Shown here in pieces: positions 1 to 64,000 of a DNA stretch of 64,000 bases. The position numbers and the translations under genes are program-made. The notes below the pieces were generated by a model. It had not been told where the DNA came from. It saw nothing but the letters and a program-made list of their open reading frames with translations, and did not search any database. Position 1 is the stretch's first letter. Every line of letters begins with the position of its first letter. The DNA is from Candidatus Accumulibacter sp. ACC003 (GTDB lineage Bacteria > Pseudomonadota > Gammaproteobacteria > Burkholderiales > Rhodocyclaceae): assembly GCF_907163085.1 (NCBI RefSeq), contig NZ_CAJQTX010000011.1, positions 186,001-250,000 on the forward strand, in the 5' to 3' direction.

Positions 1-1
1 G

Positions 2-1078
2 GTGCAATTCAGTCCGAAGTTTCTCGGTGGCGGCATCGGCCTACTGCTGGTTCTGGTGGTGATCGTCTGGCTGGCCAGCGGTTTCTACATTGTGGACGCC
101 GGGCAAAGGGGTCTGGTGCTGCAGTTCGGCCGCTACAAGGAGAGCTCTGATCCGGGACTGCGTTGGCGACTGCCTTATCCGATCCAGTCGCACGAGCTGG
201 TCAATATTTCCGGCGTCCGCACTCTCGAGGTTGGTTACCGCGGCAGCGAGCGGAACAAGGTTCTCAAGGAAGCGCTGATGCTCACCGATGATGAAAACAT
301 CATCAATATTCAGTTTGCCGTGCAATACATCCTCAAGGACCCGGTCGACTACGTCTTCGCCAACCGGGATCCCGACGAGGCGGTGATGCAGATTGCCGAA
401 ACCGCCATCCGTCAGATCGTCGGCAAGAACAAGATGGACTTCGTCCTCTACGAAGGTCGTGAGCAGGTCGCCGTCAATGCTTCGCAGCTGATGCAGGAGA
501 TTCTCGATCGCTACAAGACCGGCATTCTGATCTCCAAGGTGACGATGCAGAATGCGCAGCCGCCGGAGCAGGTTCAGGCCGCGTTCGACGACGCGGTCAA
601 GGCATCGCAGGACCGCGCGCGTCAGAAGAACGAAGGTCAGGCCTACGCCAATGACGTCATCCCGAGGGCGCAAGGTACGGCGGCGCGCCTGAACGAGGAA
701 GCGCAGGGTTACAAGCAGCGGGTGATTGCCACCGCCGAGGGTGATGCCAGCCGCTTCTCGCAGATCAATACCGAATACGCCAAGGCGCCGGAAGTAACGC
801 GTACGCGGATGTACCTGGACACCATGCAGCAGGTCTATTCGAATACCAGCAAGGTGATGGTTGATACCAAAGGGCAGGGTAATCTGCTCTACCTGCCGCT
901 CGACAAGCTGATCCAGGCTGCTGGCGCAGTCGCTGCGTCGCCTGGTGGCGCCAGCGGCAGCCCGGAGATGGCGGCGGCTGGTCGCTCGTCGCCGCCGATT
1001 TCCAACGAGGTGCCGCCGCAACTGAACGAATCGCGTTCGCGCGACACCTTGCGGCAGCGTGATCGGGAGGCCCGCTGA
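2..1078 (+). CDS. hflK: HflK, membrane protease modulator (5' end outside window)
   Basis: SPFH/prohibitin-family protein that with HflC forms the inner-membrane complex controlling the FtsH protease. A hydrophobic segment at about residues 8-28 is followed directly by the SPFH domain (VDAGQRGLVLQFGRY) and a long Ala/Glu/Arg-rich helical region typical of the family. HflK normally carries a Gly-rich N-terminal tail of several dozen residues before the membrane helix; here the frame is open to the window edge, so the GTG at base 2 is probably an internal Val codon. The Pro/Ser/Arg-rich C-terminus ends in a 1-base stop/start overlap with hflC, implying translational coupling. Confidence 0.93.
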   Translation: MQFSPKFLGGGIGLLLVLVVIVWLASGFYIVDAGQRGLVLQFGRYKESSDPGLRWRLPYPIQSHELVNISGVRTLEVGYRGSERNKVLKEALMLTDDENIINIQFAVQYILKDPVDYVFANRDPDEAVMQIAETAIRQIVGKNKMDFVLYEGREQVAVNASQLMQEILDRYKTGILISKVTMQNAQPPEQVQAAFDDAVKASQDRARQKNEGQAYANDVIPRAQGTAARLNEEAQGYKQRVIATAEGDASRFSQINTEYAKAPEVTRTRMYLDTMQQVYSNTSKVMVDTKGQGNLLYLPLDKLIQAAGAVAASPGGASGSPEMAAAGRSSPPISNEVPPQLNESRSRDTLRQRDREAR

Positions 1079-1968
1079 TGAAAGCCGGCATGAATATCCT
1101 GGCGGCGCTTTTCGTGACCGTCCTGGTGGTCCTCGGGGCGACCATTTTCACCGTCGATCAGCGGCAGCACGCGCTCGTCTTCCAGCTTGGTGAGGTGCGG
1201 CGCGTGATCGAGGAGCCGGGACTGTATTTCAAGTGGCCGATGATCCAGAACGTGCGCTATTTCGACAAGCGTATCCTCACCCTCGACGCCGCCGAGCCCG
1301 AACGCTTCATTACCTCCGAAAAGACCAACGTCCTGGTGGACTCGTTCACCAAGTGGCGGATCGTCGATCCCAAGCTCTACTACGTCTCGGTTGCCGGTGA
1401 TGAATCACGCGCCAAGACGCGTCTCTCGCAGACCGTCAATGCCGGCCTGCGTGAGGAGTTCGGCAAGCGGACCGTGCATGACGTCGTGTCGGGTGAGCGC
1501 GACCAGCTGATGGAGTTGATGCGCGAAAAGGCCGACCTGGATGCGCGCAAGATTGGCGTGCAGATCGTCGACGTGCGCGTCAAGCGTGTCGAGCTGCCCA
1601 CTGACGTCAGCGAATCGGTGTATCGCCGGATGGATGCTGAACGCAAGCGCGTCGCCAACGAGCTGCGTTCGCAGGGTGCTGCCGAAGCCGAGAAGATTCG
1701 CGCCGACGCGGACAAGCAGCGTGAGGTGATCGTTGCCGAGGCGTATCGTGACGCGCAGAAGATGAAGGGCGAGGGCGACGCCAAAGCGGCCGCCACCTAC
1801 GCCCAGGCCTTCGAAAAGAATCCCGAGTTCTACGCCTTCTATCGCAGCCTCGAAGCCTACCGCAACAGCTTCAGCGGCAAGAACGACGTGATCGTTGTCG
1901 AACCCAGTTCGGACTTCTTCAAGTACATGAAGAGCGGCGGCCGAGGCGGCGAAAAAGCCCCGAAGTGA
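1078..1968 (+). CDS. hflC: HflC, membrane protease modulator
   Basis: 296-residue partner of HflK in the FtsH-regulating membrane complex. One N-terminal membrane helix (about residues 8-24) is followed by the SPFH domain (VDQRQHALVFQLGEV) and an Arg/Glu/Ala-rich coiled-coil region (about 180-240). Length is normal for HflC. The start codon overlaps the hflK stop in ATGA. The order hflK-hflC-DUF2065-hisZ-purA is common in Betaproteobacteria. Confidence 0.95.
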   Translation: MKAGMNILAALFVTVLVVLGATIFTVDQRQHALVFQLGEVRRVIEEPGLYFKWPMIQNVRYFDKRILTLDAAEPERFITSEKTNVLVDSFTKWRIVDPKLYYVSVAGDESRAKTRLSQTVNAGLREEFGKRTVHDVVSGERDQLMELMREKADLDARKIGVQIVDVRVKRVELPTDVSESVYRRMDAERKRVANELRSQGAAEAEKIRADADKQREVIVAEAYRDAQKMKGEGDAKAAATYAQAFEKNPEFYAFYRSLEAYRNSFSGKNDVIVVEPSSDFFKYMKSGGRGGEKAPK

Positions 1969-1978
1969 TTGGCCGGCT

Positions 1979-2164
1979 GTGACCGACAATCTGTTGCTGG
2001 CCTTGGCTCTGATGCTGGTGCTTGAAGGGCTGATGCCGTTCATGGCGCCGAACGCCTGGCGTGAAACATTCCGTCGCCTGATTCGCTTGTCGGACGGGCA
2101 GATCCGCTTTGTCGGCCTGACTTCGATGCTGATCGGTCTGGTCCTGTTGATGGTTTTCAGATGA
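1979..2164 (+). CDS. DUF2065 small membrane protein
   Basis: 61 residues with a GTG start, two hydrophobic helices (about residues 3-20 and 42-60) and a short basic loop containing [11 protein letters not shown], the pattern of the DUF2065 (YjeT-like) family. Function unknown. It lies 10 bases after hflC and its TGA overlaps the hisZ ATG (ATGA), so it is part of the same transcription unit. Members of this family often sit between hflC and purA or hisZ. Confidence 0.85.
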
Positions 2165-3314
2165 ACTGGCTACTTCCCGAACATATCGCCGATGCCCTGC
2201 CGGCAGAAGCGGCCCAGATCGAACGGCTGCGCCGTAGTCTGCTCGATCTCTTCCGCGTGCATGGCTACGAGTTGGTGATGCCGCCGCTGCTCGAACACCT
2301 CGACTCCCTGCTGACCGGGTCGGGACAGGATCTCAAGCTGCGCACCTTCAAACTCGTCGATCAGCTGTCCGGACGGACGCTCGGCCTGCGTGCCGATATG
2401 ACGCCGCAAGTCGCCCGCATCGACGCGCACCTGCTCAACCGCCAGGGAGTGACGCGGCTGTGCTACTGCGACAGCGTGTTGCACACCCTGCCGGCGTCGC
2501 TGGCGGCGACTCGTGAACCGATTCAGTTGGGCGCCGAAGTCTACGGGCATGCGGGTCTGGCGGCTGATCGCGAGGTGATCCGTTTGATGGCCGATTCCCT
2601 GGCGATTGCCGGCGCTGCGGCGGCGCGTATCGACCTCGGTCATGTCGGCGTGTTCCGCGCGCTGGCCGATGCGGCTGGCCTTGACCGTGAATCCGAGGAA
2701 GCGCTGTTGCAGCTGCTGCGAGCCAAGGACGTGCCCAGCCTGCGTGAGCGCTGCAGCGCTGTGGACGAGCCCTTTCGCGCCGCACTGCTCGCCTTGCCCG
2801 ATCTCTACGGTGGCGTGGAAGTGCTCGCCGCGGCGGCCAGAGTGCTGCCCGAACTGCCGGCGATCAGGGCTGCGCTGGCCAGCTTGCGCGCCTTGCACGA
2901 ATCGCTGCCCGATTTGCCGCTGTCATTCGACCTGGCCGATCTGCGTGGCTACCACTATCACAACGGCGTTGTTTTTGCGGCCTATCACGCGGCTTTCTCG
3001 AGCGCTGTCGCGCTTGGCGGGCGTTATGACGGCGTTGGCAAGGCCTTTGGCCGCGCCAGACCGGCCACCGGTTTTTCGATGGATTTGCGTGAGCTGGCAC
3101 GGCTGGCGGTGCGCGCGGCACCGACCGGAGCGATCCTGGCGCCGTACGCGGCCGCCAATCCGGGCTTGGCGATGGCGATAGCCGCCCTGCGCGCGCAGGG
3201 CGAAATTGTCGTCGAACTCCTGCCGGGAGAGGATCGTAGTGATGGTCCGTGGTGCGACCGCCGCCTGCTCGAAGGCGACGGACAATGGCTAATCGAGGCA
3301 ATCAACAGGAACGG

Positions 3315-3318
<4 letters not shown>
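2161..3318 (+). CDS. hisZ: ATP phosphoribosyltransferase regulatory subunit HisZ
   Basis: 385-residue paralogue of histidyl-tRNA synthetase that lacks aminoacylation and anticodon-binding parts. It activates the short form of HisG in the first step of histidine synthesis. The class II synthetase-like core is visible: [11 protein letters not shown] near residue 40, [14 protein letters not shown] near 75 and the [13 protein letters not shown] motif near 285. Length fits HisZ and not HisS. The start overlaps the DUF2065 stop and the stop overlaps the candidate purA start at 3315. The hisG partner is not in this window. Confidence 0.93.
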
Positions 3319-4631
<1,313 letters not shown>

Positions 4632-4796
4632 GCGCCGCTCCCCCGGTTACCCTGCCGCCCGCTCGCCGCAGCGAACGTCGGCGCTGCCGCAGCCGGTAGA
4701 GGCTGCGCTGTGCGGTGCGGTGCCGCCGGCGACCTCTGGATAGCTTGTCGTTCCTTGATATGATGCCGCCGGTGCTGGCAATCGACGGAGGCAGGC

Positions 4797-5831
4797 ATGG
4801 GAATTATCGCCTGGTTCAAGAACCGCCCGGCGCAGTTCGATAGCGATCGGTTGTCCGGCGCGATGCTGCGCGCGGCGACCGAAAAGGCGATCATGCTGAC
4901 CAACCCACGGCTGAATGTACTGCCGTCGTGTCATGCCCGCCTGGCTCCGGTGGTAGGCACGGCGATCGCCTTCCTGCAGGAGATGGTCGAGACGCTGCCC
5001 GGTGCCAGACCCCTGGCGACGGCGATCTGGTCTTCCGATCGCGCTCTGCGGGCATTTTTTGTCGCCGCCGCGGATATTCCGACAGCGCTCAGCCGCGCTG
5101 AAAATCTGCGCATACTGTTCGAAAAATATCCCGCAGTTGACGAGGCCTGGCTGCTCCTCGGCATGGCCTTCCGCGAGCAGCAGTCCCTCGGCACGGCGTT
5201 GCACGGGGCGATCGTTCGTCGCGATGTCGTGCAAACCAGCGTCAGCTTTTCAGACCACCGGGCACACATCTGCGGGCGCGACGAGGCCGAACTGCGCCGC
5301 CTCATCGGTGTGCAGGCCTTCGAGTATCTGCTGGCGCAGGCCTTGGCAGAAATTGGCGAGGACCGGGTCAAAAGACAGGAGCTGGAGGGCAATCGCGCCT
5401 TGATCCGGGCCCGCCTGCGTTTACTTCGTCAGCAGGGTTCAGGTCTGGGCGGGATGTTTGGCGCCGCTCCAGCGGCCGCTTCGAACGCTTCCGAGCAGGA
5501 GCAGTTGGCAGCGATGCTGCGCGAAAACGAGCAGCAACTGGAAGCCGTCGGTGACAGCATGTCGGCGCTGGAAATGGAGCTGGCGTGCTTGCAGGAAGTG
5601 CTCGCCAACCCGCAGCGCTATTTGCGGGTCGAGCAGAAAAGTGTGCGCCTGAATACGATGAACGTGCTGATCGACGAAGCGAGCACCGAGCACGCCGCCG
5701 ACATCGATTTCTGTCTGGCCGATCTGCGCGGCGAGTCGCCGCGGCAGAGGGCGTTCGTGCTGCTCCGTTGCGCGCGCGCCGAAGCGCCTGCACGGTTAAT
5801 CAATTTCGACGCGGCGGCGCGTTCCCTGTAA
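4797..5831 (+). CDS. Uncharacterised protein, alpha-helical
   Basis: 344 residues; family not recognised. It starts with MGIIAWFKNRPAQF and is predicted mostly helical. Residues about 185-290 are rich in Glu, Gln, Arg and Leu and look like a coiled coil interrupted by a short Gly/Ala/Pro linker (GSGLGGMFGAAPAAAS). No signal peptide or membrane helix is visible. The start follows GGAGGCAGGC, a good ribosome-binding site. It stands alone, 165 bases after purA. Codon use matches its neighbours, so it looks like a real gene. Confidence 0.7.
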   Translation: MGIIAWFKNRPAQFDSDRLSGAMLRAATEKAIMLTNPRLNVLPSCHARLAPVVGTAIAFLQEMVETLPGARPLATAIWSSDRALRAFFVAAADIPTALSRAENLRILFEKYPAVDEAWLLLGMAFREQQSLGTALHGAIVRRDVVQTSVSFSDHRAHICGRDEAELRRLIGVQAFEYLLAQALAEIGEDRVKRQELEGNRALIRARLRLLRQQGSGLGGMFGAAPAAASNASEQEQLAAMLRENEQQLEAVGDSMSALEMELACLQEVLANPQRYLRVEQKSVRLNTMNVLIDEASTEHAADIDFCLADLRGESPRQRAFVLLRCARAEAPARLINFDAAARSL

Positions 5832-5981
5832 ACTCCGGGCGGCGCATCGCTGCCAGCGCGGCCTATTCCATGCTCCAGGCCGCGGACCAGGATGCGCACT
5901 GAACGCTGCCATCGGCAGTCACCCATCAGCCACTCATGGATGTGTGTTCACATGTCCGTCAGACGTCCAGGAGAATCAAGC

Positions 5982-6485
5982 ATGAATCGAGAAGAACTTC
6001 GTGACCAGTTGCTTGCGCCGGTTCTGCAGTGCACCCGGCTCGGGCGGCAGACCAGCCAGTTGATGGTCGCCTCGAGCGAGGTTATCAGTCAGCGCAGCAG
6101 CCGCTTGCTGCGCGCCGGGCCGACGACCGGCCAGGCGGTCTGCGCCGAAGTCGCGCTAATGGTCCAGGAGAAGGTCGAGGTGCCGCTGGAGTCGGCGATC
6201 GCGATGGCGTCAGCGATGATTCCAGCTGCGCAGCGTTTCTGGACGCACGCCGCCGAATCGACACTGGCGTGCGGTAGCGACAGCGTGTCGCTGCTTGGCA
6301 GCCGTAGCGCCGATGACTTCCGGGCGCGCCAGGGAGCGTTGGCGACGACGCTGATCAACGCCACGCTCGGCTGGTTTCAGCTGTGGGGCGTCGCCGCCGA
6401 TGTCGCGAGTCAAGGACTGCAGCCGATACTTCGCCAGGTGAACGCCAACGCCGCGCGTCTGGCAAAGCCCGCGGCGAGGAACTGA
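5982..6485 (+). CDS. Small uncharacterised protein, possibly phasin-like
   Basis: 167 residues from the ATG at 5982, chosen because AGGAG lies about eight bases upstream; the frame opens earlier but has no better site. The sequence is amphipathic and helical with no signal peptide. The Ser/Ala/Gln/Val-rich composition and short length resemble phasin-type polyhydroxyalkanoate granule proteins, which would suit a polymer-storing organism, but no diagnostic motif is visible, so this is a weak inference. The gene is monocistronic, with about 460 bases without a convincing gene after it. Confidence 0.55.
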   Translation: MNREELRDQLLAPVLQCTRLGRQTSQLMVASSEVISQRSSRLLRAGPTTGQAVCAEVALMVQEKVEVPLESAIAMASAMIPAAQRFWTHAAESTLACGSDSVSLLGSRSADDFRARQGALATTLINATLGWFQLWGVAADVASQGLQPILRQVNANAARLAKPAARN

Positions 6486-6944
6486 CCGAACGCTTGGTCG
6501 CGCCGCATTCGCCAGCGGCGATCGCGAATCACGGCCGACAGCCACGCCTGTCGCGCCGTCTGCCGAGGCCACGGCGTGGCAAGTGTTTGTCGACAAAGTT
6601 GATCGCCGCGGGCGTGTGCCAGACGGTGAAGGCAGGTCTCGTGCCTGACCCTACGGGTCGATCGCTGCACACGTTCTGGCTGGCAGCTCCTGCTCGCCAG
6701 GCAGCGCGGACCTTTCGCTGAGTTGAGGAGCCGTGCGGCAGGCGTTCGGGTCGCGCGCTCAGTGGACCGCGGTGCGCGCCAACCGTCGAAGATAACTTGC
6801 TGGATCTTGTTCTCGGCAGCGTTGCCGCCAGAACGTCCGAGAATCACCGACTTGCCGGGCCCGGCGATGGCCTTGCCGTGCTAGAATTGCGGGCTTGATC
6901 AAGACGATGACATCGCTCCGGAAGTCACGTCGCCAGCGGGAAAA
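6486..6944 (+). other. Gene-poor stretch upstream of gyrA
   Basis: About 460 bases without a convincing intact gene. Overlapping short open frames exist on both strands, but none has a good ribosome-binding site or recognisable product. On the minus strand near 6780-6860 a short coding-like run (GKSVILGRSGGNAAENK) might be a decayed gene fragment. The gyrA promoter should lie in the last 100 bases; TAGAAT near 6878 could be a -10 element but no matching -35 is clear. Confidence 0.4.
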
Positions 6945-9635
6945 ATGATGGAAGCCTTCGCCAAAGAAACCCTGCCCATCAGCCTCGAAGACGAGATGCG
7001 TCGATCGTATCTCGATTACGCGATGAGCGTGATCGTCGGACGCGCCCTGCCGGACGCTCGCGATGGTCTCAAGCCGGTGCATCGTCGTGTTCTGTTCGCC
7101 ATGCACGAGCTCTCGAACGACTGGAACAAGCCTTACAAGAAGTCGGCGCGGATTGTCGGTGACGTCATCGGTAAATACCATCCGCACGGCGATATCGCGG
7201 TCTACGACACCATCGTGCGTATGGCGCAGAGTTTCTCGCTGCGCTACATGTTGGTCGATGGGCAGGGCAACTTCGGTTCGGTCGACGGCGACAATGCGGC
7301 GGCGATGCGCTACACCGAAGTGCGCATGGCGCGTATCGGTCACGAGTTGCTGGCCGACCTCGACAAGGAGACCGTTGACTTCGGACCCAACTACGACGGT
7401 TCGGAGGAAGAGCCTCTGGTGATGCCGGCGCGGATTCCGAACTTGCTGATCAACGGCTCGTCGGGGATCGCCGTCGGTATGGCGACCAATATTCCGCCGC
7501 ACAACCTCAGCGAAGTCGTCGATGCCTGCCTGGCCTTACTGCGTAACCCGGCGGCGACGATCGACGAACTGATTGAGCTGGTGCCGGGCCCCGACTTTCC
7601 GACGGCCGGCATCGTCTACGGTATCGCCGGTGTGCACGAGGGCTATCGGACCGGCCGCGGCCGCGTTCTGATGCGCGGCCGGACGCATTTCGAGGACCTC
7701 GATCGGGGTCATCGGCAGGCGATCATCATCGACGAGCTGCCGTACCAGGTGAACAAGCGGACGCTGCTCGAAAAGGTCGGCGAACTGGTCAACGACAAGC
7801 GCATCGACGGCATTTCGGATCTGCGCGACGAGTCCGACAAGTCGGGCATGCGCGTGGTGATCGAGCTCAAGCGTGGCGAAGTCGCCGAAGTGGTGCTCAA
7901 CTGTTTGTACAAGCAGACGCAGCTGCAGGACACCTTCGGGATGAACATGGTGGCGCTGGTCGACGGCCAGCCGCGCTTGCTCAACCTCAAGCAGATGCTC
8001 GAGTGTTTCCTCTGGCACCGGCGCGAAGTGCTCACCCGGCGTACGGTTTTTGAATTGCGCAAGGCTCGCGAGCGCGCGCACATTCAGGAAGGCCTGGCGG
8101 TGGCGCTCGACAACGTCGACGAGATCATCGCCCTGATCAAGGCGTCGCCGACGCCGGCCGATGCGCGCCGCGGGCTGATGGCCAGATTGTGGACCTCGCC
8201 GACGGTCGCCGAGATGCTGCAGCGCGCCAAGCTCGATGCCACGCGTCCCGCCGGTCTCGATCTCGAATACGGTCTGTCGGCGAGCGGTTATCTGCTGTCG
8301 GAGGCGCAGGCGCAAGCGATCCTGGAACTGCGCCTGCAGCGCCTGACTGGTCTCGAGCGCGACAAGATCGTTGCCGATTACGGCGAACTGCTGGCGCGGA
8401 TCACCGACCTGATGGACATCCTGGCGCGCCCCGAGCGGATTACCGAGATGATCGTCGACGAGCTGACCGGTATCCGTGCGCAGTTCGGCGACAAGCGCCG
8501 CTCGGAGATCGTCGTCAGCACGCAAGACCTGAGCATCGCCGATTTCATCACGCCGGTCGACATGGTGGTGACGCTCTCGCACACCGGCTACATCAAATCG
8601 CAGCCGCTCGCCGACTACCGCGCGCAGCGACGCGGCGGCCGTGGCAAGCAGGCCGCCGCGATGAAGACCGACGATTTCGTCGATCACCTGTTTGTCGCCA
8701 ATACCCACGACTTCATCCTCTGCTTCACCAGTCGCGGTCGGGTCTATTGGCTCAAGGTCTATGAAGTGCCGCAAGGAACGCGCACCAGCCGCGGCAAGCC
8801 GGTGGTCAACGTCTTCCCCTTCGAGGAGGGCGAGAAGATCAGTGCCATTCTGCCGGTCAAGCATTTTGCCGAGGACCGCTACGTCTTCATGGGAACGGCG
8901 CAAGGGACGGTGAAAAAGACGCCGCTGTCGGATTTCGCGAACCCGCGCAAGAGCGGCATCATCGCCGTCGCGCTCGACGACGACGATTTCCTGATCGGTG
9001 CCGAAATCACCAATGGCGGCCAGGACGTGATCCTCGTCTCGGACGCCGGCAAGGCGGTCTGGTTCGACGAGGAAGACGTCCGGCCGATGGGCCGCACGGC
9101 ACGTGGCGTGCGCGGCATGCGCTTGGCCGATGAGCAACGCGTGTTGTCGCTGCTGATCGCCGATAACGACCAGCAAACCGTTCTGGTGGCGACCGAAAAC
9201 GGTTTCGGCAAGCGTACCGCTCTGGCTGACTTCCGGCATTCGGGGCGTGGTACGCAGGGCGTCAAGGCGATTGCCGCCAGCGAACGCAACGGCAAGGTCG
9301 TCGCCGCACGGCTGGTTTGCGACGACGACGAGATTATGTTGATCACCACCGGTGGGGTGCTGATCCGCACCCGCGTCCGCGAGATTCGTGAGTTGGGGCG
9401 GGCGACCCAGGGCGTTACCTTGATCGCGCTCGACGCTGGCGAGAAGCTTGCCGGCCTGGAGAAGGTCGTCGAGAGCGAAGACGATTCCGAACTGCCCGAA
9501 GTGCCCGAAGTGCCCGAAGTGCCCGAAGTTGGCGAGCTGGCCGAGGCGGGCGAGGCGGGCGAAGCCGCCGAAGCGGATCAACAAGCGGCTCCGCCAGAGG
9601 TCGACGAGCCGGCCGCCGATCCGGATCAGGAGTAA
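6945..9635 (+). CDS. gyrA: DNA gyrase subunit A
   Basis: 896-residue breakage-and-reunion subunit of gyrase. The catalytic tyrosine is in [10 protein letters not shown] (Tyr123 here, Tyr122 in E. coli). The beta-pinwheel C-terminal domain is present, with the gyrase-specific GyrA box as QRRGGRG, so this is GyrA rather than ParC. The residue matching E. coli Ser83 is Ile84 ([10 protein letters not shown]), a substitution linked to quinolone resistance elsewhere. The C-terminus ends in an acidic tail with repeated Pro-Glu-Val units. Two adjacent ATG codons (6945, 6948) are possible starts. Confidence 0.97.
9495..9530 (+). repeat. Four tandem 9-bp repeats in the gyrA tail
   Basis: CCCGAAGTG is repeated four times (the last ends in GTT), encoding a [12 protein letters not shown] run in the acidic tail of GyrA. 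It is followed by Gly-Glu-Ala repeats rich in GGCGAG. Exact short repeats like this can change copy number by replication slippage without breaking the frame. Confidence 0.9.
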
Positions 9636-9741
9636 AGCGCATGCTTTGCATCGTGCGCCTCGCCGGCGCGCTGCTGCCGGGCGTCGGCGGCGCAGGCAAA
9701 TCGCCGGCGCCGCGCTGCCGAGCGCTGGCAGCCGCCGTTCG

Positions 9742-10833
9742 ATGAACGACGACCTGCAGAGCGAGCTGGGTCTTGTCCGCGAGCAGATCGACCGGCTCGA
9801 CGGGCAATTGCTGGAACTGCTCAACCAGCGCGCGCGCTTTGCCCAGCAGGTCGGCGAGATCAAGTCGCGGCACGGTGAAGCGGGTTTCATTTATCGACCC
9901 GAGCGCGAAGCGCAGGTGCTGCACCGCATCCAGCAGATGAACCCGGGGCCGCTGTCGGGCGAGACCGTCACCTGGTTTTTCCGCGAGGTGATGTCGGCGT
10001 GCCTGTCGCTCGAGCAGCCGCTGGGCGTCGCTTTTCTCGGCCCACTGGGGACCTTTTCAGAGGGCGCCGCGACCAAGCACTTTGGCCACGCGGCGCGCCT
10101 GCTGCCGCAGACCTCGATTGACGATGTCTTCCGCGAGGTCGAGGCTCTGCATGCCGACTATGCGGTGGTGCCGATCGAGAACTCGACCGAGGGCGCCATC
10201 GGCCGGACGCTCGATCTGTTGTTGACGACGCCGCTGAAGATTTGCGGTGAAGTGGTGTTGCGCATCCACCAGCATCTGCTGTCGAACGAGACTTCGTTGA
10301 GCGCCGTTAGCAAGGTCTATTCGCACGCCCAGTCGCTGGCACAGTGCCACGAGTGGCTGAACCGCTCGCTGCCGCAAGCGCAGCGCATTTCGGTCGGCAG
10401 CAATGCGCAGGCCGCGCAACTGGCGGCCGCCGAGCCGGGCGCGGCGGCGCTCGCCGGACAGGCCGCTGCCGACCGCTATCAGCTGCCGCAACTGGCGAGC
10501 AACGTCGAGGACGAGCCGAACAACACCACTCGCTTCGTCGTCCTCGGCCATCAGGAGGCTGGGCCTTCGGGGCGTGACCGGACGTCCCTGATCATGTCGG
10601 CGCACAACCAGACCGGCGCGCTGAGCAAACTGCTGGCGCCGTTTTCGGACGCTGGTGTGTCGATGACCCGGCTCGAGTCGCGACCGGCGCGGCATACCTT
10701 GTGGGCCTACGTTTTCTTCGTCGATCTGGAAGGCCACCGTGACGAGCCGGCGGTTCGAGCGGCGCTGGCCGAACTGGCGCGGCGTGCGCCCTACCTGAAG
10801 ATTCTCGGCTCCTACCCGATGGCCGCCTACTAG
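9742..10833 (+). CDS. pheA: P-protein: chorismate mutase/prephenate dehydratase
   Basis: 363-residue bifunctional enzyme turning chorismate to prephenate and then phenylpyruvate for phenylalanine synthesis. Residues about 1-90 form the AroQ chorismate mutase (REQIDRLDGQLLELLNQRA). The dehydratase domain has FLGPLGTFSE, ENSTEGAIGRTLD and the catalytic TTRF motif. A C-terminal ACT domain has GALSKLLAPF and the ESRP motif used for Phe feedback inhibition. The start is the ATG at 9742; the same frame runs back into gyrA but only this start matches the family N-terminus. serC, often found between gyrA and pheA in relatives, is absent here. Confidence 0.95.
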   Translation: MNDDLQSELGLVREQIDRLDGQLLELLNQRARFAQQVGEIKSRHGEAGFIYRPEREAQVLHRIQQMNPGPLSGETVTWFFREVMSACLSLEQPLGVAFLGPLGTFSEGAATKHFGHAARLLPQTSIDDVFREVEALHADYAVVPIENSTEGAIGRTLDLLLTTPLKICGEVVLRIHQHLLSNETSLSAVSKVYSHAQSLAQCHEWLNRSLPQAQRISVGSNAQAAQLAAAEPGAAALAGQAAADRYQLPQLASNVEDEPNNTTRFVVLGHQEAGPSGRDRTSLIMSAHNQTGALSKLLAPFSDAGVSMTRLESRPARHTLWAYVFFVDLEGHRDEPAVRAALAELARRAPYLKILGSYPMAAY

Positions 10834-10862
10834 GCCAATTGACTTCTTTGCGAGGAACGCCG

Positions 10863-11951
10863 ATGGCGCCGCACACGCAGTCCTTACCGTACATCCGGGC
10901 CATTTCGCCCTACCAGCCCGGCAAACCGATTACGCAGCTGGCGCGCGAGCTGGGTTTTGCCGTAGACCAGATCGTCAAGCTGGCGTCCAACGAAAATCCT
11001 CTGGGAATGAGTCCGAAGGCGCGGGCGGCAGTGATCGAGGCGATGGCGACGCTGTCGCGTTACCCGGATGATTTCGAGCTCAAGCACGCGCTGGCCGAGC
11101 GTAGCGGCCTGGGGGTCGAGCGCATCGTTCTCGGCAATGGCTCGAACGACGTGCTTGACCTGGTGGCGCGCGTTTTTCTCGCGCCGGGTCGCTCGGCGGT
11201 CTATTCCGAATACGCTTTTGCCGTCTATCCGCTGGCGACCCTGTCGGCTGGCGCCGAGCCGATCGCCGCGGCCGCCAGTGACTTCTCGCATGACCTCGAG
11301 GCGATGCGGGCGGCGATCCGGCCCGATACCCGGCTGTTGTGGATAGCCAATCCGAACAACCCGACGGGCACCTTGCTGGCGTATCCACAGCTCAAGCTCT
11401 TCCTGCAAGCGCTGCCGCCGGACGTGGTGGCCGTCCTCGACGAAGCCTACAACGAATACCTGCCGCCGGCCGAGCGCGTAGACACTACCGCCTGGCTGGC
11501 CGAAATGCCGAACCTGGTGATCACCCGCACCTTTTCGAAGATCTACGGTATGGCCGGTCTGCGCATCGGTTATGCGCTGACTTCGGCGGCGATCGCCGAC
11601 CTGATGAATCGTGTTCGACAGCCATTCAACTGCAACAACCTGGCGCTGGCCGGCGCCGTCGCGGCTCTCGACGATCACCCGTTCGTCGCTGCCAGCTACG
11701 CGCTCAATCGCGCCGGCATGGAGCAGATCGTCGGCGGACTCAAGCGGCTGGGCTATGGCCACATTCCATCGCACGGCAATTTCGTCACCTTCCGGCTGGC
11801 CGACGCGGCGGCGGTGAACCAGCGGCTGCTCAAGCATGGGGTGATCGTCCGGCCGATCGCCGGCTACGGGATGCCCGATTGGTTGCGCGTGACGATTGGT
11901 ACCGAAAACGAAAATAGCCGCTTCCTGGCGGCGCTGGAGGCGTCAGCATGA
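10863..11951 (+). CDS. hisC: Histidinol-phosphate aminotransferase
   Basis: 362-residue fold-type I PLP aminotransferase acting on imidazole-acetol phosphate in histidine synthesis. The PLP lysine is Lys226 in TRTFSKIYGMAGLRIGYAL; NPNNPTGT and the DEAYNEY strand are also present. The ATG at 10863 was chosen because GCGAGGAACGCC precedes it; an upstream TTG at 10839 is less likely. It sits between pheA and tyrA, so it may also transaminate aromatic keto acids, as some HisC paralogues do. Confidence 0.93.
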   Translation: MAPHTQSLPYIRAISPYQPGKPITQLARELGFAVDQIVKLASNENPLGMSPKARAAVIEAMATLSRYPDDFELKHALAERSGLGVERIVLGNGSNDVLDLVARVFLAPGRSAVYSEYAFAVYPLATLSAGAEPIAAAASDFSHDLEAMRAAIRPDTRLLWIANPNNPTGTLLAYPQLKLFLQALPPDVVAVLDEAYNEYLPPAERVDTTAWLAEMPNLVITRTFSKIYGMAGLRIGYALTSAAIADLMNRVRQPFNCNNLALAGAVAALDDHPFVAASYALNRAGMEQIVGGLKRLGYGHIPSHGNFVTFRLADAAAVNQRLLKHGVIVRPIAGYGMPDWLRVTIGTENENSRFLAALEASA

Positions 11952-11976
11952 TCAACTACGGCAGTGATTGGCGGTC

Positions 11977-12864
11977 ATGAGCGCGACCGCTGCTTTCGAC
12001 AAGGTCGTCGTTTTTGGCGTCGGCCTGATTGGTGGTTCATTCGCACTGGCGCTCAAAGCCGCGGGGCAGGTGGGCGAGGTCGTCGGTTTCGGGCGCAGCC
12101 TGGGTTCGCTGACGCAGGCGCTCGAACTGGGAATTGTCGACCGCGTCGGTTTCAATATCGGCCAGGAGGTGTCGTCTGCCGACCTGGTGCTGATCGCCAC
12201 ACCGGTCGGGACGACGCCGGAAATCATGGCGCGCATTGCCCCCTGCCTGGGGCCGCAGACGGTCGTCACCGACGCCGGCAGTACCAAGGAGGACGTGGTC
12301 GCTGCGGCGCGCGCGAATTTCGGCGAGCGCCTGGGCCAGTTTGTCCCGGCGCATCCGATCGCCGGCGCCGAAAACAGTGGCGCGCTGGCGGCGCGTGCCG
12401 ATCTCTATTGCCACAAGCACGTGGTACTGACGCCGCTGCCGGAAAGCACGCCGGCGAGCATCGCTCGCGTGCGCGCGGCGTGGGAGTGTTGCGGTGGCCT
12501 GATCAGGGAGTTGACGCCGGCCGAGCACGACCGGGTTTTCGCGGCGGTCAGCCATCTACCGCACCTGCTGTCATTTGCCCTGGTACACGAGTTGGCGCGG
12601 CGTGATAACCGCGATTTGCTGTTTGCTTTCGCCGCCAGCGGCTTTCGCGACTTCACCCGGATTGCCGCCAGCCACCCGGAGATGTGGCGCGACATCTGCC
12701 TGGCCAATCGCACGGCCTTGCTCGACGAACTCGACCGCTACCGGGCGCAGCTCGACGACTTGCGGGCAGCCCTGCACGACAACAACGGCGCTCGCCTGCA
12801 CGAGACCTTCGACGTGGCGCGGACAGCGCGGCGGGCGTGGGTCGAGAACAAAACGAAGGACTGA
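11977..12864 (+). CDS. tyrA: Prephenate dehydrogenase
   Basis: 295-residue NAD(P)-dependent enzyme of tyrosine synthesis. The Rossmann loop GVGLIGGS is at residues 14-21, the family motif [10 protein letters not shown] is near residue 127, and [12 protein letters not shown] contains the conserved His region. No chorismate mutase or ACT domain is fused. The ATG at 11977 is preferred to the TTG at 11968. The stop lies two bases before the aroA-cmk GTG start. Confidence 0.93.
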
Positions 12865-12866
12865 CC

Positions 12867-14852
12867 GTGGACTTTCTTGACCTGCCGCAGCTCGTCACGG
12901 CCGGCGGCAGCGTTCGCCTGCCCGGCTCGAAGAGTATCTCCAACCGCGTACTGCTGCTGGCGGCGCTCGCCGAGGGCGAAACCGAGGTTCGCCAGTTGCT
13001 GCACTCCGACGACACGGCGCGCATGCTCGAGACGCTGCGGACACTCGGCGTGCGCATCGCAACGGTGGCCGAAAACACGCTTCGCGTCAGCGGTGTCGCC
13101 GGCGTTTTCCCGGTGCGCCGGGCCGACCTCTTTCTCGGCAACGCCGGTACGGCTTTGCGGCCGCTGACCGCGGTCCTGGCGCTGGCTGGCGGCGATTACC
13201 GACTCGCCGGTGTCGCGCGCATGCACGAGCGACCGATCGCCGACCTGGTCGATGGCTTGCGGCAGCTGGGCGCCGAGATCAGCTACCTCGAGGAGCAGGG
13301 CTTTCCGCCCTTGGCGATTGCGCCGCCGCGGGCACCTGCGACGCCGCGTTCGTTGGCGCTGGATCAGGCCGCGGCCGAGGTCGTGACGCTGCGCGGCGAC
13401 GTCTCGAGCCAGTTTCTCAGCGGTCTGCTGATGGCCTTGCCACTGCGTGCTGTGGCGACGACGGTGGAAGTCGTTGGTGAGCTGATTTCTCGACCCTACG
13501 TCGATCTCACGTTGGCGACCATGGCACGTTTTGGTGTCTCGGTACGGCGTGACGGCAGCCAGCGCTTCACGGTTGCCGCTGACAGTGCCTACCATTCGCC
13601 GGGCGTCGTCGAGGTCGAGGGTGACGCCTCGTCGGCGTCGTACTTCCTGGCCCTCGGGGCGATTGGCGGTGGCCCGGTGCGCGTTGCCGGCGTCGGTCGC
13701 GATTCGCTCCAGGGCGACGTGCGTTTTGCCGACGCGCTGGCGGCGATGGGCGCGACGATTACTTTTGGTGCCGACTGCATCGAAGCGTCGGCGCCGGCGA
13801 CGGGCAAGCTGCGCGGCATCGAGCTCGACTGCAATCACATTCCGGATTCGGCGATGACGCTGGCCATCGTCGCGCTGTTTGCCGAAGGGCCGAGCACCTT
13901 GCGCAACATCGCCAGTTGGCGAGTCAAGGAAACCGATCGCATCGCGGCGATGGCCACCGAATTGCGCAAGCTGGGGGCGACGGTCGACGCCGGCGACGAC
14001 TTCATCCGCGTTTGGCCGCCGCTCAAGGGCCAGGGTCTGCGGCCGGCGGTCATCGACACCTACGATGACCACCGCATGGCGATGTGTTTTTCGTTGGCGG
14101 CGCTGGCGACGCCACTGCGGATCAACAACCCGCAGACCGTCGCCAAGACCTTCCCGGATTATTTTGCGTGCTTCGCCAAGCTCACACAGCCGGTACCCGT
14201 GGTCGCCATCGACGGCACCTCGGCTTCGGGCAAAGGGACGGTCGCCGCGCGGGTCGCCGCGGCGCTCGGCTGGCATTACCTCGACTCTGGCGCGCTCTAT
14301 CGGCTGACCGCGCTGGCCGCTCGCCGGGCTGGGGTCGACTGGCACGACGAGGCCGGCGTGGCGGCGATTGCCGCTGCACTCGACGCCAGTTTCGCTGGCG
14401 GCGCGATGACCCTGTCGGGCGACGATGTCGGTGACGCCATCCGCAGCGAGGAGATCTCGGCGGGCGCTTCTCTGGTGGCGGCAATTCCCGCCGTGCGGGC
14501 AGCGCTGTTGTTCAGGCAGCGGGCGTTTCGCCGACATCCCGGACTGGTGGCCGACGGGCGCGACATGGGCGCGGTGGTGTTCCCTGATTCGCTGACCAAG
14601 GTCTTCCTCACCGCGGCTGTCGAGGTGCGCGCGGAGAGACGTCATAAGCAGTTGATCGAAAAAGGAATCGCTGCTAATATTGCAGCCCTCTTGCGAGATT
14701 TGCGCGAACGTGACGAACGCGATAGTCAACGTAGCGTCGCGCCGATGCAGCAGAGTGCGGATGCTGAATTGCTCGACACGACAAACCTGACCATCGCCAG
14801 TGCGGTGGGGCAGGTGCTGGACTGGGTCAACAAGGTCTCCGAACAAGGGTGA
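12867..14852 (+). CDS. aroA-cmk: Fused EPSP synthase / cytidylate kinase
   Basis: One uninterrupted 661-codon frame. Residues 1 to about 438 are 3-phosphoshikimate 1-carboxyvinyltransferase ([48 protein letters not shown]). From about 443 the chain is cytidylate kinase, with the P-loop GTSASGKGT at 450-458 and [12 protein letters not shown] later. These enzymes serve shikimate and pyrimidine nucleotide metabolism and are usually separate adjacent genes; fused forms are annotated in some Betaproteobacteria. The linker is only a few residues (LTQPVP). Start is the GTG at 12867, two bases after tyrA; the frame is open upstream but lies inside tyrA. Confidence 0.93.
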
Positions 14853-15011
14853 AACGGCGCTTGCCGTTGGCCCAAGGTGTTACCAGTTCCACGCGTCGTT
14901 CCGTCTGCCCAGCGGTAAGTTCGCCTCAGGGTGTGATGGTGTCGTGTCCTCGCTGCCGGTTCTGCTGAGGCGTCGGTAGCGGTTGGGGCTGGTGATGATT
15001 TTCAACTCACC

Positions 15012-15025
15012 CCGCAGCTCTGCGG
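15012..15025 (+). promoter_or_regulatory. Hairpin in the rpsA leader
   Basis: CCGCAGCTCTGCGG is a perfect inverted repeat (5-bp stem, GCTC loop) ending 18 bases before the rpsA ATG. The 191-base gap between cmk and rpsA holds no gene. rpsA genes lack a strong Shine-Dalgarno and are autoregulated by S1 through leader structure, so this hairpin may take part. The regulatory role is inferred. Confidence 0.4.
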
Positions 15026-15043
15026 TTAGGTAACTCAATCCAT

Positions 15044-16741
15044 ATGTCAGACAATCCCACAATGCAAGAAAGCTTTGCCGATCTTTTCGAAGAAAGCCTC
15101 GGACGCCAGGAAATGCGCCCAGGCGAGGTCATCACCGCCGAAGTGGTGCGCATCGACCAGAATTTTGTCGTGGTCAATGCCGGCCTCAAGTCCGAGAGCT
15201 ATATTGACCTCGAAGAATTCCTGAGCGATCAGGGTGAATTGGAAGTCGGTGTCGGTGACTTCGTCCAGGTGGCCATCGAGCAGCTGGAGAACGGCTTCGG
15301 TGAAACGCGCCTGTCACGTGACCGGGCCAAACGCGTCGCCGCGTGGAATGCGCTGGAGCTGGCGCTGAACGACGGTAGCCTGGTCGCCGGTACGATCACC
15401 GGCAAGGTCAAGGGCGGTTTGACGGTGATGACCAACGGCGTTCGCGCCTTCCTGCCGGGTTCGCTGGTCGATATGCGGCCGGTCAAGGACACCACGCCGT
15501 ACGAAGGCAAGACCTACGAGTTCAAGGTCATCAAGCTCGACCGCAAGCGTAATAACGTCGTGGTTTCGCGCCGCGCCGTTCTCGAAGCGAGCGTCGGTGA
15601 AGAGCGTGATGCACTGCTGGCAGCGCTCAAGGAAGGCAGCATCGTCAAGGGTGTGGTCAAGAACATCACCGATTACGGCGCTTTCGTCGATCTCGGCGGC
15701 ATCGATGGCCTGCTGCATATTACGGACCTGGCATGGCGCCGCGTTCGTCATCCCTCCGAAGTCCTCGCGGTCGGCGACGAGCTGCAGGCCAAGATCCTCA
15801 AGTTCGATCAGGAAAAGAACCGTGTTTCGCTGGGTCTCAAGCAACTTGGCGAAGATCCGTGGGTGGGTATCTCCCGCCGCTATCCGTCGTCTACCCGCCT
15901 CTTCGGCAAAGTCACCAATCTCACCGATTACGGCGCCTTTGTCGAGATCGAGCAGGGTATCGAAGGTCTGGTGCACGTCTCCGAGATGGACTGGACAAAC
16001 AAGAACGTGCATCCGTCCAAAGTCGTCCAGCTGGGTGACGAAGTCGAAGTGATGATCCTCGAAATCGATGAAGATCGGCGTCGTATTTCCCTGGGTATGA
16101 AGCAGTGCGCTGCCAACCCGTGGGACGACTTCTCGATGAATTACAAGAAGGGTGATCGCGTCCGCGGCGCGATCAAGTCGATCACCGACTTTGGTGTATT
16201 CATCGGCTTGCCAGGCGGCATTGACGGGCTGGTCCATCTGTCCGACCTGTCGTGGTCGCTTCCCGGCGAAGAAGCAATTCGCAACTTCAAGAAGGGCGAC
16301 GAGGTGGATGCGGTGGTGCTGGCCATCGATACCGACAAGGAGCGAATTTCGCTGGGTATCAAGCAGCTCGACGGCGATCCCTACACCAGCTATATCGCGA
16401 CCCACGAGAAGAGCAGCGTCGTCCGCGGGGTGGTCAAGTCGGTTGATGCGCGTGGCGCAGTGGTGATGCTCGATGGCGACATGGAGGGCTACCTGCGTGC
16501 TTCGGAAGTGTCGCGTGACCGGATTGACGATCTGACCAAGGTGTACAAGGAAGGCGATACGCTCGAAGCGATGATTATCAACGTCGATCGCAAGACTCGT
16601 TCGATCAGCTTGTCGATCAAAGCCAAGGATCAGGCCGAGCAGAACGAGGCGATGCAGAAGTTCTCTGCCGATAACAGCGCCAGTTCGGGCACCACCAACC
16701 TTGGTGCTTTGCTCAAAGCCAAGCTGAACAATCCCCAGTAG
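15044..16741 (+). CDS. rpsA: 30S ribosomal protein S1
   Basis: 565 residues with six S1 RNA-binding repeats, seen as recurring motifs such as [39 protein letters not shown] and [21 protein letters not shown]. The protein binds mRNA leaders on the 30S subunit. The ATG at 15044 gives the short Ser/Thr/Pro lead-in usual in Betaproteobacteria before [11 protein letters not shown]; the ATG at 15062 is the alternative. No strong Shine-Dalgarno is present, as is usual for rpsA. ihfB follows after nine bases. Confidence 0.97.
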
Positions 16742-16750
16742 GGTTGGTAG

Positions 16751-17044
16751 ATGACCAAGTCAGACCTTATCGGCCAGTTGGCCGGGCGCTTCCCTCAACT
16801 GGTCGCCAAGGATGCGGACTTGTCAGTAAAAATGATTCTCGAGGCGATGGCCGAGGCCCTGGGCAAAGGTGATCGCATCGAGATTCGCGGCTTCGGAAGT
16901 TTCGCGTTGAACTATCGGCCGCCACGAGTAGGCCGCAATCCCAAATCGGGCGAGAAGGTTGATGTCCCGGAAAAGTGGGTGCCGCATTTCAAGGCAGGCA
17001 AGGAATTGCGGGAGCGCGTCGACGGTGTGCTGGATTTGATCTGA
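16751..17044 (+). CDS. ihfB: Integration host factor subunit beta
   Basis: 97-residue HU-family DNA-bending protein. The N-terminal TKSDLI start, the arm motif [30 protein letters not shown] and the location directly after rpsA identify the IHF beta subunit. It forms a heterodimer with IhfA, which is encoded elsewhere. A stable hairpin follows 29 bases downstream. Confidence 0.95.
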
Positions 17045-17072
17045 TTGCTCTGTGGTCTGCTATGTCGGTCTG

Positions 17073-17098
17073 CGGGCGGCAACGAAAGTTGTCGCCCG
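17073..17098 (+). terminator. Hairpin after ihfB
   Basis: CGGGCGGCAAC-GAAA-GTTGTCGCCCG forms an 11-bp stem with one G-U wobble and a GAAA tetraloop, followed by GTTTCC. The T run is short, so it may be a partial terminator or attenuator limiting readthrough into lapA-lapB. Confidence 0.5.
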
Positions 17099-17119
17099 TT
17101 TCCTGCGATAAGGTGATTG

Positions 17120-17401
17120 ATGAGTTCTGTGATGTGGTTTCTGAGAATTATCCTGTTTCTCGTTATTTTTGCGTTCGCCATAAAGAACACCGACCCGGTG
17201 GGCGTTCGCTTCTTCCTTGACACCGTCTGGCAGGCACCCCTGGTGATTGTTCTGCTGGCTTCTTTCGCCGGCGGCGCGGTGTTTGCGGCACTGTCCTTGT
17301 TTACCACGCTGTTTTCTCAGCGTCGCGAAGTGGCCCGGCTGAAGCGTGCGCTCAGGGTGGCGCAGACCAGCGTCGTCGGCCCGCAGGGGCACCAGATGTG
17401 A
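17120..17401 (+). CDS. lapA: LapA-family membrane protein (DUF1049)
   Basis: 93 residues with two hydrophobic helices (about 3-22 and 40-62) and a basic, coiled C-terminus (FSQRREVARLKRALR). The FAIKNTDPVGVRFF motif is typical of LapA/YciS. In E. coli LapA works with LapB to control lipopolysaccharide synthesis at the inner membrane. The ATG at 17120 is preceded by AAGGTGA; a TTG one codon earlier is less likely. lapB follows. Confidence 0.85.
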   Translation: MSSVMWFLRIILFLVIFAFAIKNTDPVGVRFFLDTVWQAPLVIVLLASFAGGAVFAALSLFTTLFSQRREVARLKRALRVAQTSVVGPQGHQM

Positions 17402-17444
17402 CGCCGCCCGGGAAGCAAGCGGTGGGTGGCCTGAAGTCGACGCC

Positions 17445-18614
17445 ATGATCGAGTTCGAGTACTGGCAGCTGCTGCTTTTTCCCCTGTTTTTCGGGCTGGG
17501 CTGGGCGGCCGCCCGGATCGATATCCGGCACCTCGTGAAGGAGTCGCGCGCGCTGCCGCGCTCGTATTTCCAGGGCCTTAATTTCCTGCTCAACGAGCAG
17601 CCCGATCGCGCCATCGAGGCTTTCGTTGAAGCCGTCAAGGTCGATCCACAGACTATCGAAATCCACTTCGCGCTTGGTAGCCTGTTCCGTCGCCGCGGTG
17701 AAACCGAGCGTGCGATCCGCATGCATCAGCATCTGGTCGACCGTGACGATCTTGCCGAAGACCTGAAGCTGCAGGCGCTGGCCGAACTGGGGCAGGACTA
17801 TCTCAAGGCGGGCCTGCTCGACGGTGCTGAAGCGGTGTTCGAGAAGTTGCGCGACTCGGCGATGGCCGAAGACGCCAAGCGCAACCTGCTCGAGATCTAT
17901 CAGCTCGAAAAAGACTGGGAGAAGGCAATAGCCATCGCCTCCGAGCTGCCGGACTTCGCCTCGCACCGGGAAATCGCCGAATACTATTGCGAGCTGGCCG
18001 CCGCCGAAATGATCCGCTCGCGCCGGGAGCTGGCGGCAAGCTACCTGCAGACCGCACTCGAACGCAACCGCAAGTGCGTTCGCGCCAGCCTTCTCCAGGG
18101 TGATCTGCTCTTCCAGCAGGATCAGTTCGCTGCCGCGATCGCGTCGTGGCAGCGCATCGAGCAGCAGGATCCGACTTATCTGGCGCTGGTCGCCAAGCGC
18201 TTGCTCGACGCTTTTCGCCAGCAGGATCGCCGCGAGGCGGGTCTGCAGCTCTTGCGCGGCTATCTTGAGCATTACCCATCGCTGGACCTGCTCGACGTCG
18301 TCTTTCAGCTGGTACTCGAGAGCGGTGGGCCGGAAGCGGCGTACCGGCTGGTTCGCGACGAGCTGCGACGCAATCCGACGCTGCTCGGCTTCGACAAGCT
18401 GTTGGAGGCGAGACTGCTCTTCGCCTCGCCGGAAATTCGTCCCGACCTCGACCTGGCCAAGGGCATCGTGCAGGGCTACACCCGCCGCCTGGCACGCTAT
18501 CGGTGCGATAATTGCGGCTTCAAGGCGCGCCAGTTCTATTGGCGTTGCCCGGCTTGTGGTGGTTGGGAAACCTACTCACCGAAGCGCACCGAAGAATTCG
18601 ATCTGACGCCTTAG
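17445..18614 (+). CDS. lapB: Lipopolysaccharide assembly protein LapB (YciM)
   Basis: 389 residues, the usual LapB length. An N-terminal membrane anchor (YWQLLLFPLFFGLGWAAARID) is followed by a series of tetratricopeptide repeats and a C-terminal rubredoxin-like zinc/iron site, CDNCG...CPACGGW, near residues 353-370. LapB directs FtsH-dependent turnover of LpxC and so sets LPS levels. That fits its place between lapA and the heptose genes, and hflK/hflC earlier in the window act on the same protease. Confidence 0.93.
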   Translation: MIEFEYWQLLLFPLFFGLGWAAARIDIRHLVKESRALPRSYFQGLNFLLNEQPDRAIEAFVEAVKVDPQTIEIHFALGSLFRRRGETERAIRMHQHLVDRDDLAEDLKLQALAELGQDYLKAGLLDGAEAVFEKLRDSAMAEDAKRNLLEIYQLEKDWEKAIAIASELPDFASHREIAEYYCELAAAEMIRSRRELAASYLQTALERNRKCVRASLLQGDLLFQQDQFAAAIASWQRIEQQDPTYLALVAKRLLDAFRQQDRREAGLQLLRGYLEHYPSLDLLDVVFQLVLESGGPEAAYRLVRDELRRNPTLLGFDKLLEARLLFASPEIRPDLDLAKGIVQGYTRRLARYRCDNCGFKARQFYWRCPACGGWETYSPKRTEEFDLTP

Positions 18615-18697
18615 GGGGATTATGTTGCCTGTCACCGAGCCCGACCGCGGGCGTTGCCGCCTGGCGAGCGCCGCTCGCCCTGCCAAGACAGGCCGCG

Positions 18698-19630
18698 ATG
18701 GACCTCGGTAGTCTGTCGGCCGCGCGGCTGCTGATCGTCGGCGACGTAATGCTGGATCGCTATTGGTTCGGTGACGTGGAGCGCATCTCGCCCGAGGCGC
18801 CGGTGCCGGTGGTCAAGGTGACGCGTCGCGAAGAGCGCCCGGGCGGCGCCGCCAATGTGGCGCGCAACGTCGCCGCTCTCGGCGCGCGCGTCGGCCTGTT
18901 GTCGGTCGTCGGCAACGACGAGGCGGGCAGGGCGCTCCAGAAGCTGCTGGAAGACAGCCGGATCGATGTCGGCCTGCACGTCGATCCGGCAATCAGTACC
19001 ACGGTCAAGCTGCGCGTCATCGGTCGCCAGCAACAGTTGTTGCGCATCGATTTCGAAACGTCTCCGTCACATGAGGTGTTGCGCGCCAAGCTTGTCGAAT
19101 TCGAGTCGCGCCTGCCCGACTGCGACGCAGTCATCCTTTCCGACTACGGCAAGGGCGGCTTGACGCATATCGGCGAAATGATCCGCCTGGCGCGGGCTGC
19201 CGGCAAGAAGGTGCTGGTCGATCCCAAGGGCGACGATTTTTCGAAGTACGCCGGGGCGACCGTCATCACTCCGAATCGTGGCGAGTTGCGGGCGGTGATC
19301 GGTCGCTGGCACGACGAGGATGAGCTGGCTCGCAAGGTGGCCAGGCTGCGCAGCGAGCTGTGCCTGGAGGCTTTGCTGGTGACCCGCAGCGAGGAGGGGA
19401 TGTCGCTCTTCCATGCGGCGGGTGCCGTGCATCAGCAGGCGGTGGCGAGAGAGGTTTTTGATGTGTCGGGTGCCGGCGATACGGTCATCGCTACGCTGGC
19501 GGTGATGCTGGCGTGTGGCGCCAGTTGGTCGGACGCGGTGCATGCGGCGAACGTTGCCGCTGGCGTCGTGGTCGGCAAGCTCGGGACGGCGGTGGTCAGC
19601 TGTGCCGAGCTTGATGCGGCATTGAGGTGA
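18698..19630 (+). CDS. rfaE1: D-glycero-beta-D-manno-heptose-7-phosphate kinase
   Basis: 310-residue PfkB/ribokinase-family enzyme for the LPS inner-core heptose precursor. It has the motifs GDVMLDRYWFGDVERISPEA, GGAANVARN and the C-terminal DVSGAGDTV anion-hole/catalytic Asp. Only the kinase domain is present; the cytidylyltransferase-like half of E. coli HldE is missing and is usually a separate rfaE2 gene in Betaproteobacteria. The start at 18698 matches the family N-terminus. Confidence 0.92.
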   Translation: MDLGSLSAARLLIVGDVMLDRYWFGDVERISPEAPVPVVKVTRREERPGGAANVARNVAALGARVGLLSVVGNDEAGRALQKLLEDSRIDVGLHVDPAISTTVKLRVIGRQQQLLRIDFETSPSHEVLRAKLVEFESRLPDCDAVILSDYGKGGLTHIGEMIRLARAAGKKVLVDPKGDDFSKYAGATVITPNRGELRAVIGRWHDEDELARKVARLRSELCLEALLVTRSEEGMSLFHAAGAVHQQAVAREVFDVSGAGDTVIATLAVMLACGASWSDAVHAANVAAGVVVGKLGTAVVSCAELDAALR

Positions 19631-19644
19631 GGTGAGTCCAGTCC

Positions 19645-20649
19645 ATGTATACCATCGTAACGGGTGCCGCCGGCTTCATCGGCGCCAACCTCATCAAAGC
19701 GCTGAACGAACGCGGGCTGCGGCGGATCATCGCCGTCGATAACCTGCGCAAGGCGGACAAGTTCCGGAACCTTGTCGATTGCGATATCGCCGATTACATC
19801 GACAAGCAGGAATTCCTCGAACGCTTGCTGGCCGGCGATTTCGATGGCGACGTCAACGCCATTCTCCATCAGGGGGCGTGCTCGGATACCATGGAGATGG
19901 ACGGCCGCTATATGATGGAAAACAACTATCGTTATTCGCTGGCGCTGCTCGACTGGTGTCTCGACCAGGAAGTGCCCTTCCTCTACGCGTCGAGTGCGGC
20001 GACCTACGGCGGTGGCGCGACGTTCAGCGAAGAGCGGCAGTACGAGGCGCCGCTGAACGTTTACGGCTATTCCAAGTTTCTCTTCGATCAGATCGTCCGC
20101 CAGCGCCTGGCGGCGGCTGGTGGCGCCAATTCGCAGGTCGTCGGTTTCCGCTATTTCAATGTGTACGGTCCACGCGAGTCGCACAAGGAGCGCATGGCTT
20201 CGGTCGCCTTTCACCACTACCAGCAGTTTCGCAGCGACGGCAAGGTCAAGCTCTTTGCCGGCTGCGACGGCTACGCCGATGGTCAGCAGCAGCGCGACTT
20301 CGTTTATGTCGACGACGTGGTGAGGGTCAACCTCCATTTTCTCGATCAGCCACAGACCTCGGGAATCTTCAACGTTGGCAGCGGGCGCGCGCAAAGCTTC
20401 AACGAGCTGGCGGTGGCCAACGTCAATGCCTGCCGGGCGCTGTCAGGGGAGCCGCCACTGGCGCTCGCCGAATTGGTGCGGCAGGGTCTGATCGAGTACA
20501 TCCCGTTCCCGCCGGCGCTCAGGGGAAAATACCAGAGCTTCACGCAGGCCAACCTGGCGAAGTTGCGCCAGGCGGGCTACGAGCAGCGCTTCGCCGGCGT
20601 CGAAGATGGTGTTCCGCAGTATGTCAAGTGGTTGAGTGCCGGTGGATAA
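19645..20649 (+). CDS. hldD: ADP-L-glycero-D-manno-heptose 6-epimerase
   Basis: 334-residue short-chain dehydrogenase-type epimerase completing ADP-heptose synthesis for the LPS core. It has the NAD(P)-binding [11 protein letters not shown] at residues 6-16 and the catalytic YGYSK (Tyr140/Lys144). It follows rfaE1 by 14 bases and overlaps the cysM start by 14 bases. Confidence 0.95.
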
Positions 20650-21541
20650 GACACTCGAGGATTACGTCGGCGAGACGCCGTTGGTGCGCCTCAAACGCTT
20701 GCCAGGCGCCGCCTGCGAGGCGCGCGGCAATCTCGTTCTGGCCAAGCTTGAAGGCAACAATCCGGCCGGTTCGGTGAAGGACAGGCCGGCGCTGTCGATG
20801 ATCTCGCGTGCCGAACAGCGTGGCGACATCAAGCCCGGCGACACCCTGATCGAGGCGACGTCGGGCAATACCGGCATTGCTCTGGCGATGGCCGCGGCAC
20901 TGCGCGGCTACCGGATGATCCTGGTGATGCCGGAGAACCAGAGCGTCGAACGGCGGCAGACGATGCGGGCTTTTGGTGCCGAGCTGGTACTGACGCCTCG
21001 CGACGGCGGCATGGAGTCGGCACGCGACGTCGCCGAGGGCCTGCGTCGCGATGGCCGTGGCATCATCCTCGATCAGTTCGCCAATCCCGACAACCCCCTG
21101 GCGCACTACGAAGGGACGGGGCCCGAGTTGTGGCGTCAGACCAACGGGCGAATCACGCATTTCGTCAGCAGCATGGGCACTACCGGCACGATCATGGGCG
21201 TCTCGCGCTACCTCAAGGAGCAGAACGCTGGCGTCTGCATCGTCGGCTGCCAACCCGAAGATGGCTCGCAGATCCCGGGCATCCGCAAATGGCCGGAAGC
21301 CTACCTGCCGAAGATCTTCGAGAGCACGCGGGTCGACCGTATCGAATCCGTCTCGCAGGGTGAGGCTGAAGAAATGACTCGCCGCCTGGCCAGAGACGAG
21401 GGCATCTTTGCCGGCATTTCGTCCGGTGGCGCGCTGGCCGTCGCCTTGCGGCTGGCCGGCGAACTCGACAACGCGACGATTGTCACCATCGTTTGTGATC
21501 GTGGTGACCGTTACCTGTCGACCGGCGTCTTTCCGGCTTGA
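20636..21541 (+). CDS. cysM: Cysteine synthase B
   Basis: 301-residue fold-type II PLP enzyme making cysteine from O-acetylserine (or O-phosphoserine in some relatives) and sulfide or thiosulfate. The PLP lysine is Lys48 in [10 protein letters not shown]; the substrate loop [12 protein letters not shown] and the C-terminal GISSGGALA are also seen. The [12 protein letters not shown] context favours CysM over CysK. Start is GTG at 20636, or GTG at 20642; both overlap hldD. Confidence 0.92.
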
Positions 21542-21581
21542 GAAAATCTGGAGAAGCGTTTGCGGAGCGCTTGAGAAGCCG

Positions 21582-22367
21582 ATGAAGCCGGTTCTCGCTT
21601 TCGACATCGAAACGATTCCGGACGTCGCTGGCTTGCGTCGGCTGCACGACCTCGACCCGGCGCTATCCGACGACGAAGTTGCCGAACTGGCATTTCAGCA
21701 CCGGCGGGCGGCCCACGGTAACGATTTCCTGCCGCATCATCTGCAGCGCATAGCCGTCATTTCCTGCGCCCTGCGCGTCGGCAGCGATTTCCGGGTGTGG
21801 TCGCTGGCCGAGCCTGAACAGAGCGAAGGCGAGATCATTCAGCGTTTCTTCGACGGCATCGAGAAGTTTACGCCGCAGATCGTCTCGTGGAACGGTGGCG
21901 GCTTCGACCTGCCGGTGTTGCATTATCGCGGGCTGATTCACGGCGTCGTCGCGGCGCGCTACTGGGACCTCGGTGACGGCAACTACGGCGACAGCCGCGA
22001 CTTCAAATGGAACAACTACATCAGCCGCTATCACACGCGCCACCTGGATCTGATGGACCTCCTGGCGATGTATCAGCCGCGCGCCAGTGTGCGTTTGGAC
22101 GAGCTTGCCAAACTGATCGGTTTTCCCGGCAAGCTGGGCATGGATGGCGGCAAGGTGTGGCAGGCGTGGCAGGCGGGTGGAACTGCCGATGTTCGCGACT
22201 ACTGCGAGACCGATGCTCTGAACACCTACCTGGTGTCAGTGCGCTTCCGCCTGCTGCGTGGCGAGCTGTCGCGCGCCGAGTACGACGCCGAGATGACCTT
22301 TGTTCGCGGCGAACTCGAGAAAATCGGCAAGCCGCACTGGCGGGAGTTCCTGGCCGCCTGGCGCTAG
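21582..22367 (+). CDS. PolB-like DEDD 3'-5' exonuclease
   Basis: 261 residues with the DEDD exonuclease motifs: FDIET (Asp8, Glu10), WNGGGFDLPVL in the middle and YCETDALNTYLV (YxxxD) near residue 210. This matches the predicted 3'-5' exonuclease family related to the PolB proofreading domain, without a polymerase. Role probably DNA or RNA trimming; substrate unknown. The ATG at 21582 starts right at the first motif strand. It lies 40 bases after cysM and is followed by a terminator-like hairpin. Confidence 0.85.
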   Translation: MKPVLAFDIETIPDVAGLRRLHDLDPALSDDEVAELAFQHRRAAHGNDFLPHHLQRIAVISCALRVGSDFRVWSLAEPEQSEGEIIQRFFDGIEKFTPQIVSWNGGGFDLPVLHYRGLIHGVVAARYWDLGDGNYGDSRDFKWNNYISRYHTRHLDLMDLLAMYQPRASVRLDELAKLIGFPGKLGMDGGKVWQAWQAGGTADVRDYCETDALNTYLVSVRFRLLRGELSRAEYDAEMTFVRGELEKIGKPHWREFLAAWR

Positions 22368-22380
22368 GGTAGCCGCGACG

Positions 22381-22426
22381 GCTCGCTGGCGTGCCGCCTG
22401 GCTGGCCGCCAGCGAGCGCGTGTCTT
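22381..22426 (+). terminator. Bidirectional terminator between convergent genes
   Basis: GCTCGCTGGCG and CGCCAGCGAGC form an 11-bp perfect stem (22381-22391 with 22407-22417) around a 15-base loop, followed by GTGTCTTTT. It sits between the convergent exonuclease gene and the DUF3616 gene. Confidence 0.6.
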
Positions 22427-22513
22427 TTGCAGCGAGGTGCCAGGGCTCGGCCAGCCGAAAGGCAATCCGGACGGCTACCCGCCCGCTCGCCGACGAGCCG
22501 TCGGCTACTCCAG

Positions 22514-23512
22514 CTACTCCAGCGACTCCAGCGCGCGGCCGCGGAACGACCGCCGGCTCGCCGGCAGCTCCTTGCAAGGCACGCCGTTCGTTTTCTGGTT
22601 GCCGTCGTCACTGAGCACATAGATCCGGCCGGTGATGGCAAACAGTGCCTCCGGGTGCCAGGATCCGAAATCGACGTCCTTGAGCCGCTTCGGAGCTGCC
22701 GTCGCCTCGCCGGACCAACTGTAGAGCGCAAAGCCTTTGCCACTGGGCTGGTCTTTGCCGAAGGGCCCGGCGACGATCAGGAAGCCCGCCGCGACGCTTG
22801 CGATGCTGCGGATGCCGCGTCCGCCGAGATCGAGCCAGATCGCATCGCCGAAAAGGGGTGACGCGCCGTGGTCGATCACCGCCGCCGGATTCGTCAAGGG
22901 AACCAACAGCGCCCGCCCTTCGCGAAGCGGGTTGCGGAAGCCGATCAGCAGCGCTCCGTCAGCTGTCGCCGCCAGACCTTCGATGTTCACGCCGCCGGCT
23001 GCTTTGGGCGAGATGGCGAGCTCGCTGGCGCGCGCCAGAAGCTCGAAGCGGCGGTCGGCGATCAGCTTTTCGAGAAGGATCGAGTAGGACGCCGTGCCCG
23101 TCGTCCGTAGCCTTGGCGGGCTGGTATTGTCGATGATGTCGGTGGCAAAGAAGCGCTGCCGAGGCTCGGCGGTCTTGCCCTTGCTGGTCCGGCCATGCGA
23201 GGAAATCCAGTAGATCCGCTGGCCGATGCGCGCGCTACCCTCGAGATCCGCTTCTCTGGCCTTGCCACTTGCCTGGCGATTGCCGAGGTAGTCGGTGAGA
23301 TCGATACGGGCCGTTGGGTCTGGCTTGCCAAGCCGGTAAATGGTCAACACATTCACTTCGTCGTCGGCGACGACGAAGTGCTCCGAGCCGAGGGCCACCG
23401 CCGCAGAGGCATCGCACAGACCACGGTAGGACGTTTCATCGGGACGCGCCGACGCCGATGGCGTGCAGGTGATCAGCGTCAGGAGCAGCAGGGGACTCAT
23501 CAGTCGGCTCAT
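22514..23512 (-). CDS. DUF3616-type exported protein
   Basis: 332 residues starting with a signal peptide (MSPLLLLTLITCTPSASA, cleavage near residue 22). The rest looks like a beta-propeller: YRGLCDASAAVALGSEHFVVADDEVNVL, IYWISSHGRTSKGK, NIEGLAATADGALLIGFRNP. This is the pattern of DUF3616 proteins, whose function is unknown. It probably acts in the periplasm. The gene is monocistronic and divergent from the binding-protein gene at 23696. Confidence 0.75.
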   Translation of the reverse strand: MSRLMSPLLLLTLITCTPSASARPDETSYRGLCDASAAVALGSEHFVVADDEVNVLTIYRLGKPDPTARIDLTDYLGNRQASGKAREADLEGSARIGQRIYWISSHGRTSKGKTAEPRQRFFATDIIDNTSPPRLRTTGTASYSILLEKLIADRRFELLARASELAISPKAAGGVNIEGLAATADGALLIGFRNPLREGRALLVPLTNPAAVIDHGASPLFGDAIWLDLGGRGIRSIASVAAGFLIVAGPFGKDQPSGKGFALYSWSGEATAAPKRLKDVDFGSWHPEALFAITGRIYVLSDDGNQKTNGVPCKELPASRRSFRGRALESLE

Positions 23513-23695
23513 TTCAACAGGCTCCGCTGGCGTTGTGAGGTAGCGCGCGCGTCTCTCGGCGACGGCGCGATGGCTGCCGGCAGCTGCGGCGTGGCCGCTG
23601 CCAGGTCAAGGAAGTGCCTGGAGACGTGATTCTCAAATCGTTGCCGCTGTGCCACAATCATCCCGTCTGAATAAGAATTGTTGCGGAGGAAGGTC

Positions 23696-24556
23696 ATGGT
23701 GCAGCATCGCTGGATTCCATTTGTCGGGACAGCACTGGTGGTCTGCCTGAGCGCGCCATCGCAGGCGGCTGGCACACTCGACAAGATCAAGGCGTCGGGG
23801 ACGATTGCGCTTGGCTATCGTGAGGCGTCGATTCCGTTCTCGTACACCGGTCAGGACCGGCAGCCCTGGGGCTATTCGGTCGACTTGTGTACGCACGTGG
23901 CGGCGGCGCTCGTCAAGCAGCTTGGACTTGACGAGCTGCAGTTGCAATGGGTCCCGGTGACGCCGGAGACGCGTATCGACAAAGTGAAGTCGGGTGCGAT
24001 CGACCTCGAATGCGGCTCGACGACGAGTTCGCTTTCGCGCATGGAAGAGGTCGATTTCAGCCTGCCGATCTTCGTCGACGGCGGCAGCTACCTGTCGCCC
24101 TGGGCGGCCGGCATCAAGAGCCTGAAGGATCTGGCCGGCAAGAGAATTGCCGTCGCCGCGGGCACGACGACCGAACGGACGCTGGCCGAAGCTCTGCGCG
24201 AGAACCGGGTCGGCGCTGAGCTGGTCAAGGTCAGTGACCATCAGCAGGGGATCAACGCGATGATCAAGGGCAATGTCGTTGCTTACGCGTCGGATCGAGC
24301 CTTGCTGATCGGTCTGGCTCTCGACTCGGGGAACCAGGATTCCTGGGCGCTCGGCAACGAAATATTTTCGTATGAACCTTACGCATTGATGCTGCGTCGC
24401 GACGACGCCGACTTCCGCCTGGTGGTCAATCGGGAATTGGCGCGTCTCAGTCGCAGTGGCGAGATTTACGCCATCCATGAGCGCTGGTTTGGCGTCCTTG
24501 CCAAGCCCGGACCGACGCTGCAGAGCGTCTACTTCCTGAACGGCTTGCCGGAGTAG
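23696..24556 (+). CDS. Amino-acid ABC transporter periplasmic binding protein
   Basis: 286 residues with an N-terminal signal peptide (ending near PSQAAG) and the family 3 solute-binding fold: IALGYREASIPFSY, GYSVDLC, the DLECGSTTSSLSR ligand-contact stretch and IAVAAGTTTE. The Asp/Glu-binding GltI type fits best, but substrate cannot be fixed from sequence alone. The ATG at 23696 follows GGAGGAAGG. No permease or ATPase genes are next to it, so it is an orphan binding protein. Confidence 0.82.
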   Translation: MVQHRWIPFVGTALVVCLSAPSQAAGTLDKIKASGTIALGYREASIPFSYTGQDRQPWGYSVDLCTHVAAALVKQLGLDELQLQWVPVTPETRIDKVKSGAIDLECGSTTSSLSRMEEVDFSLPIFVDGGSYLSPWAAGIKSLKDLAGKRIAVAAGTTTERTLAEALRENRVGAELVKVSDHQQGINAMIKGNVVAYASDRALLIGLALDSGNQDSWALGNEIFSYEPYALMLRRDDADFRLVVNRELARLSRSGEIYAIHERWFGVLAKPGPTLQSVYFLNGLPE

Positions 24557-24567
24557 GCTGGCACGAC

Positions 24568-25380
24568 TCAAGGCGTGGCCGTTGCGCTCGGGTCGTCGTC
24601 TTCTGGTGCGACGATGTCCCGATAGGCGTACCACGTTGAGTGCCCGACCAGCGGCATGGTGACGATCAGGCCGATAAAGAAGGTCGCAAAGCCGATGACG
24701 CCAAGGATCCCGATGCACGCTCCCCAAAGCAACAGGGGGACCGGGTTGCGGCTGCAGGCGACGAGGCTGGCGATGGCCGCGGTGACTGCGTCGGTCTTGC
24801 GGTCGAACATGAGTGGTACGGCGATGACACTGATGGCGAAAACGAAAGTTGCGAAAAAACCACCGACGGCAAAGTAGACCAGCGCGAAGTCGAGCTGCTC
24901 GAAAGTCAGAACGGCATGGACGACGTTACCGAAGGTCGGTAATCCGCCCATAAAGAAGAGCGCAAAAACAATGATCGATGCGCGCGCCCAGACCAGCAGG
25001 ACGATCGCCAGCAGGGCGGCAAAGAGACCGACGTTCGGCAGGTTCGGGCGCCAGGCGGCGAGCGTCGGCAACAGTCGTGGCGGCATGCCGAATTCGATCC
25101 GCCGACTGAGATCGTAGAGCCCCAGCGTCAGGAACGGGCCGACCAGCAGGAAGCCGGTGGTCAAGCCTGCGAAGAGCGCGTAGGCTTCGGCAAAAACGAC
25201 CTGCATCAACCAACCGGCGGTCGCGAAGCAGCAGCCGTAGAAGAGGCTGGGCAGGCCGCTCTTGCAGAGGTCATGCCAGCCGCCACGCATCCAGCCGACG
25301 ACGGCGCCAGCTTTCACGCGGCGGATGACCGGGAAGCGGCTGGCAGGGCTTTCGCTGCCTGGCGCTTGATTTTCGCTCAT
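24568..25380 (-). CDS. DUF2189 integral membrane protein
   Basis: 270 residues with about six hydrophobic helices and a polar N-terminal tail (MSENQAPGSESPASRFPVIRR). Motifs such as GFLLVGPFLTLGLYDLSRRIE and GLIVTMPLVGHSTWYAYRDIV are typical of DUF2189 proteins of unknown function. The start at 25380 is set by a strong GGAGG seven bases upstream; the frame extends farther but without such a site. It converges with the binding-protein gene, separated by 11 bases. Confidence 0.8.
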   Translation of the reverse strand: MSENQAPGSESPASRFPVIRRVKAGAVVGWMRGGWHDLCKSGLPSLFYGCCFATAGWLMQVVFAEAYALFAGLTTGFLLVGPFLTLGLYDLSRRIEFGMPPRLLPTLAAWRPNLPNVGLFAALLAIVLLVWARASIIVFALFFMGGLPTFGNVVHAVLTFEQLDFALVYFAVGGFFATFVFAISVIAVPLMFDRKTDAVTAAIASLVACSRNPVPLLLWGACIGILGVIGFATFFIGLIVTMPLVGHSTWYAYRDIVAPEDDDPSATATP

Positions 25381-25954
25381 CGACGGGCCTCCTTCAGTTT
25401 CGTATGATTTTCGCTTCCGTTCGGCCTTGGTCGCCAGACGGCGCTTGCCGACTGCCGGAGTTGTGCCCAGCGGGCTCATGGCGGGCCGGCCATCCGGCAC
25501 TCCGCCTTGACCGTCGCAGCTGCTGGCGAAGCGGCGCGGTGCTTGTCGCAACGCAAGTAATGACGCACCGTTATATAGCACATTGAGAAGCATTCGTAAC
25601 CTGTCGAGCAAATCTCGAATTCTGCGATAGCCTGGCACAGCGCCCACTGGCGGCGGTTCGGGAGTGTCCACGGCGCTACTGACTGCGGCGATCGCCGCGT
25701 CGGGCGGCAACAAACCTGCGCCGGCGTTTGGCCGATGCTCGAGCAGCGCTTGCCGGTCGTTCGTGGTCGTGCCGTGTGCCAGCGCGCTTGCGAGTCGGGC
25801 CAGGGTTTGACTCCGGAGCGCTCTCGCTTACAATCCCGGCGGAAAGCGTTCGCTACGTGTTGCGTTCGACGCGGTCGCTGTCGCCAGGACTGTGTCGGCT
25901 GTTGCCGAGACGGTAGAGCAAGGAAAGTTGGTTTACACGCATAAGGGGGTATCC
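25381..25954 (-). other. Non-coding stretch with a possible promoter
   Basis: About 570 bases between two divergent genes with no convincing gene. On the minus strand TATATA (25572-25577) with TTACGA (25594-25599), 16 bases apart, is a candidate promoter for the DUF2189 gene. The small frames on the plus strand show no family signal. Confidence 0.35.
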
Positions 25955-26167
25955 ATGGACGGTCTTCTTCTATTACTCGGGCGCGCTGCCGGAATTGTTG
26001 GCCTGGGCCTGTGCCTCGTCGCCGCGGTGATGCGTCTTCTCGGGAATTTCTACCTTGGCACGCTGCAACTGGCGACGCTCCTGCAGGCCGGTATTGGCGG
26101 CGTCGTCATTGGCTGTTTTTTTCTGCTGCTGGTGTTGGCTGCCCGTTCCTTGCCCGCGCGCGAATGA
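25955..26167 (+). CDS. Small two-helix membrane protein
   Basis: 70 residues from the ATG at 25955, chosen for the AAGGGGG just upstream; a longer reading from 25892 adds an unsupported N-terminus. Two hydrophobic helices are visible (LLLLLGRAAGIVGLGLCLVAAV and GIGGVVIGCFFLLLVLAA) with a short loop. Family not recognised. It precedes rimO by 120 bases on the same strand. Confidence 0.6.
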   Translation: MDGLLLLLGRAAGIVGLGLCLVAAVMRLLGNFYLGTLQLATLLQAGIGGVVIGCFFLLLVLAARSLPARE

Positions 26168-26287
26168 TTCCTGGTGCTGATCGGGCGCGCGCCATAAGCC
26201 GTGCTTGATCACGCTTGATCAATACGGCGGCTCGGTGGCCGACCGCTGGCGGTATACTGGCGGGCTATTCAAGACAAGTGGTACGCC

Positions 26288-27613
26288 ATGTCCAAGCCGA
26301 AAAAAGTTGGTTTTGTTTCGCTGGGTTGCCCGAAGGCGCTGGTCGACTCCGAACAGATTCTGACCAAGCTGCGCGCCGAGGGCTATCTGATTTCACCTTC
26401 GTATGAAGGTGCCGATCTGGTCGTCGTCAATACCTGTGGCTTTATCGACGCGGCGGTTGAGGAGTCGCTGGACGCCATCGGTGAGGCGCTGACCGAGAAC
26501 GGCAAGGTGATCGTCACCGGTTGCCTGGGGGCCCGGGAAGACGTGATCCGCAAGGCGCATCCGCAGGTGCTGGCGGTGACCGGCCCGCATGCGGCCGACG
26601 AGGTGCTGCAGCACGTGCATGCCCACCTGCCGCAGCCACACGACCCGTTTACCAGCCTGGTGCCGCCACACGGCGTCAAACTGACGCCGCAGCATTTTGC
26701 CTACCTCAAGATTTCCGAGGGCTGCAATCACAGCTGCACCTTCTGCATCATCCCTTCGCTGCGTGGCCCACTGGTCAGCCGACCGATCGGCGACGTGTTG
26801 CAGGAAGCGAAGAGTCTCGCCGACGCCGGTGTGCGCGAACTGTTGGTCATCTCGCAGGACACCAGCGCGTACGGCGTCGACGTCAAGTACCGGACCGGTT
26901 TTGTCGGTGGCCGTCCGCTGCGGACCAGGCTGCTTGAACTCTGCGAGGCGCTGGGGGATTTGGGAATCTGGGTGCGTCTGCACTACGTTTACCCGTATCC
27001 GAGCGTAGACACGCTGCTGCCGCTGATGGCCGAAGGCCGTATCCTGCCCTACCTCGACGTCCCTTTCCAGCACGCCAGTGCGCGTGTTCTGAAAGCGATG
27101 AAGCGTCCGGCCAGCGCCGAAAACAATCTCGAGCGTCTCAGGGCATGGCGCGCGATCTGCCCGGAAATCACGGTGCGTAGCACCTTTATTACCGGTTTCC
27201 CCGGCGAAACCGATGCCGAATTCGAGGAATTGCTGGCGTTCATCCGGGAAGCTCGGCTGGACCGGCTGGGCTGCTTTGCCTACTCGGCGGTGGACGGTGC
27301 GACGGCCAATGCCTTGCCCGATGCGGTGCCAGCGGAGCTTCGCGAGGAACGGCGGCGGCGTTTGATGGAAGTGCAGGAAGACATCTCGGCCGAGCTGCTG
27401 GCGGCCAAGATCGGGCGAGAAATCGAGGTCCTGGTCGACGAGGTCGACGACGAAGGGGCGATCGCGCGTTCGTCAGCCGACGCGCCGGAAATCGACGGGC
27501 TGGTGTTCATCAATGACTATTTCGACGCCGCGCCCGGCGATTTTCTGCGGGTGCGGGTGGTCGACGCCGACGAGCACGATCTTTACGCCGAGGTCGCTGC
27601 CAGCGACGCTTGA
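26288..27613 (+). CDS. rimO: Ribosomal protein S12 methylthiotransferase
   Basis: 441-residue radical SAM enzyme that methylthiolates the S12 aspartate. The N-terminal UPF0004 domain has three cluster cysteines (Cys14, Cys50, Cys79). The radical SAM cluster CNHSCTFC is Cys146, Cys150 and Cys153. A C-terminal TRAM domain follows ([17 protein letters not shown]). The N-terminus [16 protein letters not shown] is typical of RimO rather than MiaB. Its end faces dnaE2, 29 bases away. Confidence 0.95.
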
Positions 27614-27642
27614 CGGGCATCCAGGCGCTGGCCTGCGGCCAA

Positions 27643-30600
27643 TCAACGGAAATTTCGACTGCTGGTAGGCAGGCGACCGAGCAGCGACGACAGGTCGACC
27701 AGGCGCTTGGCGACCAAATGGACGACCTGGCCTTCGCGCTGCACCTGCCCGAGGACGCCGAGCAGGCGTGCTGCCAGCAACTCGCGGCCTTGCTGCTCGA
27801 CCAGCCGTGAGTGTACGACGATGTTGGCCAGTCCGGTTTCGTCTTCCAGAGTGACAAATACAATCCCGCTGGCGGTGCCCGGCCGCTGCCGGCAGCTGAC
27901 AATCCCGGCCACGCGCAACAGCTGGCGATCGGCGGCGTGCTGGAGCTCGTTGGCGGTAACGTAGCGTTGCGCGGCCAGGTGCACGCGCAACAGGGTCAGC
28001 GGATGGCGACCGAGCGTCAGACCGGTACTGGCGTAATCGGCGATCAGTTCCTCGGCTTCTGACGGTGGCGCGAGTTCGAGCGCGACCTCCGCTGCCAGCG
28101 CGCCGTCGAGCAGGTCGAGTTGCCGGGTGGCGCCGGCCGCTGCCCAGGCGGCTTGCCGGCGATGACCGGCAAGCTTGGCCAGGGCGCCGGCAGCGGCGAG
28201 CATGGCGAGCTCGCTGGATGCCAGTTGCGCTCGCGCTGCGAGGTCGGCGACGCTAGCCAGGGGGCGTTGCTGGCGGGCGGCGAGCAGACGTGTGGCGACC
28301 GCCTGCGACAGTCCGCTGATACTGGCCAGACCCAGGCGGACGGCGACGCGGCTGGCGCTCACCGCCGGCCCGGACGATTCGAGCTGCGCGTCCCAGCCGC
28401 TGTCGCTCACGGTCACTGGCAGAACCTGCACGCCGTGTCGGCGCGCGTCCTGCAGCAGCTGCGAAGGCGAGTAGAAGCCGAGCGGCTGGCTGTTCAGCAG
28501 GGCACACAGGAAAGCCGCCGGATGGTGACGCTTGAGCCACGCCGAGACGTAGACCAGCAGGGCGAACGAGGCGGCGTGTGATTCAGGGAAACCATATTCG
28601 CCGAAACCCCGAATCTGGGCAAAGATGCGCTGCGCAAACGCTTCGTCGTGGCCGCGCTGGCGCATGCCGCTGAGCAGTTTTTCTTCGAAAGGCTCGAGCC
28701 CGCCCTTGCGTCGCCAGGCGGCCATGGCGCGGCGCAGTTGATCGGCCTCGCCGGCCGTGAAGCCGCCGGCGACCACCGCCAGCTGCATCACCTGCTCCTG
28801 GAAGATCGGCACGCCGCAGGTCCGGCCGAGAACGGCGGCGATCTCCGGGCGCATCGGCTCGATGGCTTCCTGGCCGTGCCGGCGACGCAGGTAGGGATGG
28901 ACCATGTCGCCCTGGATCGGCCCCGGCCTGACCAGCGCTACTTCGATCACCAGGTCGTAGAAATTGCGTGGTCTGAGGCGCGGCAGCATCGCCATCTGCG
29001 CCCGCGATTCGATCTGAAAGACGCCGACGGTATCGGCAGCACAGAGCATGTCGTAGACCGCCGGGTCTTCGGGCGGGACGTCCGGCAAGCCGATACCGAC
29101 CAGATCGAGCGCCCGGTGGATCGCCGAGAGCATGCCCAGCGCCAGGATGTCGACCTTCAGTAGCCCGAGGGCGTCGAGGTCGTCCTTGTCCCACTGGATC
29201 ACCGTCCGCTCGGGCATCGCGGCGTTTTCTATCGGCACCAGCCGTGCCAGTGCGCCGCGCGAGATGACGAAGCCGCCAACGTGTTGTGAGAGGTGGCGCG
29301 GGAAACCGCGCAGTGCGTCGGCCAGCGCCAGCCATTTGGCAACGCGCGGCGCCGCCGGATCGAGGCCGACCGCGCGCAGGCGATCGGGTAGTTGATCGCG
29401 CTGGTCCCACCAGGCCAGCGAAGCGGTCAGGGCGTCGATCTGGGCGTTGCCGAAGCCGAGCGCGCGGCCGACGTCACGCAGCGCGCCACGCGTTCGGTAG
29501 GTGATCACCGCGGCCGTCAGCGCGGCGCGGTCACGTCCGTACCTGGCGTAGAGGTACTGGATCACCTCCTCGCGTCGCTGGTGTTCGAAATCGACGTCGA
29601 TATCCGGTGGCTCGCCGCGCTCACGCGAGATGAAGCGTTCGAAAAGAAGCGTCGAGCGCGCCGGATCGACTTCGGTGATGCCGAGGCAGTAACACACCGC
29701 CGAATTGGCCGCCGAGCCGCGTCCCTGGCAAAGGATGTTGCGGCTGCGCGCAAAATTGACGATGTCGTAGACGGTCAGGAAGTAGGGCTCGTAAGCGAGT
29801 TCGCCGATCAGCGCCAGTTCGTGGTCGACACGCTCGCGGACGCCGGGCGGCAGCGTGCCGGGATAGCGTCGGCACAGCCCTTTTTCCACTTCGCCACGCA
29901 GGAAGTCCGACGCCGTCTGGCCGTTTGGCACCACTTCGTCGGGGTATTCGTAGCGCAGTTCGGCGAGCGAGAAATTGCAGCGGCCGGCGATGGCCAACGT
30001 TTCTGCCAGCAGCGCGGGTGGATAGAGCCGTGCCAGCCGCAGGCGGCTGCGCAGGTGGCGCTCGCCGTTGGCAAAGAGCGCGCGGCCAGCGGCAAAGACC
30101 GTGCACTTCAGGCGAATTGCCGTTAGCGTGTCCTGCAGTGGCCGGCGGGCGCGTTGGTGCATGTGCACGTCGCCGGCGGCGACTGCCGGCAGGCCGCTCG
30201 CTTTGGCCAGTTCCAGCAGCCTCGCCAGTCGCGACGCGTCGTCGCCGCCGGCATGCAGTTCGACGGCCAACCACGAGCGCGCCGGAAAGCGCGTTGCCAG
30301 CCAGCACCCGTCTGTCGCGCTGCTGTCAGCGCTCGGGATCCACAAGGCCAGGCAATCGGGAACGGCGCCGCTGCTGCCAGCGAAATTGCCGGGACTCTCG
30401 AGGTCGCCGCGGGACAGGCGGTAGTCGCCCTTGCGCGCGCGTCTACGGGCCAGCGTGATCAGTGCCGACAGATTGCCGTAGCCGGCACGGTTCTGCGCCA
30501 GCAGGATCAGCCTGAGGCTGGCCCCCGATTCATTGGCGAGACGAAATTCGGCGCCGATGATGAGTGGCAGGCCACGCGCGCTGGCCGCTCGATGCGCGCG

Positions 30601-30759
30601 CACGATACCGGCCAGCGACGCTTCGTCGGTGATCGCCAGCGCGCTGTAGCCGAGCGCCTGCGCGTGCTCGACCAGTTCTTCGGGATGCGAGGCACCGCGC
30701 AGGAAGGAAAAGTTGGAGCAGCAGTGCAGTTCGGCGTAGAGCGGCAGGGTATCGGACAT
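27643..30759 (-). CDS. dnaE2: Error-prone DNA polymerase III alpha subunit DnaE2 (ImuC)
   Basis: 1038 residues, the DnaE2 length and shorter than the replicative DnaE (about 1160). The N-terminal PHP domain starts with YAELHCCSNFSFLRGASHPEEL. The C-family polymerase catalytic acidic residues are in PDIDVDFEH near residue 385, preceded by GRGSAANSAVCY. It ends with the helix-hairpin-helix and OB parts (DRQLLRVAGIVSCRQRPGTASGIVFVTLEDETG). It performs mutagenic translesion synthesis. A LexA box lies just upstream. imuA and imuB, its usual operon partners, are not adjacent. Confidence 0.94.
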   Translation of the reverse strand: MSDTLPLYAELHCCSNFSFLRGASHPEELVEHAQALGYSALAITDEASLAGIVRAHRAASARGLPLIIGAEFRLANESGASLRLILLAQNRAGYGNLSALITLARRRARKGDYRLSRGDLESPGNFAGSSGAVPDCLALWIPSADSSATDGCWLATRFPARSWLAVELHAGGDDASRLARLLELAKASGLPAVAAGDVHMHQRARRPLQDTLTAIRLKCTVFAAGRALFANGERHLRSRLRLARLYPPALLAETLAIAGRCNFSLAELRYEYPDEVVPNGQTASDFLRGEVEKGLCRRYPGTLPPGVRERVDHELALIGELAYEPYFLTVYDIVNFARSRNILCQGRGSAANSAVCYCLGITEVDPARSTLLFERFISRERGEPPDIDVDFEHQRREEVIQYLYARYGRDRAALTAAVITYRTRGALRDVGRALGFGNAQIDALTASLAWWDQRDQLPDRLRAVGLDPAAPRVAKWLALADALRGFPRHLSQHVGGFVISRGALARLVPIENAAMPERTVIQWDKDDLDALGLLKVDILALGMLSAIHRALDLVGIGLPDVPPEDPAVYDMLCAADTVGVFQIESRAQMAMLPRLRPRNFYDLVIEVALVRPGPIQGDMVHPYLRRRHGQEAIEPMRPEIAAVLGRTCGVPIFQEQVMQLAVVAGGFTAGEADQLRRAMAAWRRKGGLEPFEEKLLSGMRQRGHDEAFAQRIFAQIRGFGEYGFPESHAASFALLVYVSAWLKRHHPAAFLCALLNSQPLGFYSPSQLLQDARRHGVQVLPVTVSDSGWDAQLESSGPAVSASRVAVRLGLASISGLSQAVATRLLAARQQRPLASVADLAARAQLASSELAMLAAAGALAKLAGHRRQAAWAAAGATRQLDLLDGALAAEVALELAPPSEAEELIADYASTGLTLGRHPLTLLRVHLAAQRYVTANELQHAADRQLLRVAGIVSCRQRPGTASGIVFVTLEDETGLANIVVHSRLVEQQGRELLAARLLGVLGQVQREGQVVHLVAKRLVDLSSLLGRLPTSSRNFR

Positions 30760-30766
30760 CGTGAAA

Positions 30767-30786
30767 TACTGTTGTTATTTACAGTA
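30767..30786 (-). promoter_or_regulatory. LexA (SOS) box before dnaE2
   Basis: On the minus strand TACTGTAAATAACAACAGTA gives CTGT-N8-ACAG with 6-base symmetrical arms, the proteobacterial LexA operator consensus. It ends seven bases before the dnaE2 start codon, so LexA binding would block transcription or initiation. This supports DNA-damage control of dnaE2. Confidence 0.85.
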
Positions 30787-30841
30787 TATCGCTTTGTCCG
30801 GAATTTGTTCGCGTTTGCCGCCGCTGGCGCGGTCTTGCCGG

Positions 30842-31987
30842 CTATTGCTGCTTAAGGTCCAGTTGCGCCAGATCGATCCGCTTGCGGAAGCCGCGAAAGC
30901 GCAACCACGCCTTGCGCGACAGGTGTCGGGCCAGCAGGCCGGGTGGCATCCGCAACCAGTGGGCGCGCACATAGATCAGCCAGCGGGCGAGGGCCGCCAG
31001 GCGCGAGGGATAATCCGGGTGTTCAGGCAGCAGCGCCAGGTGAATCAGGCGATCCATCAGCCCGCGGATCGGCCAGGCCGGCGCCGCGTCGGCCAGCCCG
31101 CGTAGTACCTCCGGGGGAATCGGCGTGCCGAAAAGTCGTTGCGCATGATGCAGGCCGTAGAATAAGGGTCGCTGAAAACCAAGCTCGCGTGCCCGTAGCG
31201 CCAGGCCCGCCCAGAATCCTGGCTCCTGGCCATGGTGGCAAAGCAGATCGTGGACATCGACCAGATCGCGCAGGCGCAGACCCTCGTCGGGATCGCCCTC
31301 GAGAAACAGGTGCACCAGGGCGTGCAGCACCATGTCGGCAGGTGCAAGAACGCGTAGCCGCGGGTCGGCGAGTGGTCGGGCCGCCGCGAATAGTGGTGCC
31401 GGGTCCGATTTCAGGTGGCTGGTCTTCGGCAGCAGCCGATGATGAATGTCGATTTCGGTACCCCGCTCGCGGTGACGGAGCGGCGGAATCTCGTGCATCC
31501 AGACGCGGTAGTAACGGTCGTCGTACGGGTCGATGTCGGTCTTGAACCAGCCGCGTTCGACGAGTCTTTCCTCGATTTCGCCGAGCCGATCTTCCGGCAC
31601 CAGCAGATCGAGGTCGGCGAAGATCCGGCCGCGCGCCGGCGGCAAGCCGGCCAGCAGATAGCCGGTGCCCTTGAGCAGGATCAGCGGCACGTCGATGCCC
31701 TTGAGCGCCCACAGCAGACGGTTTACTTCCCAGGAGATCAGCGTCTGCCGATGCGCGATGACGTTGTGGGAGGCCCGCAGATGGGCGGCGGCGCGGGGCG
31801 GGATCTGGCCGAGCAAATTCGCCTGTTCGAGATCGGACTGCAGTCGTCCGAGTAGCCTGTTGCGGCGGGCTACGCGCAGCAGCAGTTCCCAGTCGGCAGG
31901 TGGCAGGGCGGGCAGTTTTTCGGGCGCCTGCAGCGCCTCGAACAGAAGCCGCTGCGCTCGCCGGTTTTCGCTGGCGGGTTTAGCCAT
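30842..31987 (-). CDS. Nucleotidyltransferase-family protein of a PqqD/kinase cassette
   Basis: 381 residues matching the uncharacterised nucleotidyltransferase family that occurs with HPr-kinase-like proteins. The nucleotidyltransferase-like motif is LLKGTGYLLAGL...RIFADLDLLV (Asp125 and Asp127), with a following EIDIHHRLLP strand. The C-terminal half is helical and His-rich (DMVLHALVHLFL). The ATG at 31987 overlaps the kinase stop by eight bases, so the two are translationally coupled. The start of the longer frame is rejected because it lies in the kinase gene. Substrate unknown. Confidence 0.8.
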   Translation of the reverse strand: MAKPASENRRAQRLLFEALQAPEKLPALPPADWELLLRVARRNRLLGRLQSDLEQANLLGQIPPRAAAHLRASHNVIAHRQTLISWEVNRLLWALKGIDVPLILLKGTGYLLAGLPPARGRIFADLDLLVPEDRLGEIEERLVERGWFKTDIDPYDDRYYRVWMHEIPPLRHRERGTEIDIHHRLLPKTSHLKSDPAPLFAAARPLADPRLRVLAPADMVLHALVHLFLEGDPDEGLRLRDLVDVHDLLCHHGQEPGFWAGLALRARELGFQRPLFYGLHHAQRLFGTPIPPEVLRGLADAAPAWPIRGLMDRLIHLALLPEHPDYPSRLAALARWLIYVRAHWLRMPPGLLARHLSRKAWLRFRGFRKRIDLAQLDLKQQ

Positions 31988-32897
31988 CGCTGGCCTGCGA
32001 AAGTTTGTCGAGCGCGTTGACCGCGTCGTCGAGATCCGAGTAGACCAGGGAATACGCATCGCAGGAGCGGACCATCTCGGTAACCAGCCGAAAGGCAATT
32101 TCGTCGAGGACCTCGTAGTTGAACGCGTTGGTTGCCACGCTCAGGAAAGCCTGGCTTTTCGGCATTGCTTCGAGGGTGAAGGGCGCCCCGGCGACCCAGC
32201 GCGGGAAAACGAGCCAGCGCGGACGCGCCGGCTCCTGCGCGCGCCTGATGCTTTCCACCGGTGGCCGTACATGCGCTACCGTGCCCTTGCGGGTTTCCAG
32301 GAAGGACGGCCCGATGATCGCCTCGGGCCTGAATTTCCGGATCACCTCGATCGACTGGTTCTTCAGCGGGATCAGGCGCGGTATGGGGAGCAGCATGCCA
32401 TCTTCGGGCCGGACAATTCCGAATTCGTCGGAGAGCAGGCGCCAGCCGGAGTGGATCAGTGCGGTACAGAGCGTCGACTTGCCGTCGCCCGGCGAGGCCG
32501 GAAACACGATCGCCCGGCCATTGCGCTCAACCGCCGCTGAATGCAGCAGCAGCAAGTGATGGGCGCGCGTCGCAACGCACCAGTTGATTCCCCATTCGAG
32601 CGCCGGAAAGGCATGTTCGATGGTATAGGGAGCGAAGGGCAATTGTCCATCGATGCCAAAGCACGCCTGCCGGCGTAGCCAGCGGCGCAGCCCGCGCGGT
32701 GCGCTGATGTCGACGTGAAAGTCGCTGATCGCTGCCGGCTCTGGCAGGGGGTAGGGCTCGTACAGCTGATGGGCGAGTGACGCGAAGGAGCCGAGGTTGG
32801 AGCGAATCCTGAGATTGAAAGGGCCGAACTGGAGTGCCAGACCTTCTCCCGCCAAGCGATCAGCCAATTCCCGGCGACTAAGGTCACCGACGATCAT
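31980..32897 (-). CDS. HPr-kinase-related protein (HprK-related kinase A type)
   Basis: 305 residues. The middle resembles the catalytic core of HPr(Ser) kinase: LLLLHSAAVERNGRAIVF, the P-loop ASPGDGKST (134-142) and LLSDEFG (155-161). It lacks the HprK N-terminal domain, and no HPr/PTS genes are near. In this family a kinase is paired with a PqqD-like protein and a nucleotidyltransferase, which are the two flanking genes here. The target is unknown; a peptide or protein substrate presented by the PqqD-like protein is the likely model. The ATG overlaps the PqqD-like stop (ATGA). Confidence 0.83.
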   Translation of the reverse strand: MIVGDLSRRELADRLAGEGLALQFGPFNLRIRSNLGSFASLAHQLYEPYPLPEPAAISDFHVDISAPRGLRRWLRRQACFGIDGQLPFAPYTIEHAFPALEWGINWCVATRAHHLLLLHSAAVERNGRAIVFPASPGDGKSTLCTALIHSGWRLLSDEFGIVRPEDGMLLPIPRLIPLKNQSIEVIRKFRPEAIIGPSFLETRKGTVAHVRPPVESIRRAQEPARPRWLVFPRWVAGAPFTLEAMPKSQAFLSVATNAFNYEVLDEIAFRLVTEMVRSCDAYSLVYSDLDDAVNALDKLSQASDG

Positions 32898-33184
32898 TGT
32901 GCGGTGCTGGGGTCGTCCACGAACTCGACCAGGCCCAGTTCCTCCAGCCTCGTCGTAGCGAATTCGAAATCGTTGGCGGCCAGTTCATCCTGGCTAACAC
33001 CAAGGGCAGCTTCGGTTTGGTGCCTGAGCACTTCCATCGACAGGGGACCTTGTTGCAGGCATTTCAAGATCAATACGGTGGTCTCGTTGAAAACGTGCGT
33101 CGCGGCAGCTGCCGGCTGATAAACAATGTAGATATCATCCCACTCTTGCCAGATCAAGCGATCAGCAAGCGGCGACACCAGCAT
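32894..33184 (-). CDS. PqqD-family peptide-binding protein (HPr-rel-A system)
   Basis: 96 residues from the ATG at 33184 (a GTG at 33208 would add eight). The winged-helix PqqD fold is suggested by WDDIYIVYQPAAAATHVFNETTVLILKCL and the later LEELGLVEFV. PqqD proteins bind precursor peptides and deliver them to modifying enzymes. Its overlap with the kinase gene and the nucleotidyltransferase downstream match the HPr-rel-A gene set known by name but not by function. Confidence 0.8.
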   Translation of the reverse strand: MLVSPLADRLIWQEWDDIYIVYQPAAAATHVFNETTVLILKCLQQGPLSMEVLRHQTEAALGVSQDELAANDFEFATTRLEELGLVEFVDDPSTAQ

Positions 33185-33270
33185 CAGCTCGGCTCTCGCG
33201 CCGTGCACGCCGCCATCAGGAAAGTTCTGGAGCGCATTCTATCGCATTCCAGAAAAGCTTGCCGAGACGT

Positions 33271-33783
33271 CTAACCGTAGAGGGAGGTGGCGCTTGCAGC
33301 ACTGAGGATCGCAACCGGCTGATTATTGTTGTACAAGCCGCCATCGCAATAGCGATAGGCAACGCCGCCGCCGGGCGCCCCCTGTTCCAGGACAACGCCG
33401 TTTTGAACTCCGCCGTTGATCTTTATCCCTTCTCCGCCATTGGCAGGGCATTGCTGCGCGTCAGTGGCGCAAACTTCCGACTGGCCGCTCGGAATGCCCT
33501 CTGTAGCGTTAATCTTGAATCGGGTAATGGCTTGACCGTTTTCATCCGTTGTTACAACTTGCTCGAGCGTCCCGATCGCTTTTGCAGCCGTGCACGATAC
33601 CGCCGCCGCTACCGCGCCGCTCCGCAAAGTCAGCACCAATGGCGCGAGAGCCATTGCACCGCGGACCAGGCGCCGCCGCTTCGCGTCCGAAATCAAAGCA
33701 CTTTCGGGGTTGGCTGTCGCACCGGGTGCAGATGACAAATCGACCGACTTGTTCGCGTCGTCAAGGTGTTCCGTAGATTTCAT
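33271..33783 (-). CDS. Exported Cys-containing protein beside the PqqD/kinase cassette
   Basis: 170 residues from the ATG at 33783, chosen for AGGAG eight bases upstream. A polar N-terminal region of about 34 residues is followed by KRRRLVRGAMALAPLVLTL and Ala-rich cleavage-like GAVAAAVSC, an export signal with a basic, Tat-like n-region. The mature part has Cys64, Cys105, Cys112 and Cys146 and is Gly/Asn/Ser-rich. No family was recognised. It lies 86 bases upstream of the PqqD-like gene on the same strand, so it is a candidate substrate or partner of that cassette. This link is inferred from position only. Confidence 0.6.
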   Translation of the reverse strand: MKSTEHLDDANKSVDLSSAPGATANPESALISDAKRRRLVRGAMALAPLVLTLRSGAVAAAVSCTAAKAIGTLEQVVTTDENGQAITRFKINATEGIPSGQSEVCATDAQQCPANGGEGIKINGGVQNGVVLEQGAPGGGVAYRYCDGGLYNNNQPVAILSAASATSLYG

Positions 33784-34140
33784 CGGTGCAGCTCCTAAAA
33801 GTTTTCGTCTGCGGTGCAGGTGTGACAGCTTCCACAAGCTCGTTCCGCGGTGATCAATCAGCAAGCGCTTCGCTAGGGTGGCCAAGGCGGCGCGCAGTTC
33901 TTGTCTGGCTGACCCTTATCTTCGCTCTCGCGACGCAAATTGACTGTCGATTACGTCACGTTTTGACCAAAGATGCTGGACGCTCCTGCCGCGGCTACGC
34001 ACTTTTCCTGAACAAACAGTTCTTCAATAGACCTTAAGCAACTTCCGTGCCATTTCTGATTTGCAATAGATATAAATCTATAAATCAGCTTGATAGAGAT
34101 TTTGTCTCGTTCTCGAATGAGCCCTGAAGTGCCCGGGTGT
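33784..34140 (-). other. AT-richer upstream region of the PqqD/kinase cassette
   Basis: About 350 bases with no supported gene. Composition drops in G+C around 34030-34110 (runs such as ATAGATATAAATCTATAAATC), unlike the surrounding DNA. This probably holds the promoter of the minus-strand cassette. ATAGATATAAATCTATAAATC contains the inverted pair TAGAT/ATCTA (34069-34081), which could be an operator; this is tentative. Confidence 0.35.
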
Positions 34141-34184
34141 AAAAAAAACCGACAGTCTCCATCGGTGGCTGCTCCTCGGTTTTT
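34141..34184 (-). terminator. Intrinsic terminator after glnD
   Basis: On the minus strand AAAAACCGA (complement of 34176-34184) pairs with TCGGTTTTT (complement of 34144-34152), and the 3' arm runs on into eight T residues. A shorter alternative stem ACCGA/TCGGT exists inside it. It lies 60 bases after the glnD stop and could also stop transcription in the other direction. Confidence 0.65.
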
Positions 34185-34243
34185 CGCCGCTCCCGGGGTG
34201 GCTCACCAAGCTGTGCTCATGAGCCACGCGCCGAACGGCGCGA

Positions 34244-36826
34244 TCAAAGTTTCAAACGCTCCAGCAACTCGGTTTCGAGTTTGATGCGGCTTGACGTTCT
34301 GCCGAGGTCGCCGCCGCTGATCAGGAAAGTGTCCTCAACGCGTTCGCCGAGAGTGGAGATCTTAGCTGTATGTAGATTAGCACCATGTGTGGCCAATGTC
34401 ATTGCCACGCTATAAAGCAGGCCTGGGCGATCGGCCGCACTTACCGAAAGCACGTAATGCGAGCCTTTTTCGTCGGGTTCGATGGTGACCATGGGTTGAA
34501 TCGGGAAATGCTTCACTTGCCGCGAGATTCGCCCGCTGCCTGGCGCCTCGGGCGGACTCTGTCGGCTCAGGCGGACCGTCAGTTCGTGCTCGACGTAGCT
34601 GATCATCGACCGATCGCTGTCGCGATCGCTGAGGTCAAGCAGCATGAAGCTGTCCAGGGCATAGCCGTGACGTGTGGTGTGGATCTTGGCATCGACGATG
34701 GTGTAGCCGGCGCGGCCAAAGAAGCCGACCAGACGCGCGAACAAGTCATGTTGGTCGAGCGTATAGATCATCACCTCGAGCCCGTCGCCTTGCGGGTTGA
34801 TGCGCGCTTTGACGACCGGTTGCTCGACATTCGTCCGATAGTGCAGTGCCCGGGTATGCCAAGCGATCTCTTCCGCCGAATGGCGGAGGAAGTAGACGGT
34901 GTCAAGCTGCTTCCAGAGGCGTTCGTGCACCGCGTCGGGAAGGGCGAAATAGCGCAGCAGGCGCAAAGCTTCATTTTGGCGCTCTTCGATCAGTCCTTGC
35001 CTGACCGGCACCTGGCCGCCGGCGAGCAGCGTTCGGCAGGTGCTCCTGAACAGCTGTTCGAGCAACTGCCCCTTCCAGCTGTTCCAGACTTTCGGGCTGG
35101 TGCCGCGGATGTCGGCGACGGTGAACAGATAAAGTGCGATCAGGTGACGTTCGTTCTTGACTATCGCGGCAAATGCGCCCATCACTTCGGGGTCGGCAAT
35201 GTCCTGTTTCTGTGCAACGGTTGACATCAGCAGATGCTGCTCGACCAGCCAGACGATCAGTTCGCTATCGTCGGCGTCGAGCTTGTGCGCCGCGCAGAAC
35301 TCGGCGGCATCGACGGCGCCAAGGCGCGAGTGGTTACCCCCTCGACCCTTGGCGATGTCGTGGAAAAGGGCGGCGATGTAGAGTACCCAGGGGTGACGAA
35401 AATCGCTGATCAACTCGCTGCACAGCGGGTATTCGTGCGCAAACTCGTCGGCCAGAAAGCGCCGCAGGTTGCGCAGGACCCGCAGGATATGCTGGTCGAC
35501 CGTATACACATGGAACAGGTCGTGTTGCATCTGACCGACAATCTTGCCGAAATTGGGCAGGTAGCGGCCAAGAACGCCGAACTGATTCATGAGCCGCATG
35601 GCATGCAGCACGCCGCGCGGCTGCTTGATGATCTCAAGGAAGCGGCCACGATTGCCGGGCTCGCTACGAAAAGCATCGTCGATCAGTGTGCGGGCGTGCC
35701 ACAGGGCACGCAGGGTGCGCGCGCTCATTCCCTGCAGCTCGGGATGCTGCTGCATCAACAGGAAAGCCTCAAGCATGGCGGCGGGATCGCGGTGGAAGGT
35801 TTCGTCGTCGACCACGTCGAGCAAGTCGTGAGCGTTCTGGAAGCGGTCATTGATCGCCTGCGGCAGCTGCTCCGGCAACGGGCTAATGGCGGCGCCGATG
35901 TTCAGCAGCAAGATGGCGTTGATCTGCGTGACTTCCTTCGCCGTACGGTAGTAGCCCTGCATCAGCCGCTCGCTGGCGCGGCGGGTCGGCGTCGCCTGGT
36001 AGCCCAGTTGTTCAGCGAGCGCCGTCTGGTAGTCGAAAAGGAGCCGGTCTTCGCGGCGGCCGACGTGAATGTGCAGGCGGGTTCGTAACTGCTGCAGGAA
36101 GCCGATGCAGCGCTTCAGCTGCTTTTCTTCTTCGTGGGTCAGGAAGCCGTATTGCGCCAGATCGTCCCAGGTGCGACCGTAGCCCGCGGCGCTGGCAATC
36201 CACAGAATCGACTGCAAATCGCGCAGGCCACCCGGACCTTCCTTGCAGTTCGGTTCCAGACTGTAGGGCGTGTCATCGTAGCGCAGGTGGCGTTCGTCCT
36301 GCTCGCTTCGCTTGGCTTCGAAGAACGTGTGCGGATCAAGGACTTTTTCCAGTTCTGTCGAGAAGTCGTGGAAGAGTTGATCGCTGCCGGTCAGCAGGCG
36401 CGACTCAAGCAAGGCGGTCTGAATCGTCAGATCGCCGGCGGCGGCGTCGGCGCACTCGGCAACCGTGCGGACGCTGGGCGCGACTTCCAGTCCGATGTCG
36501 TAACAAAGAGTGACTGCCTGCTCCAGTTGTCTGGTCAGCACTTCGTCGGGTGGCTCCGGCAGCAGCAGCAGCAGGTCGACGTCCGACGCGGGGTAGAGTT
36601 CGCCGCGCCCGTAGCCGCCGACAGCGAGCAGCGCCAGCGACGCTGGCAAACGCAGAGCCTGCCACAAGTCGCAGAGGACGCCGTCAATCAGGCGGCAGCG
36701 CTCGCGCAGCAGGCGCGGCGCGTTACCGTCGGCGAGATAGTGCTCGCGGATTGCCGCCTGCTCGACTTGCAAGTGTGCGCGGCAGCGTGCGACCAGCGCT
36801 TGCGGATCAACAACCTCGGCGTCCAT
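34244..36826 (-). CDS. glnD: Bifunctional uridylyltransferase/uridylyl-removing enzyme GlnD
   Basis: 860-residue nitrogen sensor that uridylylates PII at low glutamine and removes UMP at high glutamine. The nucleotidyltransferase domain has [20 protein letters not shown] near residue 70. A central HD domain has [14 protein letters not shown]. Two C-terminal ACT domains ([20 protein letters not shown] and [13 protein letters not shown]) sense glutamine. It lies six bases after map, and the map-glnD pair is conserved. Confidence 0.95.
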
Positions 36827-36832
36827 TGTCTG

Positions 36833-37633
36833 CTAGCCGATGCTGTCCGGAGGTTGGCGCGTACCCTCGGAGACGGTGAGGACGTCGTACCCGGCCTCGG
36901 TGACCAGGATGGTGTGCTCCCATTGTGCGGACAGGCTGTGATCCTTGGTGACGATCGTCCAGCCGTCAGCCATCGTCCTGATGGCTGCCTTGCCGGCGTT
37001 GATCATCGGCTCGATGGTAAAAACCATCCCCGCTTCGAGCCGGATACCGGTGTGTGGTCGGCCATAGTGAAGAACCTGTGGTTCTTCGTGGAACTTGGCG
37101 CCGATGCCGTGACCGCAGAACTCGCGGACCACCGAATAGCCCGATTTTTCGGCGTGCTGCTGAATCGCGTGACCAATGTCGCCGAGGTGCGCGCCGGCCC
37201 TGACCTGCGCGATTCCCAGCCACAGGCATTCGAAGGTGATCTCGCACAGCCGTCGTGCCTGCACCGACGCTTCGCCGACCAGGAACATGCGGCTGCTGTC
37301 GCCGTGATAACCGTCCTTGATCACCGTCACGTCGAGATTGACGATATCGCCGTTTTTCAGCTGCCGATCGCCGGGAACGCCGTGACAGACCTGGTGGTTT
37401 ACCGAGGTGCAGACCGATTTTGGGTACGGCTGGTAGCCCGGTGGCGCGTAGTTGAGCGGCGCAGGGATACCACCCTGAACATCGACAATGTAGTCGTGGC
37501 ACAGTCGATCGAGTTCGCCGGTGGTGATTCCCGACCTGATCTGCGGCGCTATGTAGTCGAGCACCTCGGCCGTCAGTCGGCCGGCGACGCGCATCTTGTC
37601 GATTTCCTGCGGGGTCTTGAGTGTAATGCTCAT
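36833..37633 (-). CDS. map: Type I methionine aminopeptidase
   Basis: 266-residue metallopeptidase removing N-terminal Met from new proteins. The pita-bread fold motifs are present: HGVPGDRQLKNGDIVNLDVTV with a metal-ligand Asp, the YHGDSSRMF Asp, CGHGIGAKFHEEP with the ligand His, GMVFTIEPM with Glu, and the final WEHTILVTE Glu. In relatives it is divergent from rpsB. Here the intergenic region has been split by a mobile element. Confidence 0.96.
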   Translation of the reverse strand: MSITLKTPQEIDKMRVAGRLTAEVLDYIAPQIRSGITTGELDRLCHDYIVDVQGGIPAPLNYAPPGYQPYPKSVCTSVNHQVCHGVPGDRQLKNGDIVNLDVTVIKDGYHGDSSRMFLVGEASVQARRLCEITFECLWLGIAQVRAGAHLGDIGHAIQQHAEKSGYSVVREFCGHGIGAKFHEEPQVLHYGRPHTGIRLEAGMVFTIEPMINAGKAAIRTMADGWTIVTKDHSLSAQWEHTILVTEAGYDVLTVSEGTRQPPDSIG

Positions 37634-37917
37634 GCGTGGAGCTCGGGGTCGAGATGAGAAGAGGGACGAAGGATAAAGGAAGCCAGGGGCTTAGGCAATT
37701 TGCCGGAGGGCGTCGGCGGTGGTCTGTGGCTGCTCGGTGCCGGCGCCTGGAAACAGCAGGAGGGCGCAGCGCTGAAGCATGACTGCGCCAGCCCAGTACT
37801 GGCAAGGCGTTGCGGTGGGCAGGCAAAAAAGGTTTCGCACAAGGGAGCTAGACAGCCGGGGGGACTTCTGGCAGGATAGGTGGAGGGTCATTGGTCCACG
37901 TTTCAGCCGGAGGTATC

Positions 37918-38826
37918 GTGGTGGTTGCAACGAGCGAAGGGGAGTGGGTGCACTGCGGTCGCGTATTCAGCGCCGCGGAGATCGCCGAGGTGTGCGGGAC
38001 GGTGGCGTGGCTGCCGGGATTGGCGCGCAAGGAGTTGGCGGCGACGGTCTGCGAGCACCTGGGGTGGACCACTCTGACAGGGACGGCGAAGATCAGCGCC
38101 TGCCTGGAGTTTCTGGAGCGTTTGCAGGCGGCCGGGCTGCTGACACTGCCGGCGATAAGGCCGTCGTCAGCACGCCGTTGCGCGCCGCCCGCGGCACCCG
38201 TAGATACGGTCACCGGGGAGCTTCCCGTGCACTGCGCCCTGTCGGCACTCGCACCGGTCTGCCTGGAAGTCGTTCGCGACGCGGCGTTGGTGGCGCAGTG
38301 GGATGCGCTGGTGGCGCGCTGGCACCCACTGGGTTTCCAGGGGGCCTTCGGCTACCGCCTGCGCTACTTCATCACGGCGGGCGACCGGCGGCTCGGCAGC
38401 GTCCTGCTGGCCGGCGCTGCCCGCGCGGTCGCCGTGCGCGACCGCTGGATCGGCTGGACGGCCCAGGCCCGCCGCGAGAACCTGGCGCGGGTGGTGAACA
38501 ACAGCCGCTTCCTGATCTTTCCCCACGTCCGGGTGCCGCATCTGGCCAGTCATGTGCTCGGACAACTCGCGCGCCGCGCACGCGCGGACTGGCTCGATCA
38601 CTGGGGCTTCGAGCCCCTGTTGCTGGAGACTTTCGTCGATCCTCGTCACTATACCGGCACCTGTTACCGCGCGGCCGGTTGGCAGTTGCTCGGGGCAACC
38701 AGCGGGCGCGGGCTGGCCCGCCCCGGCCAGTCGTATCGCAGCACGCCCCGCCAGGTGTGGCTCAAACCGCTGAGCGCCGATTGTCGCGACCGGCTGTGTG
38801 CCGCCCCTGGGAGCTCCCGGCCATGA
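37918..38826 (+). CDS. DUF4338 protein, DruA-like, carried by a transposon
   Basis: About 302 residues. An N-terminal helix-turn-helix-like part (FSAAEIAEVCGTVAWLP) precedes a DUF4338 domain: GYRLRYFITAGDRRLGSVLL, DRWIGWTAQARRENLARVV, VVNNSRFLIFPHVRVPHLASHVL and ETFVDPRHYTGTCYRAAGW. DUF4338 is the domain of DruA of the Druantia antiphage system. Here the other Druantia genes are missing and a transposase follows, so a role in transposition is more likely. The GTG at 37918 follows GGAGG; an earlier TTG at 37891 is possible. The stop overlaps the transposase ATG. Confidence 0.75.
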   Translation: MVVATSEGEWVHCGRVFSAAEIAEVCGTVAWLPGLARKELAATVCEHLGWTTLTGTAKISACLEFLERLQAAGLLTLPAIRPSSARRCAPPAAPVDTVTGELPVHCALSALAPVCLEVVRDAALVAQWDALVARWHPLGFQGAFGYRLRYFITAGDRRLGSVLLAGAARAVAVRDRWIGWTAQARRENLARVVNNSRFLIFPHVRVPHLASHVLGQLARRARADWLDHWGFEPLLLETFVDPRHYTGTCYRAAGWQLLGATSGRGLARPGQSYRSTPRQVWLKPLSADCRDRLCAAPGSSRP

Positions 38827-40343
38827 GCAAACCCTGCCGTCGCCCGACACGCGCTGCCCTCAAGGAGCTGCGCTCAGAGAAGAAACGGCAGGAAAAGGCA
38901 CTGAACGCGAAACGGCGCGCGAGTGGACAAGTCCTCCACTCCCCCACTTCTCTGCCCAACCGATGCTCAGCCTTCGCGACCGTCGGCGAGGAAAGGGAGG
39001 CCCGCGAGGACGCCGTGAGCAAAAAGACGCGTCTCCTGCGCAAAGAGCTACCCGCCTTGCTCGAGCAACTGGAACAAATTCCCGACCCGAGAGACCCCAG
39101 GAAGCGCCGCCACAAGCTGACCGCGCTGCTGCTTTACGGTCTGCTGATGTTCGTCTTTCAGTTCTCCTCTCGGCGCGAGACCAACCGCGAAATATCCCGT
39201 CCCCAGTTCATGGCCAACCTCCACCTGCTGTTCCCGGAGATCGAGACCCTGCCACACGCCGACACCCTGTTTCGGCTGCTGCGCGACATCGACCTTGACC
39301 ACCTTGAGCAGGCCCACGTCGATCTGGTGAAGCGGCTGATCCGCGGCAAGAGCTTCCGCCGCTATCTGATCAACCACTGCTACCCCATCGCCATCGACGG
39401 CTCGCAGAAGGTCGCCGGCGACACCCTCTGGGCGGAGGAACTCCTCCAGCGCACCGTCGGCAAGGAGGAAACCCGCCACACCCAGTACTTCGTCTACGTC
39501 CTCGAGGCCAGCCTGGCTTTCCACAACGGCCTGGTCGTCCCACTGCTCAGCGAGTTCCTCGAACACGCGCTGGGCGATACCGAAGCGCAAAAGCAGGACT
39601 GCGAGCTGCGCGGCTTTGTGCGCTTGAGCGACCGGCTCAAGACGCTGTTCCCCCGCCTGCCGATCCTGCTCCTGCTCGACGGCCTTTACGCCAACGGGCC
39701 GGTGATGCAGCGCTGCTTGCGCGCCCACTGGCAGTTCATTATCGTGCTTAAGGACAAGGATTTGTCCACGGTCTGGCAGGAGTTCCGCGCACTCCACGCC
39801 CTGAAGCCACAAGCCGTGCAGCGCGCTTGGGGAAGGCGCCGACAACACTTCAGCTGGGTCAACGACATCGACTACGCCTTCGCGGCCAACGGGCGTCAGC
39901 GTCTCAAGCTGAACCTGGTGGTCTGTGAGGAAAGCTGGGAAAAGATCGATGAACAGGCCAGGACCGTCACCGAAACATCGCGCCACGCCTGGCTCTCCAG
40001 CCAACCGCTCAGACAAGACAATGTCCATGAGCGCTGCAACCTCGGTGCCCGCCACCGTTGGGGCATCGAAGCGGGCTTCCTCGTCGAAAAACATCAGGGC
40101 TACCACTACGAGCATGCCTTTGCCCTCGACTGGAATGCCATGAAAGGCTATCACCTCCTCATGCGCCTGGCGCATGTGTTCAATACCCTGGCACGTTTCA
40201 CCCGGCAGTTACGCAACCTGTATCAAGAACTCGGTGTGCGCGGCGCCATCGCCTTCATCCGTAATTCCTGTGCTGCGCCCTGGCTTGACCCAGCACGCCT
40301 GCGTCTGCTTCTCGCCGAACCGTTCCTGCTGCAACTCGAATAA
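38823..40343 (+). CDS. DDE-type transposase
   Basis: 506 residues from the ATG overlapping the DruA-like stop (ATGA). After a basic N-terminus comes a transposase-like core: LEQLEQIPDPRDPRKRRHKL, HCYPIAIDGSQKVAGDTLW with a candidate catalytic Asp, LLLDGLYANGPVMQ with a second, and a C-terminal RHRWGIEAGFLVEKHQGYHYEH carrying the Glu. The last region resembles transposases of unclassified IS families. The frame reads on upstream without a stop through the whole DruA-like gene, but only this start fits. The gene looks intact. Confidence 0.75.
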   Translation: MSKPCRRPTRAALKELRSEKKRQEKALNAKRRASGQVLHSPTSLPNRCSAFATVGEEREAREDAVSKKTRLLRKELPALLEQLEQIPDPRDPRKRRHKLTALLLYGLLMFVFQFSSRRETNREISRPQFMANLHLLFPEIETLPHADTLFRLLRDIDLDHLEQAHVDLVKRLIRGKSFRRYLINHCYPIAIDGSQKVAGDTLWAEELLQRTVGKEETRHTQYFVYVLEASLAFHNGLVVPLLSEFLEHALGDTEAQKQDCELRGFVRLSDRLKTLFPRLPILLLLDGLYANGPVMQRCLRAHWQFIIVLKDKDLSTVWQEFRALHALKPQAVQRAWGRRRQHFSWVNDIDYAFAANGRQRLKLNLVVCEESWEKIDEQARTVTETSRHAWLSSQPLRQDNVHERCNLGARHRWGIEAGFLVEKHQGYHYEHAFALDWNAMKGYHLLMRLAHVFNTLARFTRQLRNLYQELGVRGAIAFIRNSCAAPWLDPARLRLLLAEPFLLQLE

Positions 40344-40599
40344 CCTTGCCCAGGCCTGCCCAACACATCTTCCCAAGCGCGGCGCACCCCGCGCCGGGAA
40401 AGGCTCGCCTGGCGATCGTAACGGAGCTCCCTCGACCTCTCCTGTCCCACTGACTGAACACCAAACCCCCGCGCCGCAAGCGCTCCCTTGCCGCTAGCCA
40501 ACCCCCATCTGGCCGCCTCGGCGGCGAAAGTGGGCGTAACCGGCAAGTGCTGTCGATTCGGGGAGGTCATGCGTCAGGGCTGAGGAGGGCGCGCGCGAT

Positions 40600-40629
40600 T
40601 TGAATTTATGCCTCGCTTGGTGGTACTAT
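40600..40629 (+). promoter_or_regulatory. Candidate rpsB promoter
   Basis: TTGAAT and TACTAT separated by 18 bases fit a sigma-70 promoter. The roughly 175-base leader to the rpsB ATG is long enough for S2 autoregulation. It lies downstream of the transposon, so rpsB expression was probably not lost on insertion. Confidence 0.5.
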
Positions 40630-40810
40630 CGGCCGGTTTTGCTGGCCTGTGTCAGCGAAACCGGAAAGCGTGCCTTCGTGGTGCGCCGGGCTGGCCGATG
40701 TGGCAAGCCCTATTACGCACATTCGCCTGTTCAAGGGTGCCTGCCAGAACAACACGACAGGCTGTAGCTGGGCGGATGGTGGTCTAACCCTGATTTGAGA
40801 GTAAAAACAT

Positions 40811-41554
40811 ATGTCTACAACGATGCGTCAGATGCTGGAGGCCGGCGTTCACTTCGGTCATCAGACACGATTCTGGAATCCGAAGATGGCGCCGTACATC
40901 TTCGGCGCCCGTAACAAGATCCACATTGTCAACCTCGAGAGCACGCTTGCCAAATACAACGAAGCGATGAACTTCGTTCGCAAGCTATCGGCCAACAAGG
41001 GCAACATCCTGTTTGTTGGAACCAAGCGGCAGGCTCGTGAAATCATCGCCGAGGAAGCGTCGCGTTGCGTTTCTCCGTATGTCGACCAGCGCTGGCTGGG
41101 CGGCATGCTGACCAACTTCAAGACCATCAAACAATCGATCAAGCGCCTCAAGGAGATGGAGGCGATGGTCGAAGATGGCTCTCTGGAGCGACTCGGCAAG
41201 AAAGAGGCGCTGATGACCACGCGCGAACTCGAGAAGATGCTCAAGTCGATCGGTGGCATCAAGGATATGGTGACGCTTCCCGACGCGCTATTCGTGATCG
41301 ACGTCGGTTATCACAAGATTGCGATCACCGAAGCCAACAAGCTGGGAATCCCGATCGTCGCGGTGGTCGATACCAACCATTCGCCGGAGGGTATCGATTA
41401 CGTCATTCCCGGCAACGATGACTCCTCGCGGGCCATCCGGCTGTACGCGCGTGGCGTCGCCGACGCCGTTCTTGAAGGACGCAGCCAGTTCGTCGAGGAA
41501 ATCATCGAAGCCGTTTCGGGTGATGAGTTCATCGAAGAAGCCAGCGACGACTGA
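40811..41554 (+). CDS. rpsB: 30S ribosomal protein S2
   Basis: 247 residues starting [28 protein letters not shown] after a short MSTT lead, the invariant S2 N-terminus. [13 protein letters not shown] and [21 protein letters not shown] are also typical. First gene of the translation/envelope operon. A strong hairpin separates it from tsf. Confidence 0.97.
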
Positions 41555-41566
41555 GTACCTGCTGCT

Positions 41567-41609
41567 CTGGCCGGCTGTGCGGGGGACCCGCCGCCGGCCA
41601 GTTGTTTGT
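41567..41609 (+). terminator. Hairpin between rpsB and tsf
   Basis: CTGGCCGGC (41567-41575) and GCCGGCCAG (41593-41601) make a 9-bp perfect stem, with an inner GCGGG/CCCGC stem, followed by TTGTTTGT. Probably a partial terminator or attenuator that sets the S2 to EF-Ts ratio. Confidence 0.6.
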
Positions 41610-41681
41610 CATGACTGTGTTCAGTAATGTTCAGTGAGGCGCTGCCGGCCTTTCCGGCAGTGTTTGCAAGTGGAGAATGAA

Positions 41682-42575
41682 ATGGCGGAAATTACCGCAA
41701 GTATGGTGAAAGAGCTGCGCGAAAGAACCGACGCGCCGATGATGGAGTGCAAGAGAGCGCTGACCGAGGCCGCTGGCGACATAAGCAAGGCCGAAGAAAT
41801 TCTGCGCGTCAAGCTGGGCTCGAAGGCCAGCAAGGCAGCAAGTCGGATCACCGCTGAAGGCATCGTCGCCATCTACCTGTCGGACGACAGGACGCTGGGT
41901 GCGCTGGTCGAAGTCAACTGCGAAACCGACTTTGTCGCCAAGAATGACGACTTTCTGAAGTTGGCCGGCGATTGTGCAGCGCTGGTTGCCGCCAATGACC
42001 CGGCCGATGTCGCCGCCCTGTCGGCCTTGCCGATGGGTGACGGCAGCGTCGAATCGACGCGCACCGCGCTGGTCGGCAAGATCGGCGAGAACCTGTCGAT
42101 TCGCCGCTTCGTTCGCACGCAGGCCAAGGGGAAGCTCGCTTGCTACGTTCATGGCGGCGCCAAGATCGGCGTCCTGCTCGATTGCCTGGGGGGCGACGAC
42201 CAGTTGGCCAGGGATCTGGCGATGCAGATCGCAGCGGGCAAGCCGAAGGCACTCGACGCGAGCGGTGTCGCCGCCGATCTGATCGACAGCGAGCGTCGTA
42301 TCGCGATCGAGAAAGCAAAGGAAGCCGGTAAGCCGGAAGCGATGCTCGAGAAGATCGCCGAAGGCTCGGTGCAGAAATTCCTGAACGAAGTGACGCTGCT
42401 CGGTCAGGTCTTCGTCAAGGCCGAAGATGGCAAGCAAACGATCGCCCAGCTGCTCAAGGCCAAGGGTGCTTCGGTGGCTGGCTTCACGCTGTTCGTGGTC
42501 GGTGAAGGAATTGCCAAGAAGAGCAACGACTTCGCGGCCGAAGTTGCTGCGCAGGCCGCTGCCGCCCAGAAATAG
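41682..42575 (+). CDS. tsf: Elongation factor Ts
   Basis: 297-residue nucleotide exchange factor for EF-Tu. The N-terminus [27 protein letters not shown] and the core motif [16 protein letters not shown] are diagnostic. The ATG at 41682 is preceded by GGAGAATGAA. It is transcribed with rpsB through the hairpin. Confidence 0.97.
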
Positions 42576-42630
42576 TCGAGTAGTTGATTTCCCGTGGCTG
42601 ACCAGGCCTGACTCAAGGAGCACGATTGCC

Positions 42631-43353
42631 ATGTCCGAGAACGCGCCGAAATATAAACGTATCCTACTCAAACTCTCCGGTGAGGCCCTGATGGGCTCCG
42701 ATGCTTACGGCATCAACCGGCAGACCATTTCGGGAATCGTTGCCGAAATAAAGGCGATTGTCGAGATGGGCGTTCAGGTCGGCGTGGTGATCGGCGGTGG
42801 CAACATCTTTCGTGGTGTTGCCCCAGCTGCTTCAGGCATGGACCGCGCGCAGGCGGACTATATGGGAATGCTGGCGACGGTCATGAACGGGCTTGCCCTG
42901 CACGATGCCATGCGCTCGGCCGGAATGGTTTCACGCGTCCAGTCGGCGCTGAACATCGAGCAGGTGGTCGAGCCTTACATTCGTGCCAAGGCCATTCGTT
43001 ACCTGGAACAGGGCCGGACGGTGATCTTTGCCGGCGGTACCGGCAACCCGTTTTTCACGACCGACACGGCGGCCGCCTTGCGTGGTGCCGAAATCGGTGC
43101 TGAAATCGTCCTCAAGGCGACCAAGGTGGACGGTATCTACTCGGCAGACCCCAAGAAGGACCCCTTGGCCGTACGCTACGACCGGATCAGTTTCGACGAT
43201 GCCATCTCGCAGAATCTGGCGGTAATGGATGCCACCGCTTTTGCCCTTTGCCGAGACCAGAAGTTGCCGATCAACGTCTTCTCGATTTTCAAGCACGAGG
43301 CTTTGCGGCGGGTGACGATGGGCGAGAACGAAGGCACCCTGGTGTATTGCTGA
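42631..43353 (+). CDS. pyrH: Uridylate kinase
   Basis: 240-residue hexameric UMP kinase of the amino acid kinase fold. It has [25 protein letters not shown] and [18 protein letters not shown]. The ATG at 42631 follows AAGGAGCACGATTGCC. The frame opens earlier inside tsf but does not encode a family N-terminus. Confidence 0.96.
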
Positions 43354-43368
43354 CGGAGACACAGAACA

Positions 43369-43929
43369 ATGTCCATAGAAGATGTCAAGAAGACCACCGA
43401 AGTAAAGATGAGGAAGTCGCTCGAGGCGCTCAAGACCGACCTCGCGAAAGTGCGCACCGGCCGCGTTCACACCGGCTTGCTCGACCATGTGCAGGTCGAG
43501 TATTACGGTTCGCAGGTGCCGATCAACACGGTCGCCAACGTGACCGTGATCGACGCTCGTGCGCTCGGCGTACAGACCTGGGAAAAGGGTATGGCGGCGA
43601 AGGTCGAGAAGGCCATCCGCGACTGCGATCTCGGTCTCAATCCGTCGTCGCAAGGTGATCTGATTCGCGTGCCGATGCCGGCGCTGACCGAGGATCGGCG
43701 CCGGGAATTGATCAAGGTTGTGAAGGGCGAGGCCGAAGGGTCCAAAGTGGCCCTGCGTAATTTGCGACGTGACGCCATCGCCACGCTGAAGGAGATGCTC
43801 AAGAACAAAGAGTGTTCAGAGGATGAGGAGCACCGTGCGCAGGACGAAATCCAGAAGCTCACCGACCGCCACGTTGCCGACGTCGACAAGCAGCTTGACC
43901 ACAAGGAAGCCGAGTTGATGGCGATCTAG
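43369..43929 (+). CDS. frr: Ribosome recycling factor
   Basis: 186 residues of the helical/beta RRF type. Motifs [36 protein letters not shown] (as [11 protein letters not shown]) and LRNLRRDA are present. It splits post-termination ribosomes with EF-G. It follows pyrH by 15 bases. Confidence 0.97.
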
Positions 43930-43952
43930 AAGCGGTCGGTCGAGTAATCGCA

Positions 43953-44747
43953 ATGGCTCTCTTCGGTAGTTCCACACGCAATCTCCCGGCAACGTCGGCG
44001 GTCCCGCGGCATGTGGCGATCATCATGGACGGCAACGGAAGGTGGGCCAAGAAGCGCCTGCTGCCACGTTTCGCTGGCCATCATCGCGGTGTCGAGACGG
44101 TGCGCGCGACGGTCAAGGCGTGTCTTGATCGGGGCATTGAGTACCTGACACTTTTTGCCTTCAGCTCCGAGAACTGGCGTCGTCCTGAAGAGGAGGTGTC
44201 GCTGTTGATGCAGCTCTTCGTTCGCGTCTTGAAGGACGAGGTCAGCAAGCTCCATCGCAATGGTGTCCGCCTGCGCGTGATTGGCGACCTGTCACGATTC
44301 GAGCCCGAGCTGCAGAGGTTGATCCGGGTCTCCGAGCAACGAACGGCTGCCAACGATCAGCTGGTGCTGACCATTGCGGCGAACTACGGTGGCCGTTGGG
44401 ATGTCGTCCAGGCGGTCAAGCGGCTACTGCGCTGCGAGCCGGACAGGAATGGCGAGTGGACCGAGAGCGATCTGACTCAGCACCTGGCGATGAGCTACGC
44501 ACCCGAGCCCGATCTCTTTATCCGCACCGGCGGCGAGCAGCGAATCAGCAACTTCCTGCTCTGGCAGCTCGCCTATACCGAGTTGTATTTCACCGACGTG
44601 CTGTGGCCCGAGTTCGACACGACAGCTTTCGACGCGGCGCTGGCCTCTTATCGGCAGCGCGAGCGGCGATTCGGGCGAACCAGCGAACAGCTGCTCGGCA
44701 ACACGCCGTCACCGGCATCTCCGACAGGTCCGCGGGTAGATGCTTAG
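43953..44747 (+). CDS. uppS: Undecaprenyl diphosphate synthase
   Basis: 264-residue cis-prenyltransferase supplying the C55 lipid carrier for peptidoglycan and O-antigen. [17 protein letters not shown] carries the catalytic Asp; [13 protein letters not shown] and the C-terminal [21 protein letters not shown] are also conserved. Its last eight bases overlap the cdsA start. Confidence 0.96.
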
Positions 44748-45576
44748 GACGCGGGTAATCACCGCGGTCTTTCTGTTTGCCGCTTTCTTTTTCGCACTCT
44801 TCTACCTGCCGCCGCTGGGTTGGTTGTTGTTCGCCACGGCGGTGGCTGCCGTCGCTGCCTGGGAGTGGGGCGCGCTGATGCGCCTCGGTGGCTCGCTACG
44901 GATTCTGCTGGCTCTTATCCTGGCGCTGCTGTGCGCGGCGATCAGCGTTCTCGAGCCGGCGGCCGTTGGTCTGGATGCGGATCCTGCCAATACGGCACGG
45001 CGTCTGGGGGCGTATTTCTACCTGCCTGCCGCGGCCTGGTGGCTGTTCGCCGTACCGCTCTGGCTGCGACGGCGCTGGCCCTTGTCAAATGCGCCACTCG
45101 GCTTGCTCATCGGGCTGCTGCTGATTCTGCCGACGTGGCTGGCGCTGGTCCAACTGCGGCAAGCCGGCCCGCTATCCTTGCTGGCGATCATGACCGTCGT
45201 CTGGCTGGCGGATATCGGCGCGTATTTCGCCGGACGACGCTTCGGCCAACACAAGCTGGCACCCAACATTAGCCCGGGCAAGACCTGGGAGGGGGCGATC
45301 GGCGGTGGCGTTGCGGTCGTCGCCTATGGATTCCTGCTGTCGTCGCGGCTGCCGGCCGTGCTGGCCGACAATTATTTGTTGCTGCTGCTGGTCCTGATCT
45401 TGCTCACGGTGATCAGCGTCATGGGTGATCTGTTCGAATCGCTGCTCAAGCGTCAGGCCGGCCTGAAGGACAGCAGCCAGGTGCTGCCGGGTCACGGTGG
45501 TGTCCTGGACCGTATCGACAGTCTCACGTCGACCTTGCCGCTGGTCGCGCTGCTTTGGCTGGCGACGCTGCCTTGA
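44740..45576 (+). CDS. cdsA: Phosphatidate cytidylyltransferase
   Basis: 278-residue membrane enzyme making CDP-diacylglycerol for phospholipids. Eight or so hydrophobic helices and the C-terminal signature [21 protein letters not shown]...[13 protein letters not shown] identify it. The ATG at 44740 overlaps uppS. Confidence 0.94.
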
Positions 45577-45593
45577 GCGCTGGCGAGAGATCT

Positions 45594-46781
45594 GTGCAAA
45601 ATTTGACCATTCTGGGATCGACCGGCTCGATCGGCGTTAGTACGCTCGACGTCGTGCGTCGCCACCCGCAGAGCTATCGGCTACTGGCGCTGTGCGCGCA
45701 TCGCCAGGTCGACCTGCTGTTCGCGCAATGCCTCGAGTTTCGGCCGCGTCATGCGGTCATCGGCGATGCCGCTCTGGCGGCCGATCTCGCGGCGCGGCTG
45801 GCTCAAGCAGGCTGCCCGACCGATGTCGCGTACGGCCCTGAGGCCTTGCTGCGGATGGCGCGCTTGCCGGAAGTCGACGCGGTGATGGCGGCCATCGTCG
45901 GCGCGGCCGGCTTGCCGCCGACCTTGGCCGCTGTCGAAGCGGGCAAGAAGATCCTGTTGGCGAACAAGGAGGCGCTGGTCATGGCCGGCGCGGTTTTCAT
46001 GCGTGCCGTTCGCCAGAGCGGTGCCGTTCTGCTGCCGATCGATAGCGAACACAACGCCATTTTTCAGTCGCTGCCCAGTGATTATTCGGGTGACCTCAGC
46101 GACAGCGGCGTCAGTGGCCTGTACCTCACCGCGTCGGGTGGACCGTTTCGAACGACGGCTCTGGCCGACCTCGAGTCGGTCGGTCCCGAGCAAGCCTGCG
46201 CGCATCCGAACTGGGTCATGGGACGAAAGATATCGGTCGATTCGGCGACGATGATGAACAAGGGCCTGGAAATCATCGAGGCGCATTGGTTGTTCAACGT
46301 CCCGGCCGAACGAATCGAGGTCGTGATCCATCCGGAAAGCATCGTCCATTCTCTGGTGCAATATACCGATGGCTCGGTAATTGCCGAACTCGGCAATCCC
46401 GACATGCGTACGCCGATCGCACATGCACTGGCGTATCCGCGGCGGATCGCCGCCGGCGTCGAGCCACTGGACCTCTTCAAGGTCGCGTCGCTGCACTTCG
46501 AGCGGCCCGACTTCGAGCGTTTTCCGTGCCTGGCGCTGGCCTATCGGGCGCTCGCCGATGGGGGCTGCGCGCCGACGACGCTCAACGCGGCGAACGAAGT
46601 GGCGGTGCAGGCTTTCCTCGATGGACGGATCGGCTTTACAGCGATCGCCAGGGTTATTGCCGACACCATGCAGCAGTTGCCGGCCGGGCCGGCGCTGGGC
46701 TCGCTGGCGGAGGTTCTGACCGCCGACCGGATGGCACGGCTAGCGGCCGAGAACTACATCGCCATGGAGCCGCGCCGATGA
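45594..46781 (+). CDS. dxr: 1-deoxy-D-xylulose-5-phosphate reductoisomerase
   Basis: 395-residue MEP-pathway enzyme giving isoprenoid precursors for upp[19 protein letters not shown] is the NADPH loop; [24 protein letters not shown] and LTASGGPFR are active-site motifs. The GTG at 45594 gives the family N-terminus; earlier TTG codons lie in or at the end of cdsA. The stop overlaps the rseP ATG (ATGA). Confidence 0.95.
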
Positions 46782-48145
46782 GTGCTTTCCTCTATTACCT
46801 GGCCGCTTTTGCCGTGGTTCTGGGCGTCCTGGTGGTGGTCCACGAGTTCGGACACTATCAGACCGCTCGCTGGCTCGGCGTCAAGGTCCTGCGTTTTTCG
46901 GTCGGCTTCGGCCGGCCGTTGTGGTCAAGGAAGTTTGGCCGCGACGACACCGAGTGGGCGATTGCCGCGTTCCCGCTGGGCGGCTACGTCAAGATGCTCG
47001 ACGAGCGCGAAGGCGAAGTGCCTGTGGCGGAACTGCACCGGAGCTTCAACCGCCAGCCGGTGCTGTCGCGGATGGCGATCGTTGTCGCCGGCCCGCTGGC
47101 CAACTTCCTGTTGGCGATCGTCCTCTACTGGGGACTTTTCTGGCATGGCACGGAGGAGTTCAAACCCTTGCTCGCGACGCCGCCAGCCGTCAGCGCTGCC
47201 GCAGCGGCCGGACTGGCAAACGGTGAGCTGGTGCGCAAGGTCGACGGCGAGGGCGTGCAAACGTGGCAGGAGATGCGTTGGCTGGTGCTGCAACGAGCGG
47301 TCGATCACGATAGAGTTGCCCTCGAAGTGATCAATCGACACCAGGAGATCGCCATTCGCCACCTCGACGTCTCGGCTGTTCGCCGTTCGGGCTGGGAGGG
47401 CGACGCGCTGGAAAGGCTGGGGCTCGCGCTCTACCGTCCCAGCCTGCCGCCTGTGCTGGGCGAGGTCCAAGGTGGCGGTGCGGCGGCTGCAGCCGGCCTG
47501 CGCCCGGCTGACGAAGTGCTCTCCGTCGATGGCCACGCGATCGCCAGCTGGGCGGATTTCGTGCATATCGTTCGCCAGTCACCGGGGCTGCGGCTGGTGC
47601 TCGCCGTGCGGCGCGACGGGCAGCCGATCGAAATCGCACTGACACCGGCAAGCATCGACGAGCAGGGCGAGGAGATCGGCCGCGTCGGCGTCACGGTCAG
47701 CGATGGCGACCGGGCGCGCGCCGAGTCGATGGTCACCGTCAGCTATGGACCATTGTCGGCACTGAGCAAGGCGGTCGTCGAGACCTGGGACAAGTCGGCC
47801 TTCACCCTGCTGATGATGGGCAAGATGATTACCGGCGAAGTCTCGTGGCGAAATATCAGCGGGCCGGTAACCATCGCCGACTACGCCGGCCGCTCGGCCA
47901 GACTGGGCTTCGACTATTACATCAAATTCATGGCGCTGGTCAGCATCAGTCTCGGCGTCTTGAATCTACTACCGATCCCGATCTTGGATGGTGGGCATTT
48001 GATGTATTATCTCGTCGAAATCATCAAGCGTGGGCCAGTCTCCGAGCGCAGCATGGAAATCGGTCAGCAGATCGGTCTGGCGCTCCTGCTCACGCTGATG
48101 GCTTTCGCCTTCTACAACGACATCAATCGACTGATTTCCGGCTGA
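46778..48145 (+). CDS. rseP: Site-2 zinc metalloprotease RseP
   Basis: 455-residue intramembrane protease that cleaves the anti-sigma factor RseA. HEFGH at residues 22-26 binds zinc, and the last helices hold the [12 protein letters not shown] motif. Two PDZ domains lie between (about residues 110-195 and 205-290). It sits in the operon with bamA, whose substrates trigger the envelope stress response. Confidence 0.95.
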
Positions 48146-48149
48146 ACTC

Positions 48150-50432
48150 ATGAAGAAAAACCTGCTCGCAGGGCTGCTTGCCGTACTTTTTTCCTCCGGC
48201 GCCGCAGCCATGCAACCGTTCACGGTTCAGGACGTGCGGGTCGAAGGCATTCAACGTGTTGAAGCAGGAACTGTTTTCAGCTACCTGCCGGTCAAGGTCG
48301 GCGACACGATGAACGACGAAAAGGCCGCGCAGGTCATCAAGACCTTGTTTGCCACCGGCTTTTTCAAGGACGTCCGGATCGAAACCGATGGTGCCGTACT
48401 CATCATCGTCGTCGAGGAGCGGCCAGCGATCGCCCAGATCGACTTCGTCGGCCTGAAGGAGTTCGACAAGGAGCAGTTGCTCAAGGGGCTGAAGGAGGTC
48501 GGCATTGCGGTATCGCGCACCTTCGACCGGGCGACGCTGGAAAAAGCCGAACAGGAACTGAAACGCCAGTATCTGTCCCGCGGCCGCTACGCGGTGACCA
48601 TCACCACCACCATCACGCCGCTGGATCGCAACCGAGTGGCGGTAAACTTCAATGTCGACGAGGGTGATACCGCCAAGATCAAGCAGATCAACATCGTCGG
48701 CGCAGCCGCCCTGAAGGAAAAAGATCTGCTTGGCGTCATGGAATTGCGGACACCCAACTGGATCAGTTGGTACACCAAGAGCGACCAGTATTCCAAGCAG
48801 AAGCTGTCTGCCGACCTCGAAACGCTGCGCTCGTACTATCTCGATCGGGGTTTCCTGGAATTCAACGTCGAGTCCACGCAGGTGTCGATCAGCCCCGACA
48901 AGAAGGACATCTACATCACGATCAGCATCATTGAGGGCGAGCGCTACCAGGTTTCATCGGTGAAGCTCGCCGGCGACCTGACGCTGCCCGAAGAAGTGTT
49001 CCGGAAGGCGGTCAAGATCAAAGCGGGCGACGTTTTCTCGCGCGCCAAACTCAACGAGAGTACCAAGGACATCGCCGACAAGCTCGGCGCGCAGGGCTAC
49101 GCGTTCGCCAACGTCAACGCGGCGCCGGAAATCGACAAGGAGAAGCGCCAGGTCGCGTTTACCATCTTCGTCGACCCCGGCAAGCGGGCTTACGTGCGGC
49201 GGATCAACATCACCGGCAACACCAAGACGCGTGACGAAGTCATTCGCCAGGAAATGCGCCAGATGGAAGCGGGCTGGTACGACGCCGAGCGCGTCGTCGC
49301 GTCGCGTGCGCGAATCGACAAGACCGACTACTTTTCCGAGGTCAACGTCGAAACGCCACCGGTTCCCGGGACGATTGATCAGGTCGATGTCAACGTCAAC
49401 GTCACCGAGAAGTCGACCGGCAACATCTCGATCGGGGCGGGCTATTCGAGTTCGGAAAAAGTCGTCCTCTCGGGCTCGATCTCGCAGTCCAACATCTTTG
49501 GCAGCGGCAAGTTCCTGGCCTTGCAGGTGAACACCGGCAAGTTGAACCGGACTCTGGGTATCAACTATACCAATCCCTACTTCACCGTTGACGGCATCAG
49601 CCAGGGTTTTGACGCCTACTACCGCACACTCAACCCGACGTCTCTCGGCTACGCGTTCCAGTCCACGTCATACGGTGGCGGCATCCGTTTCGGCTATCCG
49701 ATTGGCGAAAAGCAAATGCTCAACTTCGGGCTGGCGGTCGATCAGACGACCATCGACATCACGCCAATCACCGTGGCAACGCCGATCCAGTACATCCAGT
49801 TTCAGGCGCAGCACGGTGACTCCAATGTCACCGTGCCGGCGACCGTGTCGTGGACCCGCGACAGCCGCGATAGCGCCATTCTGGCGACCACTGGTGGCAT
49901 CCAGAAGGCCGGCCTGGAGGTCGCCATCCCGGGCGCCGACCTGACTTTCTATCGAACGACGTATCAGATTCAGCAGTACTTCGGGCTCACCAAGGAACTG
50001 ATTCTGATGCTCGGTGGCGAGCTTGGCTATGCCAACGGCTTGCAGGGACAAACGCTACCGTTCTACAAAAACTTCTATGCCGGCGGTGTCGGCTCGGTCC
50101 GCGGCTACGACACGGCGAGTCTCGGACCTGTCGATCCGCTGTATCCCGACACGCGTCTCGGTGGTACCCGCAAGGCCGTCTTCAACTCGGAAATCCTGAT
50201 GCCCTTCCCGGGTCTCGACAAGGCATTCCGTTTCGGCCCGTTCTTCGACGCCGGCAACGTGTTCACCGACAAGTACACCTATGCCGATCAGGGGCTGCGG
50301 ATGTCGGTCGGACTTACGGCGACCTGGCTTTCGCCCCTGGGACCGTTGAAATTCAGTTTCGGTCAACCGATCAACGAAGAAAGTAATGATAAACTCCAAA
50401 AGTTCCAGTTTCAGTTTGGGACCACTTTTTAG
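48150..50432 (+). CDS. bamA: Outer membrane assembly factor BamA
   Basis: 760-residue Omp85 protein. A signal peptide (MKKNLLAGLLAVLFSSGAAAM) is followed by five POTRA domains (about residues 22-420) and a C-terminal 16-strand beta barrel. SVRGYDTASLGP is the conserved lid-loop VRGF/Y motif, and the chain ends in KFQFQFGTTF with a terminal aromatic. It inserts outer-membrane proteins. It lies four bases after rseP. Confidence 0.96.
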   Translation: MKKNLLAGLLAVLFSSGAAAMQPFTVQDVRVEGIQRVEAGTVFSYLPVKVGDTMNDEKAAQVIKTLFATGFFKDVRIETDGAVLIIVVEERPAIAQIDFVGLKEFDKEQLLKGLKEVGIAVSRTFDRATLEKAEQELKRQYLSRGRYAVTITTTITPLDRNRVAVNFNVDEGDTAKIKQINIVGAAALKEKDLLGVMELRTPNWISWYTKSDQYSKQKLSADLETLRSYYLDRGFLEFNVESTQVSISPDKKDIYITISIIEGERYQVSSVKLAGDLTLPEEVFRKAVKIKAGDVFSRAKLNESTKDIADKLGAQGYAFANVNAAPEIDKEKRQVAFTIFVDPGKRAYVRRINITGNTKTRDEVIRQEMRQMEAGWYDAERVVASRARIDKTDYFSEVNVETPPVPGTIDQVDVNVNVTEKSTGNISIGAGYSSSEKVVLSGSISQSNIFGSGKFLALQVNTGKLNRTLGINYTNPYFTVDGISQGFDAYYRTLNPTSLGYAFQSTSYGGGIRFGYPIGEKQMLNFGLAVDQTTIDITPITVATPIQYIQFQAQHGDSNVTVPATVSWTRDSRDSAILATTGGIQKAGLEVAIPGADLTFYRTTYQIQQYFGLTKELILMLGGELGYANGLQGQTLPFYKNFYAGGVGSVRGYDTASLGPVDPLYPDTRLGGTRKAVFNSEILMPFPGLDKAFRFGPFFDAGNVFTDKYTYADQGLRMSVGLTATWLSPLGPLKFSFGQPINEESNDKLQKFQFQFGTTF

Positions 50433-50447
50433 CCCAGGAGAAATAGC

Positions 50448-50966
50448 TTGAAGAAAACGATTGCCAGACTGCTGGTTGCGTTGATCGCCTCGCTGCCGGT
50501 GTCTTACGCGTCGGCAACAGATTCCTTGAAGGTTGGCTACGTCAATACCCAACGCCTGTTTCGTGACGCACCTGCAGCCGTCAGAGCGGCCAAGAAAATC
50601 GAGCAGGAATTCTCCAAGCGCGATCAGGATCTGCAGCGCCTGGCCAAGCAGGTTCAGGGACTTCAGGAGGGCCTCGAGAAAAATGGCCTGACCATGGCCG
50701 AAGCCGATCGCCGCGCCAAAGAGAAGGATCTGGGGGAGTTGTCGCGAGAGTTTCAGCGCAAGCAGCGCGAGTTCCGGGAAGATCTGAACCTGCGTCAGAA
50801 CGAGGAGAACGCGGCGATCATCGAAAAGGCCAACAAGGCGATCAAGCAACTCGCCGACAGCGAGAAATATGACCTGATCGTTCAAGACGTGGTCTGGGTC
50901 AGCCCGAAGCTCGACATCACCGACAAGGTGATCAAAGCCCTGTCAGACGCCAAGGAAGCGAAGTAA
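50448..50966 (+). CDS. skp: Periplasmic chaperone Skp/OmpH
   Basis: 172 residues. A signal peptide ends near SYASATD, then comes LKVGYVNTQRLF and a long charged helical part (QEFSKRDQDLQRLAKQVQ) that forms the chaperone tentacles. It carries unfolded outer-membrane proteins to BamA. The start is a TTG, with AGGAG eight bases upstream and no in-frame ATG nearby, suggesting low initiation. Confidence 0.9.
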   Translation: MKKTIARLLVALIASLPVSYASATDSLKVGYVNTQRLFRDAPAAVRAAKKIEQEFSKRDQDLQRLAKQVQGLQEGLEKNGLTMAEADRRAKEKDLGELSREFQRKQREFREDLNLRQNEENAAIIEKANKAIKQLADSEKYDLIVQDVVWVSPKLDITDKVIKALSDAKEAK

Positions 50967-50989
50967 GCGCCACCCGGTCAAGTAATGGA

Positions 50990-52027
50990 ATGCCGGTGTC
51001 AGGAGGTTTGCGGCTAGACGAGATCGTCGCTCGTCTCGGTGGCGTGTTGGCGGGCGATGGCTCGGTGGTTGTCGCGCAGGTCGGCAGCCTCCTGTCGGCA
51101 GGGGAGCGCCGCATCGCCTTCCTTGCCAATCCAAAATATCGGCAGCAACTACAAAAGACGCAGGCTGCGGCGGTGATCGTGCCGCCACAGTTTGCCTCCG
51201 AGACGTCGCTGCCGCGCATCGTTCACCCCAATGCTTACGCTTATTACGCACGCGTCGCGGCGCTCCTCAACCCGCCGCTGCAGGCTTGTCCAGGAGTGCG
51301 TGCCGGAGCGGTGGTCAAGTCGGAGTTGCCGGCGTCGGCGAGTATTGGTGAAAACGTCGTTATCGGCGAAGGCGTACGCATCGGCGAGAACGTCATCGTC
51401 CATCCCGGATGTGTGATTGGCGATCGCGTGGCGATTGGCGACGATTCGCTGCTCTACCCGAACGTCGTGGTTTATGGTGACTGCGTGATCGGCAAGCGGG
51501 CGATCATCCACGCCGGTGCGGTGATCGGTGGCGACGGCTTCGGCTTTGCCAAGGACGGCGAGCGCTGGGTCAAGATCCCGCAGATCGGTCGCGTCCTGAT
51601 TGGCGATGACGTCGAGATCGGCGCCAATACCTCGATCGATCGCGGCGCGCTCGACGACACGGTGATCGGCAACGGCGTCAAACTCGATAACCAGATCCAG
51701 ATTGGGCACAACGTCATCATCGGCGACGACACGGCGATGGCCGGCTGCGTTGGCGTCGCTGGCAGCACCAGAATTGGTCGGCGGTGCACCGTCGGCGGCG
51801 CCGGAATGATCATCGGCCACCTGCAATTGAGCGACGACGTGCACATTTCGGCGGGCAGCATGGTCACCAGGAACCTGCCCACCGCGGGCCAGTATACGAG
51901 CATTTTCCCGCTCGCCGCGCACGCGCAATGGTTGCACACGGCGGCTCAGATCAAGCGTCTGGCAAGACTCGCCGAGCGCGTCGCCGAACTTGAGAAGAAA
52001 CTAGAAACAATGGAGAAAACGTCTTGA
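50990..52027 (+). CDS. lpxD: UDP-3-O-acylglucosamine N-acyltransferase
   Basis: 345-residue enzyme of lipid A synthesis. The N-terminal uridine-binding domain ([21 protein letters not shown]) is followed by left-handed beta-helix hexapeptide repeats and the catalytic His region in [15 protein letters not shown]. It ends in a short coiled tail, and its TGA overlaps the fabZ TTG start. Confidence 0.95.
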
Positions 52028-52482
52028 ATGCAATGGATATTCACGAGATTCTGGAGCACCTGCCGCATCGCTACCCCTTTCTCCTGGTCGACCGCGTCGT
52101 CGACTACGAACTGGGCAAGTCCATCCATGCCTACAAGAACGTGACCGTCAACGAGCCGTTCTTCGTTGGCCACTTCCCCCATCACCCGGTGATGCCGGGC
52201 GTATTGATCATGGAAGCGCTGGCGCAGGCCGCCGGCATCCTGTCGTTCAAGACGATGGGCGCCAAGCCCGATGCGAATTCGGTTTTCTACTTTGTCGGTA
52301 TCGACGACGCGCGCTTCAAGAAGCCGGTGACCGCCGGCGACCAGTTGCACCTGCACGTGCACATCCTGCGGCAGATGCGCGGCATCTGGAAATACAAGGC
52401 TGAAGCGCGGGTTGACGGCGAAGTCGTTGCCGAAGCCGAGTTGATGTGCGCCAAGCGCGACGTCGTTGGAGCGACCGGGTGA
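52024..52482 (+). CDS. fabZ: 3-hydroxyacyl-ACP dehydratase FabZ
   Basis: 152-residue hot-dog-fold enzyme of fatty acid synthesis. [18 protein letters not shown] and the active-site [22 protein letters not shown] with the catalytic His and Glu are clear. The TTG at 52024 is favoured by GGAG nine bases upstream and the 4-base overlap with lpxD; the ATG at 52033 is the alternative. Confidence 0.95.
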
Positions 52483-52490
52483 CAGGACCC

Positions 52491-53261
52491 ATGATCCATC
52501 CCAGCGCAATCATCGATCCTGGCGCGCAGCTTGGCAGCAAGGTTGCAATCGGTGCCTATTCGATCATTGGCGAACACGTGCAGATCGCCGACAACACGGT
52601 GATCGGTCCGCACGTGGTGATTTCCGGGCGGACTCGCATCGGCCGTGACAATCGCATCTTCCAGTTCTGTTCTCTGGGTGAAGCTCCGCAGGACAAGAAG
52701 TACGACGGCGAGCCGACGTGCCTGGAAATCGGCGACCGCAACACCATTCGCGAGTTCTGCACTCTCAACATCGGCACAGCCCAGGACGTCGGCATTACCC
52801 GCGTCGGCGACGACAACTGGATCATGGCCTATGTGCACATCGCGCACGACTGCCAGGTCGGCAACCACACCGTGTTTGCCAATAATGCGCAGTTGGCCGG
52901 GCACGTACACATCGACGACTGGGCGATTCTGGGTGGTTACACCGGTGTGCATCAATTCTGTCGCGTCGGCGCGCACACCATGACCGCCGTCGGGACGGTG
53001 GTCCTGCAGGATATTCCACCTTTTGTGATGGCCGCCGGCAACACCGCCAGCCCCTTTGGCATCAACGCCGAAGGACTGAAGCGCCGGGGCTTCTCGCCGG
53101 AGGCGCTGCTGGCGCTGAAACGCGCCTACCGGACGCTCTACAAATCGGGCCTGATGCTGGAAGAGGCCCGCGCCAAACTCGACGAGGAAGTCGTCGATCA
53201 TCCCGAAATTCAGCCGCTGATCGACTTCCTGACGGTATCGAAGCGCGGCATCATTCGATGA
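52491..53261 (+). CDS. lpxA: UDP-N-acetylglucosamine acyltransferase
   Basis: 256-residue first enzyme of lipid A synthesis. [15 protein letters not shown] starts the left-handed beta-helix of hexapeptide repeats. The catalytic His is in [10 protein letters not shown], and the C-terminal helical domain has [13 protein letters not shown]. The start at 52491 leaves eight bases after fabZ, and the stop overlaps the lpxB ATG. Confidence 0.96.
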
Positions 53262-54448
53262 ACCTGGCGGCGCCGCTGCGGATCGCCATGGTTGCCGGAG
53301 AAGCTTCCGGCGACCTGCTCGCCGGGCAATTGATCGAAGCGCTGCAGGCCCGGCTTCCCGGTGCGGTGTTCTTCGGTATCGGCGGTCCGCGGATGATCGC
53401 TCTCGGGTTCGAGGCCTGGCATCCGCTGGAAAAGCTGGCGGTCCGCGGCTATGTCGAGGTGCTTCGCCACTATCGCGAAATTGCCGGTATTCGCCGTGAT
53501 GTCAAACGCCGCCTGCTCGCCGACCCACCTGACGTTTTCATCGCCATCGATGCGCCGGATTTCAATCTGGCACTCGAAAAGGCGCTCAAGCGGCGCGGCA
53601 TCCCGAGCATTCATTACGTCAGCCCGTCGATCTGGGCGTGGCGTGGCAAGCGCATCCACAAGATTGGCGCGGCCGTTTCGCGGGTGCTGGCGCTGTTTCC
53701 GTTCGAGCAGGCGATTTACGAGAAACAGGGAATCCCGGTCAGCTACGTCGGCCATCCGCTGGCCGACATGCTGCCGCTCGAGGACGGTCGCAACGCGGCG
53801 CGGACGCTGCTCGGCCTGTCGTCGCAGGCGCCGGTCTTTGCGCTCATGCCGGGTAGTCGCCAGTCCGAACTGCAGTACATGGCCGACACCTTCATCGAGA
53901 CCGCGCGCTGCATCCAGCAACAGCTTCCCGAGGCGCTCTTTCTCGCGCCGCTGGCGACGCGCGAAACGCGCGTCTTGTTCCAGGCCGCGCTGCACCGTTG
54001 TCACGCAACGCAGCTGCCGATTCGCCTGCTGTTCGGCCATGCCCACCAGGCGATGGCCGCCGCCGACGTTGTCCTGGTCGCCAGCGGCACGGCGACTCTC
54101 GAGGCCGCACTGCTCAAGCGACCGATGGCCATCGCCTACAAAATGGCGCCGCTGTCGTACCGAATGATGCGGCGGATGGCGTATCTGCCGTACGTCGGCC
54201 TGCCGAATGTTCTTGCCGGTCGCTTCGTCGTCCCCGAGTTCATCCAGGACGAAGCAAGCCCCGAAAACCTCGCGCAGGCGGTCCTCAACCTCTACGCCGA
54301 TGACGCGCTGCGGCAGCGGATCAAGGCGCTGTTCCGGGAGATGCACCTAGGCCTGCGGCAGAACGCCGCCGAGCAGGCCGCGGCGGCAATCATTAGCTAC
54401 CTGCCGCCGGCCAGGCGTGATCATGTTGCCCTTCCTGCGGCCGCCTGA
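53258..54448 (+). CDS. lpxB: Lipid A disaccharide synthase
   Basis: 396-residue GT19 glycosyltransferase joining UDP-2,3-diacylglucosamine and lipid [33 protein letters not shown] and the C-terminal [11 protein letters not shown] are conserved. The end overlaps the rnhB start by 26 bases. Confidence 0.95.
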
Positions 54449-55040
54449 AGGTCTGGTCTGTGGTGTCGACGAGGCCGGTCGCGGTCCGCTCGCCGGGCCG
54501 GTGGTGGCTGCCGCGGTGATTCTCGACCCGGCCAGAACGATCGCCGGACTCAACGATTCGAAGAAGCTGTCGGCCAGGAAACGGCTCCTGCTCGCCGCCG
54601 AAATACGCGCCACGGCGCTGGCCTGGGCGGTCGCCGAAGCGAGCGTCGAGGAGATCGACCGCATCAACATCCTGCAAGCCAGCTTGCTCGCCATGCAGCG
54701 TGCCGTCGCCGCACTGCGCGGTGCGCAGGGGCCGGTGCTTCCCAGCCATGCCCTGATCGATGGCAATCGTTGTCCGCTACTGCTGCCGTGCTCCGGCGAA
54801 GCGATCGTCGGCGGCGATGGCAAGGTTGCGGGGATCGCTGCCGCGTCGATTCTCGCCAAGACGGTGCGCGACGCCGGCATGCTCGTCGCGCACGCCAGTT
54901 ATCCGCAGTACGGTTTTGATCGACACATGGGCTATCCGACAGCGTTTCATCTACAGGCCTTGCGCGAGCACGGCGCGTGTCCCTTGCATCGCCGCAGCTT
55001 TGCGCCGGTCGCCCGACTCAGCCAGACACGCGGCGCATGA
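54423..55040 (+). CDS. rnhB: Ribonuclease HII
   Basis: 205-residue RNase H type 2 removing RNA and misincorporated ribonucleotides from [22 protein letters not shown] holds the catalytic Asp-Glu, and [14 protein letters not shown] is the C-terminal motif. The ATG at 54423 lies inside lpxB; GTG at 54417 would add two residues. The stop overlaps the next start (ATGA). Confidence 0.95.
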
Positions 55041-55858
55041 GACGTATCAGCTCGCGCGAAAACCCGTATTACAAGGCGCTGCACAAGCTCTGCCACAGTG
55101 GCCGCGAGCGTCGCAAGAGCGGCCGCGTGCTGCTCGACGGCATGCATCTGATCGAGGCCTACGGCGCGCATTACGGCAACCCGGACGAAATACTGGTCAG
55201 CGAAAGCGGCGCCGCTCGGCCGGAGATCGCCAGCTATCTGCAGGGCAGGGCGACGACGGCGGTGAGCTCGGTGACCTGCCTTGCCGACGCCCTGTTTGGC
55301 GATCTGGCGGTGGTCGATGCGCCAAGCGGCATCATGGCCCTCGTTGGCCAGCCAGCAGCGGCACGTGGCGTCGCTGACGACGTCGATACGGTGCTGCTCG
55401 ACGGCGTTCAGGATCCCGGCAACGTCGGTTCGATCCTGCGCAGCGCCGCTGCCGCCGGCTTCAGCCAGGTTCTGTTGTCGGTCGATTGTGCGCAGGCCTG
55501 GTCGCCGAAAACGTTGCGCGCGGCGATGGGCGCGCATTTCCAGCTGGCCGTCCATGAACGCTGCGACCTGGCGGCCTTTCTCGCCGCCTATCGCGGCCAG
55601 TCGGTGGCGGCCGTTCCAGCCGCGTCGACCGGCCTCTACGCCGCCGATCTTGGGCAACCGCTGGCCTGGGTTTTTGGCAGCGAAGGACTGGGCGTCAGGC
55701 CGCTGGTAAGCGCCGCGACGCAGCGGCAAGTGCGCATCCCGATGCCCGGCGACAGCGAATCACTGAACGTCGCCGCCGCCGCCGCGATCTGCCTCTTCGA
55801 GACCGTGCGGCGTCGTTTGGGAGCGTCGCCGTCACCGCTGTCGACAGGTGTAGCCTAG
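55037..55858 (+). CDS. TrmH/SpoU-family RNA methyltransferase
   Basis: 273 residues. The N-terminal substrate-binding part ([18 protein letters not shown]) precedes the SPOUT domain with its knot: [33 protein letters not shown] and [22 protein letters not shown]. It probably 2'-O-methylates rRNA; the exact nucleotide cannot be fixed. It ends the translation/envelope operon. Confidence 0.9.
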
Positions 55859-55933
55859 AGCGCTGGGGTCTGGTCACGGTCGGCTTTGGCGGCGGGATCT
55901 TGCTCGAAAACGCATCACGCCGCGCAGTCGCCG

Positions 55934-56345
55934 CTATGCTTCAGCCGCGAACCAGCCACTGATGGTCAAGGAAGCCGCGACAGGCGTCGCGCTGCGCGCC
56001 TGCCATCCGAGCCGCTTGAGCCGCGACACCTCCATCCACTTGCATCTTCGAACGACAGACGGCAGCGGCCAGATCCGTCACGAAGACGTGTTCGCGGCCC
56101 CAGATCATCACTTCTGCGGCGTTTCATTGCACGGCCGCATGCAAGCGGCGCATCATCGCCAGAATGACCTGGCTGTTGTCGGCTTGAAAGTTGTCGTTCG
56201 GCCCGTAAAGATTGGTCGGCAGCAGCGAGCGCTAGTCGCGCCCCTCCGGGGGCGTGTAGCTCTCGCACAACTTTAGCCAGCGACCTCGGCTAGCGCGTGT
56301 CGCCGAGCAGGGTTTCGACTTCGGTCGGGCAGAAATCGCGCAGAT
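55934..56345 (-). pseudogene. Decayed GDP-L-fucose synthase fragment
   Basis: Minus-strand translation recovers pieces of GDP-L-fucose synthase in order: LRDFCPTEVETLLGD, then in a shifted frame LKLCESYTPPEGRD, then a TAG stop replacing the usual Tyr (56232-56234), then RSLLPTNLYGPNDNF, NSQVILAMMRRLHAA, EVMIWG and a C-terminal VSRLKRLGWQARSA...GWFAAEA. Frame changes, the in-frame stop, an internal deletion and loss of the N-terminal half show it is dead. It would have belonged to a GDP-fucose (capsule or O-antigen) locus that is no longer here. The 21-bp array begins where homology ends. Confidence 0.8.
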
Positions 56346-56357
56346 CGACTGACGGTG

Positions 56358-56483
56358 GACGGATCGATCGATGCCGGAGATACGAGCCTCCGTGCCGACG
56401 ATCGATCGTTCCATGAAAAAGATGGAACGATCGATCTCGGCGATGGAAGCTTCCATGCCCCGGATGGAAGTTTCCACCGCCAA
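56358..56483 (+). repeat. Six tandem degenerate 21-bp repeats
   Basis: Units begin at 56358, 56379, 56400, 56421, 56442 and 56463, mostly as GATGGAA or GATCGAT followed by TTCCATG-like bases. Units 3 and 4 form a 15-bp perfect hairpin (56400-56414 with 56422-56436, 7-base loop). Unit 5 contains the palindrome ATGGAAGCTTCCAT. In one minus-strand frame they encode a seven-residue repeat of the form (M/I)(E/D)xSIxx. Confidence 0.9.
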
Positions 56484-56504
56484 GGTTGAGCCTTCCCAAT
56501 ACCC

Positions 56505-56665
56505 GCCTGGCCAACGCCCCCGCACACAGCTGTGAGCACCGTCACTGCGAGGAGCGTAGCGACGCGGCAGTCCAGTATGGCCTCCGATCACCGCGCCGGC
56601 GCCGCCGCTGTAAACCCCTGGCTTGCTTCACTTCGTTCGCATTGACGGCGTGCTGCTGCTCCGGC
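56505..56665 (+). repeat. Palindromic interspersed repeat, unit A
   Basis: About 161 bp that recurs as unit B at 56736-56896 (231 bases later) with scattered differences. The head CGTCACTGCGAGGAGCGTAG (56540 on) and the tail GCTTGCTTCACTTCGTTCGC (56621 on) are imperfect inverted copies of each other, so the unit can fold on itself as REP/BIME elements do. Related copies flank marC. Confidence 0.85.
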
Positions 56666-56735
56666 CTGGATTGCTCTACTCCGTTGGCCACGACGACCGG
56701 GCGCCGTCGAGTGCTTGAGCACTTTCGCCATGCCT

Positions 56736-56896
56736 GCCTGGCCAACGCCCCCGCACCCACCCTTGAGCACCGTCACTGCGAGGAGCGTAGCGACGCGGCC
56801 GTCCAGTAGCGCCCTCCGATCACCGCGCTGGCGCCGCCGCTGTGAACCCCTGGATTGCTTCACTCCGTTCGCCATGACGGCGTGGTGTTGCTCCGG
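56736..56896 (+). repeat. Palindromic interspersed repeat, unit B
   Basis: Second copy of the unit seen at 56505-56665, with head at 56771-56806 and inverted tail at 56850-56882 (TGGATTGCTTCACTCCGTTC). The 70-base spacer between the units contains CTCCGTTGGCCACGACGACC, which looks like a decayed further tail. Confidence 0.85.
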
Positions 56897-57419
56897 CGCG
56901 CAGGGCTGGCAAAGCTCGGCGCGGCCGCTGAGTGGCGGCAGCGCCAGACAGTGCTCGGTGATGTCGATCGGCCAATTGCGACGGCACGCGAGAACGCCGG
57001 CGTCGAGCCGCCGCCAGTAGGCGACGTGGTCGGCACGAAGCGGGTCGAGCTTGGCGGCAGAAGCGCGGGGGAGCTGCTTCATAATGCCGAATATGTCGGT
57101 AGATAGGGCCGAAGCAAGGCCCGTTAAGACGACCGCTCACCGTGCTCCGCAGCTCGGGCCATGTCGCTCAACAGGGCCGGAGTCAGGCCCCTTACGAGCT
57201 CAAGCGGGAAGCACGCTGGCGCATGCGGAGCGCTTCACGGCGTCGGCGCTTGCCTGCGGGCATGTCGCTGCCGGCTGACGACGGTCAGGCCTGTTATCCT
57301 GCGCAGATGCACAGCCCAACTCATTCCCTTGCCCGCTTGGCGGTCTCGCGGCAGGCCGGCGCTGTGAGCGGGGCGGAGCGTGGCGCGGCCCCGGCGCCGA
57401 GCATGCGGAGATCTGAGTG
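56897..57419 (+). other. Gene-poor stretch before marC
   Basis: About 520 bases with no supported gene. On the minus strand from 57082 a coding-like run (LDPLRADHVAYWRRLDAG...WPIDITEHCLALP) continues into repeat unit B and stops making sense there, as expected of a gene fragment cut by the repeat. The promoter of marC should lie in the last 100 bases. Confidence 0.4.
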
Positions 57420-58022
57420 ATGAACTACACCTTTGCTTCGGCGACGATCCTGCTGATTCTGATTACCGACCCGATCGGCAATATCCCGATCTTCGCCAAT
57501 GCGCTGCGCCACGTCGCCCCCGAACGGCGATCGTGGGTGATCCTGCGCGAGGTGCTGATCGCCTTTTTCCTGCTCCTGCTCTTTATGTTCATCGGCGACG
57601 GCTTTCTGCGGCTGATGAATTTGAGCGAGTTGTCGCTGCAGATCGGCGGTGGTGTGATCCTCTTCCTGATTGCGCTGCGGATGATTTTCCCGCAGCCCGG
57701 AGTCGACACTCCCGAAACCGTTGGCGAACCGCTGATCGTACCGTTGGCGATTCCGGCGATCGCCGGGCCTTCGGCACTGGCGACCGTGCTGCTGCTGGTC
57801 TCGCAGGCGCCCGACCGGCGCATGGAGTGGGTCGCTGCGCTGTGCATCACGATGGCCGTCAGCGCCGTCGTGCTGGTCCTTGCCGAGCGCATTCAGCGCG
57901 TCGCCGGCGACCGCTTCGTCGTCGCCCTCGAACGCCTGATGGGCCTGGTGCTGGTCGCCATGTCGATCGAGATGATGCTGCGCGGTATCAAGACCTTCGT
58001 GTTGCAGTTGGCGAACGGCTGA
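57420..58022 (+). CDS. MarC-family integral membrane protein
   Basis: 200 residues from the ATG at 57420 (GGAG eight bases upstream). About six hydrophobic helices are visible, with ILLILITDPIGNIPIF near the N-terminus and PLAIPAIAGPSALATVLLL, both typical of the MarC/YhgN family. Function of the family is unclear; it was once thought to be an antibiotic-resistance protein. It stands alone between repeat clusters. Confidence 0.85.
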   Translation: MNYTFASATILLILITDPIGNIPIFANALRHVAPERRSWVILREVLIAFFLLLLFMFIGDGFLRLMNLSELSLQIGGGVILFLIALRMIFPQPGVDTPETVGEPLIVPLAIPAIAGPSALATVLLLVSQAPDRRMEWVAALCITMAVSAVVLVLAERIQRVAGDRFVVALERLMGLVLVAMSIEMMLRGIKTFVLQLANG

Positions 58023-58074
58023 TTTTCAGCGGCTCCTGGCGGGCCTTGAAGCGAGAGTTTTTGGCCAGGCCGTG

Positions 58075-58110
58075 CTGGACTGCCGCGTCGCTGCGCTCCT
58101 CGCAGTGACG
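58075..58110 (-). repeat. Interspersed repeat head, inverted copy
   Basis: The reverse complement CGTCACTGCGAGGAGCGCAG... matches the head of unit A at 56540-56575 with one difference in 36 bases. It lies 52 bases after marC. Confidence 0.85.
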
Positions 58111-58179
58111 GCGTGGGGCAGGCGCGGTGTGGGGCAGGTAGCGTGGGGCTGGCGGCGTGGGGCGGTAAGCCGCGTAAGC

Positions 58180-58213
58180 CGTCATTGCGAGCGCAGCGAA
58201 GCAATCCAGGGGA
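58180..58213 (+). repeat. Interspersed repeat head, variant copy
   Basis: CGTCATTGCGAGCGCAGCGA and AGCAATCCAG resemble unit A's head but lack its GGAGCGTAGCGACGC insertion. It opposes the copy at 58075-58110, giving an inverted pair. Its right edge is where the following pseudogene loses its 3' end. Confidence 0.8.
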
Positions 58214-59333
58214 TGGCAAGGCTCTCGACGTGGCTGCAGTGTGCTTCCGCGGCTTTGAAGGTCCAGACCTTGCGCACCGGGTCGGCGAGGAAGGCGGCGA
58301 GGTCGCGGCAATGCGGGCAGCTGCAGGCTAGCGCGCTGGCACGAGCGAAATCCGATGGTGGCGTGAGCGCTTCGGCGATGCGCTGCTCGAGATGGTCGAA
58401 TGCGACGGCACAGAGACGGCGGGCCGGGCCCCAGCGGCGAAGCTCGTCGGCGCCTTCGCTCAGCTGCAAGGCGGCGGGAACGACGATGGCGTCGGCGGCG
58501 AAGGTCTCGGACCACACCAGCAGATGGTCCACGGCGCGCTCGCCGAGCGCCGGATCGCCGAGTCAGTACAGCGCCGTCAGGAGATCGACGAGCAGCGCCG
58601 GCGTCACCGCTTGTTGACCTCGCCAGCTTTCCTGCTGGGCTGCCTGCGCCGGGTCGCCGAGTAGCGCTGCCGCAAGCGGCCGCAACAGCGCGCTGGACGC
58701 GCTGGCAGACGAAGCCGTCTGGTCGGTGACGCAGCGGGCAGAGAAGCGATCGAGTAGTTCGGCGCAGGCGCCAGCTTGTTGGCCGGTGTTGCGGGTGACG
58801 ATGCGTTCGAGCAGGTCGGCCGCTTGCTCTAGCGGCAGCACGCTGGTGGCGTCGCCCAGTGCCTCGTTGTCGGCGCTGCTGTAGTGGCCCTTGGCGGAAA
58901 TCCGGGCGAGAAAAGAGGCGATGTTTTCGCTGTCGTGCAACTCGCACAAGCAGCCGAGCATGGTCGCCGCCCGCGTCGGTGCAGTGCTCTGCAACCAGAG
59001 CGCTGTGGGCCAGTCGTCAGCTCGGTCGATGAGCAGGCCGGCGAGCCGGTGCGCGTCGTTCCACAGCGGCGAGCCGCCGTCCTCGCCGCGGTCGACCCAG
59101 CGCTGGGCCAGCACCTGCAGGTAGGGCAGCGCGACATTGCGGCCGGCGCCGGCGATGACATTCAGTTTGCGCGTTTGCGGCCAGATGACCAGAGCGGCAC
59201 GGCGATAGCGGCGCTCGAAGCTGGCGCCTTCGTTACCCGTCGCTTCGACAAAGAGCTGTTCATCGGGCTCCTCGTCTGCCATCGCCCCGGGTGGGCAGAG
59301 TTCGTCGTCGTCGAAAGGAATGGCGCTCAGGTC
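58182..59333 (-). pseudogene. Remnant of a large protein, probably a 2OG-Fe(II) oxygenase
   Basis: Two minus-strand frames, 59282-58563 and 58532-58182, are in the same reading frame separated by one TGA (58563-58565); joined they read LLTALY-stop-LGDPALGERAVDHLLVW. Recognisable parts are DEEPDEQLFVEATGNEGASFERRYRRAALVIWP at the start and CSCPHCRDLAAFLADP near the end, which I recall from C-terminal regions of large 2OG-Fe(II) oxygenase-type proteins; this family call is tentative. The N-terminal catalytic part is missing, and the 3' end runs into repeat sequence at 58213 (AIPWIASLRSQ). So it is broken in three ways. Confidence 0.65.
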
Positions 59334-59637
59334 TGGCCGACTCCCGTCACTTCGAGCTGCCGCGCAAAAAAATGTCGCTGCGACCCGTAGTATGGAAATC
59401 GCCGGAGCGGCGGATCGTTGGCAGGATATGGGCGAGATCGCTGGTGATCGCTGACATCGGCTGTGCTCTCGGTTTGCTGGCGGCTGCTGCGGCCAGCGCG
59501 CGGCGGCTCGTCCGCGCCTCGAGGGCGAACTATAGTGCTTCCGAACGTCAGCGAAAACGGCACCGCAAGTCCATGCCGATCGCGCGACGCCGCATCGCTC
59601 TTTCCTCGGTCGGGTTTTTCATGCCACGATTACGCCG
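59334..59637 (+). other. Non-coding stretch before the MFS gene
   Basis: About 300 bases with no supported gene between the oxygenase remnant and the transporter. Open frames here lack family signals. The transporter promoter should be in the last part. Confidence 0.35.
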
Positions 59638-60825
59638 ATGACGACAGCACCCTCTCTTCGTGCCACCCACTCGGCCTGGCTGCTGGCCGGCGTGGAGTTC
59701 TTCTTTTCGCTGAGCTGGGTGGTGTACGTCATTTTCCTGCCCGAGCTGCTGGCGCGCGGCGGTATCGACAAGCGCTATCTGCCGTGGCTTCTGGCCGCCG
59801 ACCAGCTGATCTTTGCGCTCGCCGACTGGTCGGTCGGCGTCGCGGTCGACCGGGCACGCGCGGCGCTGCGCCGGATCGGGCCGATACTGGTACTGCTCTC
59901 GGCGGTCTCCGCTGTCGCCATGCTGCTGCTGCCCTGGCTGGCAGCGACGCCGTTGCTGTTCCTGCTGGCGATCGCCGTCTGGGTGGCGACCTCGGCGGCC
60001 CTGCGCGCGCCGCCCTACGTGTTGCTGTCGCGCTACGCCGGTCGCGCGGCGCTACCGCGCCTGGCGGGAATCCAGTTGCTCGGCCTGGCGGTGGCCTCGG
60101 CATTGGCGCCGTATCTGGCGACGGTCCTCAAGGGCGTCGATCCGGCGCTGCCCTTTGCACTCAGTGCGCTGGCGGTTGGCGTTTCGGCGCTGGCGCTGGT
60201 CCATGTCGAACGTGGCTTGCCGGCTGCCGAACCGCCGCTGCCGAGCGCTCGCGTGCCGGCGAAGCCGCCCGCCGGGGCGCTGCCGGCGTCGTGGGCTTTC
60301 TTGATGCTGCTGGCCTTGCTGCTCGCCTTCGGGCAACAGATCCATACCGCGATCAATTCAGCGCCGCAGTTCAAGCGCCTGGCGGATGCAGCGTCGCTGC
60401 CCTGGCTGATGCCGATCTTCTGGGTCGGTTTCAGTTTCGGCCTGCTGGCCGTTGGTCGCCTGGTCAGGGAGCGCGGCACCTTGCCGGTGTTGAAAATGGC
60501 CAGCGCGCTTGGCGCTTTGGCGCTGGCCGGTGCAGCGCTTTCCGTCTCGTTGGCGGCGCTGGTCGCCAGCCAGTTGGTCGCTGGTGTTTTCTGGGCGCTT
60601 ATTCTCTGCGCGTCGATCGGCCTGGCGGCCGAGCGCGGCTATCCGCTGCAGAGCGGCCGCAATACCGGCGCCTTGCTGGCGGTGCTGGCGGTGGCGACGT
60701 TTTCGCGCTTCGGCCTCGTCGCCTCGGGTGCTACGGCTGCTGCCGGTGTCGTCCTGGTCGACTGGTTGCCGGTGGGCTTGTGGTGCGTGGTCGCGCTGTT
60801 GCTGCGGCGGCCGCGCTCCGCGTAG
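59638..60825 (+). CDS. MFS-type transporter
   Basis: 395 residues with about twelve hydrophobic helices and a central polar loop (VERGLPAAEPPLPSARVPAKPP), the two-times-six layout of the major facilitator superfamily. The loop after helix 2 contains DWSVGVAVDRARA, like the MFS DxxxDR/R signature. Substrate unknown. It converges with the NnrS gene, 27 bases away. Confidence 0.8.
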   Translation: MTTAPSLRATHSAWLLAGVEFFFSLSWVVYVIFLPELLARGGIDKRYLPWLLAADQLIFALADWSVGVAVDRARAALRRIGPILVLLSAVSAVAMLLLPWLAATPLLFLLAIAVWVATSAALRAPPYVLLSRYAGRAALPRLAGIQLLGLAVASALAPYLATVLKGVDPALPFALSALAVGVSALALVHVERGLPAAEPPLPSARVPAKPPAGALPASWAFLMLLALLLAFGQQIHTAINSAPQFKRLADAASLPWLMPIFWVGFSFGLLAVGRLVRERGTLPVLKMASALGALALAGAALSVSLAALVASQLVAGVFWALILCASIGLAAERGYPLQSGRNTGALLAVLAVATFSRFGLVASGATAAAGVVLVDWLPVGLWCVVALLLRRPRSA

Positions 60826-60852
60826 CGTGGAGAAGCAGCGGGTCGGCCTCGC

Positions 60853-62013
60853 TCAGTGCTCCTTGCCATCAACCCGTGGCTGCACGAGGTAGGGGATATA
60901 GCGCCAGGCGAGGATCGCAAAACAAGCGAACCAGCACGCCGCAGCGAGCTCGATCCAGCGCAGGTAGCCGGCCGGGTCGAGCTGCGGGACGACGATGCGG
61001 ATGACGAAACCGGCAATCATTATCCACAGCACGGCCTTGTCGAGGCGATCGAAGACGACTTTTCGGCCGGTGTGGCCGTTCACGATGCGGATCAACATCG
61101 CCGGGATGATCAGCCCCATGGCGCCGAAGGTGAACACGTGCATCGCGACCGTGCCGATCCACGCGGGTTGAACCCGATAATCGACAAATTGCAGCAGTAG
61201 CTGCGCGACGATCGCCAGGTAGCCGAGGTACATGATGCCGATGTCCAGCCGGCGCATCGCCAGTTGCGGTTGCCAGTAGACGAAGCGGCCGATCAGCAGC
61301 AGCGCCAGCAACAGGCCGATCCATGCCGATACCGGCGCCGGCAGCAGACTGGCAAAAACCAGCAGCAGTGCCAGCAACTTAATGCTGGTGTCGAGCAGCG
61401 CGTTGCGCAGGATGTTGGCCTGCATGGCGTTCTTCATGAACTGCGTCAGCGTCCGTTCGATCATCACCAGAAAGGCGACCCGGAAAAGCGCCATGGTCAT
61501 CGTCGCGCCGGCGTGGAAATGGTCGTCGCTGAGCAGCAGGTTCTTGGCCACCAGGAACAGCGGCAGAATGATCAGGAAGAAGTAGTTGTCGCGGAAGGAA
61601 TCGTTCTGCCGGTGGCGGACCAGCGACCACAGCAGCATGCCGACCAGCGACGCCAGGAAGAGATTGTTCGAGATGCGAAAAAGCAGCGGCGGCAGCGCGC
61701 CGGCGAAGACCATGCCGGCGCGTTCGAGCAGCCAGGCGCCGACCAGCATGATCAGCGAGACGCCGTGGTAACCACGAATCTTCACCCAGTTCTTGGTCGA
61801 GGTCAGCAGGAAGCCGCCCATCACCGCCCAGCCAAAGCCGAAGAACATTTCGTGCGCATGCCACTGCGTCGGCGAGAACGGCGCCGGCGGCGGCGTCAGC
61901 GTGCCCGAGAAATACAGCGCCCAGATGACTGGCAGGCTCAGTCCCGATAGGCAGGCGAGGGCAAAGAACGGTCTGAAACCGACCAGCCAAAGGGGGTGCG
62001 TCGAGAATGGCAT
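60853..62013 (-). CDS. nnrS: NnrS-family heme-copper membrane protein
   Basis: 386 residues from the ATG at 62013 (MPFSTHPLWLVGFRPFF); the frame extends farther but without family similarity. About twelve hydrophobic helices are visible, with PTQWHAHEMFFGFGWAVMGGFLLTSTKNW, the typical NnrS His-rich motif, and MHVFTFGAMGLIIPAMLIR. NnrS proteins protect against nitric oxide and nitrosative stress, which suits an organism that denitrifies. No nor or nir genes are nearby. Confidence 0.9.
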   Translation of the reverse strand: MPFSTHPLWLVGFRPFFALACLSGLSLPVIWALYFSGTLTPPPAPFSPTQWHAHEMFFGFGWAVMGGFLLTSTKNWVKIRGYHGVSLIMLVGAWLLERAGMVFAGALPPLLFRISNNLFLASLVGMLLWSLVRHRQNDSFRDNYFFLIILPLFLVAKNLLLSDDHFHAGATMTMALFRVAFLVMIERTLTQFMKNAMQANILRNALLDTSIKLLALLLVFASLLPAPVSAWIGLLLALLLIGRFVYWQPQLAMRRLDIGIMYLGYLAIVAQLLLQFVDYRVQPAWIGTVAMHVFTFGAMGLIIPAMLIRIVNGHTGRKVVFDRLDKAVLWIMIAGFVIRIVVPQLDPAGYLRWIELAAACWFACFAILAWRYIPYLVQPRVDGKEH

Positions 62014-62145
62014 GTTCACGGGCCTGAGTGAGTTTGTCGGTCGAGCAGCGGTGATGTTTGGTGAGGCCGCTGTGTCCACTTGTCGCTGCGTCCAGCATTG
62101 ACCAGCGATTGGATTGTCGCGCACGGCGGCGTCTCTGGCTTTGAT

Positions 62146-62829
62146 CTAGAACGGCGCCGGCGACCGAAAGAATAGTCGTTCGTCGCTCGCGGGGTGCGCG
62201 AATGCCAGCTCTTCGGCGTGCAGCAGCAAGCGCCTGGCGTGCGCCGTGCTGGCGGCGCCGCCGTAGAGCGCGTCGCCGACGATCGGGTGGCCCAGCGCCA
62301 GCAAGTGTACGCGCAACTGGTGCGTGCGACCCGTCTCGGGGATCAGAGCCAGCCGTGAGGTGTCGGTCGTCGAATCGTAGCCGAGCACCTGGTAGCGGGT
62401 CAGCGCGCGTTTGCCAGCGACCAGGTCGACTTTCTGGCGCGGTCTGTTGGGCCAGTCGGCGAGCAGCGGCAGGTCGATTTCGCCACTCGCCAGCGTCAAT
62501 CGTCCGGCGACGACCGCCAGATAGCGCTTGTCGACCTGCCGCTCGGCGAACTGTCTGCTCAAGCGCCGCTGCATCTCCGGACCGCGGGCCATGAGCAGCA
62601 GGCCGGAGGTGTGCATGTCGAGGCGATGCACCGTCAGCGCGTCGGCGAATTCGGCCTGCACGCGGCGGCTGAGGCAGTCCTGCTTGTCTTCGCCGCGACC
62701 CGGGACCGAGAGCAGGCCGGCCGGTTTGCTGGCCACCAGTACGGCGGTATCGACATGGACGATCTCGATGGCCGCATCCTGCGGCTTGGCGAAGTTGGTG
62801 GCGGTCGCGCTCGGGATGATGTGCGGCAT
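62146..62829 (-). CDS. RluA-family pseudouridine synthase
   Basis: 227 residues from the ATG at 62829 (MPHIIPSAT); the longer frame reads back into IS sequence. HRLDMHTSGLLLMARG holds the catalytic Asp, and KRYLAVVAGRL, PETGRTHQLRVHLLALGHPIVGD are RluA-family motifs. No S4 domain is present. It modifies rRNA or tRNA uridines; the closest match is the RluA type. An IS end lies 14 bases upstream of the start, so its native promoter may have been displaced. Confidence 0.9.
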   Translation of the reverse strand: MPHIIPSATATNFAKPQDAAIEIVHVDTAVLVASKPAGLLSVPGRGEDKQDCLSRRVQAEFADALTVHRLDMHTSGLLLMARGPEMQRRLSRQFAERQVDKRYLAVVAGRLTLASGEIDLPLLADWPNRPRQKVDLVAGKRALTRYQVLGYDSTTDTSRLALIPETGRTHQLRVHLLALGHPIVGDALYGGAASTAHARRLLLHAEELAFAHPASDERLFFRSPAPF

Positions 62830-62842
62830 GGCGGGTTGAACC

Positions 62843-63366
62843 CATAGCCTTATACACAACTTTAGGTTTCCTCTATAAGCTATCGTTTTTCCTTGAGAAG
62901 GCATCATGGCGAGGTGGGCTGAGGAGGAGTTGAAGGGAATCAACCTGGGTGACGGCCGTCGGGACAAACGAGCAATCAGGTTGCTGGATACGCTTTCTGC
63001 GAGACCGACGGCGAGTATCCCGGGGGCGTGTTCGGACTGGTCGGAGACGATGGCGGCTTACCGCTTCTTCGGCAACGATGACATTACGTGGGAGGCTATC
63101 CTCCGGCCCCATTGGTCTTGCTGCCGGACGCGAATCGCGCAGCACAAAGTCGTGCTGATGCTGCAAGACACCACCGAACTGGACTTCAACGGGCAGAGCA
63201 TCTCTGGCTTGGGGCCGCTGAGCTACGAAGCGCAGCGAGGCCTTTACGTGCATCCGACGTATGCGGTCAGCGTCGATCGCGAGCCCTTGGGCGTTCTGGA
63301 CGCTTGGATGTGGGCGCGCGAGCCGAAGGACGCCAACGGCCGGCGCCCGGGGATCAAAGAGAGCAC
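62843..63366 (+). mobile_element. IS4/Tn5-type insertion sequence, left part
   Basis: CATAGCCTTATACACAACT (62843-62861) resembles the IS50 outer end, sharing CTTATACACAA, and marks the left end. The transposase gene starts 45 bases later and is cut at about 63366 by the next element. The right end is not in this window. Confidence 0.8.
62906..63366 (+). pseudogene. IS4-family (Tn5-like) transposase, 3' part missing
   Basis: The N-terminal 154 residues of a Tn5-type transposase: MARWAEEELKGINLGDGRRDKRAIRLL DNA-binding part, SDWSETMAAYRFFGNDD, and the first catalytic Asp in LMLQDTTELDF (Asp88). After IKESTR the frame enters a second insertion sequence and runs to 63601 as nonsense. Ribosome-binding site AGAAGG precedes the ATG. 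The gene is disrupted unless the rest lies outside the window. Confidence 0.85.
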
Positions 63367-64000
63367 CAGGGCCTCCGCACTCGGCTGTCATAGCGGTGTG
63401 AGGCCCAGCATCGTCATCCGGACATCGTCATCCCAAGCAGCTCCTTTGCGCTTCAAGCGTAAGCTGGCTTTAGTCTTGTCGGTCGTATCCAGACGAATCA
63501 GGTTGAGAACGATTTTCTTCAAGAGGGAGAGGTTCTGTGGGGCGTTGTCCTTGCGTACAGTGCTGGCATCTTCACGAAAGCTGACGTCGAGCACCCAGTG
63601 AAGGCGGTTTTCTACGCCCCAATGGCCTCGCACCGCGGCCGCCAGCTCTTCGGCGGTCAAGGCACGAGAACTGATGTAGTAGCGTCGCTCGAAGTTCGAT
63701 TCCTTGTCGCCAACCTTGCGCAGGGAGTCGACCAGGCCGATCGTCTGGCACTTCGGCCAATCGGCCAGATCAACGAGTCCTTGCGCAGGCAAGACCGAGG
63801 CGATCTGTCCGACGATTCGACCATGGGACTTGCGGGCCTGACGGTGGCGATCAACGGCCTCGGATTGATACTGGTCGATGAACTCGGTCTCGATGGCTTC
63901 CAGCAACGTCGGCTGGTTGCCTTTGACCGCCAGCAGGTAGTCACCGCCTTGATCCGTGATCTGCCGAGCAATAGTTTTCTGGCAGCCCATGGCGTCGATG
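63367..64000 (-). mobile_element. ISAs1-type insertion sequence (runs past window end)
   Basis: Begins with CAGGGCCTCCGCACTC at 63367, fitting the CAGGG-type ends of the ISAs1 family. Its transposase reads on the minus strand and ends 21 bases inside this end. It was inserted in the IS4-type element. Confidence 0.75.
63388..64000 (-). CDS. ISAs1-family transposase (N-terminal part outside window)
   Basis: C-terminal 204 or so residues. IDAMGCQKTIA at the window edge carries a catalytic Asp of the DDE triad; GGDYLLAVKGNQPTLLEAIE and RGHWGVENRLHWVLDVSFREDAS carry the final Glu region. The C-terminus LRLKRKGAAWDDDVRMTMLGLTPL is family-like. The Met at 63990 is internal, not a start. Confidence 0.9.
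   Translation of the reverse strand, partial: IDAMGCQKTIARQITDQGGDYLLAVKGNQPTLLEAIETEFIDQYQSEAVDRHRQARKSHGRIVGQIASVLPAQGLVDLADWPKCQTIGLVDSLRKVGDKESNFERRYYISSRALTAEELAAAVRGHWGVENRLHWVLDVSFREDASTVRKDNAPQNLSLLKKIVLNLIRLDTTDKTKASLRLKRKGAAWDDDVRMTMLGLTPL

Follow-up and report, generated by a model that had tools for sequence, protein, structure and literature searches.

The exported 170-residue protein encoded beside a PqqD-like gene, an HPrK-type kinase gene and a nucleotidyltransferase gene in the window (the whole stretch of 64,000 nucleotides analysed here) is very probably the substrate of this trio, given the strong association of the genes across genomes. The best overall explanation, which on the whole seems probable, treats all four genes as a single tailoring unit, and its best reading is that of a Gram-negative, protein-sized counterpart of the tailoring of paeninodin, pseudomycoidin and LPP, with the chemistry carried over from those systems by analogy.

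Locus and gene families

All four genes lie on the minus strand, between polymerase-like and GlnD-like genes and with no polysaccharide cluster around them. The features of the locus are:

33271..33783, minus strand: exported protein of type B, 170 aa, proposed substrate/precursor; relatives at L135-L147 and one match in its own genome
33592..33678, minus strand: twin-arginine leader, residues 36-64 (RRRLVRGAMALAPLVLTLRSGAVAAAVSC), from alignment conservation
33280..33306, minus strand: C-terminal Ser motif, residues 160-168 (LSAASATSL), proposed acceptor region; best PSSM site
32894..33208, minus strand: PqqD-like protein, putative leader binder (TIGR04353); GTG start, ATG at 33184 likelier
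31980..32897, minus strand: HprK-related kinase A, 305 aa (TIGR04352)
30842..31987, minus strand: PF14907 nucleotidyltransferase, 381 aa
34148..34166, minus strand: terminator-like stem between the GlnD-like and exported-protein genes; 1 found against a mean of 0.8 in shuffles, i.e. weak

The stem, being upstream of the exported-protein gene, suggests a transcript separate from that of the GlnD-like gene. The trio overlaps by 4 bases (32894-32897) and 8 bases (31980-31987), just as an earlier note on this DNA had described, and the family assignments made there are borne out by scores well above the model cut-offs: 60 bits versus 35 for the PqqD-like protein (TIGR04353), 408.9 versus 200 for the kinase (TIGR04352) and 198.8 versus 31.2 for the nucleotidyltransferase (PF14907). 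By these family cut-offs, the trio is the HPr-rel-A set, a name that here stands for protein families only, no paper on the set being among the literature matches listed. The exported protein does have the four Cys attributed to it (at positions 64, 105, 112 and 146), and the claim that no family explains it agrees with the complete lack of NCBIfam or Pfam matches at E<=1; it matches neither TIGR04352 nor TIGR04353, nor any other NCBIfam model.

The PqqD frame starts with a GTG codon (33208), and its residue 9 falls on an ATG at 33184. Since a Met is found at that place in four (L135, L136, L138 and L140) of the seven closest alignment rows (L135, L136, L138-L141 and L144), the ATG is the likelier start.

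Association of the exported protein with the trio

The suggestion that the target is encoded next door is upheld in other genomes: such a partner lies beside the trio in all 62 class/order loci that could be evaluated and in 77 of the 78 evaluable named loci, L167 being the one without a partner found (L061, L163 and L177, where the contig ends 583, 683 and 451 bp upstream, are left out of the tally). Within the class/order set the partner is upstream of the trio in 59 loci and downstream in 3; three loci were recognised by the body of the protein, their leader having diverged, and three rearranged loci still have an exported-protein gene nearby. Most loci have the gene order of the window, with the nucleotidyltransferase on the same strand and 3' of the kinase in 57/63 class/order and 79/80 named loci; in six of the remaining loci it is upstream on the opposite strand. 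Full-length type A proteins (defined below) occur in 29 of 41 kinase-positive class genomes versus 0 of 328 others, and window-type proteins in 7 of 25 kinase-positive order genomes versus 0 of 125 others, all seven adjoining the kinase. The proposal thereby passed the refutation test set in the earlier note, namely absence or lack of kinship of the exported protein beside other copies of the trio: the bodies are often unrelated, but the leader and the Ser motif are common to the partners. Leader proteins scoring at least 20 bits were also seen beside other HprK-like kinases in 2 of 12 readable control loci (L131 and L134; 12 of the 14 below-cut-off controls were read, L127 and L129 giving no tblastn match), which means that the leader also occurs outside HPr-rel-A.

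Leader and PqqD-like protein

The partners share the leader pattern RR...PxVLTLxS...A. In alignment A2 the mean majority fraction is 0.83 for the leader versus 0.32 for the middle of the protein, and R36, R37, P48, L51, T52, L53, R54, S55, G56 and A60 are invariant in 14 rows. Over 128 leaders, RR is kept in 127-128, T in 113, L in 108 and S in 106. Twin-arginine signals usually have a pair of Arg, a core of hydrophobic residues and an ending of the Ala type, and the conservation seen here exceeds what a plain signal of that kind needs. Searches of 369 class genomes gave 20 leader-only matches: 16 have an HprK-like kinase within ~2.1 kb, and four (two at L252, one each at L256 and L257) show none in the stretch examined.

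A leader that is no more than a common twin-arginine signal, with PqqD binding something else and the exported protein acting as a periplasmic effector or inhibitor rather than as a substrate, is quite improbable. The general make-up of the leader fits that explanation, but the T-L-x-S residues at 83-88% over 128 leaders, the leader-only matches near kinases and a terminal Ser motif that follows the kinase clade (see below) do not, and a generic signal is thus not favoured. The Ser of TLxS, seven residues after the leader Pro, was also considered as acceptor and rejected, because some loci have A, N, G or V there.

The best PDB match of the PqqD profile is 6jx3_B, TfuB1 (E 0.0017, profile search), which is the leader-binding recognition element of a lasso system.

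The Ser motif follows the kinase

The exported proteins fall into two types, the Ser motif lying directly after the leader in type A and at the C-terminus in type B, to which the window belongs. S161 is invariant in alignment A2, and the window motif is the best site in a leave-group-out PSSM (shuffle p 0.0115, modest for the window alone). Singly, the match is not significant in 4 of 15 type B proteins (L054, L065, L068 and L069), and a PSSM trained on type A places the window motif 4th, not 1st; in L054 such a PSSM has only 11 positions to rank. The motif of the window ends two residues before the C-end, the last residue being Gly, and type B motifs in general stop 1-12 residues short of it, so that the acceptor may lie elsewhere than at the final residue, its place in paeninodin. 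Attachment or sorting is another role that a conserved terminal Ser motif could have.

A tree of 130 kinases parts type A from type B in a single change, versus about 44 in shuffles, and it is on this basis that the kinase can be said to track the position of the motif; a second tree of 57 chosen kinases also splits the types in one change. The larger tree omits L039 and L070 (in both, an extrapolated start gave a short frame), L061 and L117, the named repeats L158, L192, L207 and L211, and L163, L167, L177, L200 and L202. L111, L112 and L114 were typed from downstream copies, L113 was typed A by its N-terminal motif (its body is unlike any other), and the named loci, which include close relatives of the 15 training proteins, were typed by eye (25 A); a pattern had called 49 named proteins type B, three of which (L186, L195 and L199) are type A on reading. 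The Sphingomonas kinase L264, taken as an out-of-sample case for the A/B rule, forms a long, unsupported branch near type A, and its exported protein has no N-terminal motif and a weak C-terminal one, by eye only.

No convincing Pfam or NCBIfam family was found for the bodies of 22 type A members: three Pfam families and one NCBIfam family each hit one member (best E 0.049 and 0.038), and PDB matches appeared only at E 0.68-0.73. Taken together, the constancy of the partner and its kinase-matched Ser motif indicate that the exported protein is probably what the trio modifies.

Kinase and nucleotidyltransferase

In 16 aligned kinases, H119, the P-loop with K140 and S156-D157-E158 are invariant. 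The window kinase itself is too divergent for a Pfam match at E<=1; the classical HPr kinase/phosphorylase models TIGR00679 and PF07475 do not match it at that threshold, and searched alone it found no useful PDB relative. The kinase profile does match 1jb1, 2qmh and 1ko7 over the P-loop (E 0.16-0.19), and a Vibrio family member matches TIGR00679 at 1.8e-5, far under the cut-off of that model. Such kinship to HprK is what a regulatory role on the HPr of the genome would lead one to expect, with the exported protein as an unrelated neighbour. This is very improbable, however, since the genome encodes HPr and a classical HprK elsewhere, the exported protein adjoins the trio almost throughout, and its motif type follows the kinase tree; classical HPr regulation by the trio kinase was rejected on these grounds. 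As the earlier note had stated, HPr is remote from the trio: its single match lies on contig C7 and the single Hpr_kinase_C match on C5, while the window is in C11.

The PF14907 enzyme retains K106-G107, R121, D125-x-D127, W163-x-H165-E166 and D180-x-H182 at 98-99% in 142 aligned rows; no useful PDB relative was found for it. In Deinococcus, a fusion protein combines PF14907 with a PF13471 (lasso B2-type) domain, and a PqqD gene lies ~4 kb away. A flank scan (66 of 73 flanking proteins, from 38 loci) placed sugar-nucleotide epimerase genes beside 9 of the 38 sampled class loci.

Two further explanations keep the exported protein as the modified partner and differ in what is attached. The trio might put a nucleotide (AMP, UMP or similar) on the Ser or its phosphate, with no sugar involved, which is rather unlikely. 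The family takes its name from nucleotidyltransferases, its KG...DxD is 99% conserved over the 142 rows, and for PsmN a review (PMC9266682) still allows nucleotidylation followed by a host glycosyltransferase; yet PsmN is reported to add one or two hexoses in vivo, and the epimerase genes likewise point to sugar. Somewhat less likely still, the exported protein could be a carrier or anchor, its kinase and transferase building a phosphodiester that links polysaccharide or lipid to the C-terminal (B) or N-terminal (A) motif. Both types have the motif near one end of the mature protein, sugar-nucleotide genes flank some loci, and atypical lasso clusters with an LPP part are reported inside capsule loci (PMC13381572); against this, the window locus has no polysaccharide cluster between its polymerase-like and GlnD-like neighbours, and no ligase gene was identified.

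Comparison with known systems

The proposed tailoring by the trio has biochemical precedents in PadeK, PsmK/PsmN and LppK. The likeness to paeninodin and pseudomycoidin (PadeK, PsmK, PsmN) lies in an HprK-like kinase acting on Ser, a nucleotidyltransferase that acts after the kinase and a leader-recognition protein. Judged by its TfuB1 match, the window PqqD appears to be a recognition protein of the B1/PqqD kind, as in lasso tail tailoring; an HprK-like kinase and a PF14907 transferase are present too, and PF14907, to which PsmN may belong, has the fusion with a lasso B2-type domain described above. Lasso systems, however, make short peptides, whereas the proteins here carry an RR leader and mostly have 100-300 residues; no PF13471 match (lasso B2 peptidase) was found in the whole genome of the window, and no lasso cyclase among the direct neighbours of the locus.

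The LPP family of Bacillota (LppA, B, K, N, S, D; PMC13381572) has a discrete recognition element, an HprK-like kinase and an NTP transferase, and its precursors, 35-200 residues long, are conserved at the N-terminal end and variable at the C-terminal one. Its leader shares PxVL with that of the window, where the stretch APLVLTLRS has PxVL, with no aromatic residue at the first position of the [Y/W]xxP motif of lasso and LPP leaders. The LPP leader YxxPxVLxHQxIxFETxxS is otherwise absent from the window, which has an RR leader instead, and LPP clusters encode a signal-peptidase-like (SpI-like) protease and an MsbA-like transporter of their own, neither of which is among the direct neighbours in the window. 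The terms proteobacteria, Pseudomonadota, PqqD and Tat all have 0 occurrences in the main text of PMC13381572. SynChlorMet ScmC/ScmD, by model names, likewise pairs an HprK-like with a PqqD-like protein; the matches are weak, the window scoring far under the cut-offs (27.6 versus 125 and 12.9 versus 100).

Proposed mechanism and significance

In the tailoring unit favoured here, the PqqD-like protein would fairly probably bind the conserved leader of the substrate in the cytoplasm, in analogy to the lasso and LPP recognition elements. The HprK-related kinase would, on balance, phosphorylate a Ser within the short motif, which in the window is C-terminal (residues 160-168), and the PF14907 enzyme would add a further group to the phosphate, a hexose being the leading, if tentative, candidate (as with PsmN in pseudomycoidin) and a nucleotide a possible one. 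From its RR leader and Ala ending, the modified protein is likely to be exported by the twin-arginine route, with removal of the leader.

It is about as likely as not that HPr-rel-A is, more broadly, a widespread proteobacterial maker of phosphorylated, sugar-decorated exported proteins. The leader would then serve both recognition and export, and the acceptor motif would have shifted from one terminus to the other, N or C, in proteins with no other kinship, the kinase changing along with it. Under that broader reading, the minimal precursor, that of L054 (74 residues, its C-terminal part little more than leader plus motif), would leave no sharp border between the tailoring of proteins and that of peptide natural products. 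HPr-rel-A, here known from family models only, gains candidates for its substrate and for the acceptor region, along with a biochemical analogy that is well defined, which together make its function testable. If the proposal is true, an HprK-like kinase and a PF14907 transferase, of the kind known from Gram-positive peptide products, would also decorate whole exported proteins in many Proteobacteria, including Accumulibacter, Nitrosomonas, Massilia and Thiobacillus.

The cassette and its genome

The exported partner and the trio form one cassette in the window, flanked as follows:

33783 down to 30842, minus strand: four-gene cassette
Downstream neighbour of the cassette: DNA polymerase III alpha-like gene
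Upstream neighbour of the cassette: GlnD-like gene

The overlaps of 4 and 8 bases between the trio genes, as described in the earlier note, were confirmed, and the genes belong to TIGR04353 (PqqD), TIGR04352 (kinase) and PF14907 (nucleotidyltransferase). The exported protein had been described as explained by no family, and indeed neither NCBIfam nor Pfam gives one; likewise, no HPr lies nearby, as claimed, the genome's HPr and classical HPr kinase being located on other contigs. The TIGR04352-type kinase, PF14907 and the window-type exported protein each have a single match in this genome, all at the window locus, and in named genomes the kinase found to be closest, at 83% identity, is an Accumulibacter one. 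The GlnD-like gene is followed by a terminator-like stem that was no better than chance. At 37779-40343 (+) lies a large frame, the C-terminal half of which, judged by eye, is transposase-like.

The exported protein accompanies the trio

A kinase above cut-off was present in 41 of 369 class genomes, and the regions of the 40 besides the window's, together with the window and 22 further strong kinase matches from 150 order genomes, gave 63 loci. In 57 of these a leader protein was found upstream (leader profile, at least 18 bits); in two (L040, L108) the leader of the upstream protein has diverged while its body is recognisably type A (type A meaning a Ser motif just after the leader), and in three that seemingly had no partner (L111, L112, L114) its gene lies downstream of the nucleotidyltransferase, at L111 with PqqD likewise relocated. 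L061 is truncated by its contig. The partner, whose absence or unrelatedness beside other trios the earlier note had named as an observation that would speak against its proposal, is thus present at 62 of 62 evaluable loci. A PqqD profile match directly precedes the kinase in 57 of the 59 loci with an upstream partner, none being obtained there at E ≤ 0.01 for L063 and L070.

A separate collection of 80 named loci (four duplicating loci of the first set; 78 evaluable) gave the same picture, with an upstream partner by leader profile in 75, a type A body with diverged leader in L200 and a short downstream leader protein in L202; L167 was the sole evaluable locus without a partner. An upstream exported protein is present at two plasmid loci of other groups as well, one in Vibrio, where no PqqD is annotated, and one in Sphingomonas. 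As a control, 12 of 14 loci of other HprK-like kinases below cut-off were read, of which two (L131, L134) have leader proteins of at least 20 bits and the remaining ones do not; these two look like a related yet separate system with short precursors.

L253, L254 and L255 likewise have short leader proteins beside HprK-like kinases that miss the TIGR04352 cut-off, and others occur at L252, L256 and L257, where the examined stretch holds no kinase. The leaders of L131, L134 and L252-L257 resemble SRRxFLKK..Y.AP[AV][VI]LTL..[AM]P..A and include the lasso/LPP recognition motif YxxPxV, so that this looks like a second system of leader and HprK-like kinase with small precursors. At L126 and L128, short proteins with RR[AD]FLKKAGKFAVYTPPA[VM]M[ML]LM.PS leaders lie upstream of other HprK-like kinases.

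Conversely, the type A protein profile, with at most nine candidates scored per genome, matched in 49 of 369 class genomes; matches spanning leader and body occurred in 29 of 41 kinase-positive versus 0 of 328 other genomes (Fisher p 8e-34). Because at least 10 of the 22 profile rows were drawn from the same class genomes, the presence is partly built in, and the absence from kinase-negative genomes is the informative half of this comparison. Body-only matches without leader were found in 4 of the 328 (G080, G084, G099, G215). For the window-type profile, matches came from 7 of 150 order genomes, always adjoining a kinase (7 of 25 kinase-positive versus 0 of 125 others, p 1.6e-6). Two further type A occurrences were observed: genome G296 has, besides its cassette elsewhere, a second leader protein (L258, contig C20) with no kinase profile match in the 10 kb examined, and in the window's own genome a 3203-residue frame on contig C1 (L269:2960-12568) holds the body domain (TPGFWKTH...STAALLNAANG) without leader.

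A leader and a short Ser motif

The features common to the partners are the leader and a short Ser motif. Nearly all of the 128 leaders compared have RR; after it come Pro (89), then Thr (113), Leu (108), any residue, Ser (106) and an Ala-type ending. When 58 mature parts were clustered, 42 (including the low-complexity L117) formed one cluster, type A; 15, the window's among them, were in small groups or single (type B, i.e. with the motif at the C-terminus), and L113 was separate. The type A motif, x-x-S-[GAS]-x-x-S, follows the leader in 41 of 43 proteins (L113 and L117 counted), while that of type B lies near the C-end as approximately [IVL]-[ST]-x-[SAG]-[CAS]-x-[TAN]-S-[LIFV].

Since the type B 9-mers had been picked by eye, they were tested with matrices. 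With leave-group-out matrices the best match was the motif in 14 of 15 type B proteins, with p 0.003 or less in nine and 0.0115 for the window, L054, L065, L068 and L069 not being significant. A matrix trained solely on the N-terminal type A motif ranked the type B motif first in 8 of 15 and within the top ten in 13 (fourth in the window); L054 offers just 11 positions. Applied to 49 named proteins, some closely related to the training set, the matrix of all 15 type B motifs had its best match at most 25 residues from the C-end in 46 (versus 29% by chance), the three exceptions being misclassified type A proteins, and reached p<0.01 in 32. In the window's own partner group, conservation is 0.83 in the leader, 0.70 at the C-end and 0.32 in the middle; S161 is invariant there, and the last motif Ser is common to the wider set. 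Two partners stand out in form: L054:4287-4508 encodes a minimal one of 74 residues ending in leader plus C-terminal Ser motif, and L117:5297-5740, from the window's family, has a long Ser-rich tail replacing the usual motif.

Motif position follows the kinase

In a tree of 130 kinases, dividing the 68 of type A from the 62 of type B requires one change, against a shuffled mean of ~44, and the dividing branch is supported at 99; under a mixture model, a tree of 57 of these kinases gave the same split (one change, shuffled mean 19). Such label shuffles show clustering alone. The split runs across taxonomic groups: both types occur in the window's family (B in the window, A in L113 and L119) and in another one (A in L038, B in L041), and among the named Accumulibacter of the tree, otherwise all of type B, sp. 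66-26 (L178) has type A. As its partner's N-terminal motif predicts, the kinase from Vibrio groups with type A; the Sphingomonas kinase sits on a long branch near type A, without support.

Flanking genes

A scan of 66 of 73 listed flanking proteins, from 38 class loci, gave ten trypsin-like proteins (PF13365, 10 loci), nine sugar-nucleotide epimerases (9 loci) and six PF14907 genes on the opposite strand. The PF13365 genes lie beside the cassette:

Upstream side: L034, L042, L044, L046, L047, L057, L060, L070
Downstream side: L031, L040

In some species these trypsin-like proteins may act as processing protease and the epimerase may be the source of a sugar donor; the window's direct neighbours include neither.

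Precedents and proposed mechanism

According to the reviews PMC9266682 and PMC8498205, the HPr kinase homologue PadeK acts on the paeninodin precursor by phosphorylating its C-terminal Ser, and in pseudomycoidin PsmK phosphorylates, after which PsmN (annotated as a nucleotidyltransferase) adds one or two hexoses. In LPP (PMC13381572), a stand-alone recognition element works alongside an HprK-like kinase and an NTP transferase; the precursors on which they act are conserved in the N-terminal region and vary at the C-terminus, and core Ser3 is phosphorylated by LppK. A survey of ruminal bacteria (PMC7533575) reports lasso clusters that come with HPr kinase and PqqD as well as a nucleotidyltransferase that is uncharacterised.

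The best solved relative of the PqqD profile is TfuB1 (6jx3, E 0.0017), which appears among the recognition-element/leader complexes in PMC13381572. Kinase residues H119, K140 and D157-E158, invariant in 16 aligned kinases, come close to the His-Lys-Asp-Asp set that lasso kinases are reported to have (PMC9266682). PxVL is common to the window and LPP leaders, whereas the Tyr of the latter is missing from the window's. A Deinococcus gene annotated as lasso B2 encodes PF14907 fused to PF13471 and lies ~4 kb from a PqqD gene; its PF14907 domain matches the profile of HPr-rel-A transferases at 7e-40. On the Deinococcus psychrotolerans plasmid (L262:1142-1333 and 4899-6239), this fused gene, the PqqD gene and a gene for a 64-residue hypothetical protein adjoin an extracellular nuclease gene; the small protein, with YSSPRL, resembles a lasso precursor. 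PF13471 has no match anywhere in the window's genome, and the window locus is therefore not a lasso cluster.

From these precedents and the sequence comparisons we infer a tailoring route in which the PqqD protein would bind the leader of the partner, a Ser would then be phosphorylated at the motif, a second transfer would follow this phosphorylation, and the partner would be exported last.
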